NCBI GenBank assembly: GCA_017508965.1
Contig: JAFWQT010000176.1
Span: 1 to 56,921, forward strand
Reading direction: 5' to 3'
DNA from: Prevotella sp.
GTDB lineage: Bacteria; Bacteroidota; Bacteroidia; Bacteroidales; Bacteroidaceae
Length of the DNA stretch: 56,921 bases
Each line of letters opens with the position of its first letter. Within the stretch, counting starts at the first letter, position 1. Below are positions 1-56,921 of the stretch, one piece after another. The notes under the pieces were generated by a model, which saw only the letters and a program-made list of their open reading frames with translations, had not been told where the DNA came from and made no database searches. Made by a program: the position numbers and the translations under genes.

Positions 1-45
1 AATACCAATTAACTATTTAATATCATTTAACGAGAGAGAGTATTT

Positions 46-3030
46 ATGGAAAAAAGAGTAACTCTGATTTTAGCCTCGCTATTCCTGTTTATAGGGATGG
101 CCATGGCTCAAACGAAAGTTAGCGGTACCGTAGTATCTCATGAAGACGGCCAACCCGTGATAGGTGCCACAGTGCAAGTGCCAGGCACCAACCAGGGAAC
201 CGTTACCGACGTGAATGGTAAGTTCGAACTGTCGATTCCCGAAGGCAAGAGCACCATTCGAGTGACCTACGTGGGCATGGAGCCCGTAGAAGTGACCGCT
301 AGAGGTACAAAAATGCGCATCGAACTCACTAGCGATGCCGAAGCCCTCGACGAGGTGATCGTGGTGGGTTACGGTACGCAGCGCCGCGAGGCCAAGACGG
401 GTTCTATCACCACAGTGAAGGCAAAAGACATTGCCGACATCCCTGCCACTTCGCTCGACAAGATGCTGAGCGGTAAGATGGCTGGTGTGCAGGTGAACCA
501 AAGTTCTGGTCAGCCGGGTTCAAGTTCGCAGATTCGCATCCGTGGTATCAGTTCAATCAATGCCGGCAACGGTCCGCTGTATGTGGTCGATGGTATCCCC
601 ATCATGAGCGGCGACGACCACGAGATGACCAATACCAGTAACCCGATTGCCTCCATCAACCCCGACGACATCGACAACATCACCGTGCTGAAGGATGCTG
701 CTGCAGCTTCAGTGTATGGTAGCCGTGCCGCCAACGGTGTGATTCTGATCACCACCAAGAGCGGTAAGGAAGGCAAGAGCAAGTTCACCGTACGTGCCAA
801 GTATGGTGTTTCCACACTGGCCAACGACAACGACTTCGGCGTGATGACCGGTCAGGAGCTGCTGGAATACCAGCGCCAGGCCATCCGCAATGCCGGCAAG
901 AATCCCGACGATCCCACGGCAGGTGCCAACTACTATCGTCCCTACGAGCTGCTTACGCGCCCGCAGACCAACTGGATGGACCACCTGAGCCGCACCGGCC
1001 GTCTGCAGGAATATGAAATCACCATGAGCGGTGGTTCTTCACGCACGAAATACTACAACTCCCTGTCATACCACGACAACGAGGGTGTGTTCTACGGAGT
1101 CGACTTCAAGCGTATCCAGGCCCGTATCAACGCCGACCACCAGATCAACAAGTATCTGAACACTGGCGTACGTATGAACGTGGGCTATCTCTACGGCGAG
1201 GACGTGCCTATGCAGAGCCTCTACTATTCCAACCCGGCTTTCGCAGGTATCACCATCCTGCCCTGGACTCCTGCCTACAACGAAGACGGAACCCACAACT
1301 CAGCCATCCCCGAGAACTCGAACAGCAACCCTCGCTCTACGGCTGAATACGACGACCAGTGGTCGAAGAAGTACAAGTTCAACGGCAGCTTCTACCTGGA
1401 ATGGAAACCCATCAAGCAGCTGACGCTGAAGACCAACAACGCTGCTGAAATGAGCTTCAACGAGGACCGCCGCTACTGGTCGCTCGAAGCCCACAACTAC
1501 GAGTCGGGCTACCCCGTACTGCAGACCGAGCAGTACCAGTTCCGCGTGCTGACCACGTCGAACACTGCCACCTTCCAGGATCAGTATGGCGAACATAGCG
1601 TGCGCGTGCTGGCCGGTCAGGAAGCCTACCACAAATACTACTGGCTGCAGTATCAGTATGCAACCAACCTGAACGCAGACATCCCCTACGTCAACTCAGG
1701 CAGCCCCGACAGTTACAAAATGGAGTACGACACCTATACCGACACCATGATGTCGTGGTTCGGCATTCTCGACTACAACTATGCATCACGCTACTTCCTG
1801 CAGGCCAGTATCCGTGCCGACGGCAGCTCACTCTTCGGAAAGAACAACCAGTGGGGTACCTTCTGGTCGGTGGGCGGCTCCTGGAACGTGCACAACGAGA
1901 AGTTCATGCAGGACCTCACTTGGCTGAACACCCTGAAGCTGCGCGCCAGCTACGGTGTGAACGGTAACAACAACATCGGCCACTACCTGCAGTACGGTAC
2001 GTACACCTCTTCAGCCTACAACGGCGTGACGGGTCTGCGTCCCTCTACTCCTGCCAACGACGACCTCTCATGGGAGCGCAACTACACCTGGAACGTGGGT
2101 CTCGACTTCCGCTTCCTGAAGCGCTTCTCGGGTAGCATCGATGTCTACAGCCGTAAGACCACCGACATGCTGCTCAGCAAGTCGCAGTCGTCGACCACCG
2201 GTTTCAACTCGGCCATGACCAACATCGGTTCGATGCGCAACAACGGTATCGAGTTCCAGTTCGACGCCGACATCATCGACCAGGGCGACTGGCACTGGAA
2301 TGCCGGATTCAACATCTCCCACAACAAGTCGAAGATTCTGGAACTTTCTGGCGACGAAATGATGGACTACTCAGAGGACAGCCGTCTGAAGCACATCGTC
2401 GGCGAGAGAATGTTCACCTTCTATCTGAAAGACTATGTCGGCGTGAACCCTGTGAACGGTGAGGCCGTATGGCGCACCGAAAGCGGCGAGCTGACCAACG
2501 ACTACAATGCAGCTGCCTACGTGAAGAGCGGCAGCCCCGAACCCACCTATACCGGCGGTATCCACACCACACTGACATGGAAAGACCTCTCGCTGAGCGT
2601 TGTCGGCGAATTCAAGGGCGGCAACAAGGTGCTCATCATCGAGAACCGCTACCTCAGCAGCGACGGTAACCAGATGTCGATGAACCAGCAGAAGGGTCTG
2701 CTGAACTACTGGAAGCAGCCGGGCGACACGGGTGTGAACCCGAAGCCCATCGCCGGTAACTCCACCAACTCCTACAGCTTCTCGTCGAACCGCTTCATCG
2801 AGAAGGGCGACTACTTCCGTATCAAGGACGTCACACTGGCCTACAACGTGCCCGCCAACCTGCTCCGCAAGATCGGTCTCAGCAGTGCCCGCGTATATGC
2901 CAGCGGACTCAACGTCTTCACCTTCCACGACGTGAACTTCTGGGATCCCGAGCGCGGCGTCGACGGCATGGGCTACGGTATCTACCCTGTAACCAAGAGC
3001 TTCGTACTCGGTCTGGATTTGTCTTTCTAA
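46..3030 (+). CDS. SusC/RagA-family TonB-dependent outer-membrane receptor
   Basis: 994 aa. A signal peptide ending near AMAQ is followed by a carboxypeptidase-regulatory-like (CarboxypepD_reg) domain at about residues 24-95, then the SusC signature with VIVVGYGTQRREAKTGSI leading into the plug (LYVVDGIPI, NITVLKDAAAASVYGSRAANGVILITTKSG) and a long beta-barrel ending in aromatic F (LDLSF). The family forms the barrel of an energised importer whose lid is the SusD lipoprotein. It is the first gene of a tight plus-strand run with SusD 30 nt downstream. Because two lipoproteins and two secreted peptidases follow, I infer a peptide or protein-derived substrate, as for RagA, rather than a glycan. 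The promoter lies outside the window; only 45 nt of upstream sequence is visible. Confidence 0.96.
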   Translation: MEKRVTLILASLFLFIGMAMAQTKVSGTVVSHEDGQPVIGATVQVPGTNQGTVTDVNGKFELSIPEGKSTIRVTYVGMEPVEVTARGTKMRIELTSDAEALDEVIVVGYGTQRREAKTGSITTVKAKDIADIPATSLDKMLSGKMAGVQVNQSSGQPGSSSQIRIRGISSINAGNGPLYVVDGIPIMSGDDHEMTNTSNPIASINPDDIDNITVLKDAAAASVYGSRAANGVILITTKSGKEGKSKFTVRAKYGVSTLANDNDFGVMTGQELLEYQRQAIRNAGKNPDDPTAGANYYRPYELLTRPQTNWMDHLSRTGRLQEYEITMSGGSSRTKYYNSLSYHDNEGVFYGVDFKRIQARINADHQINKYLNTGVRMNVGYLYGEDVPMQSLYYSNPAFAGITILPWTPAYNEDGTHNSAIPENSNSNPRSTAEYDDQWSKKYKFNGSFYLEWKPIKQLTLKTNNAAEMSFNEDRRYWSLEAHNYESGYPVLQTEQYQFRVLTTSNTATFQDQYGEHSVRVLAGQEAYHKYYWLQYQYATNLNADIPYVNSGSPDSYKMEYDTYTDTMMSWFGILDYNYASRYFLQASIRADGSSLFGKNNQWGTFWSVGGSWNVHNEKFMQDLTWLNTLKLRASYGVNGNNNIGHYLQYGTYTSSAYNGVTGLRPSTPANDDLSWERNYTWNVGLDFRFLKRFSGSIDVYSRKTTDMLLSKSQSSTTGFNSAMTNIGSMRNNGIEFQFDADIIDQGDWHWNAGFNISHNKSKILELSGDEMMDYSEDSRLKHIVGERMFTFYLKDYVGVNPVNGEAVWRTESGELTNDYNAAAYVKSGSPEPTYTGGIHTTLTWKDLSLSVVGEFKGGNKVLIIENRYLSSDGNQMSMNQQKGLLNYWKQPGDTGVNPKPIAGNSTNSYSFSSNRFIEKGDYFRIKDVTLAYNVPANLLRKIGLSSARVYASGLNVFTFHDVNFWDPERGVDGMGYGIYPVTKSFVLGLDLSF

Positions 3031-3060
3031 ATCAGAAACATCAAAAACAAGGATAAGATT

Positions 3061-4482
3061 ATGAAAAAGATATTATTGGGAATAACGCTTCTGGCAGCCA
3101 TCGGCGTCTTCAGCTCTTGCAAGGACTACCTGGAAGAAGAGCCTGAACTGAAACAGAGCAACGAACTGACATTCTCGAAATTCGAAAGCCTCGACAACGC
3201 CGGTGCTGCACTCTATGGTATGTTCCAGAGCAGTGACTGGTACGACGGCCAATTCATCCTGCAAGGCGAACTGCGCAGCGGCAACGCCAAGAACCCCACA
3301 TCGGTGGCCGGTTCGGGACGCTATCGCGACGACGCAGCATGGAACTACACTGCCAGTGTGACATCTCCGCTCTGGTCGTATGCCTACTATACCATCGCAC
3401 GTGCCTGCAACGTGATCAACAATCTCGAAGGCAAAGCAACGGGCGACATCACCCAGCAACAGGTGAACAACCTGAAGGCCGAGGCACTCTTCATCCGTGC
3501 ACTCTGCCACTTCGACCTCGTCATCACCTACGCTCAGCCCTACACCTCTCAGCCCAACAGCCTGGGTGTTCCCGTGGTGCTCGTCACCGAGAACGGACAG
3601 CCGGCCCGCAACACTGTGGCTGAAGTCTACGACCAGGTGGTGGCCGACCTTACTGAGGCTGAAAGCCTGATGAGCGACAACTACAGCCGCGCCGACGCTG
3701 CCGATGCCAAAGCCGTGGTCAGCAAGGCTGCTATCCAGGGTCTGCTCTCACGCGTATATCTCTACATGGGACAGTGGCAGAAAGCAGCCGACGAAGCCAC
3801 CAAAGTAATCAACAACAAGAAATACTCACTGGCCACTGGCGAAGACTACATCAACATGTATCAGGCTGCCGTGGGCAATTCTTACGGCGAGATCATCTTC
3901 GAAGTCTATGGCTCGAAGAAGAATGAATACTGGGACGACTCGGGCTGGAGCCACCTGCCCTACATCACTGCCGTCGACGGCTATGGTGACGTTTGTGCCA
4001 CATCCGACCTAGTTGACCTCTACGAAGAAGGCGACATTCGCACCAGCCTCTTCTACAAGAACGAGAACGACAACTTCACCTCTAAGTACAAGGGTAAAGC
4101 CGGTGCCGTTCCCTACGAGACCAATGTGCCCATCATCCGCCTCTCTGAGATGTATCTCAACCGTGCCGAAGCCATCATCAACGGTGCCACCGTCAGCGGT
4201 GTGACTGCCGAAAGCGACCTGAAAGCTATCGCTGCTGCCCGCAACGCCACGGCTCCCTCACCGTCTAAGGTGACCGTGCTTCAGGAGCGCCGCAAGGAAC
4301 TTGCCTTCGAAGGCCACTACATCTACGACCTCGCACGCACCCGCACAGACGTTAAACGTTCCGACTACGATGCCACCGAGGCTAACCGCAACATCCCGTT
4401 CCCCGACAAGCGTTGGGCTATGCCTATCCCGAAGCGTGAGATGGATGCTAACCCGAACATGGTTCAGAATGAAGGATTTTAA
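3061..4482 (+). CDS. SusD/RagB-family substrate-binding surface lipoprotein
   Basis: 473 aa. The N-terminus has a lipoprotein signal with lipobox FSSC (cysteine about residue 20). The body has the SusD features: helical TPR-like stretches (ARACNVINNLEG, KAEALFIRALCHFDLV) and the C-terminal RLSEMYLNRAEAI ... LQERRKELAFEGHYIYDLART pattern. SusD proteins cap the SusC barrel and capture the ligand at the cell surface. The gene starts 30 nt after susC and ends 20 nt before the next lipoprotein, so they are almost certainly one transcript. The 473-aa length is in the RagB/SusD range. The substrate cannot be read from the sequence; the peptidases downstream favour peptides. Confidence 0.95.
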   Translation: MKKILLGITLLAAIGVFSSCKDYLEEEPELKQSNELTFSKFESLDNAGAALYGMFQSSDWYDGQFILQGELRSGNAKNPTSVAGSGRYRDDAAWNYTASVTSPLWSYAYYTIARACNVINNLEGKATGDITQQQVNNLKAEALFIRALCHFDLVITYAQPYTSQPNSLGVPVVLVTENGQPARNTVAEVYDQVVADLTEAESLMSDNYSRADAADAKAVVSKAAIQGLLSRVYLYMGQWQKAADEATKVINNKKYSLATGEDYINMYQAAVGNSYGEIIFEVYGSKKNEYWDDSGWSHLPYITAVDGYGDVCATSDLVDLYEEGDIRTSLFYKNENDNFTSKYKGKAGAVPYETNVPIIRLSEMYLNRAEAIINGATVSGVTAESDLKAIAAARNATAPSPSKVTVLQERRKELAFEGHYIYDLARTRTDVKRSDYDATEANRNIPFPDKRWAMPIPKREMDANPNMVQNEGF

Positions 4483-4502
4483 TTAAAAAGCAGATTACGA
4501 TT

Positions 4503-5408
4503 ATGAAAATATTCAAATTAGCATTAGGCATGGCAGCCGCTCTGATGCTGGCTTCCTGCAATATCAACGAATTGCCTGAGTACGACGACTCCAATGCTTT
4601 CGTTGCCTTCACCAGCTCTTCCGTGAACGTAGGCGAGGAAGAAGGCAGCACAGAGGTTGAAGTACTTCTGACCTCTATCGGTGGCATCGAGACGACCGTA
4701 AACTTCGAAGTGGTTCCTGCCGAGACAGCGGGAGCCGTGGAAGGTACGCACTACACGATCGAAGGCAGCAAAACCCTGAAATTCACGAAGGATGCTCCCA
4801 CACAGAGAATCAAGCTGAACATCGTCGACAACGAGACGTTCGACGGCAACGTGAAGTTCAACATCAATCTGACCGATGCCAACGGCGTACAGCTGGGCGC
4901 AAGCAAGACGTGCACCGTGACCATCCAGGACAACGAGCACCCGCTGCTCTTCATCCTTGGCACTTACGTTTCCAAGGCTCCTCTGGTTTCAGCATTCTCC
5001 AGCCGTGGTCAGTGGGATGCCCACGAGATAACCATCGAGCGCGATCCCGATGACATCAGCAAGGTTTGGATAAGCAACCTCGAGCCCTACTTCGCTACAG
5101 CCGGCTTAAAGGCTCCAACCTACAATTATTTCTATGGTATCGTCAACGAAGAAAAGACGGAAATAAGAATACCTTGCTCGCAAGAGACCGGCTACGTAGA
5201 CTCTGACGGCATCGGCATTTCACTCTATGGCTTCGAAGATCCTACAGCCGACAGTGAACCCATGCAGTCTGGCAATATCATCATGAAGATCCAAGACGAC
5301 GGTAAGACGCTCCTCATAGAGAATGCCTTTGGTGTTTGTATGACAAGCGACCTGCAAGGTGGATGGTATAACATCGTCCTCGGCCCGGCTACGTTTACTA
5401 AAAAGTAA
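4503..5408 (+). CDS. surface lipoprotein with Calx-beta-like domain
   Basis: 301 aa. Lipobox LASC gives a mature N-terminal cysteine (about residue 19). Residues about 30-145 read as a Calx-beta-like repeat (VAFTSSSVNVGEEEGSTEVEV, AVEGTHYTI, IKLNIVDNETFDGNVKFNI, CTVTIQDNE); this fold is common in extracellular adhesion and binding proteins. The C-terminal half resembles the unassigned domains of lipoproteins that follow SusCD pairs. It lies 20 nt after susD and 22 nt before the next lipoprotein, so it probably serves as an accessory surface binding protein of this importer. No catalytic motif is visible. Confidence 0.8.
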   Translation: MKIFKLALGMAAALMLASCNINELPEYDDSNAFVAFTSSSVNVGEEEGSTEVEVLLTSIGGIETTVNFEVVPAETAGAVEGTHYTIEGSKTLKFTKDAPTQRIKLNIVDNETFDGNVKFNINLTDANGVQLGASKTCTVTIQDNEHPLLFILGTYVSKAPLVSAFSSRGQWDAHEITIERDPDDISKVWISNLEPYFATAGLKAPTYNYFYGIVNEEKTEIRIPCSQETGYVDSDGIGISLYGFEDPTADSEPMQSGNIIMKIQDDGKTLLIENAFGVCMTSDLQGGWYNIVLGPATFTKK

Positions 5409-5430
5409 TAACGATTAATCAATTACAGAC

Positions 5431-7056
5431 ATGAAGAAGATATTATATAGCTTAATGATGTCGGTTATCGCGCTGACCAGTTGTACAACCTGGGACGACC
5501 CCGTAACCGAGAACTATGGCGATGGACCTTCCATCTCGATCGATCTTCAAGCAGTAGCCCCCACGGACTCAGCGTTCACCATAACGCTGACTCCGGCTGC
5601 GGGAGCAACCTACTACGCCTATATTATTGACGCTAACGACGAGGCTGAAACACTCGACGCTTCGACACTGATAAAGGGCGGATATGGAAACAAAGTAATA
5701 AATGTTTCGGAGACACAGACACTCACCCTCCCTATCACCACGGCTTCTCCTAATACCACTTATCAGGTATATGCAGTAGCCTGCAACGATAAGGGTATTG
5801 TGGGTCCCGTGGCCAACAAGAGTATCAAGACTTCTGATGCCGGCGCACCTTATCCCGTGGATGCTGACACTGATCCCGACAAGAAAACGTTCACTGTAGA
5901 GTTCAGCGAGGCTATCACTCCCGGAGACGGCAAGATCATCGTGGCCTACTATCGGGAATGGGACATCACCAACCCCGTCACCGTGCCCGAGGAAGAACTT
6001 GTGATTACAACCGCAGACAACGTGCTGACGGTTGAAGCCCCGACGACTCCGGCCGGAGCCTTCCTCACCCTGTCGTGGGAAGCAGGAGCTTTCACCGATA
6101 ACTTCGGCAACAAGTGCAGCGCATTCAACAGCGGCCTGAACATGAACACCGGCAGATGGTCGGGCGTGTATTTCCGCAACACCATCGTTCCGTTCGAAGT
6201 GAACGACACGAACATCGTCAGCCCCGAGGACCAAGCCCTTATCACCGAATTCGAGGATTTCGAAGGCAAGATTGAGATGCCGTTCGAGATCTTCCGCAAC
6301 GATGACGCTGTAGAAGACGGAGCTGTGAAGGTAATCTACGTCAACGAAAAGAAGACCACCATCCACAACCTTACACCTGAGCAGTGGAGCGTAAGCGGCA
6401 AAACGCTGACCTTCAGCCTTCCCGTTAAGCCCGATGCAGGCGACATCATCAAGGTTGGACTGGCAGAAGAAGCTATCTTCGACGTATGCGGTAATCCTAA
6501 TAAAGAGTTTATTGCCGACGAGGTTAGCTGGCTGTTCTTTGCTCCTACACTCGACATGATTCTTGGTAAATTCGATGTGAACTATTACTCAGCCTACGAC
6601 GAGGAACCAAAACTCTACAATGGAGGAACCGTAACCATCGAGGAAGATCCCGAAGTGGAGAACGGACTTATCTTCTCCAACCTCCTCGACAATGGTAATA
6701 AGTTCAAGGCTACTTATGATTTGGGAGCTGGCAAAATTTATCTCGAGCCGTACGACCTTGTTGGATTTGACACATACAATGGGGCAAAAATAGGCTTAAT
6801 GCTCTACTGCCAGGATTATGCAGACTTTTTGGAATTCACCATCAATGCCGACGGTACGATTACAACTTCCAACATGGGTTTGGTGGCCTACGACGAAACA
6901 TTAGAGAACCCGCTTGGCTGGTGGGAGAAGATGTCGCTTACCACTCTGACACCTGCTAAAGCCAGTGCAAAGAAAGCTTTGAAAGCTAAGAAAACAAAAG
7001 TAACAAAGAACACTAAAGTGAAGAAAGTGCGTGTAACTAAGAGAATACGTCACTAA
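5431..7056 (+). CDS. surface lipoprotein with Ig-like domains and a lysine-rich tail
   Basis: 541 aa. Lipobox LTSC (cysteine about residue 18). The body contains fibronectin-III/Ig-like segments (PTDSAFTITLTPAAGATYYAY, PNTTYQVYAVACNDKGIVGPV, then two segments of the kind KTFTVEFSEAITPGDGKI resembling Ig-like_5 modules). The last ~35 residues switch to a strongly basic, low-complexity sequence (KKALKAKKTKVTKNTKVKK, VRVTKRIRH) that has no counterpart in the neighbours. It follows the Calx-beta lipoprotein by 22 nt. It probably works with the SusCD pair as a surface binding protein; the cationic tail might bind polyanions or the cell surface. The role is inferred from position only. Confidence 0.75.
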   Translation: MKKILYSLMMSVIALTSCTTWDDPVTENYGDGPSISIDLQAVAPTDSAFTITLTPAAGATYYAYIIDANDEAETLDASTLIKGGYGNKVINVSETQTLTLPITTASPNTTYQVYAVACNDKGIVGPVANKSIKTSDAGAPYPVDADTDPDKKTFTVEFSEAITPGDGKIIVAYYREWDITNPVTVPEEELVITTADNVLTVEAPTTPAGAFLTLSWEAGAFTDNFGNKCSAFNSGLNMNTGRWSGVYFRNTIVPFEVNDTNIVSPEDQALITEFEDFEGKIEMPFEIFRNDDAVEDGAVKVIYVNEKKTTIHNLTPEQWSVSGKTLTFSLPVKPDAGDIIKVGLAEEAIFDVCGNPNKEFIADEVSWLFFAPTLDMILGKFDVNYYSAYDEEPKLYNGGTVTIEEDPEVENGLIFSNLLDNGNKFKATYDLGAGKIYLEPYDLVGFDTYNGAKIGLMLYCQDYADFLEFTINADGTITTSNMGLVAYDETLENPLGWWEKMSLTTLTPAKASAKKALKAKKTKVTKNTKVKKVRVTKRIRH

Positions 7057-7073
7057 TTTTCATTAAAAGAATC

Positions 7074-7123
7074 ATCCCCTTTTTGCCCCACTGTGTCCTC
7101 AGTGAGGCGGAAAGGGGATTTTC
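7074..7123 (+). terminator. long intercistronic hairpin (terminator or attenuator)
   Basis: ATCCCCTTT pairs with AAAGGGGAT (7111-7119) and the inner arm continues with GCC...CACTG against CAGTG...GGC, giving about 20 mostly paired positions with a 6-nt loop, followed by TTTTC. It sits between the second lipoprotein and the C10 peptidase, so it could terminate most transcripts of the binding-protein genes or protect their 3' end. It also overlaps the most upstream in-frame ATG for the peptidase, which argues for the later start at 7141. Confidence 0.6.
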
Positions 7124-7140
7124 ATTCTAAACGAAACGAT

Positions 7141-8718
7141 ATGAAAAAGAAAATCATGGCATTAAGCCTCTGTTTCCTTTCTATGTCATACGCTCAAGCT
7201 GCTGAAGTAACTCCCGCAAAGGCAGCAGCGGTGGCCAAACAGATCATGGCAGAGAAAGTAGAAGGCTTTGCCGATGAGGTGAAAGAAGTGAAAGCCGTCG
7301 GCTTCGAAGGCCAGAAATCCTACTACGTGGTGCAGTTCGCCAAGGGAGGCTGGGCACTGATTTCGGCCGACGACATGTCGTCGCCACTCTTAGGCTACAG
7401 CGGCGAGGGAACCTTCGTGACCGACGGACAGCCTGAGAACATGAAGTACATGCTCGACATCTACAGCCGCCAGATACGCGACCATCGCCGCCTGAACGGC
7501 AGCCGCCACGCCGGATGGACAGCAGCATCACGCCCCACGGGCAACGCTGCCCGCAAGGCTCCGCGGCGCGCCGCCACCAAGGTGGAACCGCTCATCAAGG
7601 TGAACTGGAACCAAAGCGGAACCTATGCCACTTACGTAACACAAGCTACTGAAGCTGGAGTACCTGTGGGCTGCGTGGCCGTGGGCATGGCCCAAGCCAT
7701 GAGCGTTCACCAATACCCCGACCGTCCGCAAGGCTATCATGCCTACGTCTCTGCAAACTACGGCACACTCTATGTTGACTACGACAAAGAAAACGCATAC
7801 AACTGGAATGGAATAATAGCTGGCTCCGAAAGCAGGAAACATGTTGCCAATCTGCTCTGGCATTGCGGTGTTTCGGTAAACATGAACTACGCTCCCGGCG
7901 GCTCTGGAGCTCAGGAAGGTTCCATCCCCGGAGCACTGAAAACCTATTTCAAATATCCTGATGTAGTAAAAGTACATTATCGCGACTCATATCAGGGCAA
8001 CTGGAAACAGCTCATCATTGACGAAATCACGAGCGGACGCGCCGTCATCTACTGCGGTGCCGACCCCGTGAAGAACTATGGCCACTGTTTCAACCTGGAC
8101 GGCTACGACGGCGAGTTCTTCAACGTGAACTGGGGATGGGGCGGAGCCAACAATGGCTACTTCTCGCTCGACGCGCTGCGCGACGCCACGATGGACATGA
8201 ACTACACCAGCGGACAGAGCGCCGTGGTGGATGTGCGCCCGCCGTCGGAGAAGCCCAGCAACCTCTTCCTGTCGAACAAAAGCGTGGGATACAACCAGCC
8301 CGCAGGAACCGTGGTGGGCGATGTGACGGTGGAGAGCGAAGCCACCAATCCCACCTACACCTATAAGGTGATGGGCGAATACAACGTGGTGTTCCACCGC
8401 GAAATGCCCGCTCCGTTTGAGGTTGTAAACGGTCAGTTGGTAACTACCGAAGTGCTCAGCGAAGAGGACTACGGCAGCGAGATAAACATCACCATCACTG
8501 TGACCAACAATCAGAACAAGGCCACACTGACGCGCAACTTCACCATCAAACTGGGCGATGCTTCAGGCATCACCGACGTGAAGGAAGCCAATATGATTAC
8601 CGGCAAGAGCTACTATACGGCTGCCGGAGCACAGCTGAACGAAATGCAGCCGGGCATCAACATCGTACGCAAGCGCATGGCCGACGGCAGCATCAGTACC
8701 GTAAAGATTATCAAATAG
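7141..8718 (+). CDS. C10-family cysteine peptidase (streptopain/interpain-like), T9SS-like tail
   Basis: 525 aa from this start, which directly precedes a signal peptide (cleavage near AQA); an upstream in-frame ATG at 7093 lies inside a hairpin and is rejected. Residues about 22-140 form a Spi-type propeptide (KSYYVVQFAKGGWALISADD, PLLGYSGEGTF). The catalytic cysteine is C178 in VGCVAVGMAQAM and the histidine H315 in NYGHCFNLDGYD, followed by FNVNWGWGGANNGYF. The C-terminus (ITDVKE...GINIVRKRMADGSISTVKIIK, shown in part) resembles a T9SS sorting domain, so the enzyme is probably exported across the outer membrane. C10 enzymes cleave host or dietary proteins and activate themselves by removing the propeptide. 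Its position after SusCD suggests it generates peptides for that importer. Confidence 0.93.
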   Translation: MKKKIMALSLCFLSMSYAQAAEVTPAKAAAVAKQIMAEKVEGFADEVKEVKAVGFEGQKSYYVVQFAKGGWALISADDMSSPLLGYSGEGTFVTDGQPENMKYMLDIYSRQIRDHRRLNGSRHAGWTAASRPTGNAARKAPRRAATKVEPLIKVNWNQSGTYATYVTQATEAGVPVGCVAVGMAQAMSVHQYPDRPQGYHAYVSANYGTLYVDYDKENAYNWNGIIAGSESRKHVANLLWHCGVSVNMNYAPGGSGAQEGSIPGALKTYFKYPDVVKVHYRDSYQGNWKQLIIDEITSGRAVIYCGADPVKNYGHCFNLDGYDGEFFNVNWGWGGANNGYFSLDALRDATMDMNYTSGQSAVVDVRPPSEKPSNLFLSNKSVGYNQPAGTVVGDVTVESEATNPTYTYKVMGEYNVVFHREMPAPFEVVNGQLVTTEVLSEEDYGSEINITITVTNNQNKATLTRNFTIKLGDASGITDVKEANMITGKSYYTAAGAQLNEMQPGINIVRKRMADGSISTVKIIK

Positions 8719-8730
8719 TAGCATCTGAAT

Positions 8731-9396
8731 ATGAAGAAGTTATTATCTTTTATCATCATGGCCCTGTTCACGCTATCGGCTTCTGCCCAGTATGAACCCA
8801 ATACCAAGTGGCCCTACGTCTATGAGAATTTCACCGACGGAACCATCTATTTCGACGGTAACAAGAAGTCGGTTGCCAAGCTGAACATCCACCTGCTGGG
8901 CAACGTGCTCCACTACATCTCGCCCGAAGGGAAAATCTTCCAGAGCACCGACAACGGAGTGGTGCGCGTGGAAATCGGCAGCGACGTATATCTATTCTGC
9001 GGCAAGCGGATGATGAAGCTCTGCGCCTCGAAAGGCGACGATGCACTGCTGTTGCTGGAAAAAGGCGACTTCGACTCGCTGGTGGAAGGAACGGGTGCCT
9101 ACGGTTCGAGCCTGAATTCATCGGCTGCCCGCGACCTTTCGTCGCTCGACCTCGGCGGACTGGATAAGCCCGAGCTGGGCCGCATGCTACAAGAGAAAAA
9201 CGACGGCAGCATCATTTCCATCAGGCCTGAATATTATTTCGTCATCAACGGTGAGCAAGTAGAAGCCACCAAGAAAGGACTCGACAAGTATTTCAAGGAC
9301 AGCAAGGCCGACGAATGGAAAGCATTCCAGAAGGCCAACAAGATTAAATGGAAGGATGCCGAAAGTCTGGCTAAGATTCTCGACTTCATCCAGTAA
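8731..9396 (+). CDS. exported protein of unknown function
   Basis: 221 aa, starting 12 nt after the C10 peptidase. A signal peptide ends near ASAQ. The mature part begins with a beta-rich stretch (WPYVYENFTDGTIYFDGNK, LNIHLLGNVLHYISPEGKI) and ends in a helical, lysine-rich part (KKGLDKYFKDSKADEWKAFQKA). No catalytic motif was recognised. Its place between two secreted peptidases suggests an accessory or inhibitor-like periplasmic role, but nothing in the sequence demonstrates this. Confidence 0.8.
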   Translation: MKKLLSFIIMALFTLSASAQYEPNTKWPYVYENFTDGTIYFDGNKKSVAKLNIHLLGNVLHYISPEGKIFQSTDNGVVRVEIGSDVYLFCGKRMMKLCASKGDDALLLLEKGDFDSLVEGTGAYGSSLNSSAARDLSSLDLGGLDKPELGRMLQEKNDGSIISIRPEYYFVINGEQVEATKKGLDKYFKDSKADEWKAFQKANKIKWKDAESLAKILDFIQ

Positions 9397-9410
9397 ATCG
9401 TATAAGAAAA

Positions 9411-9508
9411 GACCCACCCCCAACCCCTCCCTATATGGAGGGGAGTAGATAGCGAAAAAACGCCAACGTACTCCCCGCCCCTCAAGGGGAGGGGTTAGGG
9501 GTGGGGTC
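9411..9508. repeat. inverted GACCCC...GGGGTC intergenic repeat element
   Basis: Left arm 9411-9431 (GACCCACCCCCAACCCCTCC) and right arm 9487-9508 are near-perfect inverted copies about 55 nt apart; each arm also has its own small CCCTCC/GGAGGG palindrome. The element belongs to the C/G-run repeat family also found at 13975-14008, 23103-23128, 38178-38214 and 38645-38679. It fills most of the gap before the M6 peptidase and may terminate or attenuate the upstream transcript. Confidence 0.8.
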
Positions 9509-9538
9509 TGTAACGTTAGTTATCAGCCAATATTAAGA

Positions 9539-11713
9539 ATGAGAAGAATCCTAACCATACTGTCCCTGATAGTAGTAACCGTCGCGGTAATGGCTATGCC
9601 TGCAAAGCGCGGCATCAAGAGAACCATAACGCTGCCCAATGGTACGGAGAAAACCGTCACGCTGGTGGGCGACGAGCATCTGCACTATTTCGTGGATGCC
9701 GACGGCAATGCGTATACCAACACAGGCGGCAGCTTCGTGAAAGCTGACATCAACCAACTGAAGAAACGCGGCTTGGAGCGGCGCAAAGCTGCACAAAGAC
9801 ATCGTATAGCCAAAATGTCCCGGCTGCAAAAGAATGCCTCTGCGCGGAGATTGGCGAGAAAGGCGTCCAACTTTACCGGAAAGAAAAAAGGCCTGATCAT
9901 TCTCGTGGAATTCAGCGACAAGTCGTTTATGGAAACTAACAACAAAGCCCTATACAATCGTATTGCCAACGAGAAGAACTTCAAACACGGCGATTTCATC
10001 GGTTCTGTGTCCGACTATTTCTATGCACAGAGCTATGGTACCTTTGAACTCTCGTTCGATATTGCCGGTCCCGTAAAGCTGTCAAAAAAGCAATCCTACT
10101 ATGGCCAGAACGACTCCGATGGCAACGACATGCATCCCGGAGAAATGGTCATCGAGGCACTGGAGGCCATCAAGGACACCACCGACTTTGCCCAATACGA
10201 CTGGGACGGCGATAAAGAGGTGGACCAGGTGTATATCATTTACGCCGGAAGGGGCGAGGCCGATGGAGGCGCAGACTATGTAATTTGGCCACACGAGTAC
10301 ACACTCACAGAAGAAGGAATGTCAGAGAAAGGCATCAAACCACAAATCTTCAATGGCATCACCGTTGATACTTACGCATGTAGTAACGAGATAGACGAAA
10401 ACAGCCAGACGGCCGGCATCGGCAACATCTGCCACGAGTTCTCACACTGCCTGGGTTATCCCGACATGTACGACACCGAATATCAGAATTCGGGCATGGG
10501 ATACTGGGACCTGATGGATGCAGGAGCCTACAATGGCAACGGCTTTTGTCCACCGGAATATACCAGCTACGAACGCTGGGTGGCAGGATGGAAAGAGCCG
10601 ATAGAATTGAAGAATGACACCGTCATTACGAATATGAAGGCCATCAGCGAGAACGGCGACTGCTTTATCATGCGCAACGACAACTGTGACACCGAATACT
10701 ATCTGTTAGAGAACAGGCAATTCACGGGATGGGATAAAGAATTGCCTGGAAGCGGATTGCTTATTCTCCATGTAGACTACTACGAAGATGTTTGGAAAGA
10801 TAACTCGGTGAACACCACATCGGGCAGCTATGACAACGGGAAAGGACACGAATGCATGACATGGGTTGCTGCCGACAACGTGAAGAAATACACAGTTTAC
10901 CAAGGCGACAGATACTACGACCTCGATGACATGGTCACCGACACCTACCCCTACGAGAAATGCGACAGCTTCAGCAACCGTTCGAAACCGGCGGCCACCG
11001 TCTACCATAAGAATACCGACGGCAGCAAGTATCTGAACAAGAAGGTTACCGGCATCAAGCAAAACAAAGATGGCTCCATCTCGTTCAACTTTGCACTGGA
11101 CTCTGGCAGCGGCACCACTCCTCCCACCGGCGGCACGATATTCTTCCACGAAACTTTCAACGAAACTACCGGAACTGGAGGCAATGATGGTAAATGGAGC
11201 AAGACAATAGCCAGCGCTACGCTTGAATATGACAATGAAGGATGGACAGCCTCGTGGGGAGGAGGAGGCGACCAATGCGCTCGCTTTGGAACCACCAGCG
11301 TGGTAGGGACGGCTACAACGCCCTCGTTTGGGATAGAAGGCGAAGTCACGCTCACATTCAAAGCAGCCGCATGGGGTTCAGAAAAAACAAAGATCACTGT
11401 TCGCGCCGAAGGTGCCACTATTACCGGAGACAGCAGTTTCTCACTGGAAAACGAAGCATGGGGAAACTATACCACAACGCTTTCGGGCGACGGTGAAGTG
11501 CAAATCACGTTCACTACAGTAGGGTCTAACAAACGCTTCTTCCTCGACGAAGTGATGGTCTTTGTACCCGAGACAACAGGAATCAGCGAACTGAATACCG
11601 TCAGGAAAGAAAGTCCGCGCGGCATCTATACGCTCGACGGCCGACGTGTTTCCAATAACGGCACGCTGCCACATGGCATCTACATCGTAGATGGCAAGAA
11701 GGTGGTCAGATGA
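9539..11713 (+). CDS. M6-family (immune inhibitor A-like) metallopeptidase with T9SS-like tail
   Basis: 724 aa. A signal peptide (MRRILTILSLIVVTVAVMAM) is followed by a propeptide and the M6 core (KGLIILVEFSDKSF ... SVSDYFYAQSYGTFELSFD). The zinc motif HEFSH is at residues 299-303 in GNICHEFSHCLGYPDMYD, followed by GYWDLMDAG. A second module at about 540-680 (ETFNETTGTGGNDGKW ... VQITFTTVGSNKRFFLDEV) looks like a carbohydrate-binding or jelly-roll domain. The end (GIYTLDGRRVSNNG...HGIYIVDGKKVVR) is a typical T9SS type A sorting signal. It is therefore a secreted zinc endopeptidase, probably supplying peptides to the SusCD importer with the C10 enzyme. Its 3' end overlaps the opposing WYL gene by 34 bp. 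Confidence 0.93.
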   Translation: MRRILTILSLIVVTVAVMAMPAKRGIKRTITLPNGTEKTVTLVGDEHLHYFVDADGNAYTNTGGSFVKADINQLKKRGLERRKAAQRHRIAKMSRLQKNASARRLARKASNFTGKKKGLIILVEFSDKSFMETNNKALYNRIANEKNFKHGDFIGSVSDYFYAQSYGTFELSFDIAGPVKLSKKQSYYGQNDSDGNDMHPGEMVIEALEAIKDTTDFAQYDWDGDKEVDQVYIIYAGRGEADGGADYVIWPHEYTLTEEGMSEKGIKPQIFNGITVDTYACSNEIDENSQTAGIGNICHEFSHCLGYPDMYDTEYQNSGMGYWDLMDAGAYNGNGFCPPEYTSYERWVAGWKEPIELKNDTVITNMKAISENGDCFIMRNDNCDTEYYLLENRQFTGWDKELPGSGLLILHVDYYEDVWKDNSVNTTSGSYDNGKGHECMTWVAADNVKKYTVYQGDRYYDLDDMVTDTYPYEKCDSFSNRSKPAATVYHKNTDGSKYLNKKVTGIKQNKDGSISFNFALDSGSGTTPPTGGTIFFHETFNETTGTGGNDGKWSKTIASATLEYDNEGWTASWGGGGDQCARFGTTSVVGTATTPSFGIEGEVTLTFKAAAWGSEKTKITVRAEGATITGDSSFSLENEAWGNYTTTLSGDGEVQITFTTVGSNKRFFLDEVMVFVPETTGISELNTVRKESPRGIYTLDGRRVSNNGTLPHGIYIVDGKKVVR

Positions 11714-12591
11714 TGAATCTTTTCGGAGAGGAATTGCTTGAAGCCGTCGTCGCCTAAAATCTCGATATCGTCGAAAAGGCCTAACACGAAGCGGCAGATG
11801 CCCTGATAACTCGAAACGGGAAGACGAAGCAGCCAATGGCTGTCGTCTTCCCGTTTCAGGTATGGTATGGCCGCAGGATATTCCTCGCGGAAAAGATTGG
11901 CCGACAAGGTGCCCAGACGAAGGGTTACCTCCACCGGTTCGTCGCTGCTGAACATAAAGACATCGGTGAATGTCTGACGGTGGCGCGACTTGTATTTCCA
12001 CTCTTCCTCGAGCACTTCCACCGACTGCATACGCGCCACCTTGAACGTCTTGTTCAGTTTTGAGGCAGGCTCATAGCAACGCACGTCCTGGTTGTTGTTC
12101 ATCAGCAGGAAAGGCTCCACCAGTCGGTCACGCTGCGTCTGACTATGACCTGAAGAATAGCCTCGCAGCACGGCCATCCGCCTCATCTTGATGGCGTATG
12201 CCAAGGTGTTGACCGCTTTTGCCTGCTGCTCCACTATCTGCTGGTCGTTCAGAATCTCGAGGTCGTAGAAACGTGCCAGTTTTCTTTTCAGGTTTTTCAC
12301 CACCGCATCTTCCTCCACCTTATTTAATATGCGATGCAGGGCTATCACCTCTTCTTCGGTAAACTCGATATGCTCGATGAGCTGGCGCAGAAAGGGCGAG
12401 CTGCGATCGATGCAGTAACCGCCCTCGCGCTTCTCGACGATGAATCCTGTCTCGCGAAAGAAGTCGAGATAATAATAGACATTCCGGGGCGAAAGCCGCA
12501 GCATGTCGCAAATCTGTCCCACGGTGTAGCTTCTGCCTTGTGTCAGCAGCAGCAAGAGACTCAGTTGTTGTTCCAGTTTATCGTGACGCAT
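11680..12591 (-). CDS. WYL-domain transcriptional regulator
   Basis: 303 aa. The N-terminal winged helix-turn-helix (QGRSYTVGQICDMLRLSPRNV, YYYLDFFRETGFIVEKREGGY) is followed by a WYL domain (about 140-215: AIKMRRMAVLRGYSS ... RLVEPFLLMNNNQDVRCYEP) and a C-terminal WCX-type extension. WYL proteins bind nucleic acid or nucleotide ligands and regulate transcription; the target is unknown. The gene is convergent with the M6 peptidase (34-bp overlap) and lies 141 nt downstream of rnhB on the same strand, separated by repeats. The repeat GTGAAGAGTGAAGAAT lies directly 5' of its start codon. Confidence 0.88.
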   Translation of the reverse strand: MRHDKLEQQLSLLLLLTQGRSYTVGQICDMLRLSPRNVYYYLDFFRETGFIVEKREGGYCIDRSSPFLRQLIEHIEFTEEEVIALHRILNKVEEDAVVKNLKRKLARFYDLEILNDQQIVEQQAKAVNTLAYAIKMRRMAVLRGYSSGHSQTQRDRLVEPFLLMNNNQDVRCYEPASKLNKTFKVARMQSVEVLEEEWKYKSRHRQTFTDVFMFSSDEPVEVTLRLGTLSANLFREEYPAAIPYLKREDDSHWLLRLPVSSYQGICRFVLGLFDDIEILGDDGFKQFLSEKIHHLTTFLPSTM

Positions 12592-12596
12592 TGTTA

Positions 12597-12711
12597 AGTG
12601 AAGAATGAAGAGTGAAGAGTGAAGAATTTTTTTTCGGGAGATTTTCGGGGGGAGGGACGTTATGGCGTTATGACGTTATGACGATATAACGTTATGACGT
12701 TATAACGCTAT
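12597..12711. repeat. two short tandem-repeat tracts (GTGAAGA and CGTTATGA)
   Basis: Positions about 12597-12628 carry repeats of the type GTGAAGAATGAAGAGTGAAG; positions 12656-12711 carry degenerate CGTTATGA/CGTTATAA octamers, some inverted. Both families recur in the suf operon (15031-15100, 17296-17361, 18829-18866, 21779-21811). They fill the spacer between rnhB and the WYL gene; no promoter was recognised inside. Confidence 0.75.
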
Positions 12712-12732
12712 TCCGCCATGCCGCAAAATCCC

Positions 12733-13365
12733 TCAAAACTCAAAGGGAATATCCAGCTGCCCGTCGCCAAGCAGGTTATAGCTCATACGGTGATAGGGCG
12801 TAACGCCGAACTCCTTGATGGCCTCGCGGTGCTTCTTCGTGGGATAACCCTTGTTCGATTTCCAGTCATACTGGGGATATTCCTCCGCCAGTTTGTCCAT
12901 ATAGTCGTCACGATAGGTCTTGGCCAGAATCGAGGCGGCTGCAATAGAGAGATACTTGGCATCGCCCTTCACGATAGTGGTATGGGGGATGTCGACGGTC
13001 TTCCCGTCGACCTTTCGGCGATAGGGCGTGAACCGGTTGCCATCCACAATGATGGCCTCAGGACAAACTTTCAGTTGGTCGAGCGCACGGTGCATGGCCA
13101 GAAACGAGGCATTAAGGATATTGATTTTGTCAATCTCTTCAGGCGTGACCACCCCGACGGCCCATGCCACGGCATCACGCTCAATAATCTCGCGCAACTG
13201 GTGACGCCTGTGGTCGGTGAGCTGCTTGGAGTCGTTGATGGCTTCGTTCTGATAATCAGGAGCGAAAATCACGGCTGCCGCATAGACACTACCCGCCAGA
13301 CAGCCCCTGCCGGCTTCGTCGCATCCGGCCTCAATCTTTCCTTCGTAAAAATGGTTATTTAACAT
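12733..13365 (-). CDS. rnhB: ribonuclease HII
   Basis: 210 aa from the second ATG (MLNNHFYEGKIEAGCDEAGR), preferred because family members start close to the first catalytic motif; an earlier ATG at 13380 adds only five residues. The RNase HII motif GCDEAGRGCLAGSVYAAAVIF supplies the first acidic residues (D-E), with NDSKQLT, the conserved AIIVDGNRF aspartate and ASILAKTYRD following. The enzyme cleaves RNA in RNA-DNA hybrids and at single ribonucleotides in DNA. The length is normal for bacterial RnhB. It is divergent from the small gene at 13512. Confidence 0.96.
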   Translation of the reverse strand: MLNNHFYEGKIEAGCDEAGRGCLAGSVYAAAVIFAPDYQNEAINDSKQLTDHRRHQLREIIERDAVAWAVGVVTPEEIDKINILNASFLAMHRALDQLKVCPEAIIVDGNRFTPYRRKVDGKTVDIPHTTIVKGDAKYLSIAAASILAKTYRDDYMDKLAEEYPQYDWKSNKGYPTKKHREAIKEFGVTPYHRMSYNLLGDGQLDIPFEF

Positions 13366-13398
13366 AAAAGAACAAATCAAGAGTGTTTCAGCAAAAGT

Positions 13399-13464
13399 TT
13401 AACGATTCGTTAACAAAAAAGTTGCAGTTTTGAACATATCGTGCACAAAGGTAGTCTAATTTTG
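13399..13464 (+). promoter_or_regulatory. candidate promoter with upstream palindrome for the 92-aa gene
   Basis: TAATTTTG at 13457-13464 matches the Bacteroidota -7 box TAnnTTTG. No TTTG lies exactly 20 nt upstream (nearest at 13429-13432, 24 nt away), so the -33 is imperfect. TTAACGA-T-TCGTTAA at 13399-13413 is a perfect short palindrome in the rnhB/92-aa divergent spacer and could be an operator. Confidence 0.45.
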
Positions 13465-13511
13465 CCAACGAAACAAGAAAACAACAGAATAAATAAACAA
13501 AAAAAGAAAAT

Positions 13512-13790
13512 ATGAATACCAATATGCAAATCAGTAGCGGGAGCACCACGATGCTCATTGAGAACGTGAAGAAAAGTCTGAAACGCCCTGCCGAATGGCT
13601 CCGCCAATACTATTCGGCCGTCATGGAGCGCGAAATCAACGACCGCCAGACATGGTCGCTCATAGAAGTGCAGGCAGCCTTCTTTGCCGGCGTCATGCCA
13701 GCCGACTACAGCCTGCTGCTCCGAGCTGCCTGCTGCCTGTGGTTCTACCTGGCCCTGAAGCGTTGTCGCCGAATGTTTCAGAACATCTGA
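13512..13790 (+). CDS. small protein of unknown function
   Basis: 92 aa. It begins with a hydrophilic N-terminus (MNTNMQISSGSTTMLIENVK), has a central helical, charged part (RPAEWLRQYYSAVMEREIND) and a hydrophobic C-terminal helix (YSLLLRAACCLWFYLALKR) that could be one membrane segment. It has its own -7 box 48 nt upstream. Its 3' end overlaps the opposing sufS stop by 13 bp. I do not recognise the family. The upstream promoter motif and defined start make it likely to be real. Confidence 0.6.
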   Translation: MNTNMQISSGSTTMLIENVKKSLKRPAEWLRQYYSAVMEREINDRQTWSLIEVQAAFFAGVMPADYSLLLRAACCLWFYLALKRCRRMFQNI

Positions 13791-15028
13791 CTGACGCGGC
13801 GTATTCCGGCAACCAGCTGGTCTACTTCCTCCTTTGTGTTATACAAGGCGAAAGATGCCCTCACGGTACCAAGAATACCCAGACGGTCCATCAGCGGCTG
13901 CGCACAATGATGACCTGTTCGGACGGCAATACCCAAACGGTCGAGCAGGGTTCCCATGTCCATGTGGTGGATAAGGGACCCACCCTTGTTCCCTCCCGAA
14001 GGGAGTGAAGTAAATACATTAAAGGAGATGACGGCATCGTGGTTGGTTGAGGGACCATAGATATGAATATTGGGAATCTCGGAAAGTTTTTCCATCGCAT
14101 AGTGCGTCAGTTCCTGTTCGTAAGCCATGATATTCTCCATGCCCAATGCGTTCAGGTAGTCGATGGAGCGGGCAAGTCCCGTGGTGGCCACATAGTCGGG
14201 AGTACCGGCCTCAAACTTAAGCGGCGGACGCTCGTAGGTGGTCTTCTCGAAACTCACGGTGGCTATCATCTCTCCCCCACCCTGATAAGGCGGCAGCTTT
14301 TCCAGCCATTCCTCTTTTCCGTAAAGCACGCCAATGCCCGTGGGGCCATACATCTTATGACCGCTCAGTGCAAAGAAGTCGCAGTCCATGTCCTGAACGT
14401 CGATTTTCAGGTGGGGTGCACTCTGCGCTCCATCCACCATAAAGGGTACGCCATGGGCATGAGCAACGGCTATCATTTCCTTCACGGGATTCACCGTTCC
14501 CAGCACATTGCTCACATGCGTACAGCTGACCAGTTTTGTGCGCTCCGAGAACAATCGCTCGTATTCATCAAGCCGCAGCTGACCGTCGTCGGTCATCGGT
14601 ATCACCCTGAGCACGATGCCCCGTTTCTCGGCCTGCAACTGCCAGGGCACGATATTCGAATGGTGCTCCATGGCCGAGATAATCACCTCGTCGCCAGCCT
14701 TCATCTGCGACTCGCAGAACGTCTGTGCCACCAGATTGATGCTCTCGGTGGTGCCACGGGTGAAGACAATCTCCTCAACCTTGCGGGCATTGACAAACTG
14801 GCGAACCTTCTCGCGGGCCTCTTCGTGCAGGTCGGTAGCACGCTGCGACAGAAAGTGCACACCGCGGTGCACATTGGCATTCACGTTGTAGTATTCGTCA
14901 ACCAATGCCTCCACCACCTGGCGCGGTTTCTGCGTCGTGGCTCCGTTGTCAAGATAGACGAGCGGTTTGTTATAAACTGTCCGCGAAAGAATCGGGAAAT
15001 CTTCCCGCACCTTATTAATATCGTACAT
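13778..15028 (-). CDS. sufS: cysteine desulfurase SufS
   Basis: 416 aa, fold-type I PLP enzyme. The PLP lysine is K225 (ALSGHKMYGPTGIGVLYGK) and the catalytic cysteine C375 (VRTGHHCAQPLMDRLG). It releases sulfur from cysteine as an enzyme-bound persulfide for Fe-S cluster assembly on SufBCD. It is the last gene of the rimP-nusA-infB-sufBCDS run. Odd feature: just before the conserved HHMDMGTLLD, residues FTSLPSGGNKGGSLI are encoded by a C/G-run palindromic repeat (13975-14008) and look like an in-frame insertion in a surface loop; flanking motifs are intact, so activity is probably kept. Confidence 0.96.
   Translation of the reverse strand: MYDINKVREDFPILSRTVYNKPLVYLDNGATTQKPRQVVEALVDEYYNVNANVHRGVHFLSQRATDLHEEAREKVRQFVNARKVEEIVFTRGTTESINLVAQTFCESQMKAGDEVIISAMEHHSNIVPWQLQAEKRGIVLRVIPMTDDGQLRLDEYERLFSERTKLVSCTHVSNVLGTVNPVKEMIAVAHAHGVPFMVDGAQSAPHLKIDVQDMDCDFFALSGHKMYGPTGIGVLYGKEEWLEKLPPYQGGGEMIATVSFEKTTYERPPLKFEAGTPDYVATTGLARSIDYLNALGMENIMAYEQELTHYAMEKLSEIPNIHIYGPSTNHDAVISFNVFTSLPSGGNKGGSLIHHMDMGTLLDRLGIAVRTGHHCAQPLMDRLGILGTVRASFALYNTKEEVDQLVAGIRRVSQMF
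13975..14008. repeat. C/G-run palindromic repeat embedded in frame in sufS
   Basis: The plus strand reads GGGACCCACCCTTG followed by TTCCCTCCCGAAGGGAG; the second half is a CCCTCCCGAAGGGAG palindrome. The same kind of sequence is intergenic at 9411-9508 and 23103-23128 and intragenic in the GH35 gene. Translated on the minus strand it gives SLPSGGNKGGSL. Confidence 0.7.
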
Positions 15029-15030
15029 AT

Positions 15031-15100
15031 TGGCGTAATATCGTAATGTCGTAATGTCGAGATGCCGTTATAACGCCAGAACGTCATAACGTCATAACGA
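15031..15100. repeat. degenerate CGTAATGT/CGTTATGA tandem repeat between sufD and sufS
   Basis: The 75-nt sufD-sufS spacer is almost wholly made of repeats such as TCGTAATGTCGTAATGTCGA and, in inverted sense, GTCATAACGTCATAACG. Left and right halves are partly complementary, so the transcript could fold. The same family occurs at 12656-12711 and 17296-17361. Confidence 0.7.
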
Positions 15101-15103
15101 AAA

Positions 15104-16495
15104 CTATCTGCAAAGCTTACAGCCTTCACACTTCGAGAGCTGTCCGCGGAAACGCTGCTCCACAAGATAGTGCAGACGGTCGCGCAGGGGAACGAGTTCC
15201 ATCTGGTCGATAACCTCGTTGATGAAGGCAAACTCCAGCAGCAGCTTGGCCTCCTTGACCGAAATGCCGCGCTGCTGCATATAGAACAGTGCCGCATCGT
15301 TCAACTGTCCCACAGTGGAACCATGGGCACACTTCACGTCGTCGGCATAGATTTCCAGCATCGGCTGGGTGTACATGCGGGCGGTCTTCGAGGCAGAGAG
15401 GTTCTGGTTCGTCATCTGCGATGATGTCTTCTGCGCCCCGTGCTCCACCAATACCCGTCCGGCAAAGGCACCCGTGGCCTTATCGTCGAGCACGTATTTA
15501 TAGAGCTCGTTGGAAGTGCAGTGAGGCACGTTGTGGGTAATCAGCGTGTTGTTGTCCACATGCTGCTCCTTATCGGCAATCACACAGCCGAAGCACTCAC
15601 ACTCAGCTCCCTCGCCGGCCAGCGACAGGTCGAGCTTGTTGCGCGTAATACCATTGTGCAGCGTTATCACGTTGTGGCGCACGCGACTGTTGCGCTGCTG
15701 CTCGATATAGACATTGCTCACGCGTACATTCTTATAATGAGTCTCCTCCAGACAGTAGAGGTCGAGACGGGCATTATCGCCCACAAAGGCCTCGATGACC
15801 TGAGTGGCCAGAAAATTACAGTCATCGGCAGCATGGTCGCAGAAAAGCATCTTCAGTTCGGCTCCCTGCTCCAGGACGATGAGCACGCGGCGGTTCACCA
15901 TCAGGTCGTTCACCTGACGCTGTGCGTTTCGCGGGGTTGCCTTTAGGATATTTATCACCTGAATGGCACGTTCCACCTTGACGTCCCTGGGCACATAGAC
16001 CAGCATGCCGTCTTGGGCAAGCATGGTGTTTAGCGCCGTCACGCCGTCTTCGGAAGTCTTGGCCAGCTTGGCATAATAGCGTTCCACGATTTCAGGGTGC
16101 TCTCTCATCGAACTGATGATAACGCCCTCGGGAAGTGATGAGTGATAAGTGATGAGCGATGAGTTATTTTTCACTTCTCGCTTATCATTTCTATAAAAGC
16201 TGTCGTTTACGACAAAGTATAGATTCGTGCTCAGGTTGGGAACGTCGCAGCGGAAAGCCTCGTATGGGTCAACGGGAATCTCCAGGCGATTCAGGTTCAG
16301 TCCGTAGTCGGGAGCAAAAAGCGAGGCAATGTCGGTATATTTGTACCGCTCCACCTTCTTTGACGGGAATCCCAGACGCTGAAAGTCACGAAAAGCCTCA
16401 TCGCGCACGGCATTCATCACCTCGGCAGAGTGCGACTTTATCATCTCACCAGCCTGCTCATACAGGTCAATATACTGCTGCTCGGAAGTAATCAT
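15104..16495 (-). CDS. sufD: Fe-S cluster assembly protein SufD
   Basis: 463 aa. It has the SUF-FeS core beta-helix (LDLYCLEETHYKNVRVSNVYIEQQ split across the text, NVITLHNGITRNKLDLSLAG) and the conserved C-terminal signature AHGSTVGQLNDAALFYMQQRGIS with LLEFAFINEV. SufD forms the scaffold with SufB and SufC. The gene is 33 nt downstream of sufC and 75 nt upstream of sufS. Odd feature: residues around REVKNNSSLITYHSSL between VNDSFYRN and LPEGVI are encoded by a 57-bp repeat block (16134-16190, exactly 19 codons) of the GTGATGA type, apparently inserted in frame in the N-terminal region. Confidence 0.95.
   Translation of the reverse strand: MITSEQQYIDLYEQAGEMIKSHSAEVMNAVRDEAFRDFQRLGFPSKKVERYKYTDIASLFAPDYGLNLNRLEIPVDPYEAFRCDVPNLSTNLYFVVNDSFYRNDKREVKNNSSLITYHSSLPEGVIISSMREHPEIVERYYAKLAKTSEDGVTALNTMLAQDGMLVYVPRDVKVERAIQVINILKATPRNAQRQVNDLMVNRRVLIVLEQGAELKMLFCDHAADDCNFLATQVIEAFVGDNARLDLYCLEETHYKNVRVSNVYIEQQRNSRVRHNVITLHNGITRNKLDLSLAGEGAECECFGCVIADKEQHVDNNTLITHNVPHCTSNELYKYVLDDKATGAFAGRVLVEHGAQKTSSQMTNQNLSASKTARMYTQPMLEIYADDVKCAHGSTVGQLNDAALFYMQQRGISVKEAKLLLEFAFINEVIDQMELVPLRDRLHYLVEQRFRGQLSKCEGCKLCR
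16134..16190. repeat. GTGATGA-type repeat embedded in frame in sufD
   Basis: The plus strand shows AGTGATGAGTGATAAGTGAT then, after a short spacer, TCACTTCTCGCTTATCATT, a partly inverted pair. The block is 57 bp, a multiple of three, and carries no stop in the sufD frame. It resembles the intergenic GTGAAGA repeats in the same operon. Confidence 0.7.
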
Positions 16496-16528
16496 AATTA
16501 TATATTCAAAATTCTCAATTGAAACAGA

Positions 16529-17284
16529 CTACTCCTCTCCGATTTCTTCCTTAATCCAGTCGTAGCCGTGCTCCTGAATCTCACGTGCAAGTTCCGGACC
16601 AGCCGTCTTCACGATTCTTCCCTTGTAGAGCACATGCACATACTGTGGGCGAATCATCTCCAGCAGACGGTCGTAGTGGGTGATGACGATACACGAGGTC
16701 TCGGGCGTGGACAGTTTGTTCACGCCTTCGGCCACAATGCGCATGGCATCGACGTCGAGCCCGGAGTCGGTCTCGTCGAGAATGGAAAGCTTCGGTTCGA
16801 GCATGGCCATCTGGAAAATCTCGTTGCGTTTCTTCTCGCCGCCGCTAAATCCTTCGTTCACCGAACGGTTGGAGAGTTTGGCATCCAGTTCCACAATCTT
16901 TCGCTTTTCACGCATCAGTTTCAGGAAGTCGGCGGCCTTCAGCGGTTCCTTGCCTTCATACTGTCGCTTTGCATTGACGGCAGCCTTCATGAAGTTGGTC
17001 ATCGACACACCGGGAATCTCTACAGGATACTGGAACGAGAGGAACAGCCCCTCGTTGGCACGGTCCTCGGGTTTCATTTCCAACAGGTTCTTGCCGTTGA
17101 ACCAGGCCTCTCCCTCGGTCACCTCATAGAGCGGGTTACCTACGAGCACAGCACTCAGTGTTGATTTTCCCGAGCCGTTAGGTCCCATGATGGCATGCGT
17201 CTCGCCATCTTTAATCACGAGGTCGATGCCCTTCAATATCTCTTTCTCGCCAATGCGAGCGTGTAAGTTCTTGACTTCTAACAC
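16529..17284 (-). CDS. sufC: Fe-S assembly ATPase SufC
   Basis: 251 aa ABC-type ATPase. Walker A is GPNGSGKST, the signature is SGGEKKR (SVNEGFSGGEKKRNEIFQMA), Walker B is LSILDETDSGLD, and the switch histidine is in VITHYDRLL. All catalytic motifs are present. SufC binds SufB and SufD and drives conformational change during Fe-S assembly. It lies between sufB (79 nt upstream, repeat-filled) and sufD. Confidence 0.97.
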   Translation of the reverse strand: MLEVKNLHARIGEKEILKGIDLVIKDGETHAIMGPNGSGKSTLSAVLVGNPLYEVTEGEAWFNGKNLLEMKPEDRANEGLFLSFQYPVEIPGVSMTNFMKAAVNAKRQYEGKEPLKAADFLKLMREKRKIVELDAKLSNRSVNEGFSGGEKKRNEIFQMAMLEPKLSILDETDSGLDVDAMRIVAEGVNKLSTPETSCIVITHYDRLLEMIRPQYVHVLYKGRIVKTAGPELAREIQEHGYDWIKEEIGEE

Positions 17285-17295
17285 AGTTTTATTTC

Positions 17296-17361
17296 GTTTT
17301 CGTTAATTCGATAATTCGACATTACGTTATTTCGTCATGACGGCATGACGTTATAACGACT
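17296..17361. repeat. degenerate CGTTA-type repeat between sufB and sufC
   Basis: Motifs such as TTCGTTAATTCGATAATTCG and CATGACGTTATAACG fill the spacer between the sufB stop and the sufC start. Same family as 12656-12711 and 15031-15100. No promoter motif was recognised. Confidence 0.65.
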
Positions 17362-17363
17362 CT

Positions 17364-18848
17364 TTATCCCACAGTCCCCTCCAGTGAAACCGAAAGCAGT
17401 TTCTGAGCCTCAACGGCAAACTCCATCGGCAGTTTCTGCAGCACTTCCTTGGCATAGCCGTTCACAATCAGACCTACGGCCTGTTCGGTGGGAATGCCGC
17501 GCTGGTTGCAATAGAAGAGCTGGTCTTCGCTAATCTTAGACGTAGTGGCCTCGTGCTCGAAGATGGCGGTATCGTTGTGCACATCCATATAGGGGAAGGT
17601 ATGTGCGCCGCAGTCGCTGCCCAGCAGCAGCGAGTCGCACGAACTGTAGTTGCGGGCGTTGTCGGCTGTCGATGCAGCACGCACCAGACCGCGATAGCTG
17701 TTCTGGCTGTGACCGGCCGAGATACCTTTCGAGATGATGGTCGACTTGGTGTTGCGCCCGATATGAATCATCTTCGTTCCGGTGTCGGCCTCCTGATAGT
17801 TGTTCGTCACGGCCACGCTGTAGAACTCTGCCTGCGAGTTGTCGCCACGCAAGACGCACGAGGGATACTTCCACGTGATGGCGCTGCCCGTCTCCACCTG
17901 TGTCCAGGAGAGTTTCGAATCCACGCCGCGCAGGTCGCCGCGCTTAGTCACCAGGTTCAGCACGCCTCCCCTGCCCTGCTCGTCGCCGGGATACCAGTTC
18001 TGCACCGTGGAGTATTTCACTTCGGCGCGGTCCATCACAACGATTTCCACGATGGCCGCATGCAACTGGTTCTCGTCGCGCATCGGAGCAGTACATCCCT
18101 CAAGATAACTGACGTAGGAATCATCGTCGGCTATAATCAGAGTACGCTCGAACTGTCCGGTATTACGCGCATTGATACGGAAATAACTGCTCAGTTCCAT
18201 CGGACAGCGCACGCCTTTGGGGATATAGACGAACGAACCATCGCTAAACACGGCACTGTTCAGTGCTGCGAAGAAATTGTCGCGGTAGGGCACGACGGTG
18301 CCGAGATACTGGCGCACCAGGTCGCCATGCTCCTTGATGGCATCGCCGATGGAACAGAAGATGACGCCCTTCTCACGGAGTTTTTCCTTAAAAGTGGTCT
18401 TCACGCTGACCGAGTCCATGATGGCATCCACGGCAGTGTTGCCGCTCAGTGCCAGCCGCTCTTCCAGCGGAATACCCAATTTGTCGAAAGTCTTCTCCAG
18501 CTCAGGGTCAATCTTTCCGTCCCCTGCAGGCTTCTTGGCCATAGGGTCGGCATAGTAGCTGATGGCCTGATAGTCTATGGGCGGCACATGCACATGTCCC
18601 CAAGTAGGTTCCTTCTGTTCCTGCCAGTAGCGGAACGCCTTCAAGCGGAACTCGAGCATCCACTCGGGTTCCCCTTTCTTAGCAGAGATGAGCCGAACGA
18701 TGTCCTCGTTCAGCCCCTTCTCAATGATTTCAGTATGTACATCCGTGGTGAAACCGAACTCATACTTCTGCTCGGCTATCTGACGGACGTACTCGTTACC
18801 TGCCCCGCCTGTTTCACTTGTGGCGGCAGCAAATTCTTCATTCTTCAC
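17364..18848 (-). CDS. sufB: Fe-S cluster assembly scaffold SufB
   Basis: 494 aa. It contains the SufB landmarks [41 protein letters not shown] split by context, the core [20 protein letters not shown] and the C-terminal [19 protein letters not shown] with [19 protein letters not shown]. SufB carries the nascent Fe-S cluster. It starts 16 nt after infB. The first ~8 residues (MKNEEFAA) and the purine-rich ribosome-binding stretch come from a GTGAAGA repeat (18829-18866), so the repeat appears to have supplied the translation start; family members usually begin nearer to [11 protein letters not shown]. Confidence 0.96.
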
Positions 18849-18866
18849 TCTTCACTTTTCACTTTT
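18829..18866. repeat. GTGAAGA repeat forming the infB-sufB junction
   Basis: Minus-strand reading: AAAGTGAAAAGTGAAGAGTG followed by AAGAATGAAGAATT. It begins at the infB stop, provides a Shine-Dalgarno-like purine tract and includes the sufB ATG at 18848. The same family is present at 12597-12628 and 21779-21811. Confidence 0.7.
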
Positions 18867-21699
18867 ACAGTTTCTGGTCGACCTCAATCTCGGTGAATGT
18901 CTCAATCATGTCACCCACCTGGATATCGTTGAAGTTCACCAGCGAGATACCGCACTCCAGACCGGTTGCCACTTCCTTGGCGTCGTCTTTGTAGCGCTTC
19001 AGGGCTTCGATGTTGGCAGTGTGGACCACAATACCGTCGCGAATAACTCGGGCCTTGTCCTTGTTGTGCACCTTGCCGTCGGTTACCAGACCACCGGCCA
19101 CGGTACCCACCTTCGATATCTTGAACACCTGCTTCACTTCGATCTCGCCAGTCACCTGTTCCTTGATTACCTTGTCGAGCATGCCTTCCATGGTGGACTT
19201 CACCTCGTCGATGGCATCATAGATGATGGAATAGGTGTTGATTTCCACGCCTTCGCGCTCGGCAGCCTTGCGGGCTTCGGCAGAAGGACGAACCTGGAAA
19301 CCTACGATAATGGCTTGTGAAGCCGATGCCAGCATCACGTCGTTCTCGCTGATCTGACCGACTGCCTTCGAGATGACGTTCACCTGTACCTTTTCCGTAG
19401 AGAGCTTGATGAACGAATCGCTCAGGGCCTCGATACTACCATCGGTGTCACCCTTCACGATGATGTTCAGTTCGTGGAACTCACCCAGGGCAAAGCGGTG
19501 CGACAGCTCGTCGAGACCAAGGGTCTTCGTCGTGCGCAGACTCTGCTCGCGCTGCAACTGCAGACGCTTGTTGGTAATCTCGCGGGCCTCCTGCTCGGTC
19601 TCCATCACATGGAAGGTGTCGCCAGCCGTGGGGGCACCGTTCAGACCGAGGATAATGGCGGGCTCTGCCGGACCGGCTTTCTCGATGCGCTGGTTACGCT
19701 CGTTGAACATAGCCTTGATACGTCCGTAGCTGGTTCCTGCCAGCACCACGTCGCCCACTTTCAGCGTACCGTTGCTCACCAGCACCGTAGAGACATAGCC
19801 GCGACCCTTGTCGAGCGACGACTCGATGATGCTTCCCGTAGCCTTGCGGTTGGGGTTGGCTTTCAGGTCGAGCATTTCAGCCTCGAGCAGGACCTTCTCC
19901 AGCAGGTCGTCGACACCTATGCCTTTCTTGGCAGATATCTCCTGGCACTGGTACTTACCACCCCACTCTTCCACGAGCAGGTTCATGTTGGCCAGGTCCT
20001 CGCGAATCTTGTCGGGGTTGGCGCCGGGCTTATCAATCTTGTTGATGGCAAACACCATCGGCACATTGGCAGCCTGGGCATGGGCGATGGCCTCCTTGGT
20101 GGTGGGCATCACGGAGTCGTCGGCTGCGATGATGATGATGGCAATATCCGTCACCTGGGCACCACGGGCACGCATGGCGGTGAAAGCCTCATGACCCGGC
20201 GTGTCGAGGAACGTAATCTTACGACCGTCGGAAAGCGTCACGTTGTAGGCACCGATATGCTGCGTGATACCACCAGCCTCACCGGCAATCACGTTCGTGT
20301 TGCGGATATGGTCGAGCAGCGAGGTCTTACCGTGGTCCACATGACCCATCACCGTGACGATGGGCGCACGCGTGACGAGGTCGTTCTCGTCGTCTTCTTC
20401 CTCGGTGATGGCGTTCTGCACCTCAGCACTGACGTATTCGGTCTTGAACCCGAACTCGTCGGCAACGATATTGATGGTCTCGGCATCCAGACGCTGGTTG
20501 ATACTCACCATGATGCCGATTGACATGCAGGTACCGATGACCTGGTTCACGCCGACGTTCATCATCGTGGCAAGCTCGGAAACCGTCACAAACTCGGTCA
20601 GCTTCAGCACCTTGCTCTCGGCCGATGCTGCAGCCTGCTGTTCGGCCAGCTGCTCCTGAACGGCCTCGCGCTTCTCCTTACGGTACTTGGCACCCTTCTT
20701 GTTCTGGTTCTGCTTGTTGGTCAGACGGGCCAGCGTCTCCTTTACCTGACGAGCTACTGCCTCGTCGTCCACCTCCAGCGGCTTCTGGTTGCGCTTCTTG
20801 TTCTTCTTATTGGCATTCTTGCCGCCCTGCTGCTGGTTGTTGGCATTATTGTTGTTCTTGCCGCCACCCTGCTGCTTGCCTGAGGCCTGCTTGCTGGCAG
20901 CCTCGATGTCGACGCGCTCGTTGCGGATGCGCTGGCGCTTCTTCTTGGCGCCGTTTGCCTGGGCAGCCTTTTCCTCGCGCTCCTTGCGGCGCTCTTCCTT
21001 CGACTTTTTCTTCGGACGGGTGCTCTGATTCAGCGAGTCAAGGTCAATCTTGCCCAGCACATTCACCTTCGGAGCGGCTTTCTTCTCGCTCTTCAGCGTG
21101 AACACCTCCGGAGCCGACGGCTTGGCCTCCTCCGCAGTTTCCTCAGGCGCAGCAGTCTCTTCCTGCTGTGCCACGGGCTGTTCGTCCTTTGGCTGCTCCA
21201 CGGCCTTAGGCTCGGCCTTCACTTCGGGCTCAACCTTCGGCTCGGCTTTCGGTTCCTCTTTTGCAGGCTGGGCATTCACCTCGGCCTTCGGTTCTTCTTT
21301 CACTGGCTTCGGGCTGACGGCAGCAGCCTTCGGCTCTTCCTCCTTGGGTTTCTCTGCAGGCTTCGCAGCTTCGGCGGGTTTCTTGCCCAGACTGTCCAGG
21401 TCAATCTTGCCTAACGGCTTATATTGCTGGGCCTTGGTCTCGGTCGCCGTCGTAGCCTTCTGAGGCTCCGCAGGCTTCTTCTTCTCCTTCGGATGCTTCT
21501 GGAAAAGCTTCTCAGCCTGGGTGCGCACCTCCTTGTCTTTCTGGAACTGTTCGCGCAGCGCATTATACTGGTCGTCGTTCAGCTTGAAGCTCAAGTCGGC
21601 TCTCACCTCGCCCAAGTGGCTCTTCTTCTCTAGGAATTCAACTGCCGTCTGAAGTCCTATGTTCAATTCACGGATTGCTTTATTTAATCTTATACTCAT
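18865..21699 (-). CDS. infB: translation initiation factor IF-2
   Basis: 944 aa. The short IF2_N motif ([20 protein letters not shown]) starts the protein. Residues about 65-330 are a low-complexity, charged linker with repeated KAEPK/EEPKAE and N/Q/K/R-rich stretches. A second IF2_N-like segment ([19 protein letters not shown]) precedes the GTPase domain: G1 GHVDHGKT at about 452-459, [13 protein letters not shown]3 DTPGHEAF, G4 NKID. Domains II-IV follow. IF-2 delivers initiator tRNA to the 30S subunit. The gene is part of the rimP-nusA-infB run common in bacteria, here continuing into suf genes. Confidence 0.98.
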
Positions 21700-21735
21700 T
21701 AACTCTCTAATATAATTCTAAAATTTTTAAATTCC

Positions 21736-21811
21736 AGGTTTCAAGTTTCAGGTTTCAATCTATCTGAGCGATAGCAAATTCTTCACTCTTCACTTTTCAC
21801 TCTTCACTTAA
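21736..21811. repeat. short repeats between nusA and infB
   Basis: 21739-21757 is a TTTCAAGTTTCAGGTTTCAA tandem repeat; 21779-21811 is a GTGAAGA-family repeat (plus strand TTCACTCTTCACTTTTCACT) that runs into the nusA stop codon. Both lie in the 108-nt spacer. Confidence 0.6.
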
Positions 21812-23067
21812 CTCTCAAACTCTGCCTTCAGCACGTTGAGCACCTGGTCGACAGTCTCTTCCTCGAGGTCGGCTTTCTCCACCAGCATCTCACGCGGAGC
21901 GTTAAGCACCTGCTTGGCGGTGTCGAGACCGATAGCCTTGATAGAGTCGATGACCCACTGGTCGATCTCGTCGGAGAACTCGTCCAGATAGATATCCTCG
22001 TCGGCATCTTCTTCGCTCACCTCACGGAACACGTCGATAGTATAGCCGGTCAGCATACTGGCCAGCTTGATGTTCAGACCGCCACGGCCGATGGCCAACG
22101 AAACCTCCTCGGGCTGCAGATATACCTCGGCCTTGTGGTTTTCCTCGTCGATCGAGATGCTCGACACCTTGGCCGGGCTCAGGGCGCGCTGCACAAACAG
22201 CTTCGTGTTGGCCGTATAGTTGATCACGTCGATGTTCTCGTTGTTCAGCTCGCGCACAATGCCATGCACACGGCTACCCTTCACACCAACGCAGGCTCCC
22301 ACGGGGTCGATGCGCTCGTCGTAGCTCTCAACGGCAATCTTGGCACGTTCGCCCGGCATGCGGGCAATGCGCTTGATAGTGATCAGACCGTCGGCAATCT
22401 CGGGAACCTCGGCCTCGAGCAGGCGCTCAAGGAACACCGGACTGGTACGACTGAGGATAATCTTCGGGTTGTTGTTCTCGTTGTCAACGCGATGGATGAC
22501 GGCACGTACCGTCTCGCCCTTGTGGTACTGGTCGTTAGGAATCTGCTCACTCTTGGGCAGGATGAGTTCGTTGTTCTCATCGTCAACCAGCAGCACCTCG
22601 CGCTTCCACACCTGATAGACCTCGCCCGAGACAACCTGTCCCACGCGGTCCTTGTACTTGTTGTAGAGCGAGTCGTGAACCAGTTCCAGCACTTTCGAAG
22701 CCAGTGTCTGACGCAGGTTCAAGATAGCACGGCGACCGAACTTGGCAAAGTCCACGCGCTCCGACACTTCCTCGCCCACCTCGTAGTCGTCCTCAATCTT
22801 CTGGGCGTCCGACAGCGAAATCTGCTTGTTCTCGTCCTCCACTTCACCGTCGGCCACGACCATACGGTTGCGATAAATCTCAAAATCGCCCTTGTCAGGG
22901 TTCACAATGACGTCGAAGTTCTCGTCCGAACCGAAAATCTTGGCGATAACGTTGCGGAAGCTCTCCTCCAGAACGCTCACCAGCGTGGTGCGGTCGATGT
23001 TCTTGTCCTGTGTAAAATCCTTGAAGGCGTCGAGCATGCTAATGCTCTCTTCTTTCTTAATTGCCAT
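21808..23067 (-). CDS. nusA: transcription termination/antitermination factor NusA
   Basis: 419 aa. The NusA N-terminal domain (LVSVLEESFRNVIAKIFG) is followed by an S1 domain (RVGQVVSGEVYQVWKREVLL) and two KH domains (KIAVESYDERIDPVGACVG with GSRVHGIVRELNNENIDVI, then LAIGRGGLNIKLASMLTGY). A short acidic C-terminal tail follows; the E. coli-type acidic repeats are absent, as usual outside Proteobacteria. NusA controls pausing and termination of RNA polymerase. It starts 61 nt after rimP. Confidence 0.97.
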   Translation of the reverse strand: MAIKKEESISMLDAFKDFTQDKNIDRTTLVSVLEESFRNVIAKIFGSDENFDVIVNPDKGDFEIYRNRMVVADGEVEDENKQISLSDAQKIEDDYEVGEEVSERVDFAKFGRRAILNLRQTLASKVLELVHDSLYNKYKDRVGQVVSGEVYQVWKREVLLVDDENNELILPKSEQIPNDQYHKGETVRAVIHRVDNENNNPKIILSRTSPVFLERLLEAEVPEIADGLITIKRIARMPGERAKIAVESYDERIDPVGACVGVKGSRVHGIVRELNNENIDVINYTANTKLFVQRALSPAKVSSISIDEENHKAEVYLQPEEVSLAIGRGGLNIKLASMLTGYTIDVFREVSEEDADEDIYLDEFSDEIDQWVIDSIKAIGLDTAKQVLNAPREMLVEKADLEEETVDQVLNVLKAEFES

Positions 23068-23102
23068 TTCTTATATTTTTTATTATTATTGTTTCTATCA
23101 GA

Positions 23103-23128
23103 AGTCCCCCTCGGGGGATAGAGGGGGG
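23103..23128. repeat. C/G-run palindrome between rimP and nusA
   Basis: AGTCCCCCTCGGGGGATAGA followed by GGGGGG; CCCCCTCGGGGG forms a stem. It directly abuts the rimP stop and belongs to the repeat family of 9411-9508. Confidence 0.6.
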
Positions 23129-23596
23129 TTACTTAAACGAAATCAAATACTTGCAGTATTTCACCGTATCCATCGAGAACTGGTAGTCCTTGTCCTGAAG
23201 CTGGGGACGCTTCTTACCTTCCTCCTTCACTTTCTCCTGGACGGTCACCGTGAAGTCGCGTCCGTCGACGCCCTTCAGCACGCCCTTGTATTTCTTTCCG
23301 TCAGCATCCAGCACTTCCACTTCCTTTCCCACGAAGTTCACATACTGCTGGGCAACTTTAAACGGCTGTCCAAGACCTGCCGAGCCAACTTCCAGTTCAA
23401 AGTCTTCAGCCTCGCGGTCGAGATGATCCTCAATGAATCGGCTCAGCTCCACACAGTCTTCAATCCACACCCCGTCGGCATGGTCAATCTCCACTACAAT
23501 CTTGTTGTCACGGCTGATTTCAATGTCCACGAGGAAATAGTCCTTACCCTCGAGCCACTGGTCAACCAAATTCTTTACAATGTTTTTATCTGTCAT
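23129..23596 (-). CDS. rimP: ribosome maturation factor RimP
   Basis: 155 aa. Matches the two-domain RimP layout: N-terminal domain with YFLVDIEISRDNKIVVEIDH and DCVELSRFIEDHLDREAEDF, the conserved ELEVGSAGLGQPFKVAQQY (usually EVSSPGLDRPL), then a C-terminal SH3-like domain (GKEVEVLDADGKKYKGVLKG). It helps 30S maturation. It is the first gene of the rimP-nusA-infB-sufBCDS operon, 62 nt downstream of the promoter's -7 box. Confidence 0.95.
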   Translation of the reverse strand: MTDKNIVKNLVDQWLEGKDYFLVDIEISRDNKIVVEIDHADGVWIEDCVELSRFIEDHLDREAEDFELEVGSAGLGQPFKVAQQYVNFVGKEVEVLDADGKKYKGVLKGVDGRDFTVTVQEKVKEEGKKRPQLQDKDYQFSMDTVKYCKYLISFK

Positions 23597-23618
23597 ATAA
23601 CTTTAGAATAAATAAAAT

Positions 23619-23640
23619 GTGGAACTCTTGCGAGTCCCAC
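23619..23640 (-). promoter_or_regulatory. leader hairpin of the rimP operon
   Basis: GTGGGACTC-GCAA-GAGTTCCAC on the minus strand forms a 9-bp stem with a tetraloop (one G-U pair), directly after the predicted transcription start and before rimP, followed by ATTTTATTT. It may stabilise the 5' end or attenuate. Confidence 0.5.
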
Positions 23641-23657
23641 ATTCCACTGAACGGGTG

Positions 23658-23689
23658 CAAAGATACTAACTTTTCCCGAACCTTGCAAA
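23658..23689 (-). promoter_or_regulatory. promoter of the rimP-nusA-infB-suf operon
   Basis: On the minus strand, TTTG (23689-23686), 20 nt, TATCTTTG (23665-23658): a full match to the Bacteroidota -33/-7 promoter with the same 20-nt spacer seen at the tRNA and LiaF-like promoters. Confidence 0.75.
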
Positions 23690-23756
23690 CATTTCACACA
23701 TTTTCTTTAAATAAATATGCTTTTACGTTAAAATGAAAAAGCAAAAGAGCTAAAAC

Positions 23757-23840
23757 CTTTCCCTTTAGCCTTATCTTCAACCGCGAAGAACGAACTTTTT
23801 TGTAAGATTTTTGTAGATTTTCGTCCATAGATGAATAGGG
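23757..23840 (+). repeat. ~80-bp direct repeat, left copy (flanks cassette A)
   Basis: Starts CTTTCCCTTTAGCCTTATC; by hand alignment 69 of 80 positions (from 23761) match the copy at 28953-29032 without gaps, and the first 27 nt (from 23757) are identical. It lies upstream of the large gene at 24383. Confidence 0.8.
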
Positions 23841-24059
23841 TGCCGAGTAGTTATTTCCCGTTTAAATATAGTTGTCATTTTTAATTGCTCGTAGCGAAAG
23901 GTTAATTTTTGACAAAATTACAAAGTAATCAGAAGAACGATTCATTTCTTCTTTTTGTCATTTTTACAATCGCAACTTACAATCTGATTGATATTTAACG
24001 AAAAATGTTAAAATCTTAAATTTTTCTGATATTTTTACTAATTATTTGATTTATTTTAT

Positions 24060-24382
24060 TACATTTGCATCGGAATATGTACAGATGCTTCAGAGGATGA
24101 TAAAGGCACATAAAAAATCGGACACTATTTGGATTCAATAACTATGTAGCAACTATATAAAAAGATGAAGACAAAACGACAAAACGAAAAAGGGCATTGT
24201 GCGACTGAGAGACGCACGATGGCCAATCATGTTGAGCCGTAGCATTACCCTACGACTGGAACCCACTGGCGAATTCCGTTCCCACAGGAACTCTTCCCAG
24301 TTCTCTTATATAGTAAGGTATATGAAAAATACGAAGAAAAAACTTAGTTTGAAGAAAATAAAAACCAAAATTTAATGCGAAT
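24060..24382 (+). promoter_or_regulatory. promoter and long structured leader of cassette A
   Basis: TACATTTG at 24060-24067 is a -7 box match with a poor -33. About 310 nt of leader follow. It contains a 25-codon ORF (24165-24242, MKTKRQNEKGHCATERRTMA then NHVEP) whose stop codon lies in the stem CGTAG-CATTACC-CTACG (24238-24254), and a second hairpin GTTCC-CACA-GGAAC (24278-24291) framed by CTGG/CCCAG. This looks like a structured 5' leader. I see nothing definite in 23841-24059, which is very A/T-rich. Confidence 0.4.
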
Positions 24383-27300
24383 ATGAAAAAGAGATTAATT
24401 AACAAAACACTTAGCAGGTGGATTCTGTTGTTACTAATGCTAGTAACGGGAACCACACAAGGTGTTGCTCAGAATGTGACAATCAGTCCAACTACGGGTA
24501 ATCTGGTTCAAGTTCTGTCAACTCCAGGTGAAACAGGTTATGCGGCAGGATTTGCAGCTTTCTGGCGCCATGAACAGCTGCCTTTGACAATGACCGTGGC
24601 CGATGTGGATGATGTAACAGAATCAGGAGAGTGTCTCACCCCGACCTGTGCCATTTCAGATTATGATCGTAATGGCGGGTACAGGAGACTGATTCTTGCG
24701 GGCGGTACGATGCCTACTTACATGATTGTGTCATTGCCCAAAGGTTATCGCATCACTGGTTACAAGATTGTATTAAGAAACGATTTGGGTACCAGTAACG
24801 TTAGTAACTCAACAACCCGGTTTACTCTTACGGATAACACGTTGTATTTCTACGAAGTGGATCCCTGGACCACCGGTTCCACGAATTACAGAGATGCTTC
24901 GCTCTCTACATATAAAGAAGTCGCTAAAGCCTCAGATGGAACAACTGCTATCAATGTTGGTACAGCCTCTAATCCAGGCGGAAGTGATTATGGCAAAGAG
25001 TATACTATAGAGCGTTATAGTAAAGCAGAAGATGGCAGTGATATGAGCAACCAACTCTATTTCAGATTGACCAAGATCTTTAATCAAAAATATTATGGTA
25101 TCAGTATCAAGTCGTTTGAAATCTTCTTCACAGCGAAAGGAACCTTTACGGCTGAAGGTGCGCCTTCATCAATAAATCCTACCGCTGTGAGTGTGCTTCC
25201 TGTGGCATTCAACACGAATAAGACTGATATCGGTGGACTTAAGCCAACAACAAAAGACGGTCAGACTTTCTATACTTACAACTATAGAAAAGTAACCGAT
25301 CTTCTTGCCTTCAACTATCTGTATCAGGAAGACGCCCTCAAAGAAGATGCTGAAGGGAAAAAGTATCCTGAAGAAGGTGTCGCTGGGATTACTAAGAAAA
25401 TCCATCAGGTTGAAAATGGAGGTAAGAAGTATTTCGGTTTGAAGAATGGAGTTTATTATATGGAAACACCTGTTACGGTGACCAATTCTTCTGGTGAAGA
25501 ATCTCCTATCGGCTACCGTATTGTAGGAGCTAAGATAAACTATGCTTATGGGGCAGATCAGCAAGGTACAGCTGCAAAAACAGTTGATTGTATTAAATTT
25601 GTCGACCCATCTACTCATAAGGAATATTATTTGAATGCCGACGGAACCTACCAAACAACGCCAGTAGAGTGGACGGCTGATGCCAATGGCATTCACAGTG
25701 GAGACGCTTATCTTGCCTATATGGCTACAGGATATGGAACGAGTACGATTTACAGGCTCACCGTAGGAACAAGTTCTTCTTCAAATAAGTTAACTGTGAA
25801 TGATATCCATGATGGGTATATTCGCCCGAATATTACAATTGGTCAAGATGGTGCTGCTAGCGGTGAACATTATCTCATTGGTTTAGCCTCATCTACGGCA
25901 AGACCGCCTTTTGAGCAATTAAATAATAATCCACGTGACGATCATTATAATGCAAACCTCAGGGCTACATGGACTACTGCAACAATACCTGCTACTTCTC
26001 CCTTTGTGGCTGAGGAGTATCAAATAAAAGTTTATGATTATAAAAAAGGTAAGACTGTTCAAAAAACCATTGACGTAACAAGTGGAACAACAGACTCGTA
26101 TGATCTTGGCATACTGAACAATGATGCGATCAAGTTCGAAATTGCAGGTGTGGATGGATCCAATGGATTGGCTCTCGTGACTGTTGACCTGACCTTGCAG
26201 GCTCTCAATCCTTATATCAATAGTATGGAAATCGTCTGTCATGATGGCGATGATAATGATCCAACAAAGCCCAGGACGATGGAAATGAGTCAGACATTCA
26301 CCAACGATGACTTCTCAGTGAGTGGTGGTGTCTTCGAATTCTATGTGCCCGAAAGGTATGCCAATGAAAACCTGACTTTTACCTTCTCTAACCTCTACAG
26401 TACAGACGGTGATGAAACTTATCCCAATGGAAAAGGTGCGGCCCGCTACTCTTTTGTAACATCAGATTATTTTGAGAATTTTGATGGCTATGGTGGTGAC
26501 GATGGACTATACTCTACTAGCTATGACCCGGAATCAACGGCAGCTCCGTTTAGATATGAGGACAAGGCGTTTACAGCCGTGGCAGGTAACAACTTCTTCA
26601 AGTTCAACAATGCCGATGAACTTAATAGCAGTAGCACAGGTACTCATCCTGATCACTTGATAGAGTATCCGTTTACGGTGTCGAAATATTTGGCTTCAAC
26701 GGGCAGTCCCACAGGCGAAGGAACATTCACCCAGAATGAATTTGTAGATGTGATTCTTAATGCGAGTGGAATTGCAAATACTGCAACCGTTAAGAATTCA
26801 GGTATCTTCTATGTGTTCACAGCTGATGAAACACGCTATAACATTGCAAAGACGACAGCCTGGGAGCACCGCTACTACGCATTCTACCGTATGGATATCA
26901 ACTTGAAGGCCATGACTTATCATTCAAAACTTGAATGGGAGAAAATCTATGACGCAACCTGCTATAACAAGGATGGAGCCGATGCAGAAGACAGCATGTG
27001 GGGACTCACACTCAAAACTGTTGCAAGTGCTAATTCTACTGAAGAGGTAGAAGGTTTCCTCACTACCGTTGAAATTGACAATGCCATAACTGCAGCACTT
27101 GAAGCAGAAGGTGACAATCATCCGACATCTACCGACCAGATTCTCTACGTCGATGCCAGCAATCTGAAGTCAGTTGTCGCTATTCAAGGCGCTGGTGGCC
27201 TTCCAATGGAGACTCTTAAGGCCAGGTTCGCTCCGAACGTCTTGTTCTATCTGCCAGAGAACTCAACTTCCACGCTTGATAACTTTGCATATAAACAAGA

Positions 27301-28267
27301 TGACAAGTTCTATGCTGCAGGTAACATCGTGATAACCGACCGCAAGCCCTTCTATGCACCGTATGATATTCAGACGACGTCACCGAACTATGCTACTTAC
27401 ACGCGCGAAATCTCATGGCCGAGGAATGGTAAGACCGCATTGGCAACTGTGATACTGCCCTTCCAACTGACTGTTCGAGAGGGTGTACATACTGAACCGA
27501 CAGGTTCTATGTACCCCGGAAGTGAATTCACGGTGAGCCTGATGAATTCAAGTAATTGCCTCAGCATTACGGAGGAGGAACTCAATTCAGCTAATGACTA
27601 CTACAAGGCTGACGCTTACTTCTCTCCAATCTCTGGAACATCAACAGTAGCGAATAAACCTTATATGATTAATGTGACGTCTGCTCCTGATAATGAGAAT
27701 GTTCCATTTGCTGCCACTCAGATTGGTGCATTGGTGAAAGCTACGTCAAGCATGGGTACCAATTATGAATTCGAAGGAGAGGACGCTTTGGGATCGATTA
27801 ATGGTGGTACTTCCTCTATTTCGTTCCATAACCAAGGTTCGTTCTCTGGTAAGAAGCTAACAGCCAGCAAAGGATACTTCTACTTCTCTGGTGGCATGTA
27901 TCTGAACTCTAAGAACCTCAATATCAGTGCGCTCGGTGATGCACTCTATGTATATCCGTTCCGTGGTTATTATTCCTACGAAGGTGGTGGCACTGGTAAC
28001 GCCAAGATGATAACAGCCTTTAATGTTCTCTTCGGCGAGAACGAGGAAGCCACAGGCATTACTGAATTGGCAGGCGAGGCTGATCTGGTGGCTATTCCTG
28101 GACGCGGCACGATTACGTTCAAGGCTGCTGCTGACAACGATGTGCAGATAGTGAAAGCTAACGGCATGAAGGTTGGCAGAGTAGTGATAGGTGCAGGTGA
28201 GACACAGACGATACATGTTCCCGCTGGTCTCTACATCGTGAATGGTGCTAAGTTGATTGTTAAATAA
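24383..28267 (+). CDS. large exported surface protein A (paralogue of 29445-33218), T9SS-like tail
   Basis: 1294 aa. A signal peptide (RWILLLLMLVTGTTQGVAQ) precedes QNVTISPTTGNLV and the shared FAAFWRHEQLPLTMTVAD block. It is beta-rich, with repeated motifs shared with protein B: SLPKGYRITGYKIVL, YFGLKNGVYYMETPVT, NSMEIVCHD, FTADETRYNI. Residues about 400-530 differ most from B. The end (MKVGRVVIGAGETQTIHVPA then GLYIVNGAKLIVK) resembles a T9SS sorting tail, so cell-surface display or release is likely. No catalytic domain was recognised. It is followed 21 nt later by a 65-aa gene. The gene is visibly more A/T-rich than the suf or Sus genes. Function unknown. Confidence 0.85.
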   Translation: MKKRLINKTLSRWILLLLMLVTGTTQGVAQNVTISPTTGNLVQVLSTPGETGYAAGFAAFWRHEQLPLTMTVADVDDVTESGECLTPTCAISDYDRNGGYRRLILAGGTMPTYMIVSLPKGYRITGYKIVLRNDLGTSNVSNSTTRFTLTDNTLYFYEVDPWTTGSTNYRDASLSTYKEVAKASDGTTAINVGTASNPGGSDYGKEYTIERYSKAEDGSDMSNQLYFRLTKIFNQKYYGISIKSFEIFFTAKGTFTAEGAPSSINPTAVSVLPVAFNTNKTDIGGLKPTTKDGQTFYTYNYRKVTDLLAFNYLYQEDALKEDAEGKKYPEEGVAGITKKIHQVENGGKKYFGLKNGVYYMETPVTVTNSSGEESPIGYRIVGAKINYAYGADQQGTAAKTVDCIKFVDPSTHKEYYLNADGTYQTTPVEWTADANGIHSGDAYLAYMATGYGTSTIYRLTVGTSSSSNKLTVNDIHDGYIRPNITIGQDGAASGEHYLIGLASSTARPPFEQLNNNPRDDHYNANLRATWTTATIPATSPFVAEEYQIKVYDYKKGKTVQKTIDVTSGTTDSYDLGILNNDAIKFEIAGVDGSNGLALVTVDLTLQALNPYINSMEIVCHDGDDNDPTKPRTMEMSQTFTNDDFSVSGGVFEFYVPERYANENLTFTFSNLYSTDGDETYPNGKGAARYSFVTSDYFENFDGYGGDDGLYSTSYDPESTAAPFRYEDKAFTAVAGNNFFKFNNADELNSSSTGTHPDHLIEYPFTVSKYLASTGSPTGEGTFTQNEFVDVILNASGIANTATVKNSGIFYVFTADETRYNIAKTTAWEHRYYAFYRMDINLKAMTYHSKLEWEKIYDATCYNKDGADAEDSMWGLTLKTVASANSTEEVEGFLTTVEIDNAITAALEAEGDNHPTSTDQILYVDASNLKSVVAIQGAGGLPMETLKARFAPNVLFYLPENSTSTLDNFAYKQDDKFYAAGNIVITDRKPFYAPYDIQTTSPNYATYTREISWPRNGKTALATVILPFQLTVREGVHTEPTGSMYPGSEFTVSLMNSSNCLSITEEELNSANDYYKADAYFSPISGTSTVANKPYMINVTSAPDNENVPFAATQIGALVKATSSMGTNYEFEGEDALGSINGGTSSISFHNQGSFSGKKLTASKGYFYFSGGMYLNSKNLNISALGDALYVYPFRGYYSYEGGGTGNAKMITAFNVLFGENEEATGITELAGEADLVAIPGRGTITFKAAADNDVQIVKANGMKVGRVVIGAGETQTIHVPAGLYIVNGAKLIVK

Positions 28268-28288
28268 AAATTTGGGAGGACAATAATT

Positions 28289-28486
28289 ATGAAGAAAGTA
28301 TATATGAAGCCTCTCATTGAGAGCATGAATTCAGATTTGGAGTTGCAAATTCTTAAAGGAAGCTGGAATAACCACGCCGACTCCAAGGAACAGCAATCCT
28401 TTGAAGAAGAGGAAGAGGAAGAGAACCTTCCCGACTATGTCGGAGCGATTAAGTTCCGTAACGTTTGGGATGAAGACGATAATTAA
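28289..28486 (+). CDS. small acidic protein A (partner of large protein A)
   Basis: 65 aa. It starts MKKVYMKPLIE and ends FRNVWDEDDN, with a glutamate run in the middle (FEEEEEEEN). It aligns with the 67-aa protein at 29223-29426: M[KR]K.Y[MI]KP.I[ED], Q[IL]L.G[ST], KEQ..., acidic run, F..[VI]WD[ED]. There is no signal peptide or membrane segment. An unusually strong Shine-Dalgarno sequence, GGGAGGA (28274-28280), lies 8 nt before the ATG; the twin gene has the same element. Such Y-x-x-P small proteins are common as unannotated ORFs in Bacteroidota. The role is unknown; it might be a chaperone-like partner, a precursor peptide or a regulator for the large protein. Confidence 0.75.
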   Translation: MKKVYMKPLIESMNSDLELQILKGSWNNHADSKEQQSFEEEEEEENLPDYVGAIKFRNVWDEDDN

Positions 28487-28529
28487 ACCATAATTTCGAT
28501 TATAATATATCGTAATTAAATCCAAATTA

Positions 28530-28558
28530 GGACTGCCGGACATCCGGCAGTCCTTTTT
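28530..28558 (+). terminator. rho-independent terminator of cassette A
   Basis: GGACTGCCGGA-CA-TCCGGCAGTCC followed by TTTTT. An 11-bp perfect inverted repeat 43 nt after the small gene's stop. Confidence 0.85.
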
Positions 28559-28659
28559 AATTTGGCATTGATATCACTGTCCCCTCCCATCAAAAAGTAA
28601 CTATCTACGCCCCCTCCTGCGCACCAAAACCATTGCACTTCTTTCAATGTTTTCTTGAA

Positions 28660-28747
28660 GTACAAACTAATTTACTTTGTTCTTCATCTAATAGGTTTTT
28701 GAGGTTCATTTAATAGGTTTTTGAGGTACAAACTAATTTAGTTTGTT
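28660..28747. repeat. nested short repeats in the spacer between cassettes
   Basis: TAATAGGTTTTTGAGGT occurs at 28689-28705 and 28711-28727 (22-nt period). The outer copies GTACAAACTAATTTA.TTTGTT lie at 28660-28681 and 28726-28747, differing by one base; the second holds the perfect palindrome CAAACTAA-T-TTAGTTTG (28729-28745). The rest of the 28559-28948 spacer has C/T-rich tracts and TACTACC repeats but no gene that I can support. Confidence 0.7.
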
Positions 28748-28948
28748 GTATTACTGACGATATCTCCATACGCGAAAAAACGATTCGTACCACCTATACC
28801 TACTACCTTACGTGTAAGATGTTGTGTATCAAAGTGTTATTGGTAGTATGTAGATGTGTTTATCCTACTACCTTCCTACTACCGTACCCCCTATTTTGGA
28901 CCCGAAAGGCACAAAAAAGCCGTTTTTCTTTAAAAATATAAAACAATT

Positions 28949-29032
28949 CTTTCCCTTTAGCCTTATCTTCAACCGGGCAGAACAAACATTTTTGAGAGAT
29001 TTTTGTGGATTTTTGTCCATAGTTTAATAGGT
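28949..29032 (+). repeat. ~80-bp direct repeat, right copy (flanks cassette A)
   Basis: Copy of 23757-23840 in the same orientation. The pair brackets the whole of cassette A (promoter, large gene, small gene, terminator), about 5.2 kb apart. Confidence 0.8.
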
Positions 29033-29138
29033 ACTGTGTCCCCGTCTGGCAATAATTATGTGAATTACGTGAATTTCTTTCCTTTTTGGGGGGTTGTGGT
29101 CGCACCGCAGAAAAACCCCATACCCCCTCCCCCAAAAA

Positions 29139-29177
29139 CAGGCGGCGGAGCACTTCATCACTGAAGCACTCCGCCTG
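29139..29177 (-). terminator. terminator of cassette B
   Basis: Minus strand: AGGCGGAGTGCTTCA, loop GTGA, then TGAAGTGCTCCGCC with two mismatches, followed by GCCTGTTTTT. It lies 46 nt beyond the stop of the 67-aa gene. Confidence 0.7.
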
Positions 29178-29222
29178 ACAATAAAATGTTCTGAAAAAAC
29201 TATATTTTAGAAATCTGATATT

Positions 29223-29426
29223 TTATTCTTTCTCGTCATCCCATATGCTAGAGAATCCCAATTCTCCTAGAGGATCTTTCTCTTTTTCAGAGAAGAAATC
29301 ATCGTCTTCAACGGTAGTCTGCTCCTTGCCTTCAGCCCAGTTATTGCCGTTAGTACCAACAAGCAACGTCTGTTCACTTGAAATTGCGGCCATGTCAATG
29401 GCAGGCTTAATATATTCTTTTCTCAT
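29223..29426 (-). CDS. small acidic protein B (partner of large protein B)
   Basis: 67 aa, paralogue of the 65-aa protein at 28289. It starts MRKEYIKPAIDM, has QTLLVGTNGNNWAEGKEQ in the middle, an acidic stretch (VEDDDFFSEKEKD) and the end FSSIWDDEKE. TCCTCCC on the plus strand (29434-29440), i.e. GGGAGGA on the gene's strand, sits 7 nt before the ATG. It is 18 nt downstream of large gene B. No signal peptide, membrane segment, or peptide-maturation enzyme is seen nearby. The QxLLxG(S/T) segment recalls leader-peptide cleavage regions, but that is only a resemblance. Confidence 0.75.
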   Translation of the reverse strand: MRKEYIKPAIDMAAISSEQTLLVGTNGNNWAEGKEQTTVEDDDFFSEKEKDPLGELGFSSIWDDEKE

Positions 29427-29444
29427 AATTATGTCCTCCCATTT

Positions 29445-32400
29445 TTATTTAACAAGAACCTTAACTCCATTCACCACATACAAGCCCGCAGGGACATTGA
29501 CAGTCTTGCTCTCGCCTGCTTTCAGGACAACACGACCGATATGCATTCCGTTCAAGGCTGAGATAGCAACGGTATTATTCTCCTTTGAGGCTATCGTGAT
29601 TGTTCCGTTTCCTGTAGTTACAGCCAAATCAGGCTGGCTTTCAGTAGTTGATATGCCTGTAGCCTCCGAGAACGGATTTTCATTTGCACCGAATGCAATC
29701 TCTAAGAGGTTTGCTTTTGCAGGGCTTCCACTCGTATAAGAATAGTATGCGCGGAAAGGCTGAACATAAAGGTCAAGACCCTCCCTCAAGCTCTGGATAT
29801 TGTAAAGTGCGTTCTTGGCAAAATAGAAAATGTTCGGAGTAGTGGTCTGTTTCAGAGTCACGCCACTGAACGTTCCGGTGTTAGTAAAGTTGTAACTGTC
29901 TCCAGAAATAGAACCTGTACCAGTTTCTCCTGTCAAGGGTGTTGTCGGGGTCTTGGCAACAGTTGCACCATTAACGCGTGCTATAAACGGCACTTTCTCT
30001 TCACCCGAAGCACTGATTACTTTAATCATATATGGCTTATTGGCTTCGGTGGCACTTCCTGATACAGGCACGAAATGTGCACTACTCTTCATGTAATCAA
30101 CAGTACTATTCAGGTCTTCCGTGGTTGACAGACAGTTTGTCTCATCCAACTTATAAACTTCAAACGAACCAGAACCATCATTGTTCTCGTGCCGGCCGTC
30201 AGTAATATTGATATTGAACGGTAATACTATGGTTGCCGTTGAGATGTCCGTACCATAGGCAGGTGTGAGCGTACGCTTATATTCTGCGATATTGGCTCCT
30301 GATACTTGGATTGCATGTGGAGCGAAGAACGGGCGCTGGTCGGTCAAAACAATATCCTTACATGCATTGAAACCTCCACTCTCAGTCTTTGTTGCAAAGT
30401 TGTCCTTGGCAGGCGACAAATCCTTAGGCAGATATATCAAGGCATTGTTTGCCAACATTTTACGGATCTGATCTAACTCGTCAACATTTTCCTCTTCAGT
30501 AGTCTTTCTGTAAACGATACTCAACAGGTCGCTGCCATCAACATAGAGGACCTGGTCGGTGCCTTTCAGGCCAGAAGGACGACCATCAGTATAATCAACA
30601 TTCGTATTCTTCTCACCCACGAGTATCTGTTCTATCTGGTCGACTGTGAGATAACCCATGTGGTTCTCGTTACTTTCTGTAGTACCAAGTTTCAATCCAT
30701 AATAAGGTTTGCTGACAGCTTTCCCCTTTTCACTATAGCATGTTTCGTTGTAAACAGTTTCCCACTCATAGGTAGGCGAGTATTCTTTAACTACCAGTTG
30801 GATATCCATCACATAATAAGCATACATGCGGTGTTCGGTAGCAGTGGCGGGAGAAATGTTATAGCGGGTTTCGTCGGCCGTGAACAGATAACGGATACCA
30901 TGGTTGGTGGCTTCATTAGTACTTGCCGTCAGAGAGAATTCTGCAAAATTATCAAGTCCGTATTCGGACTTATTGAACGCATATTCTTCAAGATGCTTCG
31001 TATCTGTACTCGTGCTAGTGTTACCAAGCTCGTCGGCATTATTGAAGCGGAACTTTTTCGTACCACTTACAATTGCCTGTACTTTTGAAGGATCATTGTA
31101 GGTTGCATCGGGATTATACTTATCTGTATCATACAGGCTTGTGAACTGATGGTCATAAGGAGACTCCACAAACACATAGCGAGCGTTACCATCGGTCTGT
31201 CTGGGATCGCCAGTATAATAAGTGTTGTCACCATATTTACTATAAAGATCCTCAAAAGTAAATTTACAAGGCTTTTGAACGCCTTCATGAGAACTGAAAT
31301 CTCTTGGCACATAGAACGTAAACTTACCACCTCGAACAGCAAAGTCGTTGGCTGTAAAGGTCTGGGTCAATTGATCTTGATATTCATAATCATGGCAAAC
31401 GATGTCAATGCTCTGGATGTATGGGTCGAGCGCTTCCATCGTCACGTCGACTGTAATAAGAGCCTGATCATCACAGTCAGCAATCTCGAACTTCACAGCA
31501 TCGTTATTGAACTTATCACCTTCTTCAAGAAGGGTGGACAACTTGACGCTACCCGACTGACCATTTACTTTGACATCCTTTCCTTCCAGATGACGGCCTT
31601 TCATATCATAGAACTTAATAGTATATGGCTTTGGCGTAAAGGCAGGAACACTCACATCAACAGTAGTGGGATACTCCACGTCAATAGACTTCGAATCTGT
31701 GGTATAGGAAACTCTATAGACACCATTCCAATCACTTGTATTACTTGTTGTAAAGATGAAATACCTATAGGTGGTTGCATACCAACCAAAACCACTTGTA
31801 TATTCATAATAACGCAATGTTCGCCAAGAGTTATCAATATACGCCTGCAAATTATTGCTCTGATACGTTACCTTTACAGCATTACTTCTTTTTGTCGTCG
31901 TTGTCACTAAATAAATATTACCGGAACTGTAATAAGTTATATAAGCATTAGGATTGCTGACAAGACGGAGATATCCATCATCATCGATAAACCATTCAGC
32001 CTGACTGGATCTATCGGTTGTTAAACCACCAAAAGAATCCAGATAATAGTTGTTATTTCTAGAAACCTTATAGGTGTCTCTGGTCTCGGTCTTCATTTCC
32101 GTGGTTTCTTGCTGAACTGTCGTTGCCCCTGTATCATCTCCCCAAAAATAATTGATGGTAGCATCGGTAATACGATAGCCCACCAATAGTTGGCTGTTAT
32201 TCTGGTCGGTTGCCGTAATTGGGGTTTCGATATAATAGATGTCGTTTTTCAGCCCATAATAGAGATTTCCATTGTTATAAACGGTTCTGATGTTTTTGTT
32301 ATTATCTGGTGCGACATCAGCAGCGTTACCATCTGTATCAACAGCATCATCTTGAAACAGATAAAGATTTGCTGTCAGGTCTTTCACGTTACGGTAGTCG

Positions 32401-33218
32401 TAACTATAATAGGTAGCACCGTTCTTCGTGTTAGGCTTGATTTCACCGATATCCAACTTACTAGTAGCATAGGGAATCTCCACATAACTTACAGCACCGT
32501 CCTGAATAGCGACCGGCGAAACTGGTGCAACAGTCTCAGTGAAACCTCCTTCTGCAGAGAAATAAATCTCAAAACTCTTAATGGTCACTCCATAAAACGC
32601 ATCTGCATTACGCTGCATTCTGAAGTAAAGTTGGTGACCCATATCAGAATCAGTATTACTGGTTCTTTTAATTGTAAATTCCGTAGAGTTTGAATTCGTT
32701 GTTCCCATAGATGGTGATTGGGCCAAAGAAGAACTGGTATCAAAATCCGAATGAGTCTCGTACATAGTCTTGGTAACAGAACTGCTAATCTCCATATCAT
32801 TAACAGTTCTGCCATTCAGGTTATTAAGCATCACAATTTTATAACCCGTAAACCTATAGCCTTTGGGCAAAGACACTTCCATGTAAAGGTCAGCAGCCTC
32901 ACCACCCATCACAACCAAATTATCACCGTACACACTGATGTTACCGGCAGGATAATCCAACTCACCACCAGGAGTTAACGTTCCCTGGTCGGCAACAGTT
33001 AAAGTAAGCGGCAACTGCTCATGGCGCCACATGGCAGACCAACCATGCTGAAATCCCACCTCAGTAGTACCCCCACTATAGTTACCCGTTAGTGCGGCAA
33101 TCAGGTTGCCTGAAGTCGGGCTAATCGTCACATTCTGTGCCGCAACCCATTGTGCGTTTACCAATCCAAGAAGGGCAAACACAGCAATTTGTAGAAGTCT
33201 AATTCTTTTCATCTTCAT
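29445..33218 (-). CDS. large exported surface protein B (paralogue of 24383-28267), T9SS-like tail
   Basis: 1257 aa from the ATG at 33218 (MKMKRIRLLQIAVFALLGL, signal peptide ending WVAAQ). An upstream in-frame start at 33245 is a TTG and is less likely. It shares QNVTISPTSGNLI, MWRHEQLPLTLTVAD, SLPKGYRFTGYKIVM, YYGLKNDIYYIETPIT, SIDIVCHD and FTADETRYNI with protein A, and ends GAG-like: VVLKAGESKTVNVPAGLYVV then NGVKVLVK, a T9SS-like tail. A tyrosine/threonine-rich segment of about 130 residues (around 400-530; YKVSRNNNYYLDSFGGL, WYATTYRYFIFTTSN) is unlike the matching part of A and looks like a swapped module. Function unknown; probably displayed on the surface. Confidence 0.84.
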   Translation of the reverse strand: MKMKRIRLLQIAVFALLGLVNAQWVAAQNVTISPTSGNLIAALTGNYSGGTTEVGFQHGWSAMWRHEQLPLTLTVADQGTLTPGGELDYPAGNISVYGDNLVVMGGEAADLYMEVSLPKGYRFTGYKIVMLNNLNGRTVNDMEISSSVTKTMYETHSDFDTSSSLAQSPSMGTTNSNSTEFTIKRTSNTDSDMGHQLYFRMQRNADAFYGVTIKSFEIYFSAEGGFTETVAPVSPVAIQDGAVSYVEIPYATSKLDIGEIKPNTKNGATYYSYDYRNVKDLTANLYLFQDDAVDTDGNAADVAPDNNKNIRTVYNNGNLYYGLKNDIYYIETPITATDQNNSQLLVGYRITDATINYFWGDDTGATTVQQETTEMKTETRDTYKVSRNNNYYLDSFGGLTTDRSSQAEWFIDDDGYLRLVSNPNAYITYYSSGNIYLVTTTTKRSNAVKVTYQSNNLQAYIDNSWRTLRYYEYTSGFGWYATTYRYFIFTTSNTSDWNGVYRVSYTTDSKSIDVEYPTTVDVSVPAFTPKPYTIKFYDMKGRHLEGKDVKVNGQSGSVKLSTLLEEGDKFNNDAVKFEIADCDDQALITVDVTMEALDPYIQSIDIVCHDYEYQDQLTQTFTANDFAVRGGKFTFYVPRDFSSHEGVQKPCKFTFEDLYSKYGDNTYYTGDPRQTDGNARYVFVESPYDHQFTSLYDTDKYNPDATYNDPSKVQAIVSGTKKFRFNNADELGNTSTSTDTKHLEEYAFNKSEYGLDNFAEFSLTASTNEATNHGIRYLFTADETRYNISPATATEHRMYAYYVMDIQLVVKEYSPTYEWETVYNETCYSEKGKAVSKPYYGLKLGTTESNENHMGYLTVDQIEQILVGEKNTNVDYTDGRPSGLKGTDQVLYVDGSDLLSIVYRKTTEEENVDELDQIRKMLANNALIYLPKDLSPAKDNFATKTESGGFNACKDIVLTDQRPFFAPHAIQVSGANIAEYKRTLTPAYGTDISTATIVLPFNINITDGRHENNDGSGSFEVYKLDETNCLSTTEDLNSTVDYMKSSAHFVPVSGSATEANKPYMIKVISASGEEKVPFIARVNGATVAKTPTTPLTGETGTGSISGDSYNFTNTGTFSGVTLKQTTTPNIFYFAKNALYNIQSLREGLDLYVQPFRAYYSYTSGSPAKANLLEIAFGANENPFSEATGISTTESQPDLAVTTGNGTITIASKENNTVAISALNGMHIGRVVLKAGESKTVNVPAGLYVVNGVKVLVK

Positions 33219-33285
33219 AACTTTTTCAGATTTCTTTATATTCAAAATTTAAAATATTCGCTTAGCTCAATTGTAAATGCAGGCG

Positions 33286-33293
33286 CAAAGGTA
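33286..33293 (-). promoter_or_regulatory. -7 box of cassette B promoter
   Basis: Minus-strand TACCTTTG; about 70 nt before the ATG at 33218. The -33 position reads TTTC rather than TTTG, which would fit an activated promoter. Confidence 0.5.
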
Positions 33294-33460
33294 ACGATTT
33301 TGGCGAAATCACCGGAAATAAAATAGGCACTGCGTGTTAAAAAACGGGGAAACGAGGTGTGCAAAAACGAGAAATTTCTAAAAACTTTTCGGAATGCAAA
33401 TCGTACAATCAGGGCTGTCTTAAATCTAAAAAATCTAAAAAAATCCGTGATTTCATCGGA

Positions 33461-33486
33461 AGTCCAATTTATTTGGACTAATTTTG
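33461..33486 (+). promoter_or_regulatory. promoter with operator-like palindrome for the 7TM-AraC gene
   Basis: TAATTTTG (33479-33486) is the -7 box. The perfect inverted repeat AGTCCAA-TTTAT-TTGGACT (33461-33479) fills the region between -33 and -7. A dimeric regulator bound there would block RNA polymerase, suggesting autoregulation or repression. The placement also shows that translation must begin downstream of about 33490. Confidence 0.55.
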
Positions 33487-33539
33487 CACTTGAAATCACA
33501 CCAAAGCAAACAAACGTTAACAAAAACAAAAACAAAACT

Positions 33540-34685
33540 GTGAATATTCGCGAATTTCAATTGTGTGCATTTGTAATTATGGCACTACTTGCGTCTTCGT
33601 TGGTAATCACCACCGGGCGAACAGGCAGGGCCGGGCACATCTATAACAAAGCCCAACGGTTGCTCACGGCCGGAATTGTCTTGCTTGCCATACAGTTCGG
33701 CCTGCAATATTTCTGCAAATTCAGGTCCAACGGGCAAATAGCGGAGAGCATACTCTTCAATATCCTCTTCATTCAACCGGCAGCATGGTTTATCAACCTT
33801 TCGGTGCTCTGCATATTGCGTAACGGGCAAATCCACCCATGGGAAAAAGCCACAGGATTCATCTTTTATTTAATCTCGATAGCTGTTCTCTCCATAAGCT
33901 ATTTCACCGACGGGTCGCTGCTGGACCTTCACGTTGCGGAAATCGTAGCATCAGCCACCTACGGAATGATGCTCCTTTTCTTTAACTTGCAGGAACTTTA
34001 CTTAATCAGGCATATCAACAAAGCCATCGACAATTATTCTGACAGCAACAGCCTGGAACTGACCAGATGGATAAAAGTCTCCGTGTCGCTGCTCATTCTG
34101 TTGGTTCTCTTTTCTCCCATTACCATCTTCTTTGAGGATTCCATCATCCTGATGAGCAGCGCCATGCTGACAGTGATTTTCATCTACTATTACGTGTTCA
34201 ACTTCATCTGCTTCGGAATCAGCGAAAATGCCAACATGATATACCAGGCCAATGAAGAGGAAGAGAAAGAAGAAATCTCACTGCCCGCCCAACTGAAAGA
34301 CGAGAAGGGGAAAAACTACCAGCGCGTGGAAGAGGCGCTAAAGCAATGGATGGAAAGAAGAGGACATCTGAAGACGGGCATCACCATACAGGATGCGGTC
34401 GACGAAATGCAAATCCCGCGCTACCTGCTTACTCAATGGATCAAGAACACGGAATACGAAGTGTTCAGCCGGTGGATTGCCCATCTGCGCGTGGAAGAGG
34501 CCAAGCTGCTGATGGAGCAGCATCCCGAATATTCCAACGAAGCCGTGGCAGCGGAATGCGGGTTCAGCTCACGGTCTTATTTCCAAAAGGTGTTCAGAGA
34601 CCTGACGGGCATGACGCCTATGGAATATCAGTCTATAAACAAAGACTCCAATAAGAGAAAGCCCGATGAAATGGGCGGAAATTAA
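33540..34685 (+). CDS. seven-helix membrane protein with C-terminal AraC-type DNA-binding domain
   Basis: 381 aa from the GTG at 33540 (NIREFQLCAFVIMALLASSL). Longer starts up to 33357 would place the start upstream of the promoter and are rejected; ATG 33579 is an alternative. Seven hydrophobic segments are visible: LCAFVIMALLASSLVI, LLTAGIVLLAIQFGLQYF, ILFNILFIQPAAWFINLSVL, GFIFYLISIAVLSISYF, IVASATYGMMLLFFNL, VSVSLLILLVLFSPITIFF, SAMLTVIFIYYYVFNFICF. A charged linker then leads to an AraC-type HTH (HLKTGITIQDAVDEMQIPRY, NEAVAAECGFSSRSYFQKVF, RDLTGMTPMEYQS). It is probably a membrane-bound one-component regulator. It is divergent from cassette B, which is its likely target. Its ligand is unknown. 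Confidence 0.85.
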   Translation: MNIREFQLCAFVIMALLASSLVITTGRTGRAGHIYNKAQRLLTAGIVLLAIQFGLQYFCKFRSNGQIAESILFNILFIQPAAWFINLSVLCILRNGQIHPWEKATGFIFYLISIAVLSISYFTDGSLLDLHVAEIVASATYGMMLLFFNLQELYLIRHINKAIDNYSDSNSLELTRWIKVSVSLLILLVLFSPITIFFEDSIILMSSAMLTVIFIYYYVFNFICFGISENANMIYQANEEEEKEEISLPAQLKDEKGKNYQRVEEALKQWMERRGHLKTGITIQDAVDEMQIPRYLLTQWIKNTEYEVFSRWIAHLRVEEAKLLMEQHPEYSNEAVAAECGFSSRSYFQKVFRDLTGMTPMEYQSINKDSNKRKPDEMGGN

Positions 34686-34740
34686 AGATTAGCCTCTTCC
34701 CTGACAGCCCCCATATTCTGCCGAATCCATGCCCTATGTT

Positions 34741-34860
34741 CTGCCGAATTTGCAATTCGGCAGCATCGAGGTTGGCATTTGCAATGCCCATTTCTGCGGT
34801 TTTGGGTTTTCTCGGATTGCAAATCCTAATACTCATTGCGTTTGAATTACAAATTCAAAC
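34741..34860. repeat. row of four perfect mini-palindromes with tri-nucleotide loops
   Basis: CTGCCGAATT-TGC-AATTCGGCAG (34741-34763), GGCATT-TGC-AATGCC (34774-34788), GGATT-GCA-AATCC (34814-34826) and GTTTGAATT-ACA-AATTCAAAC (34840-34860). The cores are alike (ATT, three bases, AAT) while the outer stems differ but stay complementary. The first could end the AraC transcript, though no T-run follows. Confidence 0.75.
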
Positions 34861-34898
34861 GAACGGGTTGAAATTCAGACGAATAAGTAACCGTCTCT

Positions 34899-36563
34899 TT
34901 ACGGCTGCAAAACTTTCTGATAGCGTTCCTGGTCGAGCAGTATCTGCTCGGCGGCTTTCATCTGCTTGTCGTACTGCAAGGTGTTGGAAACGGCACCGCT
35001 CTGATAGTAGTAGGCGGCCACAATGTCGTTTTGCAGAATCTGCCTAATCACGTCCTTATGGCGGTCGAGGTCTTTGTCCAGATTGTGCCCCAGTTTCTTC
35101 TCCAAAGCCTCAAATTCGGGTTTGGCATCTTCGAGGTAGCCTTCAAATTCCATAATCTTCTTCAGCTGCTCCATCAGTTTCTGGCTCTCAGGGTCGTAGG
35201 TGAAACCGCTTTTCAGCACACGCTGCTTAAATTCTTCATAGTCGGCATCGGTAAGGGCAAACTCGTCGGCCGGGGCAATGGTAGGATGTGCTTCAATGTA
35301 GTCCATCACATACTCCAGCATCACCTCCGTGGAGTCACGGCCCGAAGCACTCAGATAGTAAGCAATGTTGGGCAGCGAGTCGGGTTTCACTTCCACGTCG
35401 GGCTTGATGCCGCCGCCGTCGCGCACCTCGCGGCCGTTGGCCGTATGGAACACCTTCGTGAGTGAATCAGGAATATGCTCGGTATAGCCGCCGTTGGCAT
35501 GTTTATAGTTGATGGCCTGAATGCAGCGGCCGCTGGGAATGTAGTATTTCGAGGTGGTCATCTTCATTTGCGCATTATACGGCAGTTCGAGCGGCGACTG
35601 CACAAGGCCCTTACCGTATGTACGTGTTCCTAAGACCACGGCACGGTCGAGGTCCTGAAGACTGCCCGCCGTGATTTCGCTGGCCGAAGCCGTTTCGCCG
35701 TTCACCATCACCACCACTGGCAGTAACGTGTCGATGGGTTCCACGGTCGTCTTATATTCGCTGTTGCCACGCTTCAGTTTGCCTATTGTCTTCACAATGG
35801 TCAGTCCGTTGGGAACAAACATGTTCACAATGTTGACAGCTTCAGAGAGCAGTCCGCCGCCATTGCTGCGAAGGTCGATGACAAGTCCCTTCATCCCCTT
35901 CTGCTTCAACTCGATGAATGCACGGCGGAAGTCTTTCGAACAGTCTTCGGTGAACGAATTCAGGTTGATATATCCAATGCCGTTTTTCCTTACGCCATAA
36001 TAAGAAATGCAGGGCAGCTGGATGGCCTGACGAGTGATACGCTTCTGCATAACCTTGCCCGTTGACGGACGCTGGATCTTCAGCAGGAACGTCGTGCCTG
36101 CCTCTCCGCGAAGGTGCGAGCTAACGTATGACACATCCTTGTCGGTCATCGTAGTGTCATCGATACTCAGGATGATGTCGCCCTTCTTCAGTCCGGCATT
36201 CGAGGCCGGAGTGTCCTGATAAGGTTCATCGATGACCACGCGCTTCAGTTTCGAATTATACCGCACCAGCGCACCGATGCCCGCATACTTTCCCGTGAGC
36301 GTCGACTTCAGGTCGCTCACCTTATCTGAAGGATAGTACATCGTGTAAGGATCCAGCGAGCGCAACATGGCATTGATGCCCGTGCCGATGGTCTGACCGG
36401 CATTCAGTGAATCCACATACCCCATGTCGAGGTTCCGGCAGATAGCGTTGAATATCTCCATGTTCTTCGACATTTCGAAATCATGGTCCTTTTCCGACTG
36501 AGCGGCAACCGGCAAGATTGCTGCCAACATCACTAATCCCAAAAGATATCTTTTCATTCTCAT
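34899..36563 (-). CDS. S41-family carboxyl-terminal processing peptidase
   Basis: 554 aa from the ATG at 36563; the longer reading starting at 36629 would begin upstream of its own promoter. Signal peptide ends PVAAQ. N-terminal helical part (FNAICRNLDMGYVDSL, MLRSLDPYTMYY), PDZ domain (GIGALVRYNSKLKRVVIDEP ... NAGLKKGDIILSIDD), then the protease core: GYINLNSFTEDCSKDFRRA, VIDLRSNGGGLLSEAVNI, the serine motif NGETASASEITAGSL and the lysine in RTYGKGLVQSPLELPY. CTPs trim or degrade envelope proteins in the periplasm. A C-terminal helical extension (~130 aa) is typical for Bacteroidota members. It is divergent from tRNA-Asn. Confidence 0.94.
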   Translation of the reverse strand: MRMKRYLLGLVMLAAILPVAAQSEKDHDFEMSKNMEIFNAICRNLDMGYVDSLNAGQTIGTGINAMLRSLDPYTMYYPSDKVSDLKSTLTGKYAGIGALVRYNSKLKRVVIDEPYQDTPASNAGLKKGDIILSIDDTTMTDKDVSYVSSHLRGEAGTTFLLKIQRPSTGKVMQKRITRQAIQLPCISYYGVRKNGIGYINLNSFTEDCSKDFRRAFIELKQKGMKGLVIDLRSNGGGLLSEAVNIVNMFVPNGLTIVKTIGKLKRGNSEYKTTVEPIDTLLPVVVMVNGETASASEITAGSLQDLDRAVVLGTRTYGKGLVQSPLELPYNAQMKMTTSKYYIPSGRCIQAINYKHANGGYTEHIPDSLTKVFHTANGREVRDGGGIKPDVEVKPDSLPNIAYYLSASGRDSTEVMLEYVMDYIEAHPTIAPADEFALTDADYEEFKQRVLKSGFTYDPESQKLMEQLKKIMEFEGYLEDAKPEFEALEKKLGHNLDKDLDRHKDVIRQILQNDIVAAYYYQSGAVSNTLQYDKQMKAAEQILLDQERYQKVLQP

Positions 36564-36589
36564 TATTCCATTTATATAAATACAGGGCG

Positions 36590-36622
36590 CAAAGTTAGCG
36601 TAAAAAATCGACTTCACGCAAA
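36590..36622 (-). promoter_or_regulatory. promoter of the S41 peptidase gene
   Basis: Minus-strand TTTG (36622-36619), 21 nt, TAACTTTG (36597-36590); 27 nt before the ATG at 36563. Confidence 0.7.
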
Positions 36623-36657
36623 AAAACAAAGGAATAATTAATTTTTTATCAAAAAAG

Positions 36658-36689
36658 TTTGGTGGTTTAAAAAAAACGCCTTACCTTTG
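36658..36689 (+). promoter_or_regulatory. promoter of tRNA-Asn
   Basis: TTTG (36658-36661), 20 nt, TACCTTTG (36682-36689), 22 nt before the mature tRNA 5' end. Confidence 0.8.
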
Positions 36690-36711
36690 CACCCGTATTT
36701 AAGCAAAACAT

Positions 36712-36785
36712 GCTTCAGTAGCTCAGTTGGTTAGAGCACCTGACTGTTAATCAGGGGGTCGTTGGTTCAAGCCCATCCTGAAGCG
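36712..36785 (+). tRNA. tRNA-Asn (anticodon GTT)
   Basis: 74 nt. The acceptor stem GCTTCAG pairs fully with CTGAAGC. D-arm GCTC...GAGC, anticodon arm CCTGA-CTGTTAA-TCAGG with anticodon GTT, T-arm GTTGG-TTCAAGC-CCATC containing one T-T mismatch, discriminator G. No CCA is encoded. A single-gene transcript with its own promoter and terminator. Confidence 0.97.
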
Positions 36786-36789
36786 CATA

Positions 36790-36818
36790 AGTCCCGAAGA
36801 TAATTCGGGACTTTTTTT
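36790..36818 (+). terminator. rho-independent terminator of tRNA-Asn
   Basis: AGTCCCGAA-GATAA-TTCGGGACT followed by seven T. Confidence 0.92.
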
Positions 36819-36901
36819 ATAATGTTTCTCTTTCTCTCTATCGTAGAATCTCATATCTTGAAATGGTAATCGTCGTTACAGTAACCGTCATTACTTTTCG
36901 A

Positions 36902-39340
36902 TTAGTAGAAATATATCGCGTAGTCTTTGATGCTGCCGGGAGCACCTTGTTCTGCACGTGGGAGATATTCTAGAGCGGAAACGGTCTGCTCGCTGCCTAG
37001 GTCGATGACCAGCAGATGGGGCATAGCGGCCGAACGTTCAGTCTGCCAGTAGGTGCTTTCCTGGAGATCGAAGACTTTGTCGCCTGTGTGGTTGCCATCA
37101 TCGTTCTCGCTGTCGGCATACTTTGTGGTCCAAGGCTCACGTGAGAGGCGCTTGCCGTCGGTGCCCTGCAGATAGATTTCCGCGATGGCCGCCTGGGGTT
37201 TGCCGTCATGGGTAGAGAGGCACTGGATAGCCAGATAACGACCTTTCTGGGGAGTGGCGAAGCGGATAGTCTGCCAGCCATTTCCACTTTGCATCTGTCC
37301 TTTGGCCGCAGGGGTACTGCTGTTGAGATCGGGTTTGTCACCGATATTATTGTGCTTGTTGCTCTTCTCTAACTGCAGCTTGTTGAGTTCTGGCTCCGCC
37401 TGTCCCCATACAACGGGTTCCTTCGGACCCATGATATCAAGGACGACAATCTCGTTCCTGCCTTTTTTCAACCAGCAACCAGGGATATAGAGCGTCTGCT
37501 GCGGACCGATACTCCAGATGCGACCCATGGCATGACCGTTCACCCATACCTGTCCCTTACCCCATGTCTCGAAGTTCAGGAAGGTGTCGCCTACCTTTTT
37601 CAAGGTAAACTCGCCTTTGAAATAACCGCCGTCACTAAAAATCGTCTCGCGGCGCTTCATGTCATTATGCCCTTCGCTCATCGCCTTCTTGATGGCATCG
37701 TAGTCATCACTCATGGTGATGATGCTCCAGTTCTTGAGGTTCCATGTCATTTCATGACCATCGACCTCTGCCTGTAGAAGCACCTCCTGGGTGATACCCT
37801 TAAAGTCCTTGATGGCCCGTCCGAAATTAATACGTCCCATGGCTTCCACCAGGATGTTCAGCACCTGACCTTTCTTCACAGGCGGCAGCACAATGGACTT
37901 CTCATTCTTCACGCGGTCAATCTTCCCGATATACTTTCCGTCCACGTACACCATGGCAAAGTCGTGGCAGTCGTTTAGTGTCAGCACGCTCTTTTCCGTC
38001 ACTTCCGGTAGCGTCGTAGTATATTCTATCATACCCCATCCGCAATCCATGTCTTCCATCGTGAGCACATCGCGGCTCTGGCGCTGGGCCGTCTGATAAT
38101 CGCTGATGCGCATCACCTTTTCCAGGGAGAACTTCGGAACGGTGATGATTGGGGCGGCAGGTTTGGGAACAGCCGGCAAGACCCCCCTCCGACTCCCCCG
38201 AGGGGGAGTGTTTTCTTCGGCGTACTTCTGCATCATCTCGCGCAACTCGTAATACTTAGGTGTAGTCTGACCATATTCGTTGATGGGAGCGTCGTAGTCG
38301 TAGGAGGTGACATCAGGAGCAAATCCCGGACTGTTGGCACCAGCCCAATGGCCGAACGAGGTGCCGCCGTGGGTCATATAGAGTGAAAAGGAAATGTTTT
38401 TGGCAAGCATTTCGTCCATTCCTTCGACCATGTCCTTGGCAGGACGCGTCTCATGGTGTGCTCCCCATTTGTCGAACCATCCGCTCCAGAACTCAGAGCA
38501 CATCAGCGGGGCATTGGGGCGCAACTGTTTCAGACGGTCGAACTGCTTGTCGATGTTGGCGCCTGTACCGAAGTTCATGGTCCATACGAGGTCATCGAGT
38601 CCGTTTTTCGTAAAGTTGGACGCCCAGTCGCATTGGAAGAAGAGCAACCCACCCTCAGTCCCTCCCGAGGGGAGGGAGGCTTGATTACTCTTGCCGTTTA
38701 AGATATTTTTCCCTTGGGGAGAGAATGCTTCACGGACGATGTCGCGAATTTCGCTAATGTAAGCCTTGTCCTCGCCATACGAGCCGTACTCGTTTTCCAC
38801 CTGCACCATGATGATGGGGCCGCCATTCTGGATGGTCAGCGGGGCAAGTTGTTCGCCCACTTTCTGTTCGAAGATTTTCACGCGCTCCATGAAGTAAGGA
38901 TCCTGCTCGCGCAACCGGATATCTTTCTTTTTAAGCAGCCACCACGGCAGACCGCCCATTTCCCATTCTGCACAGACATACGGGCCGGGACGCACGATGA
39001 CATACATGCCGTTCTTCTGTGCCAGACGGCAGAACTCGGCCACGTCGTTATTGCCCGTGAAATCGAAGTTCCCCTCCGTCTGCTCATGGATGTTCCAGAA
39101 AATGTAGATGCAGACGGCATTCATGCCCAGCGCCTTGCACATCTTGATGCGGTGTTCCCAATAAGGACGCGGGATGCGCGGATAGTGAATCTCGGCCGCC
39201 TTCACCACGAACGGTTGTCCGTTCAGCAGGAAGGTCTTGTCGCCCACGGTGAAGGTTCCCTTCTTTGGGGCCGCTGTCGCCGGCAGGGCGAGCATCAGCA
39301 TGCCCAGAAGGGTGAACAGAAATATGCTTCTAGTTCTCAT
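36902..39340 (-). CDS. GH35 beta-galactosidase with C-terminal discoidin-like domain
   Basis: 812 aa. Signal peptide ends ATAAP. The GH35 TIM barrel carries the acid/base E184 in VQVENEYGSYG and the nucleophile E283 in LMCSEFWSGWFDKWG; LYMTHGGTSFGHWAGAN is also conserved. Accessory jelly-roll domains follow, then a C-terminal F5/8 type C-like segment (YLAIQCLSTHDGKPQAAIAE, HLLVIDLGSEQTVSALEYLP). It removes terminal beta-galactose, here probably from pectic galactan or arabinogalactan side chains. Odd: two repeat elements are embedded in frame (residues SNQASLPSGGTEGGLL before FFQCDWASNF, and ENTPPRGSRRGVLPAVP in the linker after the barrel). It lies 22 nt after the DUF2264 gene. Confidence 0.94.
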   Translation of the reverse strand: MRTRSIFLFTLLGMLMLALPATAAPKKGTFTVGDKTFLLNGQPFVVKAAEIHYPRIPRPYWEHRIKMCKALGMNAVCIYIFWNIHEQTEGNFDFTGNNDVAEFCRLAQKNGMYVIVRPGPYVCAEWEMGGLPWWLLKKKDIRLREQDPYFMERVKIFEQKVGEQLAPLTIQNGGPIIMVQVENEYGSYGEDKAYISEIRDIVREAFSPQGKNILNGKSNQASLPSGGTEGGLLFFQCDWASNFTKNGLDDLVWTMNFGTGANIDKQFDRLKQLRPNAPLMCSEFWSGWFDKWGAHHETRPAKDMVEGMDEMLAKNISFSLYMTHGGTSFGHWAGANSPGFAPDVTSYDYDAPINEYGQTTPKYYELREMMQKYAEENTPPRGSRRGVLPAVPKPAAPIITVPKFSLEKVMRISDYQTAQRQSRDVLTMEDMDCGWGMIEYTTTLPEVTEKSVLTLNDCHDFAMVYVDGKYIGKIDRVKNEKSIVLPPVKKGQVLNILVEAMGRINFGRAIKDFKGITQEVLLQAEVDGHEMTWNLKNWSIITMSDDYDAIKKAMSEGHNDMKRRETIFSDGGYFKGEFTLKKVGDTFLNFETWGKGQVWVNGHAMGRIWSIGPQQTLYIPGCWLKKGRNEIVVLDIMGPKEPVVWGQAEPELNKLQLEKSNKHNNIGDKPDLNSSTPAAKGQMQSGNGWQTIRFATPQKGRYLAIQCLSTHDGKPQAAIAEIYLQGTDGKRLSREPWTTKYADSENDDGNHTGDKVFDLQESTYWQTERSAAMPHLLVIDLGSEQTVSALEYLPRAEQGAPGSIKDYAIYFY
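38178..38214. repeat. C/G-run palindrome in frame in GH35 (linker)
   Basis: Plus strand AAGACCCCCCTCCGACTCCC then CCGAGGGGGAGTG; CTCCCCC-G-AGGGGGAG is a palindrome. Encodes TPPRGSRRGVL on the minus strand. Confidence 0.7.
38645..38679. repeat. C/G-run palindrome in frame in GH35 (barrel loop)
   Basis: Plus strand CAACCCACCCTCAGTCCCTC then CCGAGGGGAGGGAGG. Encodes SLPSGGTEGGLL, nearly the same peptide as the sufS insertion (SLPSGGNKGGSL). Confidence 0.72.
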
Positions 39341-39362
39341 GTTTTCGGTTTATGAATTAGGA

Positions 39363-40622
39363 TTAAAAGTCGTCATTCCATCGATGGTCTTTCGGGAAAG
39401 GTTGTCCTCCCCAGGCCTTTACCTGCGTCCACGGTTGCGGCGCATCTTTCCAGAAAGGATGATCGGCAGGCAGTCCAAGCGGCATGAAGGCCAGCGAACA
39501 CATATAGAGCGAGCCGTTGTTGGTGTACCAGTCGGCGGTTTCGGGCTGACTGCCACAGAATCCGATGGTGAGATAGCCGCCCTGATTGAAGTTATTTTGC
39601 TGGTCAAACATACGGTGGAACACCTGTGTCAAAGCGGCTCTAACCTGACCGTTGCTGAGGTCCTTGGGCAACGTCTGATACCATGCCATCAGTGCGAGCG
39701 GCTGCATGGCAGCCATGCGGTAGGGCGTGGAACGGCCGATGACGGGGAAAGTGCCTTCGGGCGAGATAAAACGTTCGAGCACGATGGCCATCTTCTGCGT
39801 ACGCTTCAGTTGGCGCTCGCGGAACTTCCTGTAATCGATACCCCAGCCGCCGCCTTTAGCATCTATCATATTCTGGAGCGTTTCCAGGTACATGGCATGG
39901 AAGACATAACAGCTGTAATAGTCGAAAGCAAAGGTACCCTGCCCATCCGAGAACCATCCATCGCCAACATACCATTCCTCCGTCTTGCGGATGGCCATGT
40001 TGATGCGGAAATTATCGTGGGGCGCACCGGCTTTGGCCAGAAAACTCTCGATGGTGGAAGAGAACAACAGCCAGTTGGTGTAAGGAGGATCCACACGGCG
40101 CAGACGAGTGAATTCATCAATGTAGCGCTGCTTGGTGGTGTCGTCGAGCGGCATCCACAAAGCATCGTAGGCACGGATGAAACTCTCTGCCAGATAGGCA
40201 GCATCCACCAGCGTCTGTCCTTCCTTGCGCCATAGCAGATAGTCGGGCGACTCAGGATCCACGGCATTCTTGTAGGCCTGCAAGGCCCACTCACGCAGTT
40301 GCCTGCGCTGACGGCCTTCTGCCGTATCATCATCGGGCAACGACAGCCATGGTGAAATGCCGGCCATCAGTCGGCCGAAAGTCTCCATATAGACCACGCG
40401 GCGGTCGCGCTTGTCGAACGACGGACTAAACTCCGTCATCATATTCTTCTGCAGTTCGCCCTTGGCCATGTTTTCCAGCACGGGCTGTGCCATCTTATAT
40501 GCCTGTGCCGACCAATATTCGCGGTCGGTCTGAACAGTCTTCTTGGCTCTCTTGGCCCCAGCTGTCAGAGGCAGCAGGATAAGAAGGGAAAGCAACATGA
40601 TGCTTTTCATCTGTTTTTCCAT
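39363..40622 (-). CDS. DUF2264 family protein (putative glycoside hydrolase)
   Basis: 419 aa. A signal peptide (MLLSLLILLPLTAGAKRA) follows the ATG; MKSIM at 40610 is an alternative start. The body has the (alpha/alpha)-barrel type sequence of DUF2264: YMETFGRLMAGISPWLSLP, DYLLWRKEGQTLVDAAYLAE, EEWYVGDGWFSDGQGTFAFD, YYSCYVFHAMYLETLQ and GRSTPYRMAAMQPLALMAWY. The family often sits beside GH105 and GH88 genes in pectin and glycosaminoglycan loci and is thought to act on uronic-acid or related linkages. The exact activity is not readable from sequence. It lies 124 nt after GH105 and 22 nt before GH35 on the same strand. Confidence 0.85.
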   Translation of the reverse strand: MEKQMKSIMLLSLLILLPLTAGAKRAKKTVQTDREYWSAQAYKMAQPVLENMAKGELQKNMMTEFSPSFDKRDRRVVYMETFGRLMAGISPWLSLPDDDTAEGRQRRQLREWALQAYKNAVDPESPDYLLWRKEGQTLVDAAYLAESFIRAYDALWMPLDDTTKQRYIDEFTRLRRVDPPYTNWLLFSSTIESFLAKAGAPHDNFRINMAIRKTEEWYVGDGWFSDGQGTFAFDYYSCYVFHAMYLETLQNMIDAKGGGWGIDYRKFRERQLKRTQKMAIVLERFISPEGTFPVIGRSTPYRMAAMQPLALMAWYQTLPKDLSNGQVRAALTQVFHRMFDQQNNFNQGGYLTIGFCGSQPETADWYTNNGSLYMCSLAFMPLGLPADHPFWKDAPQPWTQVKAWGGQPFPKDHRWNDDF

Positions 40623-40746
40623 AATGCTTAATTCTTAATGCTTAATGCATAATTCTTAATGCTTAATGCGTAATTCTTAATGCAAAATTCTTAATTCTTT
40701 ATCGCGAAGCGATAACTCTAAATTCTTAATTCTAAACTCTAAACTC
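40623..40746. repeat. TTAATGC/TTAATTC tandem repeat between GH105 and DUF2264
   Basis: The 124-nt spacer consists of degenerate copies of CTTAATTCTTAATGCTTAAT and a small hairpin ATCGC-GAA-GCGAT near 40700. No promoter motif was recognised in it. A related AATTAAGAATTAAAA stretch lies at 54753-54785. Confidence 0.75.
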
Positions 40747-41934
40747 TTAATTCCTCCTCAGGTAACGTTCGTATTCGCAGGCAGCCAGCAGAAAGGCCCC
40801 TACACCAAAGTTAGCCTCACTATTGGCATCTACCGTCTGACCGGGAATGGCCCGTTCGCCGATGGGCTGCACATAACCCACCTTGCCACTCTGCTGCAGG
40901 GCGGTCTCTGTGAGGTATTTCCATGCCCGCTCGATGACAGGTGCAAACTCTTTCTTGTCAAGGCGTCCGTGATTAACACCCCACAGCAGTCCGTAGCAGA
41001 AGAAAGCCGTTCCGCTGGTTTCAGGTCCCGGCGCATGCGCTGCATCGAGCATCGAGCGCGTCCAGTATCCCTGCGGTTGCTGACATTTTGCCACGGCACG
41101 GGCCAGACGTGTGAACTTATGCACGAAGAACGGCTGTCGGATATAGTTTTCCGGCATATCCTGCAGCACCTTGGCCAGTCCTGCCAGCACCCATCCGTCG
41201 CCACGAGCCCAGAAGTCCTTCTTGCCGTTGGCCGATTTATGCTTGGGATATACATATTTGCCGTCGCGGAAATAGAGTCCCGTTTCCTCGTCGAGCATGA
41301 TACTGTCACTGTAGAGCAAATTCTCGTAGAGCTTGTCGAGGTATTTCTCATCGCCCGTCAGCCGGTACATCTTCGTCATCACCGGCATCACCATGTAGAG
41401 TGCATCGGCCCACCACCAATAGTCGTGAACCCTGGAGTCGGCCTCATAGCCCATCACCTCCATGGCTCTTTTGATCTTTGGGTGTTGGGTGTTAGGTGTT
41501 GGGTGTTGGGTGTTAGTCATTCCACCATCACCTATCACCCAACACCCATCACCCAGCAATACATACAGGTCGATATAGGCCTGGAAACAAATCTGCCAGT
41601 CGCCGAAGAGCACGTAGTCCTGCCCCTCGCCGTAGGTCTTGTATTTCCATTTGCCGGGGTCAGTCTCGCGCGCACCCTTCCACTGGTTGTGCTCGGCCCA
41701 TCTTATGCTATAGTCGAGCATCTGCTGGTCGCCGAGCAGTTTATACACCTCCATGTTTCCCGTGTGATAGGCTGCATTGTCCCAGAACGCGCGCACCTCC
41801 GCCTTGTTGTTCTGCTGCCAGTAGGTGTTCACCTTCCTGATCACGTTCCTCACCTCGGCGGGTGTCCATTTCCTCGCTTGCAGCGCGAGGGCCGCCGTCA
41901 GGACGATTGCCAGTAATAATAGTTTTCTTGTCAT
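40747..41934 (-). CDS. GH105 unsaturated rhamnogalacturonyl hydrolase (GH88/GH105 fold)
   Basis: 395 aa. Signal peptide ends LALQA. The (alpha/alpha)6 barrel has YWWWADALYMVMPVMTKMY with the likely catalytic aspartate in WADALY, WARGDGWVLAGLAKVL and YWTRSMLDAAHAPGPETSGT, with GTAFFCYGLLWGVNHG. The family removes the unsaturated uronyl residue left by pectate or rhamnogalacturonan lyases. Odd: between YIDLYVLLGDG and KIKRAMEVMGYE, about 25 residues (CWVIGDGGMTNTQHPTPNT...) come from a GGGTGTT repeat inserted in frame (41477-41556). A TATATTTG -7 box lies 54 nt upstream, so it has its own transcript after the susCD terminator. Confidence 0.93.
   Translation of the reverse strand: MTRKLLLLAIVLTAALALQARKWTPAEVRNVIRKVNTYWQQNNKAEVRAFWDNAAYHTGNMEVYKLLGDQQMLDYSIRWAEHNQWKGARETDPGKWKYKTYGEGQDYVLFGDWQICFQAYIDLYVLLGDGCWVIGDGGMTNTQHPTPNTQHPKIKRAMEVMGYEADSRVHDYWWWADALYMVMPVMTKMYRLTGDEKYLDKLYENLLYSDSIMLDEETGLYFRDGKYVYPKHKSANGKKDFWARGDGWVLAGLAKVLQDMPENYIRQPFFVHKFTRLARAVAKCQQPQGYWTRSMLDAAHAPGPETSGTAFFCYGLLWGVNHGRLDKKEFAPVIERAWKYLTETALQQSGKVGYVQPIGERAIPGQTVDANSEANFGVGAFLLAACEYERYLRRN
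41477..41556. repeat. GGGTGTT hairpin repeat in frame in GH105
   Basis: GGGTGTTGGGTGTTAGGTGT and the downstream CACCTATCACCCAACACCCA are inverted copies separated by about 15 nt, so the element can form a long hairpin. No stop codon in the gene's frame. Confidence 0.75.
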
Positions 41935-41987
41935 ATTGATTAGTTTTTTAAGCCGGCTTTATGGCCGAGAAACGTTATTTCTGTTTG

Positions 41988-41995
41988 CAAATATA
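41988..41995 (-). promoter_or_regulatory. -7 box for the GH105-DUF2264-GH35 transcript
   Basis: Minus-strand TATATTTG, no good -33 TTTG at 20 nt. The copy-independent position downstream of a terminator supports a separate promoter. Confidence 0.45.
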
Positions 41996-42041
41996 CAATT
42001 AAAAATCAGAATCAGCATCAGCCGGGTGGTTAAATCTTATG

Positions 42042-42081
42042 AAAAAGGGGCAGTCTGCATTTATTTTTGACAGGCTGCCCC
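42042..42081 (-). terminator. rho-independent terminator after susD
   Basis: Minus strand GGGGCAGCCTG, 13-nt loop, CAGACTGCCCC (one G-U pair), followed by TTTTTC. It lies 52 nt beyond the susD stop. Confidence 0.8.
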
Positions 42082-42132
42082 AGTCATCCATTAATTAAAA
42101 ACCTAAACTAATACCTCGCTAATGAATCATCT

Positions 42133-44157
42133 TTATTCTGATATGTCTTCATCTGCAACGGCATCTTCCCAGTTGGTCCACATCGGGACACTCTCGTCAT
42201 ATCCGTCATAACCGTAGTTCTGGCGAAGCTGGCCTTTATTGTTGGCGGTGATGGCCGAGTTGGGTACAGGCCAGTGCAGATTGTGCTTGTTCACCTTGTA
42301 TTCGAACGTCTGGTTGCCTTGCTGTCCCTTTCCGTAGGAGTGATTGAATACGTTATAGGTGGTGCAGCGGCGATACCAGTAACTGCCGCCATTGAGGTCG
42401 GTACCTTCCTGCTTGTCCCAGGTGTTCAGGTCGTAGGTGTTGCCCCACTCATCAGCCACGCCACTTCGGGCCAGGCACCATGACACGCGAACCATCTCAG
42501 CCTGACGGAACTCTTCGAGATAGAGCTCGCGTGCACGCTCCGACATGATGTCGCCAATGGTAACTGTGCTGAACATCTTCTTGGCATTGGCACGCTTGCG
42601 GACAGCATTCACATCCTGGGCAGCGCCTGCAGCATTTTTCTGATAGAGACGGGCCTCAGCACGCAGCAGATAGGTCTCGGCCAGACGGAACAGGTACATA
42701 TCGCCATTGGCGCCCTTGCCTGATGCTCCCTGGAACTGGTTGGCACCCTGATTCTGCTCGTTGGGCGTATCGAGGATGTAGAGCTGGTAGAGCGGAGTGG
42801 GATACCAGCTGCGGATGGTGTCGGAGCAGAGGATATCACCCTTGTGTACCAGAATCTTCGAAGGATCGGAAGGATCGGCATAGTCTTCGGTGGCATAGAG
42901 CTGGTAGTTCTGTCCGTAGCAGTCCGACTTGCGGTTGTTGTACTTGAAGTCTTCCATCTCCATCCAGTTGCCCACCTCGCGGTTGTGGCGCAGGTCCTGC
43001 CAGTCGGTCTCACCATCATAAATCCAAATGGTCTTGTTGTAATAATATGACGTGCGGTTTACGGCAATACCACGTCCGGCAGCACGTACCCAGTCGAGCG
43101 TCTTATTGTAGTCCTTATTGTTACGGGCAATGTTCTGTCCGGGACCGCCCAGTCCATGAGGATCGCGGATGATACCATTGCTCCAGTGGGCGAAGCAGGC
43201 ACGCATCACATTATAGGTAGTGAAGTCCTGGTCGTTAGAGTTGGAAATCATCATAATCGTCTCCTTGTTGGCAGGGTCTGCAATGTTGGGTGTACGGTGC
43301 AGGTCCCAAACCACGTTACGGGTAACCTTCCACGTGTCCTCAGCGCCTGAGGGCTGCCAGGTACCGAAGTTCTCGGTCATCAGTTTCAGTCCGTGATTGT
43401 TGATCAGGTCGGTAGCCATGGCCTCAGCCTTTGCATATTCGCCCACAGCGAGGTAGCACTTGATGAGCAGGTGCATACAGCCTTCCTGGTTTACCTGACC
43501 CACGTATGCCATCTTGGCCTGTGGCGGCACGTGCTCTACGGCAAACTCCAAATCGTGAACCAGCATCTTGAAGATGGCCTCCTTGCTGGTCGATGTATAG
43601 TTACGCTTAGGCACGCTGATTAGTTTCGTCACCAAGGGGATATCGCCAAACTGCAATGCCAGGTTGTAGTAAGCATAGGCACGATGGAAATAGGCGCGGC
43701 CTTTGTAGGCATCGCGTGTGGCATCATCCAGACCCTTCACCTGGTCCACATACGTCAGGATGGAGTTGGCATACTTCACCATGCTGTAGCCCTGATCCCA
43801 GAAACGCTGCATGTAGTTGGCATCACCTCCACCGGCCATACCAGAGGTCGGAGTGAGCTTGGCATCGAAGTTGTCCTGGAAACCACCGCCCATATCGGTC
43901 TTGGCATACATGCCTACATCCGACATCAGATAGTTGGTGAAGATACCCACATTGTTCCAGTTACCGTCTATGCGGTACGTCTTCAGTTGTTTGTCACATT
44001 GTGCCAGGGCGGCCTGCAGACCAGCCTCTGTGCTATAGGTGGTAGCCGGCTCGTAGAATGACAGCGGATCCTGTTCCAGGAATTCATCCGAACAGCCTAC
44101 CATGGTTCCTGCAAAGACTATCATGAGTCCTGCGCGGAATATATTTTTTGTCTTCAT
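42133..44157 (-). CDS. SusD-family surface lipoprotein of the pectin locus
   Basis: 674 aa, longer than the ~500-aa norm but within the large SusD subgroup. Lipobox MVGC (cysteine about residue 22). Features: VKYANSILTYVDQVKGLDD, AYKGRAYFHRAYAYYNLALQ, and the C-terminal LFRLAETYLLRAEARLYQ, VNAVRKRAN and ERARELYLEEFRQAEMVRVS. It binds the oligosaccharide at the surface and caps SusC, whose gene ends 45 nt upstream. Ligand inferred from the neighbours: pectic (rhamnogalacturonan/galactan) fragments. Confidence 0.95.
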   Translation of the reverse strand: MKTKNIFRAGLMIVFAGTMVGCSDEFLEQDPLSFYEPATTYSTEAGLQAALAQCDKQLKTYRIDGNWNNVGIFTNYLMSDVGMYAKTDMGGGFQDNFDAKLTPTSGMAGGGDANYMQRFWDQGYSMVKYANSILTYVDQVKGLDDATRDAYKGRAYFHRAYAYYNLALQFGDIPLVTKLISVPKRNYTSTSKEAIFKMLVHDLEFAVEHVPPQAKMAYVGQVNQEGCMHLLIKCYLAVGEYAKAEAMATDLINNHGLKLMTENFGTWQPSGAEDTWKVTRNVVWDLHRTPNIADPANKETIMMISNSNDQDFTTYNVMRACFAHWSNGIIRDPHGLGGPGQNIARNNKDYNKTLDWVRAAGRGIAVNRTSYYYNKTIWIYDGETDWQDLRHNREVGNWMEMEDFKYNNRKSDCYGQNYQLYATEDYADPSDPSKILVHKGDILCSDTIRSWYPTPLYQLYILDTPNEQNQGANQFQGASGKGANGDMYLFRLAETYLLRAEARLYQKNAAGAAQDVNAVRKRANAKKMFSTVTIGDIMSERARELYLEEFRQAEMVRVSWCLARSGVADEWGNTYDLNTWDKQEGTDLNGGSYWYRRCTTYNVFNHSYGKGQQGNQTFEYKVNKHNLHWPVPNSAITANNKGQLRQNYGYDGYDESVPMWTNWEDAVADEDISE

Positions 44158-44202
44158 AACTTCTTGTTTTTACTTTTTTACCTTTTTACTTTTTTACCTT
44201 TC

Positions 44203-47200
44203 CTAAAGCGTTACATTAAGACCGAACTGGAACTGGCGGTTAGCAAAACCTCCCGTCTCAGGATCACCGTATTCCCAACTGTCGATGGTGAATACATTGT
44301 TGATACCTGCAGTTACGTGCACACGCTGAATACCCCATTTGCCAGTGAGTTCACGTGGCAAAGTGTAGCCGAGTGTGATGTTGTCCAGACGGACAAAACT
44401 ACGATTGTAAACCTTCTCGATACCTGTTACACCAGAAGGACCGACGGCATTCAGACGGGCATAGTCGTTGGTAGGATTCTCTGGTGTCCAGTATTCCTTC
44501 TTGTAGGTATTACAGGTCTGTGTGAACATCGAGCCTGAGTTGTCACCGTTCAGCCAATAGCCGGCGCGGCTCTTGTGGCCCATGTAGCTGTACATCGAGA
44601 ACGAGAAGGTGAAGTCCTTCAGGAAGGTGAAGTCGTTGCGCATGTTCCAATAGACTGGTGGCTGGGTAGTCCCCTGATACACGCGGTCCTTGTCGTTATA
44701 GACGGGCACTCCGTCCTTGTCGTCTTCCGTGTAGTGGTTGATTACCTTCGGGTCGCCCGGCTTCTGGTTCACCTTGGCAGCCTCGGCAGCCTCGTCGACC
44801 TGCCAGATGCCGTCGGTCTCCCAGTACCAGATTTCGCCGATGGGCTTGCCTATGAACCAGCCGTTGCTGGTGTCGTCCAGTTCATTGCCGTCCTCATCAT
44901 ACTCGTAGTACAGGTGCTTAATCTTGTTCTTATTGTAAGAGAATCCCAGCGTGGTGTTCCAAGTGAAGTTCTCCGTGTCGATGTTGCGGGTGTTCAGCGT
45001 TATTTCAAAACCGGTGTTGGTCACCTCGCCCAGGTTAGTTGTGATGCGGTCGAAACCGGTGAAGTTGGGCAGGCGCTGAGCCATGATCATATCGTGCGTA
45101 CGCTTGTGGTAAACGTCGATGCTACCTGAGACGCGGCGCTTCAGCAGCGAGAAGTCAACACCGAAGTTCCATGAAGAGGTCTTCTCCCACTCCAGGTTCG
45201 GGTTGCCCAGACGGCTCACCTGCAGGGCATTGAGCACTTCCTGCGAGGCAGATCCGTTCTTATAGTAAGCATACAGTCCGCCATTGGCAAGATTCGAGAG
45301 TGCCAGATAGGTGTCGCTCAGTGAACGGTTACCGTTGGTACCATAGCTCAAGCGCAGCTTAGCCATATCAAGCCATGTCCAATTCTGGGCAAATTTCTCT
45401 TCCGAGAGTACCCAGCTTGCACCCAGCGACCAGAAGTTAGCCCAGGGGTTGTTCTGTCCGAAGGCAGAGTAACCGTCGCGACGCACGGTGGCTGTCAGCA
45501 TGTAACGGTCCATAAATCCGTAGAACAGACGGCCCAGATAGGCGGCTGCGGTATAGTGTGTGTCGTTGGTCTTGAACGAGCTCTGCTCCTTGTTGGCTCC
45601 CTCGATGTAATGGAATCCCAGCACATCGGTAGGTGTGATATTGCGGGCATGAATCTCGTCGTACCAGTAGCGGTTCTCCTCAGCTTCCTGAACGAGGGTA
45701 ACGGTGAAGTGGTGCAGGTCGTTGAATGTACGGTCCCACGTCAGCGTGTTGTTCAGGTTCCAGTTGAAGGTCTTCGAGTTGTTACGGTTCGAGCCGCGGT
45801 CGGCAGCCTTGCTGTCGGGCAGTGAGGCCGACATCCAGTAACGGTCGTAGAACCACTGGTAGCGCGGAGCGATATTGAACTGATAGGTGAAGCCGAACGG
45901 CAGCGTGACCTTGGCATTGAAGATGGTGTTCAGCACGGTGTAACCCTTATCCAGGTCGAGGTAATTCTGCTGGAAGTGGTAGTTATAGCCACCGTTGGTG
46001 GGGTTACCGGTACGAGGATACTGCACCTCGTTGCCGTCAGCATCGAAGCGAGAGGCGTATGGTGATTCGCGCAACTGGTTGTCATCCCAGTAGTTGCTGC
46101 CCAGAGGCACCTTCTGTGAGATATCACTGCGGTCCTGGAAGTTCACGTTTGCACCCATTTCCAGCCAGTCGGTAATCTTGGCATTCAGCTTCATGTTGGC
46201 GCGATAGGTGTGGTAGTTATCTCCCTGGATGGCACCCTGGTTGTTCAGATAACCGAAGCCCAGATAGTAGCTTACCCGGTCTGTAGCACCCGAGATGCTG
46301 GCGTTGTAGTCCTGGTTGAAGCCTGTACGGAAGGTGGCATCCTCCCAGTCGTAGGTCCTGCCTGCCAGGAAGTTCTCCATCACAGTGGCAGCATCGGCAT
46401 CGAAGCCCATACGGCGGGCATAGAGGCTGAGCAACGACTCGCCGGCCTGCGAGGTCTTCGGACCATTGCTGGCCCACTGGTCTTGTGAGATACCATATTT
46501 GCCGAGATTGTCGAAGTGATCATAGTAGCCCACGGGGATACCGCTGTCCTTACCATAGTAGCCCCAAGAGCCATCCTCACGATAGCCATACGTCTGGGCC
46601 TTATACCAGTCTTCGCGATAAGTCATATACTCGCTGGGGCTGAACACCTCGCGATAGGCAGCCTTGGTGTTGGCGGCGAGGTTCATGCTCACGTTGATGA
46701 CGGGCTTGCCCTCCTTACCTTTCTTGGTGGTGATGATGATAACACCACTGGCGGCCTTGGCACCATAGATGGCAGCCGACGAGGCATCCTTCAGCACGTC
46801 AATCTGCTCGATGTCATCCGGGTTAATCTCGGAGAGACTGCCGGCGAACTGCATGCCGTCTAATATAATAAGAGGTGAGTTATGCGAACCGTCGGTGTAG
46901 AGTGAATTCTGACCACGCAACTGGATGCTGGCATTCGACTGGGCATCAGAACTGAAACCAATCTGCAGACCCGGTGTACCACGCAGCAGGTCCTGAACCG
47001 TGCCGGGATTCTGGTCGGCAATCTTGTTCGGGTCAATCTGAACGACAGCACCCGTCAGGTCCTTCTTGCGCATCGTACCGTAACCCACTACCACCACTTC
47101 CTGTAGCGTCTCTGAGTCTTCGGCGAGGGTTACATTTACGTTCTGCCCTGCTTTGTAGGCTACTTCCTGTGTCTTGTAGCCAATGAAGGAAATGGTCAAT

Positions 47201-47466
47201 ACGCCTCCTGCGGGTACATTCTTCAGTTCAAAGTTTCCGTCAATGTCAGTAATAGCACCCGCCTGGCTGCCATTCACTTTTACAGTGGCTCCGATGATTG
47301 GTTCACCGCTTTTGTCCACAACCTGGCCTTTCACTATGTCCGTTTGCTGGACATCCTGAACTGCCGGTCTTGCCATTGTTGGCAAAGGGAACGAGGTCAT
47401 TCCAGCTGCCAATACCATCGTGATAAAGATTATCATTGATGGCTTTTTCAAGTTAGCATACTTCAT
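44203..47466 (-). CDS. SusC-family TonB-dependent receptor of the pectin locus
   Basis: 1087 aa. Signal sequence, then a CarboxypepD_reg-like domain (VKGQVVDKSGEPIIGATVKV), the SusC motif LQEVVVVGYGTMRKKDLTGA, plug (LIILDGMQFAGSLSEINPDD, IDVLKDASSAAIYGAKAASG) and a beta-barrel ending FQFGLNVTL. It imports oligosaccharides with SusD. The promoter region carries the shared 30-bp element at 47557-47586. The 45-nt gap to susD suggests co-transcription. Confidence 0.96.
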   Translation of the reverse strand: MKYANLKKPSMIIFITMVLAAGMTSFPLPTMARPAVQDVQQTDIVKGQVVDKSGEPIIGATVKVNGSQAGAITDIDGNFELKNVPAGGVLTISFIGYKTQEVAYKAGQNVNVTLAEDSETLQEVVVVGYGTMRKKDLTGAVVQIDPNKIADQNPGTVQDLLRGTPGLQIGFSSDAQSNASIQLRGQNSLYTDGSHNSPLIILDGMQFAGSLSEINPDDIEQIDVLKDASSAAIYGAKAASGVIIITTKKGKEGKPVINVSMNLAANTKAAYREVFSPSEYMTYREDWYKAQTYGYREDGSWGYYGKDSGIPVGYYDHFDNLGKYGISQDQWASNGPKTSQAGESLLSLYARRMGFDADAATVMENFLAGRTYDWEDATFRTGFNQDYNASISGATDRVSYYLGFGYLNNQGAIQGDNYHTYRANMKLNAKITDWLEMGANVNFQDRSDISQKVPLGSNYWDDNQLRESPYASRFDADGNEVQYPRTGNPTNGGYNYHFQQNYLDLDKGYTVLNTIFNAKVTLPFGFTYQFNIAPRYQWFYDRYWMSASLPDSKAADRGSNRNNSKTFNWNLNNTLTWDRTFNDLHHFTVTLVQEAEENRYWYDEIHARNITPTDVLGFHYIEGANKEQSSFKTNDTHYTAAAYLGRLFYGFMDRYMLTATVRRDGYSAFGQNNPWANFWSLGASWVLSEEKFAQNWTWLDMAKLRLSYGTNGNRSLSDTYLALSNLANGGLYAYYKNGSASQEVLNALQVSRLGNPNLEWEKTSSWNFGVDFSLLKRRVSGSIDVYHKRTHDMIMAQRLPNFTGFDRITTNLGEVTNTGFEITLNTRNIDTENFTWNTTLGFSYNKNKIKHLYYEYDEDGNELDDTSNGWFIGKPIGEIWYWETDGIWQVDEAAEAAKVNQKPGDPKVINHYTEDDKDGVPVYNDKDRVYQGTTQPPVYWNMRNDFTFLKDFTFSFSMYSYMGHKSRAGYWLNGDNSGSMFTQTCNTYKKEYWTPENPTNDYARLNAVGPSGVTGIEKVYNRSFVRLDNITLGYTLPRELTGKWGIQRVHVTAGINNVFTIDSWEYGDPETGGFANRQFQFGLNVTL

Positions 47467-47518
47467 TTTTTAGGTTTTAAGTTTAAAATAACAGTTAGAT
47501 ATTAATAGGTTTCGCTTG

Positions 47519-47586
47519 CAAAATTCGTTTTTTTCTTCCAATGAAAGGTCTCCTATTCGTGAATTAAAGGGAACAAATCATTAATT
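47519..47586 (-). promoter_or_regulatory. susC promoter with candidate HTCS operator
   Basis: The minus-strand -7 box GAATTTTG (47526-47519) departs from TAnnTTTG at its first base. Upstream, 47557-47586 carries a 30-bp element whose plus-strand core is AAGGGAACAAATCATTA (47567-47583), matching the element before GH43 in all but a few bases. The gap from -7 box to element is 30 nt in both promoters. The element also overlaps the GH43 stop codon. Confidence 0.65.
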
Positions 47587-48711
47587 TCGGCCGAATTCAT
47601 CGGGATTCCACTCATCTCTCCATCTCACCACAGGTTTCCCCTGCTGAAATTCGATGGGCAGCCAGATGTAGCGGGCATCACTTGGATGATTAGGGCGCCA
47701 GATGTCGGCCATGAAGATGAACTGGCCGCCATAGGGAAGGATGAAAGTGCTCTGACCGCCGAAGGTAATCTCCTGTTTCGGACCGATGCAGGGGTTTGGA
47801 TGCTGAGTCCATGGTCCCCAGATGCTGGGGGCAGAGAACATACGGGCCTCGTTGGGAGCCCAGCCCGTACAACCGGAGGTAATCATCCAGTAGGTTCCGT
47901 CTTTCTTGAAAATGGCAGGCGCCTCGTTCTGGCCGCACGGGGCCACCCGCGTGTAACGGCCTGTGTGATGCAGGTAGTCGTTGGTCAGTTCGGCGATGTG
48001 AAGCGTAAGGTTATCTTCTGAAGAGAAAATATGATAGGCCTTGCCGTCATCATCGATATAGAGCGTCATGTCGCGTGACATCTGACCGGTAGAGAAATCT
48101 CTTTTCAGGAAAAGTCCTTCGCTGATGGCCTTCTTCCATTGGGGAGTCCACCATTCCTCAAAGTTCTTTGGATTGAGCGTATCGAGCAATGCTTTTTCTT
48201 TTTCAGCGAATTCAATGGGATAAGTGCCTGCATTGGCGCGCTGGGAATAGAGGAATTTGTAGGGACCTTCGGGACAGTCGCTCACTGCCACTCCATATCG
48301 GGCTGCACTGTAGCCGCGGCCTTTGAGTTCCAGATGGAACCACATGCAGAACTTTTTGGTCACCTTATTATATATGACCTTTGGCCGTTCAAGGATACAG
48401 CCACGCTCAATGTCGTGGCCTTTCTCGTCGCTCACGCTCAGTGCCACTCCGCAGTTGCGCCAGTTTAATAGGTCTTCTGAGGCATAGCACGTCACTCCCA
48501 CCATGGCGCTCGAGGTGGTATCGGCCTTGTGTTCGCCAAACCAATAGTAGGTGTCACCATACCTCATGATGCCTCCCCCGTGGGCATTGATGTGCCGGCC
48601 GCTGTCGTCGGGCCACAGTTCACCGTTTTTGAAGGTTGTTCGTTTAGGCTGGCTGGCATCACTTGCGGAAAATGCCGCAAGCAGTGCAGCTATGAGTAGG
48701 ATTTTCTTCAT
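47581..48711 (-). CDS. GH43-family glycosidase (galactanase/arabinofuranosidase type)
   Basis: 376 aa. Signal peptide ends SASDA. The five-bladed propeller signature INAHGGGIMRYGDTYYWFGE includes the first catalytic acidic region; RPKVIYNKVTKKFCMWFH, SRDMTLYIDDDGKAYHIFSS and the later NEAPAIFKKDGTYWMITSG supply further conserved acidic residues. The INAHGGG form resembles the exo-beta-1,3-galactosidase-like GH43 subfamilies. It would trim galactose or arabinose side chains. It lies 114 nt upstream of susC, and has its own regulated promoter (48741-48808). Confidence 0.9.
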   Translation of the reverse strand: MKKILLIAALLAAFSASDASQPKRTTFKNGELWPDDSGRHINAHGGGIMRYGDTYYWFGEHKADTTSSAMVGVTCYASEDLLNWRNCGVALSVSDEKGHDIERGCILERPKVIYNKVTKKFCMWFHLELKGRGYSAARYGVAVSDCPEGPYKFLYSQRANAGTYPIEFAEKEKALLDTLNPKNFEEWWTPQWKKAISEGLFLKRDFSTGQMSRDMTLYIDDDGKAYHIFSSEDNLTLHIAELTNDYLHHTGRYTRVAPCGQNEAPAIFKKDGTYWMITSGCTGWAPNEARMFSAPSIWGPWTQHPNPCIGPKQEITFGGQSTFILPYGGQFIFMADIWRPNHPSDARYIWLPIEFQQGKPVVRWRDEWNPDEFGRN

Positions 48712-48740
48712 ATTTTATAAATAGATTTGGTCTTCTGCTG

Positions 48741-48808
48741 CAAAGGTATGCGTTTCCTGCGCAAAACAACTCCACTTATCGTGATTTTAAGGGAACAAAT
48801 CATTATTC
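48741..48808 (-). promoter_or_regulatory. GH43 promoter with candidate HTCS operator
   Basis: Minus-strand -7 box TACCTTTG (48748-48741) without a good -33, as expected for an activated promoter. The 30-bp element 48779-48808 (plus-strand core AAGGGAACAAATCATTA, 48789-48805) starts exactly 30 nt beyond the -7 box, as in the susC promoter. Confidence 0.65.
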
Positions 48809-48899
48809 TGCCCACCATGAGCACATTTTTGCGTGAACAACACAAAAAAACTGTAGATATAGAAAAACGGCATTTATTGGTGGAAATAACAAAATTATT

Positions 48900-49062
48900 C
48901 GTATCTTTGCATAAGATACTTACGCTCGACAAAGCAAAAAAAGCGAGCTTTCTTTAGCATTTGTGCTCACTAAATCGTATCTTTGCATAAGATACTTACG
49001 CTCGACAAAGCAAAAAAAGCGAGCTTTCTTTTGCATTTGTGCTCACTAAATCGTATCTTTGC
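48900..49062 (+). repeat. 76-bp tandem duplication carrying repeated -7 boxes
   Basis: Two full units (48900-48975, 48976-49051) and 11 nt of a third (49052-49062). Each begins CGTATCTTTGC. The only difference between the full units is A versus T in TCTTTAGCAT / TCTTTTGCAT. Each unit also contains GCTCG...CGAGC. Confidence 0.92.
49030..49061 (+). promoter_or_regulatory. proximal promoter of the HTCS gene
   Basis: TTTG (49030-49033), 20 nt, TATCTTTG (49054-49061), 25 nt before the ATG at 49087. Further -7 boxes TATCTTTG lie at 48902-48909 and 48978-48985 but lack a TTTG at the right distance. Confidence 0.75.
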
Positions 49063-49086
49063 TCAATGTTTTTAAACCATCACATA

Positions 49087-52000
49087 ATGAAACGCAGTTT
49101 GTTGATGCTTTTTCTCTGGGGATGCTACGTGCTGGCCACCGCTCAAACTCAGCCGCTGAGAATGATGTCGCAGATTCCGCTTGCCCGTGCGCTGGACGCC
49201 CGGTGCCTGTTGTTCGACAGTTACGGCATGATGTGGATAGGCACCGAACAGGGACTGCTGCGCTACGACGGCTATTCGTTCCGCAACTTCCGCAGCGACG
49301 CCTATTCTCCGGGCATCCTGCCCAACAACTATGTGCGGACGCTGGCCGAAGACCACGACAAAGACATCTGGATTGGTACCCACAACGGACTGGTGCGCCT
49401 GGACATGTGCACCGGACAATTCCATACCTATCACTTGGAGAGCGAACAGCGACGCGATGTGAACACGCTCTTCATCTCGCGCGACGGCACCGTATGGGCG
49501 GGCACCTCGACGGGCGCCAGCCGCTACGACCGGGCACACGACAAGTTCACGCACTACCGGATGCCCGGCGGCGTGATGTCGTTCGAAGAAGACGGGCAGG
49601 GACGTATCTATATCGGCATGTGGGAAAAAGGTCTTGCACGGCTCGACCTGAAGACGGGACGCATGGAGACGTTCCCGCAGCTGAACACGCGCAACACGGT
49701 CTATGCCATGCTTTTCGACAGCAGGGGCCGACTGTGGATAGGCTCGTGGGAGAACGGCATACAGCGCATAGACAATCCTGCCGACGCTGAGCATCCCCGC
49801 GTGTGGCTGTTCAATGACGACCGCGATGATTTCCGCACTTACTACCGGCTGGTGGAAGACTCCGTGAGCCATACCATTTGGGGCTGCTGCCTGGAGGGGT
49901 TCACCCGAATCGACATGAACAGCGGCACGGTGGAGAACCACGACGGAATGCTGACTTTCTGCAATGATATCCATGCCGACGGGCAAGGCAACCTGTGGGT
50001 GCTCACCCAGCGCGACGGCATCGCACACCTGAGCACGCTGGAGGCTCCTTTCCGCTACTATAATCTGCCGGAAAGCGGTCGGCAGCTGCTGGTGAGTTGC
50101 ACGAAGTCGCTGTTCACCGCCGACGGACGCTATTTCTGGATAGGACTGCAACCCTACGGTCTGGCCCGCTATGACCGGCTGACCAACGAGACATTGTACG
50201 GGCACAACATACCGGGGTTCGGCCACATGACGGGTGCCGACGATGTGTCTCTGCAGTCGGTTTCATCGATGGAAAAGGTGGATGGCGAGGTGTGGATGGC
50301 CAGCAGCACGGGAATCCTGATTTGGCAGGAAGGACGGCCGGTGGAACTGCTCACCTACCAGAACACGCCTTTCCTGAATTCCCATAGCGTCAACGCACTG
50401 ATGCGCCAGCGCAACGGAGTGATGTGGATAGGCCAGGCCTCGCAGGTCAGCGTGGCTACATCCAAGACGCAGGGGAAGGCACTTGCCATGAAAGACGGCG
50501 ACGATGATTTCAGCACGTGCAACGTGATGTCGTTTGCCGAAGACAGCAAGGGGCGCGTCTGGATAGCAACCGACAACGAGGGTATCATCTGTGCGAGCGG
50601 TGATGCCCGCCATCCCGCTCAGCTGCGCTATCGTCACTATTATCCGCAGAACGGAAAGTTTCCCGTCGACGATGCCACGGCCTGCTATGAAGACAGCCAC
50701 AGGCGGCTATGGGCCATCTCGGGCAGTGGCGGACTGTTCCGCTATGAAGAGAAGACCGACCGTTTCGACCCCGTCAATTTCGACTATCACATCATGGGCG
50801 GCAGCGTCTATGCCATCGAGGAAGACGCTTCGGGCGCTCTGTGGCTGACCACCGAGCATGCGCTGGTATGCCTGAACTTCGACAGCAAGGGGAATCCCAT
50901 CATCACCAGTTATGGCTACGAAGAGGGACTCGACGACATGCGGTTTTCGCCCAATTCATCGTGCCGTTATGGCGGCGAAGTGTTCTTTGGCAGCGAGAAA
51001 GGATTTTTCGCATTCAAACCCGACAAAAGGCTGGCAGCCATGGGCGCAAAAAGTCCGCGACTGGTGGTTACCAACCTGCTGATAGACGACAGGCCCTTCA
51101 GGTTCATCGGTGCCGAACTGCAGCAGGAAATTCTCGACACCACACCCTTCATGGCGCGAAAAATCACCATTCCATCGGAAGTGGATAAGTTCACGGTGGA
51201 ATTCTCGCTGCTCACCTACAGCCATCAGGAAGAGATACTCTATCAGTACAGACTCGAGGGTTACGATGATCATTGGCGGCATGTTGGCATGCGGCAGCAC
51301 AGCGTCACTTTCCAGAATCTCCCGGCAGGCAGCTACAAGCTGCACCTGAAGGCAGCCGACAACTACGGCCGTTGGACCGAGTTGCCTTATACCATTCAGA
51401 TAAACATCCTGCCGCCCTGGTATCTCACCTGGTGGGCACGGCTGATTTACCTGCTGCTGGGTGTGCTCATCGTCTATGGCATCATACAGTGGTATAAGAA
51501 CTACCTGAAGACGAAGAACCGCCTGGCCATGGGCGTGGTGCTGACGAACATCACCCACGAACTGCTCACGCCGCTAACGGTTATCTCGGCTTCTGTAGAC
51601 GACATGAAAGGCAAGGCACCGCAATTCGGCGAGAACTACGGTCTCATGCAGAACAACATCCACCGCATCACCCGTCTGCTGCGGCAGATTCTCGAGGTGC
51701 GCAAGTCGCAGGCGGGACAGCTTCGGCTGCTTGTGGCCAGGGGTGACCTTTCGCGGTTTGTTTCCACCCTGTGCGAGAATATCCGCCCGATGGCTGAATC
51801 CAAGAACAGTCGGCTGATAGTGAAATGCCCCGAAAAGGGCATCGACGCATGGTTCGACAAGGACAAGGTGGACAAGATTGTCTATAACCTGGTGTCGAAT
51901 GCCGTGAAATACAATCGTGAGCATGGTACAATCGTGGTGGAACTTTCGGCCAAAGACAAAATGATCTGTCTGAAAGTCAGCGACGAAGGCATCGGCATCT

Positions 52001-53091
52001 CGAAGGATAAGATGAAACATCTGTACAGCCGTTTTCTGGATGGCGACTACCGCAGGATGAACACCTTCGGTACGGGCATCGGACTATCGCTGACGCACGA
52101 CCTGACACTTCTTCACCACGGCACCATCGATTGCCAGAGTGAGGAGAATGCCGGTACCACCTTCACCGTAAGGTTCCCTATAGACAAAGGCAGCTATAAG
52201 GAAACAGAAATAGACCTGACGGCCGACAGTCCGCGACAACGGGAACTGCTGGAGAACAACATAGAAACGGAAGAGATTTACGAGATTCCTACCGTGAGAA
52301 GCGACGGTCATCGCGACTATTCGATGCTAATCGTGGAAGACAATTTCGAACTGCTGGAACTGATGAGCCGCTTGCTGGCTCCTCAATATAATATCTACAC
52401 GGCCCGTAACGGTCGGCAGGCGCTGAACGTCATCCGCCACCACGACCTCGACATCGTGATTACCGACGTGATGATGCCTGTGATGGACGGCATTGAACTG
52501 ACGCGTGAAATCAAGAACTCGCCCGATTTCGGACAGCTGCCCGTGGTGATGCTCACGGCCAAGACATCAGAAGAAGATTTCATGACGGGATTCGAAACAG
52601 GTGCCGATGCCTACATCACAAAACCCTTCAAACTCGATGCCCTGCAACTGCGTATCGACAACATTATCCAGAACCGAGAACGCATCCGCCGCAAGTTTGT
52701 CAGCCAGACAGATTTCAAAGTCGAAGAACAACACTACTCATCGCCCGATGAAATATTTATACAGAAATGTATTGACATCGTGAAGCAACATCTCGACGAC
52801 AGCGATTTCGACCGCGAGCAGTTTGCCACAGCGGTCTGCGTCAGTTCATCCACGCTCTACAACCGCCTCCGTGCCCTGACCGGACAGAATGTAACGGGAT
52901 TCATCAACAGTATCCGACTGAAAGAGGCCTGCAGAATCATGCGGCAGCAACCCGACATCCGCATCAACGAGCTATCGATGGACGTAGGATTCAATACGCC
53001 CAAGTATTTCGCCAAGTGTTTCAAAAAGGAATTCGGAATGCTGCCCAGCGAATATATCGAGAAGCTGAAGGGTGAGGTTCTCAGTGACTGA
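49087..53091 (+). CDS. hybrid two-component system sensor-regulator (HTCS)
   Basis: 1334 aa from the ATG at 49087 (signal peptide LLMLFLWGCYVLATAQ); an upstream in-frame ATG at 49039 falls inside the promoter repeat. Order: periplasmic two-bladed Reg_prop propeller repeats (MMWIGTEQGLLRYDGYSF, IWIGTHNGLVRLD, LWIGSWENGIQRID and others), Y_Y_Y domain (FQNLPAGSYKLHLKAADNYG), one membrane helix (LIYLLLGVLIVYGIIQW), HisKA with H824 in ITHELLTPLT, HATPase (NLVSNAVKYN, GTGIGLSLTHDL), receiver with D1127 in IVITDVMMPVMDG, AraC-type HTH (VSSSTLYNRLRALTGQNVTG). It senses oligosaccharide and activates the adjacent pectin locus. Confidence 0.96.
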   Translation: MKRSLLMLFLWGCYVLATAQTQPLRMMSQIPLARALDARCLLFDSYGMMWIGTEQGLLRYDGYSFRNFRSDAYSPGILPNNYVRTLAEDHDKDIWIGTHNGLVRLDMCTGQFHTYHLESEQRRDVNTLFISRDGTVWAGTSTGASRYDRAHDKFTHYRMPGGVMSFEEDGQGRIYIGMWEKGLARLDLKTGRMETFPQLNTRNTVYAMLFDSRGRLWIGSWENGIQRIDNPADAEHPRVWLFNDDRDDFRTYYRLVEDSVSHTIWGCCLEGFTRIDMNSGTVENHDGMLTFCNDIHADGQGNLWVLTQRDGIAHLSTLEAPFRYYNLPESGRQLLVSCTKSLFTADGRYFWIGLQPYGLARYDRLTNETLYGHNIPGFGHMTGADDVSLQSVSSMEKVDGEVWMASSTGILIWQEGRPVELLTYQNTPFLNSHSVNALMRQRNGVMWIGQASQVSVATSKTQGKALAMKDGDDDFSTCNVMSFAEDSKGRVWIATDNEGIICASGDARHPAQLRYRHYYPQNGKFPVDDATACYEDSHRRLWAISGSGGLFRYEEKTDRFDPVNFDYHIMGGSVYAIEEDASGALWLTTEHALVCLNFDSKGNPIITSYGYEEGLDDMRFSPNSSCRYGGEVFFGSEKGFFAFKPDKRLAAMGAKSPRLVVTNLLIDDRPFRFIGAELQQEILDTTPFMARKITIPSEVDKFTVEFSLLTYSHQEEILYQYRLEGYDDHWRHVGMRQHSVTFQNLPAGSYKLHLKAADNYGRWTELPYTIQINILPPWYLTWWARLIYLLLGVLIVYGIIQWYKNYLKTKNRLAMGVVLTNITHELLTPLTVISASVDDMKGKAPQFGENYGLMQNNIHRITRLLRQILEVRKSQAGQLRLLVARGDLSRFVSTLCENIRPMAESKNSRLIVKCPEKGIDAWFDKDKVDKIVYNLVSNAVKYNREHGTIVVELSAKDKMICLKVSDEGIGISKDKMKHLYSRFLDGDYRRMNTFGTGIGLSLTHDLTLLHHGTIDCQSEENAGTTFTVRFPIDKGSYKETEIDLTADSPRQRELLENNIETEEIYEIPTVRSDGHRDYSMLIVEDNFELLELMSRLLAPQYNIYTARNGRQALNVIRHHDLDIVITDVMMPVMDGIELTREIKNSPDFGQLPVVMLTAKTSEEDFMTGFETGADAYITKPFKLDALQLRIDNIIQNRERIRRKFVSQTDFKVEEQHYSSPDEIFIQKCIDIVKQHLDDSDFDREQFATAVCVSSSTLYNRLRALTGQNVTGFINSIRLKEACRIMRQQPDIRINELSMDVGFNTPKYFAKCFKKEFGMLPSEYIEKLKGEVLSD

Positions 53092-53110
53092 GCCAGCTCG
53101 GCGAGCTGGC
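53092..53110. terminator. hairpin between convergent HTCS and LytTR genes
   Basis: GCCAGCTCG-G-CGAGCTGGC directly after the HTCS stop codon; T-runs are weak on both sides (GATTTTTATT at 53121). Probably a bidirectional terminator. Confidence 0.55.
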
Positions 53111-53125
53111 GCCTCACGCTGATTT

Positions 53126-54010
53126 TTATTGAAAGCTTATATTTTTAAGGGCATCCTTGATTTGCGACATATTGCTGCGCGAGACGGGGATGCACTCGTT
53201 GGTGTGCTTCATACGCAGTTGCATAGAGCCTGCATTGGAAATAATCTGGTCAACTTGTCCAAGGTTGACTAAGAAAGCGCGATGACAGCGCACAATCATC
53301 GGATAAGCCTGCAGGTCGTGCTCCATCTGTTTTGAGGTGGCCCTGAGCATATCGGTATGTACCTCGCCACCAGCGTATCTGGCAACTTTAACATAGTTGC
53401 CGACAGCCTCAATATATAACAGGTCGGGGATGACAAGCGAGACGGAATCGTTGGTGGTACCTGTCAGCTGGACCTGCGCCTGGTGTGCCTCGTGGGGTGT
53501 GTCGCGCTCCACAAGGTCTTCCTGTGTCTTCTTTAGCTGTTCGTTCAGCAGTCTTGTTTCCTCCAATTCCATTGCCAGATAGCGGCTGCGGAACTTGAAA
53601 CGCCAGTAGAGTCCGATGGCGAAGGAGAGGAAGGCGATGATGGCGAGCGTCTCAAGATAGTTGCTCCATGAAAGTTGGTTGCCCTCCACCTGGCGGCTCA
53701 TCACGAAGTGGCGGTAAAGACAGATGAGCAGCGAAACGAGCGGTGTGTTGATGAGCTGAAAGCGCAGGTTGCGGCTGATGATATAGCTGACGCCATGGTC
53801 GTAGGAGCGAGGCATGCGTACCACGTAGCGCAGAATAACCTCCGACAGGAAACAGCTGGACAAGCCCAACACGAAAAGACATAGCAGATGAAGATACGAC
53901 TGCCACTGCCCTACTTCGAGTCCGAAGGGCTTGAAGATGGCAATCGCCAGAATCATGAAAGCAGTACTGATGAAACGAATGCTGATGGTTTCTTTGTGAC
54001 TTTTGTTCAT
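53126..54010 (-). CDS. LytTR-family membrane transcriptional regulator
   Basis: 294 aa from the ATG at 54010 (MNKSHKETISIRF); an upstream ATG at 54091 would add a sequence overlapping the divergent promoter region. Four hydrophobic segments (FISTAFMILAIAIFKPFGL, LHLLCLFVLGLSSCFL, LINTPLVSLLICLYRHF, LETLAIIAFLSFAIGLYW), a coiled coil (YLAMELEETRLLNEQLKKTQ), and a LytTR DNA-binding domain (PDLLYIEAVGNYVKVARY, YPMIVRCHRAFLVNLGQVDQ, SRSNMSQIKDAL). It has no receiver domain, so it is probably a membrane-anchored one-component regulator. It is divergent from the LiaF-like gene, its likely target. Confidence 0.88.
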   Translation of the reverse strand: MNKSHKETISIRFISTAFMILAIAIFKPFGLEVGQWQSYLHLLCLFVLGLSSCFLSEVILRYVVRMPRSYDHGVSYIISRNLRFQLINTPLVSLLICLYRHFVMSRQVEGNQLSWSNYLETLAIIAFLSFAIGLYWRFKFRSRYLAMELEETRLLNEQLKKTQEDLVERDTPHEAHQAQVQLTGTTNDSVSLVIPDLLYIEAVGNYVKVARYAGGEVHTDMLRATSKQMEHDLQAYPMIVRCHRAFLVNLGQVDQIISNAGSMQLRMKHTNECIPVSRSNMSQIKDALKNISFQ

Positions 54011-54116
54011 ACCGTCGGCAAAAATAATACAAATTTGCCAAACTGCCATGCCATTCGTCACTTTTCTGCAATTTATCACGCCATCCGTCACATATTCGTG
54101 CAGAATATCCCAGAAA

Positions 54117-54148
54117 TTTGTGGGGATATGTCATACCACTTAACTTTG
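54117..54148 (+). promoter_or_regulatory. promoter of the LiaF-like gene
   Basis: TTTG (54117-54120), 20 nt, TAACTTTG (54141-54148); 34 nt before the ATG at 54183. Confidence 0.78.
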
Positions 54149-54182
54149 CGCTCAGAAATGTTTAACATTAATGCACGAAGAA

Positions 54183-54755
54183 ATGAACAAGAACATGAAA
54201 CCAAGAACGATTATCGGCGTTATTTTTATTCTGGCCAGCCTGCTGAAACTGGCCACGATGTGGGGCATACTGCATTGGAGCTGGTTCGAAACCATGTCGG
54301 AAGGCAAGTGGACCATGTATTTCTGCATCTTTGTATTATTATATGTGGGCGTGCATCTTGTCATCGACAGCTACCGGCGCGACCCCGACCAGTGGCTGCA
54401 GCGCCCGCTGCCCCTTGGCGAGGACGGCAAGCGCATCTGCTGTTCGGTGCACTATGGCGGCGACGAGTACGTGTATCACGGTGAACAGTTCCATGGAGCC
54501 CGCCTGGATGCCTTCTGCGGCGGCATCCGAATGGATTTGCGCGAGGCTGTGATAACCGAGGACGAGGAGATTGACATCCACACGTTCTGCGGCGGCATCG
54601 AACTCTACGTGCCCACGACGGTCAACATAGAGGTAAAGAGCCAGAGCTTCATAGGCGGCGTGGGCAATCATGCAAAAGCGAAAGCCAACAGCACAGCCCC
54701 TACCCTCCACATCATCGCCAGCAATTTCTTTGGAGGTGTGGATATCAGGAATTAA
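54183..54755 (+). CDS. LiaF-like membrane protein (cell wall-active antibiotics response type)
   Basis: 190 aa from ATG 54183; 54171 is a possible earlier start. Two hydrophobic helices (TIIGVIFILASLLKLATMWG, WTMYFCIFVLLYVGVHLVI) are followed by a beta-helical C-terminal domain with repeating FCGGI/FxGGV motifs (LDAFCGGIRMDLREAV, IHTFCGGIELYVP, SQSFIGGVGN, SNFFGGVDIRN), as in the LiaF/YvqF family. Related proteins modulate envelope-stress signalling. Divergence from a LytTR regulator supports a small membrane stress circuit. Mechanism not known here. Confidence 0.8.
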   Translation: MNKNMKPRTIIGVIFILASLLKLATMWGILHWSWFETMSEGKWTMYFCIFVLLYVGVHLVIDSYRRDPDQWLQRPLPLGEDGKRICCSVHYGGDEYVYHGEQFHGARLDAFCGGIRMDLREAVITEDEEIDIHTFCGGIELYVPTTVNIEVKSQSFIGGVGNHAKAKANSTAPTLHIIASNFFGGVDIRN

Positions 54756-54785
54756 GAATTAAAAATTTAGAGTTAAGTATTTAAG

Positions 54786-55121
54786 ATGAAAAGAGTTGTT
54801 CTTTGGATGACAGCACTGGTGATGGCCATGTTTTGGGCAATGGCGGTGCAAGCGCAGGAGTCGCTAGACTCTATAGAATCTGTAGAACGATTGGTGGCGT
54901 TGCAGGAGGTCGTCATCAAAGGCGGCCTCCCCAACACCCGTCTGAAAGCAGGTGCGATGATTACACGCATTGAAGGCACACCGCTGGCTCAGTCAGGCAC
55001 ACTGGGCGAGATGCTCATCAAGGTGCCAGGCATGACAGGTACCGACGAAGCACCAGAGGTGCTAGGTAGGGGTTCACCTCTTATATATATTAATGGCCGC
55101 AAGATGCCCAAGCCAGAATGA
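54786..55121 (+). pseudogene. truncated TonB-dependent receptor (N-terminus and half plug only)
   Basis: 111 codons: a signal peptide (MAMFWAMAVQAQ), LQEVVIKGGLPNTRLKAGAM and part of the plug (GTLGEMLIKVPGMTGTDEAP, GRGSPLIYINGRKM), then PKPE and a stop. Normal members continue for ~600 residues of plug and barrel. No barrel sequence was recognised in the 91 nt before the next gene, so the remainder has been lost. It could still be translated into a short periplasmic peptide. Preceded by a TTAAGAATTAAAA repeat tract (54753-54785). Confidence 0.8.
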
Positions 55122-55212
55122 GTTCGTAAAAATCAACGTTAATTATGTAGTTTTTCGACTGCAACTTGCGTCTAAGAGTCAAATGAACAATTAAACTGAA
55201 TAAATTGTAATT

Positions 55213-56921
55213 ATGAGAAAAATGTTTTTCGCCGTTGCCCTCGCTCTTATTAGCTTAGCGAGCACGGCACAGACTTCGATGAAAATCAACATGGACCCGA
55301 GTGTGAAACCTGGTGATGACTTCTGGCAGTACGCCGTTGGCGGATGGCTGAAGGCAAACCCGCTGGACGCACAGCACCCTGAGAACGGAGCGTTCACCGA
55401 CCTGTATGAACTGAACAACGACCGCATCAACAAGCTCATCATGGCATACGCTGAGAAGAAGGATCTGCCGCAGGGTTCTGACGGGCAGAAGATAGGTGCG
55501 CTCTACCGTCTCTACATGGACAGCGTCTGTCGTAACCGCTTGGGCTACGAGCCGATCATGCCCTATCTGCGACAAGTGCGCGAGGTGCAGACCCGCGACG
55601 AAGCGCTGCGCCTGATGTACGCCCTCGATGCCAAGGGATTTAATACTGCTCCCTTCGGCCTCAGTCTGAGCCTGAACCCCTTCAACTCGTCAGAGTATTT
55701 GATGTTTGCGGGGCATGGTGGAGCCTCGCTGCCCAAGGAGTACTACGACCAGCCAAACGAGCAACAGCAGGCCACCGTTGCCGCCGTCAAGAGCCTGAAC
55801 AAAGACTATCTGAAGATGGTGGGCTACAGCGAAGCCGCTGCCGAGCAGAAGATGCAGGCCGCATGGGCCATTGAATATAGAATAGGTATGAAGACACTCG
55901 ACCAGGTGGCCCGTCGCGACCCGATGGCCACGAACCACCCGATGTCGTGGGAGCAGCTGCTCAACGACTTCAAGGGTATCGACTATGTGGCCTATCGTGA
56001 TGCCTTAGGACTGCCGAAGGACATCGATGTGGTGAACGTCGGTGAGATCGATGCGATACACGAGGTAGAGAAGGTGCTTGCCGAGACGAGTGTAGAGGAC
56101 TTGAAGTCATATATGGAACTGCATGTCATCAATGCCTACAGCGACTTCCTGAGCGATGCCTTCACCGACCGCGCCTTTGAGGCCTCGAAGGCCATCAGCG
56201 GCGTGCAGGAGCAGCAGCCCCGCTGGAAGCGTGCCGTCGCTACCATCAGCGGCAGTCTGGGCGAAACCATCGGTAAACTCTATGTCAAGGAGTACTTCCC
56301 CGAGAGTAGCAAACAGCGCGTCTACCGTCTGGTGAAGGACTTGCAGCAAGCCTTCGAGGATCGTCTGAAGGAGAACACCTGGATGAGCGACTCGACTAAA
56401 GCCAAGGCTCTGGAGAAACTGCACGCCATGCACATCAACGTAGGCTATCCCGACAAGTGGCAGGACATGGAGAAGTTCATTGACATCCGCGAGACGGAGA
56501 ACCTCGTCGAGAACTTCATCCGCATCAAGCAGGAGTCGCGTCAGGCCCAGTTGCGCAAGTACTGGCATCAGCCCGTTGACAAGACTATGATGCCCTGCTC
56601 GCCACAGACGGTCAATGCCTTCTATCACCCACTCTTCAACAGCATCAATTTCCCCGCTGCCATCCTACAGCCCCCATTCTTCGACCCCGAGGCCGATTAT
56701 GTCTGCAACTACGGTGCCATCGGTGCTGTCATAGGCCATGAGATGACCCACGGCTTTGACGATCAAGGCTGTCAGTTCGACAAAGACGGTAATCTCGCCA
56801 ACTGGTGGACGGCTGGCGATAAGGCCCGCTATGATGAGCGTACCAAGGTTATTGCCGACTGGTTCAGTGAGCAGGAAGCCGTGCCTGGTCTGAAAGTGAA
56901 CGGTCAGAAAACCCTCGGCGA
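55213..56921 (+). CDS. M13-family (neprilysin/PepO-like) metallopeptidase, 3' end cut by the window
   Basis: At least 569 codons, no stop before the window end. Signal peptide MRKMFFAVALALISLASTAQ. N-terminal M13 part (MDPSVKPGDDFWQYAVGGWL, GALYRLYMDSVC), and the zinc motif HEMTH at residues 509-513 in GAVIGHEMTHGFDDQGCQFD, preceded by the conserved N-A-F-Y region (VNAFYHPLFNSINFPAAILQ). The family hydrolyses oligopeptides in the periplasm. The third zinc ligand motif lies beyond the window. Full-length members have about 670-700 residues. Confidence 0.94.
   Translation, partial: MRKMFFAVALALISLASTAQTSMKINMDPSVKPGDDFWQYAVGGWLKANPLDAQHPENGAFTDLYELNNDRINKLIMAYAEKKDLPQGSDGQKIGALYRLYMDSVCRNRLGYEPIMPYLRQVREVQTRDEALRLMYALDAKGFNTAPFGLSLSLNPFNSSEYLMFAGHGGASLPKEYYDQPNEQQQATVAAVKSLNKDYLKMVGYSEAAAEQKMQAAWAIEYRIGMKTLDQVARRDPMATNHPMSWEQLLNDFKGIDYVAYRDALGLPKDIDVVNVGEIDAIHEVEKVLAETSVEDLKSYMELHVINAYSDFLSDAFTDRAFEASKAISGVQEQQPRWKRAVATISGSLGETIGKLYVKEYFPESSKQRVYRLVKDLQQAFEDRLKENTWMSDSTKAKALEKLHAMHINVGYPDKWQDMEKFIDIRETENLVENFIRIKQESRQAQLRKYWHQPVDKTMMPCSPQTVNAFYHPLFNSINFPAAILQPPFFDPEADYVCNYGAIGAVIGHEMTHGFDDQGCQFDKDGNLANWWTAGDKARYDERTKVIADWFSEQEAVPGLKVNGQKTLG

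Follow-up and report, generated by a model that had tools for sequence, protein, structure and literature searches.

Why should each of two large exported proteins encoded at one locus be followed directly by a tiny acidic protein? The question arises in a 56,921-nt stretch of Prevotella sp. DNA (contig JAFWQT010000176.1, assembly GCA_017508965.1), hereafter the window, in which two paralogous cassettes, each composed of a large gene (A or B) and a small gene (sA or sB), lie next to a regulator gene, C. Our analysis suggests that these pairs may represent an unannotated partnership that helps the large proteins get to the cell surface. The parts of both cassettes were found in the segment 23757..34685, where the original prediction, made from the sequence alone, had placed them (Table 1). 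Each small gene does lie close behind its large partner, with gaps of 21 nt for A-sA and 18 nt for B-sB, and the terminators that had been proposed after the small genes correspond to the two hairpins with the most pairs in 22000-36500. The two small proteins are also homologues of each other, with 35% identity (E 1.5e-5). The longest ORF of B, from a TTG at 33245, codes for 1266 aa, and the ATG at 33218 gives 1257 aa.

Table 1 Features of the two cassettes and their surroundings in the window
Feature	Coordinates	Strand	Remark
Dispersed 83-nt repeat	23757..23839	+	second copy 28949-29031
Structured leader upstream of A	24191..24312	+	fold z -2.8 for 24100-24340
A, 1294-aa exported protein	24383-28267	+	signal peptide ending VAQ, T9SS-like tail
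Pre-tail domain of A (residues 1144-1227)	27812..28063	+	its divergence tracks that of the small protein best
T9SS-like tail of A, last 58 aa	28091..28264	+	from tail alignments
GGAGG Shine-Dalgarno-like site before sA	28275..28279	+	just past the A stop codon
sA, 65-aa acidic protein, class MKKxYxxP...WDDE	28289..28486	+	
Terminator-like hairpin after sA	28529-28554	+	11 pairs
Terminator-like hairpin after sB	29175-29144	-	14 pairs
sB, 67-aa acidic small protein	29223..29426	-	
GGAGG Shine-Dalgarno-like site before sB	29435..29439	-	
B, 1257-aa exported protein from ATG 33218	29445..33218	-	signal peptide ending AAQ
T9SS-like tail of B	29448-29621	-	
Pre-tail domain of B	29649..29903	-	placed by hand from the alignment with A
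C, membrane-anchored AraC-type regulator (HTH_18)	33357..34685	+	divergent from B

The convergent pair had been regarded as a unit. This was not supported by the nearest relative (L043), whose two cassettes share one direction and where the gene beside the relative of C belongs to a different tree branch from B. The convergent layout of the two cassettes is incidental. Among the compared loci, the structured leader was found only in the window copies and in L010 and L119, and an Rfam search of 23500-34900 gave no known RNA at E 1. The 83-nt repeat was rejected as a cassette boundary, being dispersed with 14 matches in the genome, and A and B were rejected as parts of a plasmid or phage element, A having no plasmid match and B no phage match.

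A and B are homologous, as predicted, but their kinship is not limited to N-terminal, central and C-terminal blocks and spans the whole length (43% identity over A residues 14-1294, E 3.5e-201). By eye, both begin with a Sec signal peptide with a Q after the cut (..GVAQNVT in A and ..VAAQNVT in B); a Q following the signal-peptide cut is described as the Q-rule in excerpts of PMC10653852. The tails of A and B align with those of other tailed proteins, and the SprA translocon is encoded in 9/9 genomes tested, including that of the window. NCBIfam tail models gave no match to A and B and the curated T9SS cut-offs were not reached; the tail of one A/B homologue scored 21.2 bits (E 6e-4) with TIGR04183, below the cut-off of 23. 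The Sec-exported A and B very probably reach the surface by T9SS. Pfam returned only DUF6383 for A, below cut-off. Sequence searches of solved structures with A alone gave no match, and with the A/B alignment as query only two chance-level matches (E about 1).

Homologues of A and B do not mostly lack the small gene: it was present in 62 of the 63 with a visible 3' end, separated from the large gene by a median of 14 nt (0-25 nt in 55/62). Because it recurs in this way, the A-sA and B-sB pairing is not due to chance, and the linked small partner of the original prediction stands. The sole miss, L054, is a complete but remote member. The tabulation made for the regulators excludes L054 and a fragment, L055. 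Seven of its ORFs have no small gene: L074, L099 and L109 are cut off by the contig end, and the other four are 5' or internal fragments of broken genes (L006, L105 and two of L113), in each of which the last piece is followed by a small gene. The small proteins join a common N-terminal half (MKKxYxxP...LLxGS), in which E and hydrophobic residues precede the G/S position, to a mostly acidic C-terminal half, with a variable stretch and then a constant W-acidic end. By eye, sA and sB have no signal peptide, and related small ORFs are free of hydrophobic segments.

Within the A/B family, the C-terminal half of the small protein co-diverges with the pre-tail domain of its cargo (A residues about 1122-1247). 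The divergence of the small protein tracked A residues 1144-1227 best, a region that came out on top in 200/200 subsamples. For distant pairs, the highest partial r was 0.31 and was equalled in 0/300 permutations; the value is modest, and recombination in a shared history of the 3' end could have inflated it. By halves of the small protein, the signal was 0.32 for the C-terminal half and a weak 0.12 for the N-terminal half, in the same region. As the PFRxYF pattern gave a p value of only 0.017 (18/48 versus 3/27), a pre-tail profile was trained on 12 non-A/B partners from one genome (G122) and scored in other genomes. Its median on tailed non-A/B proteins was 8.6 with a small gene (n=20) and 0.5 without (n=26; Mann-Whitney p 4e-6), in a test where the A/B label covers at least two rows (L259 and L227) from genomes without a further A/B match, and where L091, whose small protein lacks the P and which is counted as present in the 62/63, was entered as having no small gene. 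LPF...PY was rejected as a common trait of the partners, as it occurred among 29 tailed proteins in 6/20 with and 1/9 without a small gene.

We tentatively propose, at somewhat less than even confidence, that the small protein serves as an adaptor or chaperone matched to its cargo and produced in cis behind it. Speaking for this are the near-constant linkage at short spacing, the co-divergence and the pre-tail profile scores, the position of the wider class behind tailed genes, the strong Shine-Dalgarno sites described below and the presence of SprA in all genomes tested. sA and sB would be dedicated partners of A and B, made from one short transcript right behind the cargo. At the ribosome exit, the C-terminal half would bind in cis to the pre-tail domain of the cognate cargo, and the bound cargo would stay export-competent; alternatively, the small protein may mark the cargo for some common factor recognizing the N-terminal half. 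Although dN/dS of the small gene is at most 0.33 in 14/19 close pairs, sA is fast-evolving (0.56-1.01 in three pairs), and glycines take the place of the acidic stretch in L092, L098 and L107, both of which speak against an adaptor.

Rather than being confined to A/B, the small protein belongs to a wider, unannotated class (MKKxYxxP...WDDE), which the original prediction had missed. The class was present in 19/19 genomes examined in the genus and family, none of 43 members had a Pfam model, and all 17 profile matches (13 in G122 and four in the genome of the window) lay at most 130 nt behind a gene with a T9SS-like tail. Such a class would offer a first handle on how T9SS-tailed cargo is treated before export. 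Searches by sequence found no solved structure for it. In a mixed sample, 18/27 small ORFs lay behind a T9SS-tailed gene; the other nine did not, being mostly located before lipoprotein-like genes, which argues against the adaptor. The N-terminal motif was retained beside unrelated cargos. A role as general T9SS companion was ruled out, as 0/4 tailed genes in 400 kb of another genome (G357) had a small gene beside them and G122 has 57 tail matches versus 13 small profile matches, with two more small genes found by pattern. The class is rare elsewhere, with matches in 3/118 other genomes of the order (E 1e-3), and T9SS therefore does not need the small protein.

The architecture of the small protein, in which a conserved N-terminal half runs up to a G/S position and a variable stretch is closed by a constant W-acidic end, would also suit the precursor of an exported peptide, the leader of which is cut off after the xGS-like site. 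The released half ending in WDDE might then serve the large protein as ligand or co-subunit, and membrane regulators could perhaps sense it; membrane sensor-regulators are indeed close by. Both the precursor and the fate ascribed to its product appear unlikely. The C39 leader peptidase was present in two of the six genomes searched (G092 and G357) and absent in that of the window (G000, 71% complete), G122, G233 and G281, which rules out C39-mediated double-glycine export as a general route. G122 lacks the peptidase despite its 13 small matches, and 0/13 of these lie away from a tailed gene.

At about half of the A/B loci, the operon may be under the control of a membrane-linked HTH regulator, of one of several unrelated types, that responds to an outside signal. 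Such a regulator was found at most 1.5 kb upstream in 22/47 rows, four of which are pieces of three broken genes (L105 twice) and some close relatives, and in 0/282 background genes; none was present within 1.5 kb at 25/47 rows. The original prediction had assigned control to a 7TM-AraC protein. This was supported only in part, the regulators being of unrelated types with the 7TM-AraC kind in 11/47 rows. About half of the A/B family thus has a membrane sensor-regulator in front, and its AraC type is not fixed. C itself matches HTH_18 (E 5.3e-14), and a crude hydropathy count gives it six hydrophobic segments. Its start is unsure, from 33357 to 33579, the latter being the sole in-frame ATG in 33357-33700; residue 66 of the frame opened by GTG is where the alignment with its L043 relative begins.

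Type III secretion chaperones act on AraC activators, and AraC-type regulators adjoin many cassettes. By analogy, the unbound small protein could act on the neighboring regulator and couple expression to export. That the regulators are unrelated in type, and missing at those 25 rows, while the small gene is constant makes such feedback quite unlikely. Type III chaperones are small and acidic, adjoin their cargo gene and sometimes occur with an AraC regulator, traits that they share with sA and sB. No Pfam or solved-structure kinship was found for the latter, however, and the A/B cargo would be exported via Sec and, we infer, T9SS.

A small acidic gene directly behind a large exported protein, with which it co-diverges at the C-terminal domain, is also reminiscent of the immunity proteins of polymorphic toxins. 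The large protein would have an effector-like end, from which the small protein shields the producer. We regard this as distinctly improbable, because the pre-tail region is a single homologous domain across 20 aligned A/B members rather than a swapped set, and no toxin family was found among the Pfam, PADLOC and PHROG matches. Moreover, the small class keeps its N-terminal motif over unrelated cargos, which immunity sets are not known to do.

According to excerpts of PMC12618676 and PMC9143113, genes for SprF/PorP-like shuttles are commonly found directly downstream of T9SS cargo and are cargo-specific; sA and sB are likewise directly downstream of their cargo and apparently matched to it. 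SprF/PorP are, however, outer-membrane barrels with a signal peptide that serve type B tails, whereas sA and sB have 65-67 aa, no signal peptide and another kind of tail on their cargo. In Paraprevotella, a Prevotella relative, one locus codes for the T9SS-dependent surface proteins 00502 and 00509, likened here to A and B by description only; no small partner is mentioned in excerpts of the source (PMC9477747). Strict word searches of the open-access literature found no cytosolic cargo-specific helper of T9SS cargo.

A strong Shine-Dalgarno (SD) site precedes 39/62 small genes of the A/B family and 11/142 close operon pairs (p 3.5e-16), with a score of 0 for L045, where the rule picked a later Met and GGAGG precedes an earlier in-frame Met. 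SD sites are less common outside the A/B family (9/34, sorted by hand). Excerpts of PMC9976891 state that Bacteroidia ribosomes normally ignore SD and that rpsU (bS21) has an extended SD in Bacteroidia. Like rpsU, the small genes carry a strong SD although ribosomes of the phylum generally disregard such sites, but rpsU is a ribosomal protein gene and the matches here, at 5-8 nt, are shorter than its extended SD. The enrichment might suggest an mRNA element, with the strong SD and translation of the small ORF protecting or pausing the cargo messenger and the peptide being secondary, but purifying selection in the 14/19 pairs, conserved motifs at both ends of the small protein and the rarer SD outside the family render this very improbable. 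The adaptor reading can be widened to a large, undescribed Prevotella class of cis-adaptors, each produced adjacent to its exported cargo, in which the C-terminal half is matched to the cargo (in A/B, to the pre-tail domain), the N-terminal half is read by one common export factor, and A/B members are translated via a real SD interaction. This combination is rather unlikely as a whole; if true, SD-driven translation would couple surface display to ribosome state (bS21 occupancy). In a phylum regarded as SD-ignoring, the SD sites of the small genes would supply natural examples outside ribosomal genes on which SD use can be tested.

A and B, the large putatively exported surface proteins of the window, were the only members of their family found by sequence search in their own genome, a Prevotella-like assembly of 2.8 Mb that is 71% complete. 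The original prediction had them sharing separate blocks; the homology stood but not its block-wise nature, as they are paralogous over their full length with 43% identity. Read by eye, both N-termini carry a signal peptide followed by Q, in agreement with the Q-rule reported for T9SS cargo, i.e., that Q is expected after the signal peptide (PMC10653852), and both proteins end in the tail G-L-Y-[IV]-V-N-G-x-K. Each gene is followed by an acidic ORF of 65-67 aa (sA and sB, respectively) and then by a strong terminator-like hairpin. Divergent from B lies C, coding for an AraC regulator with a membrane anchor, whose start codon is unsure.

Coordinates of the features of the window and of loci compared with it
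Feature	Sequence	Coordinates	Strand
A, 1294 aa	window	24383-28267	+
B, 1257 aa	window	29445-33218	-
C, membrane-anchored AraC regulator (start unsure)	window	33357-34685	+
Structured leader upstream of A	window	24191-24312	
Dispersed repeat, 83 nt	window	23757-23839; 28949-29031	
Three tandem 7TM-AraC genes	L089	1099-4446	
Three tandem 7TM-AraC genes	L090	8990-12325	
Three-part layout with another cargo	L247	1520-8077	
7TM-AraC-like gene of that layout	L247	6995-8077	
Small-class gene of that layout	L247 (seen in L210)	1520-1639	

Comparison of B with ten named loci gave seven long matches, all in Prevotella or Prevotellaceae, and three matches to residues 925-1264 only, two of them in Bacteroides. 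Matches were found in at least 26 of the 301 genomes searched from the family by single-sequence search (14 tail-only, from a table read by eye) and in at least 48 of the 249 from the genus by profile search (14 confined to the C-terminal third), both counts being lower bounds with at most two candidates scored per genome. We then surveyed 55 sources, from both searches and the named loci matching B. A same-class small gene on the same strand lay behind 62 of the 63 A/B genes with a visible 3′ end; several of the rows are not independent, coming from one genome or close relatives. The gap, based on the longest ORF, was -11 to 97 nt (median, 14), with 55 of 62 within 0-25 nt. The one gene that lacks it, L054, is also the most distant of the family, at 24% identity. 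Three cassettes per locus were present in L098, L101 and L112, all nine with small genes and one, in L101, inverted.

The small protein is genuine and part of a broader class. Its dN/dS ratio was at most 0.33 in 14 of 19 close pairs and higher in five, among which are the three sA-lineage pairs (0.56-1.01); its net charge has a median of -8 (range, -16 to -2). Forty-three members gave no Pfam match at E 0.01, and a single chance-like NCBIfam match (one member, E 0.004). With a profile built from those 43, all 19 genomes examined from the genus and family gave hits (E 0.05; 1 to 46 per genome), among them 15 that lacked an A/B match in the single-sequence search; elsewhere in the order, just 3 of 118 genomes gave a hit at E 1e-3. 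A gene with the same type of tail ended at most 130 nt ahead of the hit in 13 of 13 cases in genome G122 and 4 of 4 in the window's own genome. Five non-A/B partners were scanned, of which three were BspA-type LRR proteins, one was weakly Ig-like and one had no match. The link with tailed cargo is not universal, because among 30 loci from the profile search, 27 of which had an identified small ORF, a tailed gene preceded 18 of these ORFs (an A/B gene in 5 cases) and the other 9 lay elsewhere, mostly directly before a lipoprotein-like gene (by eye). Genome G092 had 46 hits; in five of eight regions read by eye, the small ORF lay about 50 nt before a lipoprotein-like gene with SCANEDV near its N-terminus, and in the other three it was not picked out by pattern.

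A candidate Shine-Dalgarno (SD) site, with a core of at least 5 nt at proper spacing, precedes 39 of the 62 A/B-linked small genes, including both window copies, compared with 5 of 60 A/B genes, 25 of 226 background genes, 1 of 30 window ORFs of at least 120 aa and 11 of 142 close operon pairs (Fisher p 3.5e-16 for the latter). In a broader set of tail-linked small genes the proportion was 16 of 43; manual sorting gave 7 of 9 for those linked to A/B and 9 of 34 for the rest. The anti-SD of Bacteroidia ribosomes is reported to be sequestered, rpsU and some rpsR genes being known to carry an SD (PMC9976891, PMC8710568), and Prevotella bryantii is reported to be unable to use SD sequences (PMC3155529).

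Small protein and cargo diverge together. Across 56 cargo-partner pairs, small-protein distances correlated with whole-cargo distances (rho 0.37), a value equaled in 0 of 500 permutations. In a scan along the cargo, the best-matching segment was A residues 1144-1227 (rho 0.47, partial 0.34), which directly precedes the tail and ranked first in 200 of 200 subsamples; with distant pairs, the maximum partial correlation of 0.31 was reached in 0 of 300 permutations. For the halves of the small protein, the partial correlation was 0.32 (C-terminal) and a weak 0.12 (N-terminal, same cargo region). As the N-terminal half is physically nearer the cargo gene yet gives the weaker signal, this argues against plain linkage, with the caveat that this half is more conserved and hence less informative. 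Independently, with 12 non-A/B partners of G122 as training set, a pre-tail profile (residues 175 to 45 from the C-terminus) gave median scores in other genomes of 8.6 for tailed non-A/B proteins with a small gene (n = 20) and 0.5 for those without (n = 26; p 4e-6), a tendency rather than a rule since many scores are low.

These facts fit a cargo-matched partner, made in cis and coordinately with its cargo. The small protein may be an adaptor or chaperone acting on the pre-tail domain (A residues about 1122-1247), a proposal weakened by the part of the class in lipoprotein context and by the many T9SS-tailed genes without a small gene. The closest precedent for the layout is type B T9SS cargo, for which an SprF/PorP shuttle gene is reported to be commonly directly downstream (PMC12618676, PMC9143113); unlike the small class, those partners are outer-membrane proteins. 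Strict word searches of the open-access literature for small partners, leader peptides, regulators and chaperones found no description of the class, which is weak evidence of absence.

Upstream regulators were counted for 47 A/B rows without a preceding A/B gene, four of which are pieces of three broken genes. Within 1.5 kb upstream were 11 7TM-AraC (two as a short AraC piece adjoining a separate 7TM ORF), 6 TM-LuxR and 5 large AraC regulators, and none of these in 25 of 47 rows; in a 400-kb background from G357 the count was 0 of 282 genes, a contrast somewhat favored by profiles built from A/B-adjacent regulators. In a quick tree, A and B fall on separate, strongly supported branches, and L091, the sister of B, likewise has a 7TM-AraC gene. 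In L043, a C relative (48% identity) again adjoins an S41-peptidase-like gene (by eye), and its partner surface gene is on a different branch than B; the cargo thus appears to have been swapped next to a retained regulator. The tandem 7TM-AraC genes of L089 and L090 stand beside one A/B cassette. In L247, the 7TM-AraC-like gene is divergent from a 1748-aa T9SS-tailed non-A/B protein, with the small-class gene behind the latter.

The leader upstream of A has conserved hairpins (fold z -2.8 for 24100-24340) and no Rfam match. Among the loci compared, it is shared only with the A homologue of L010/L119, and no copy was seen upstream of the 90%-identical A of L043; by eye, a possible 25-codon ORF overlaps it. 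The dispersed repeat has 14 matches in the window's own genome.
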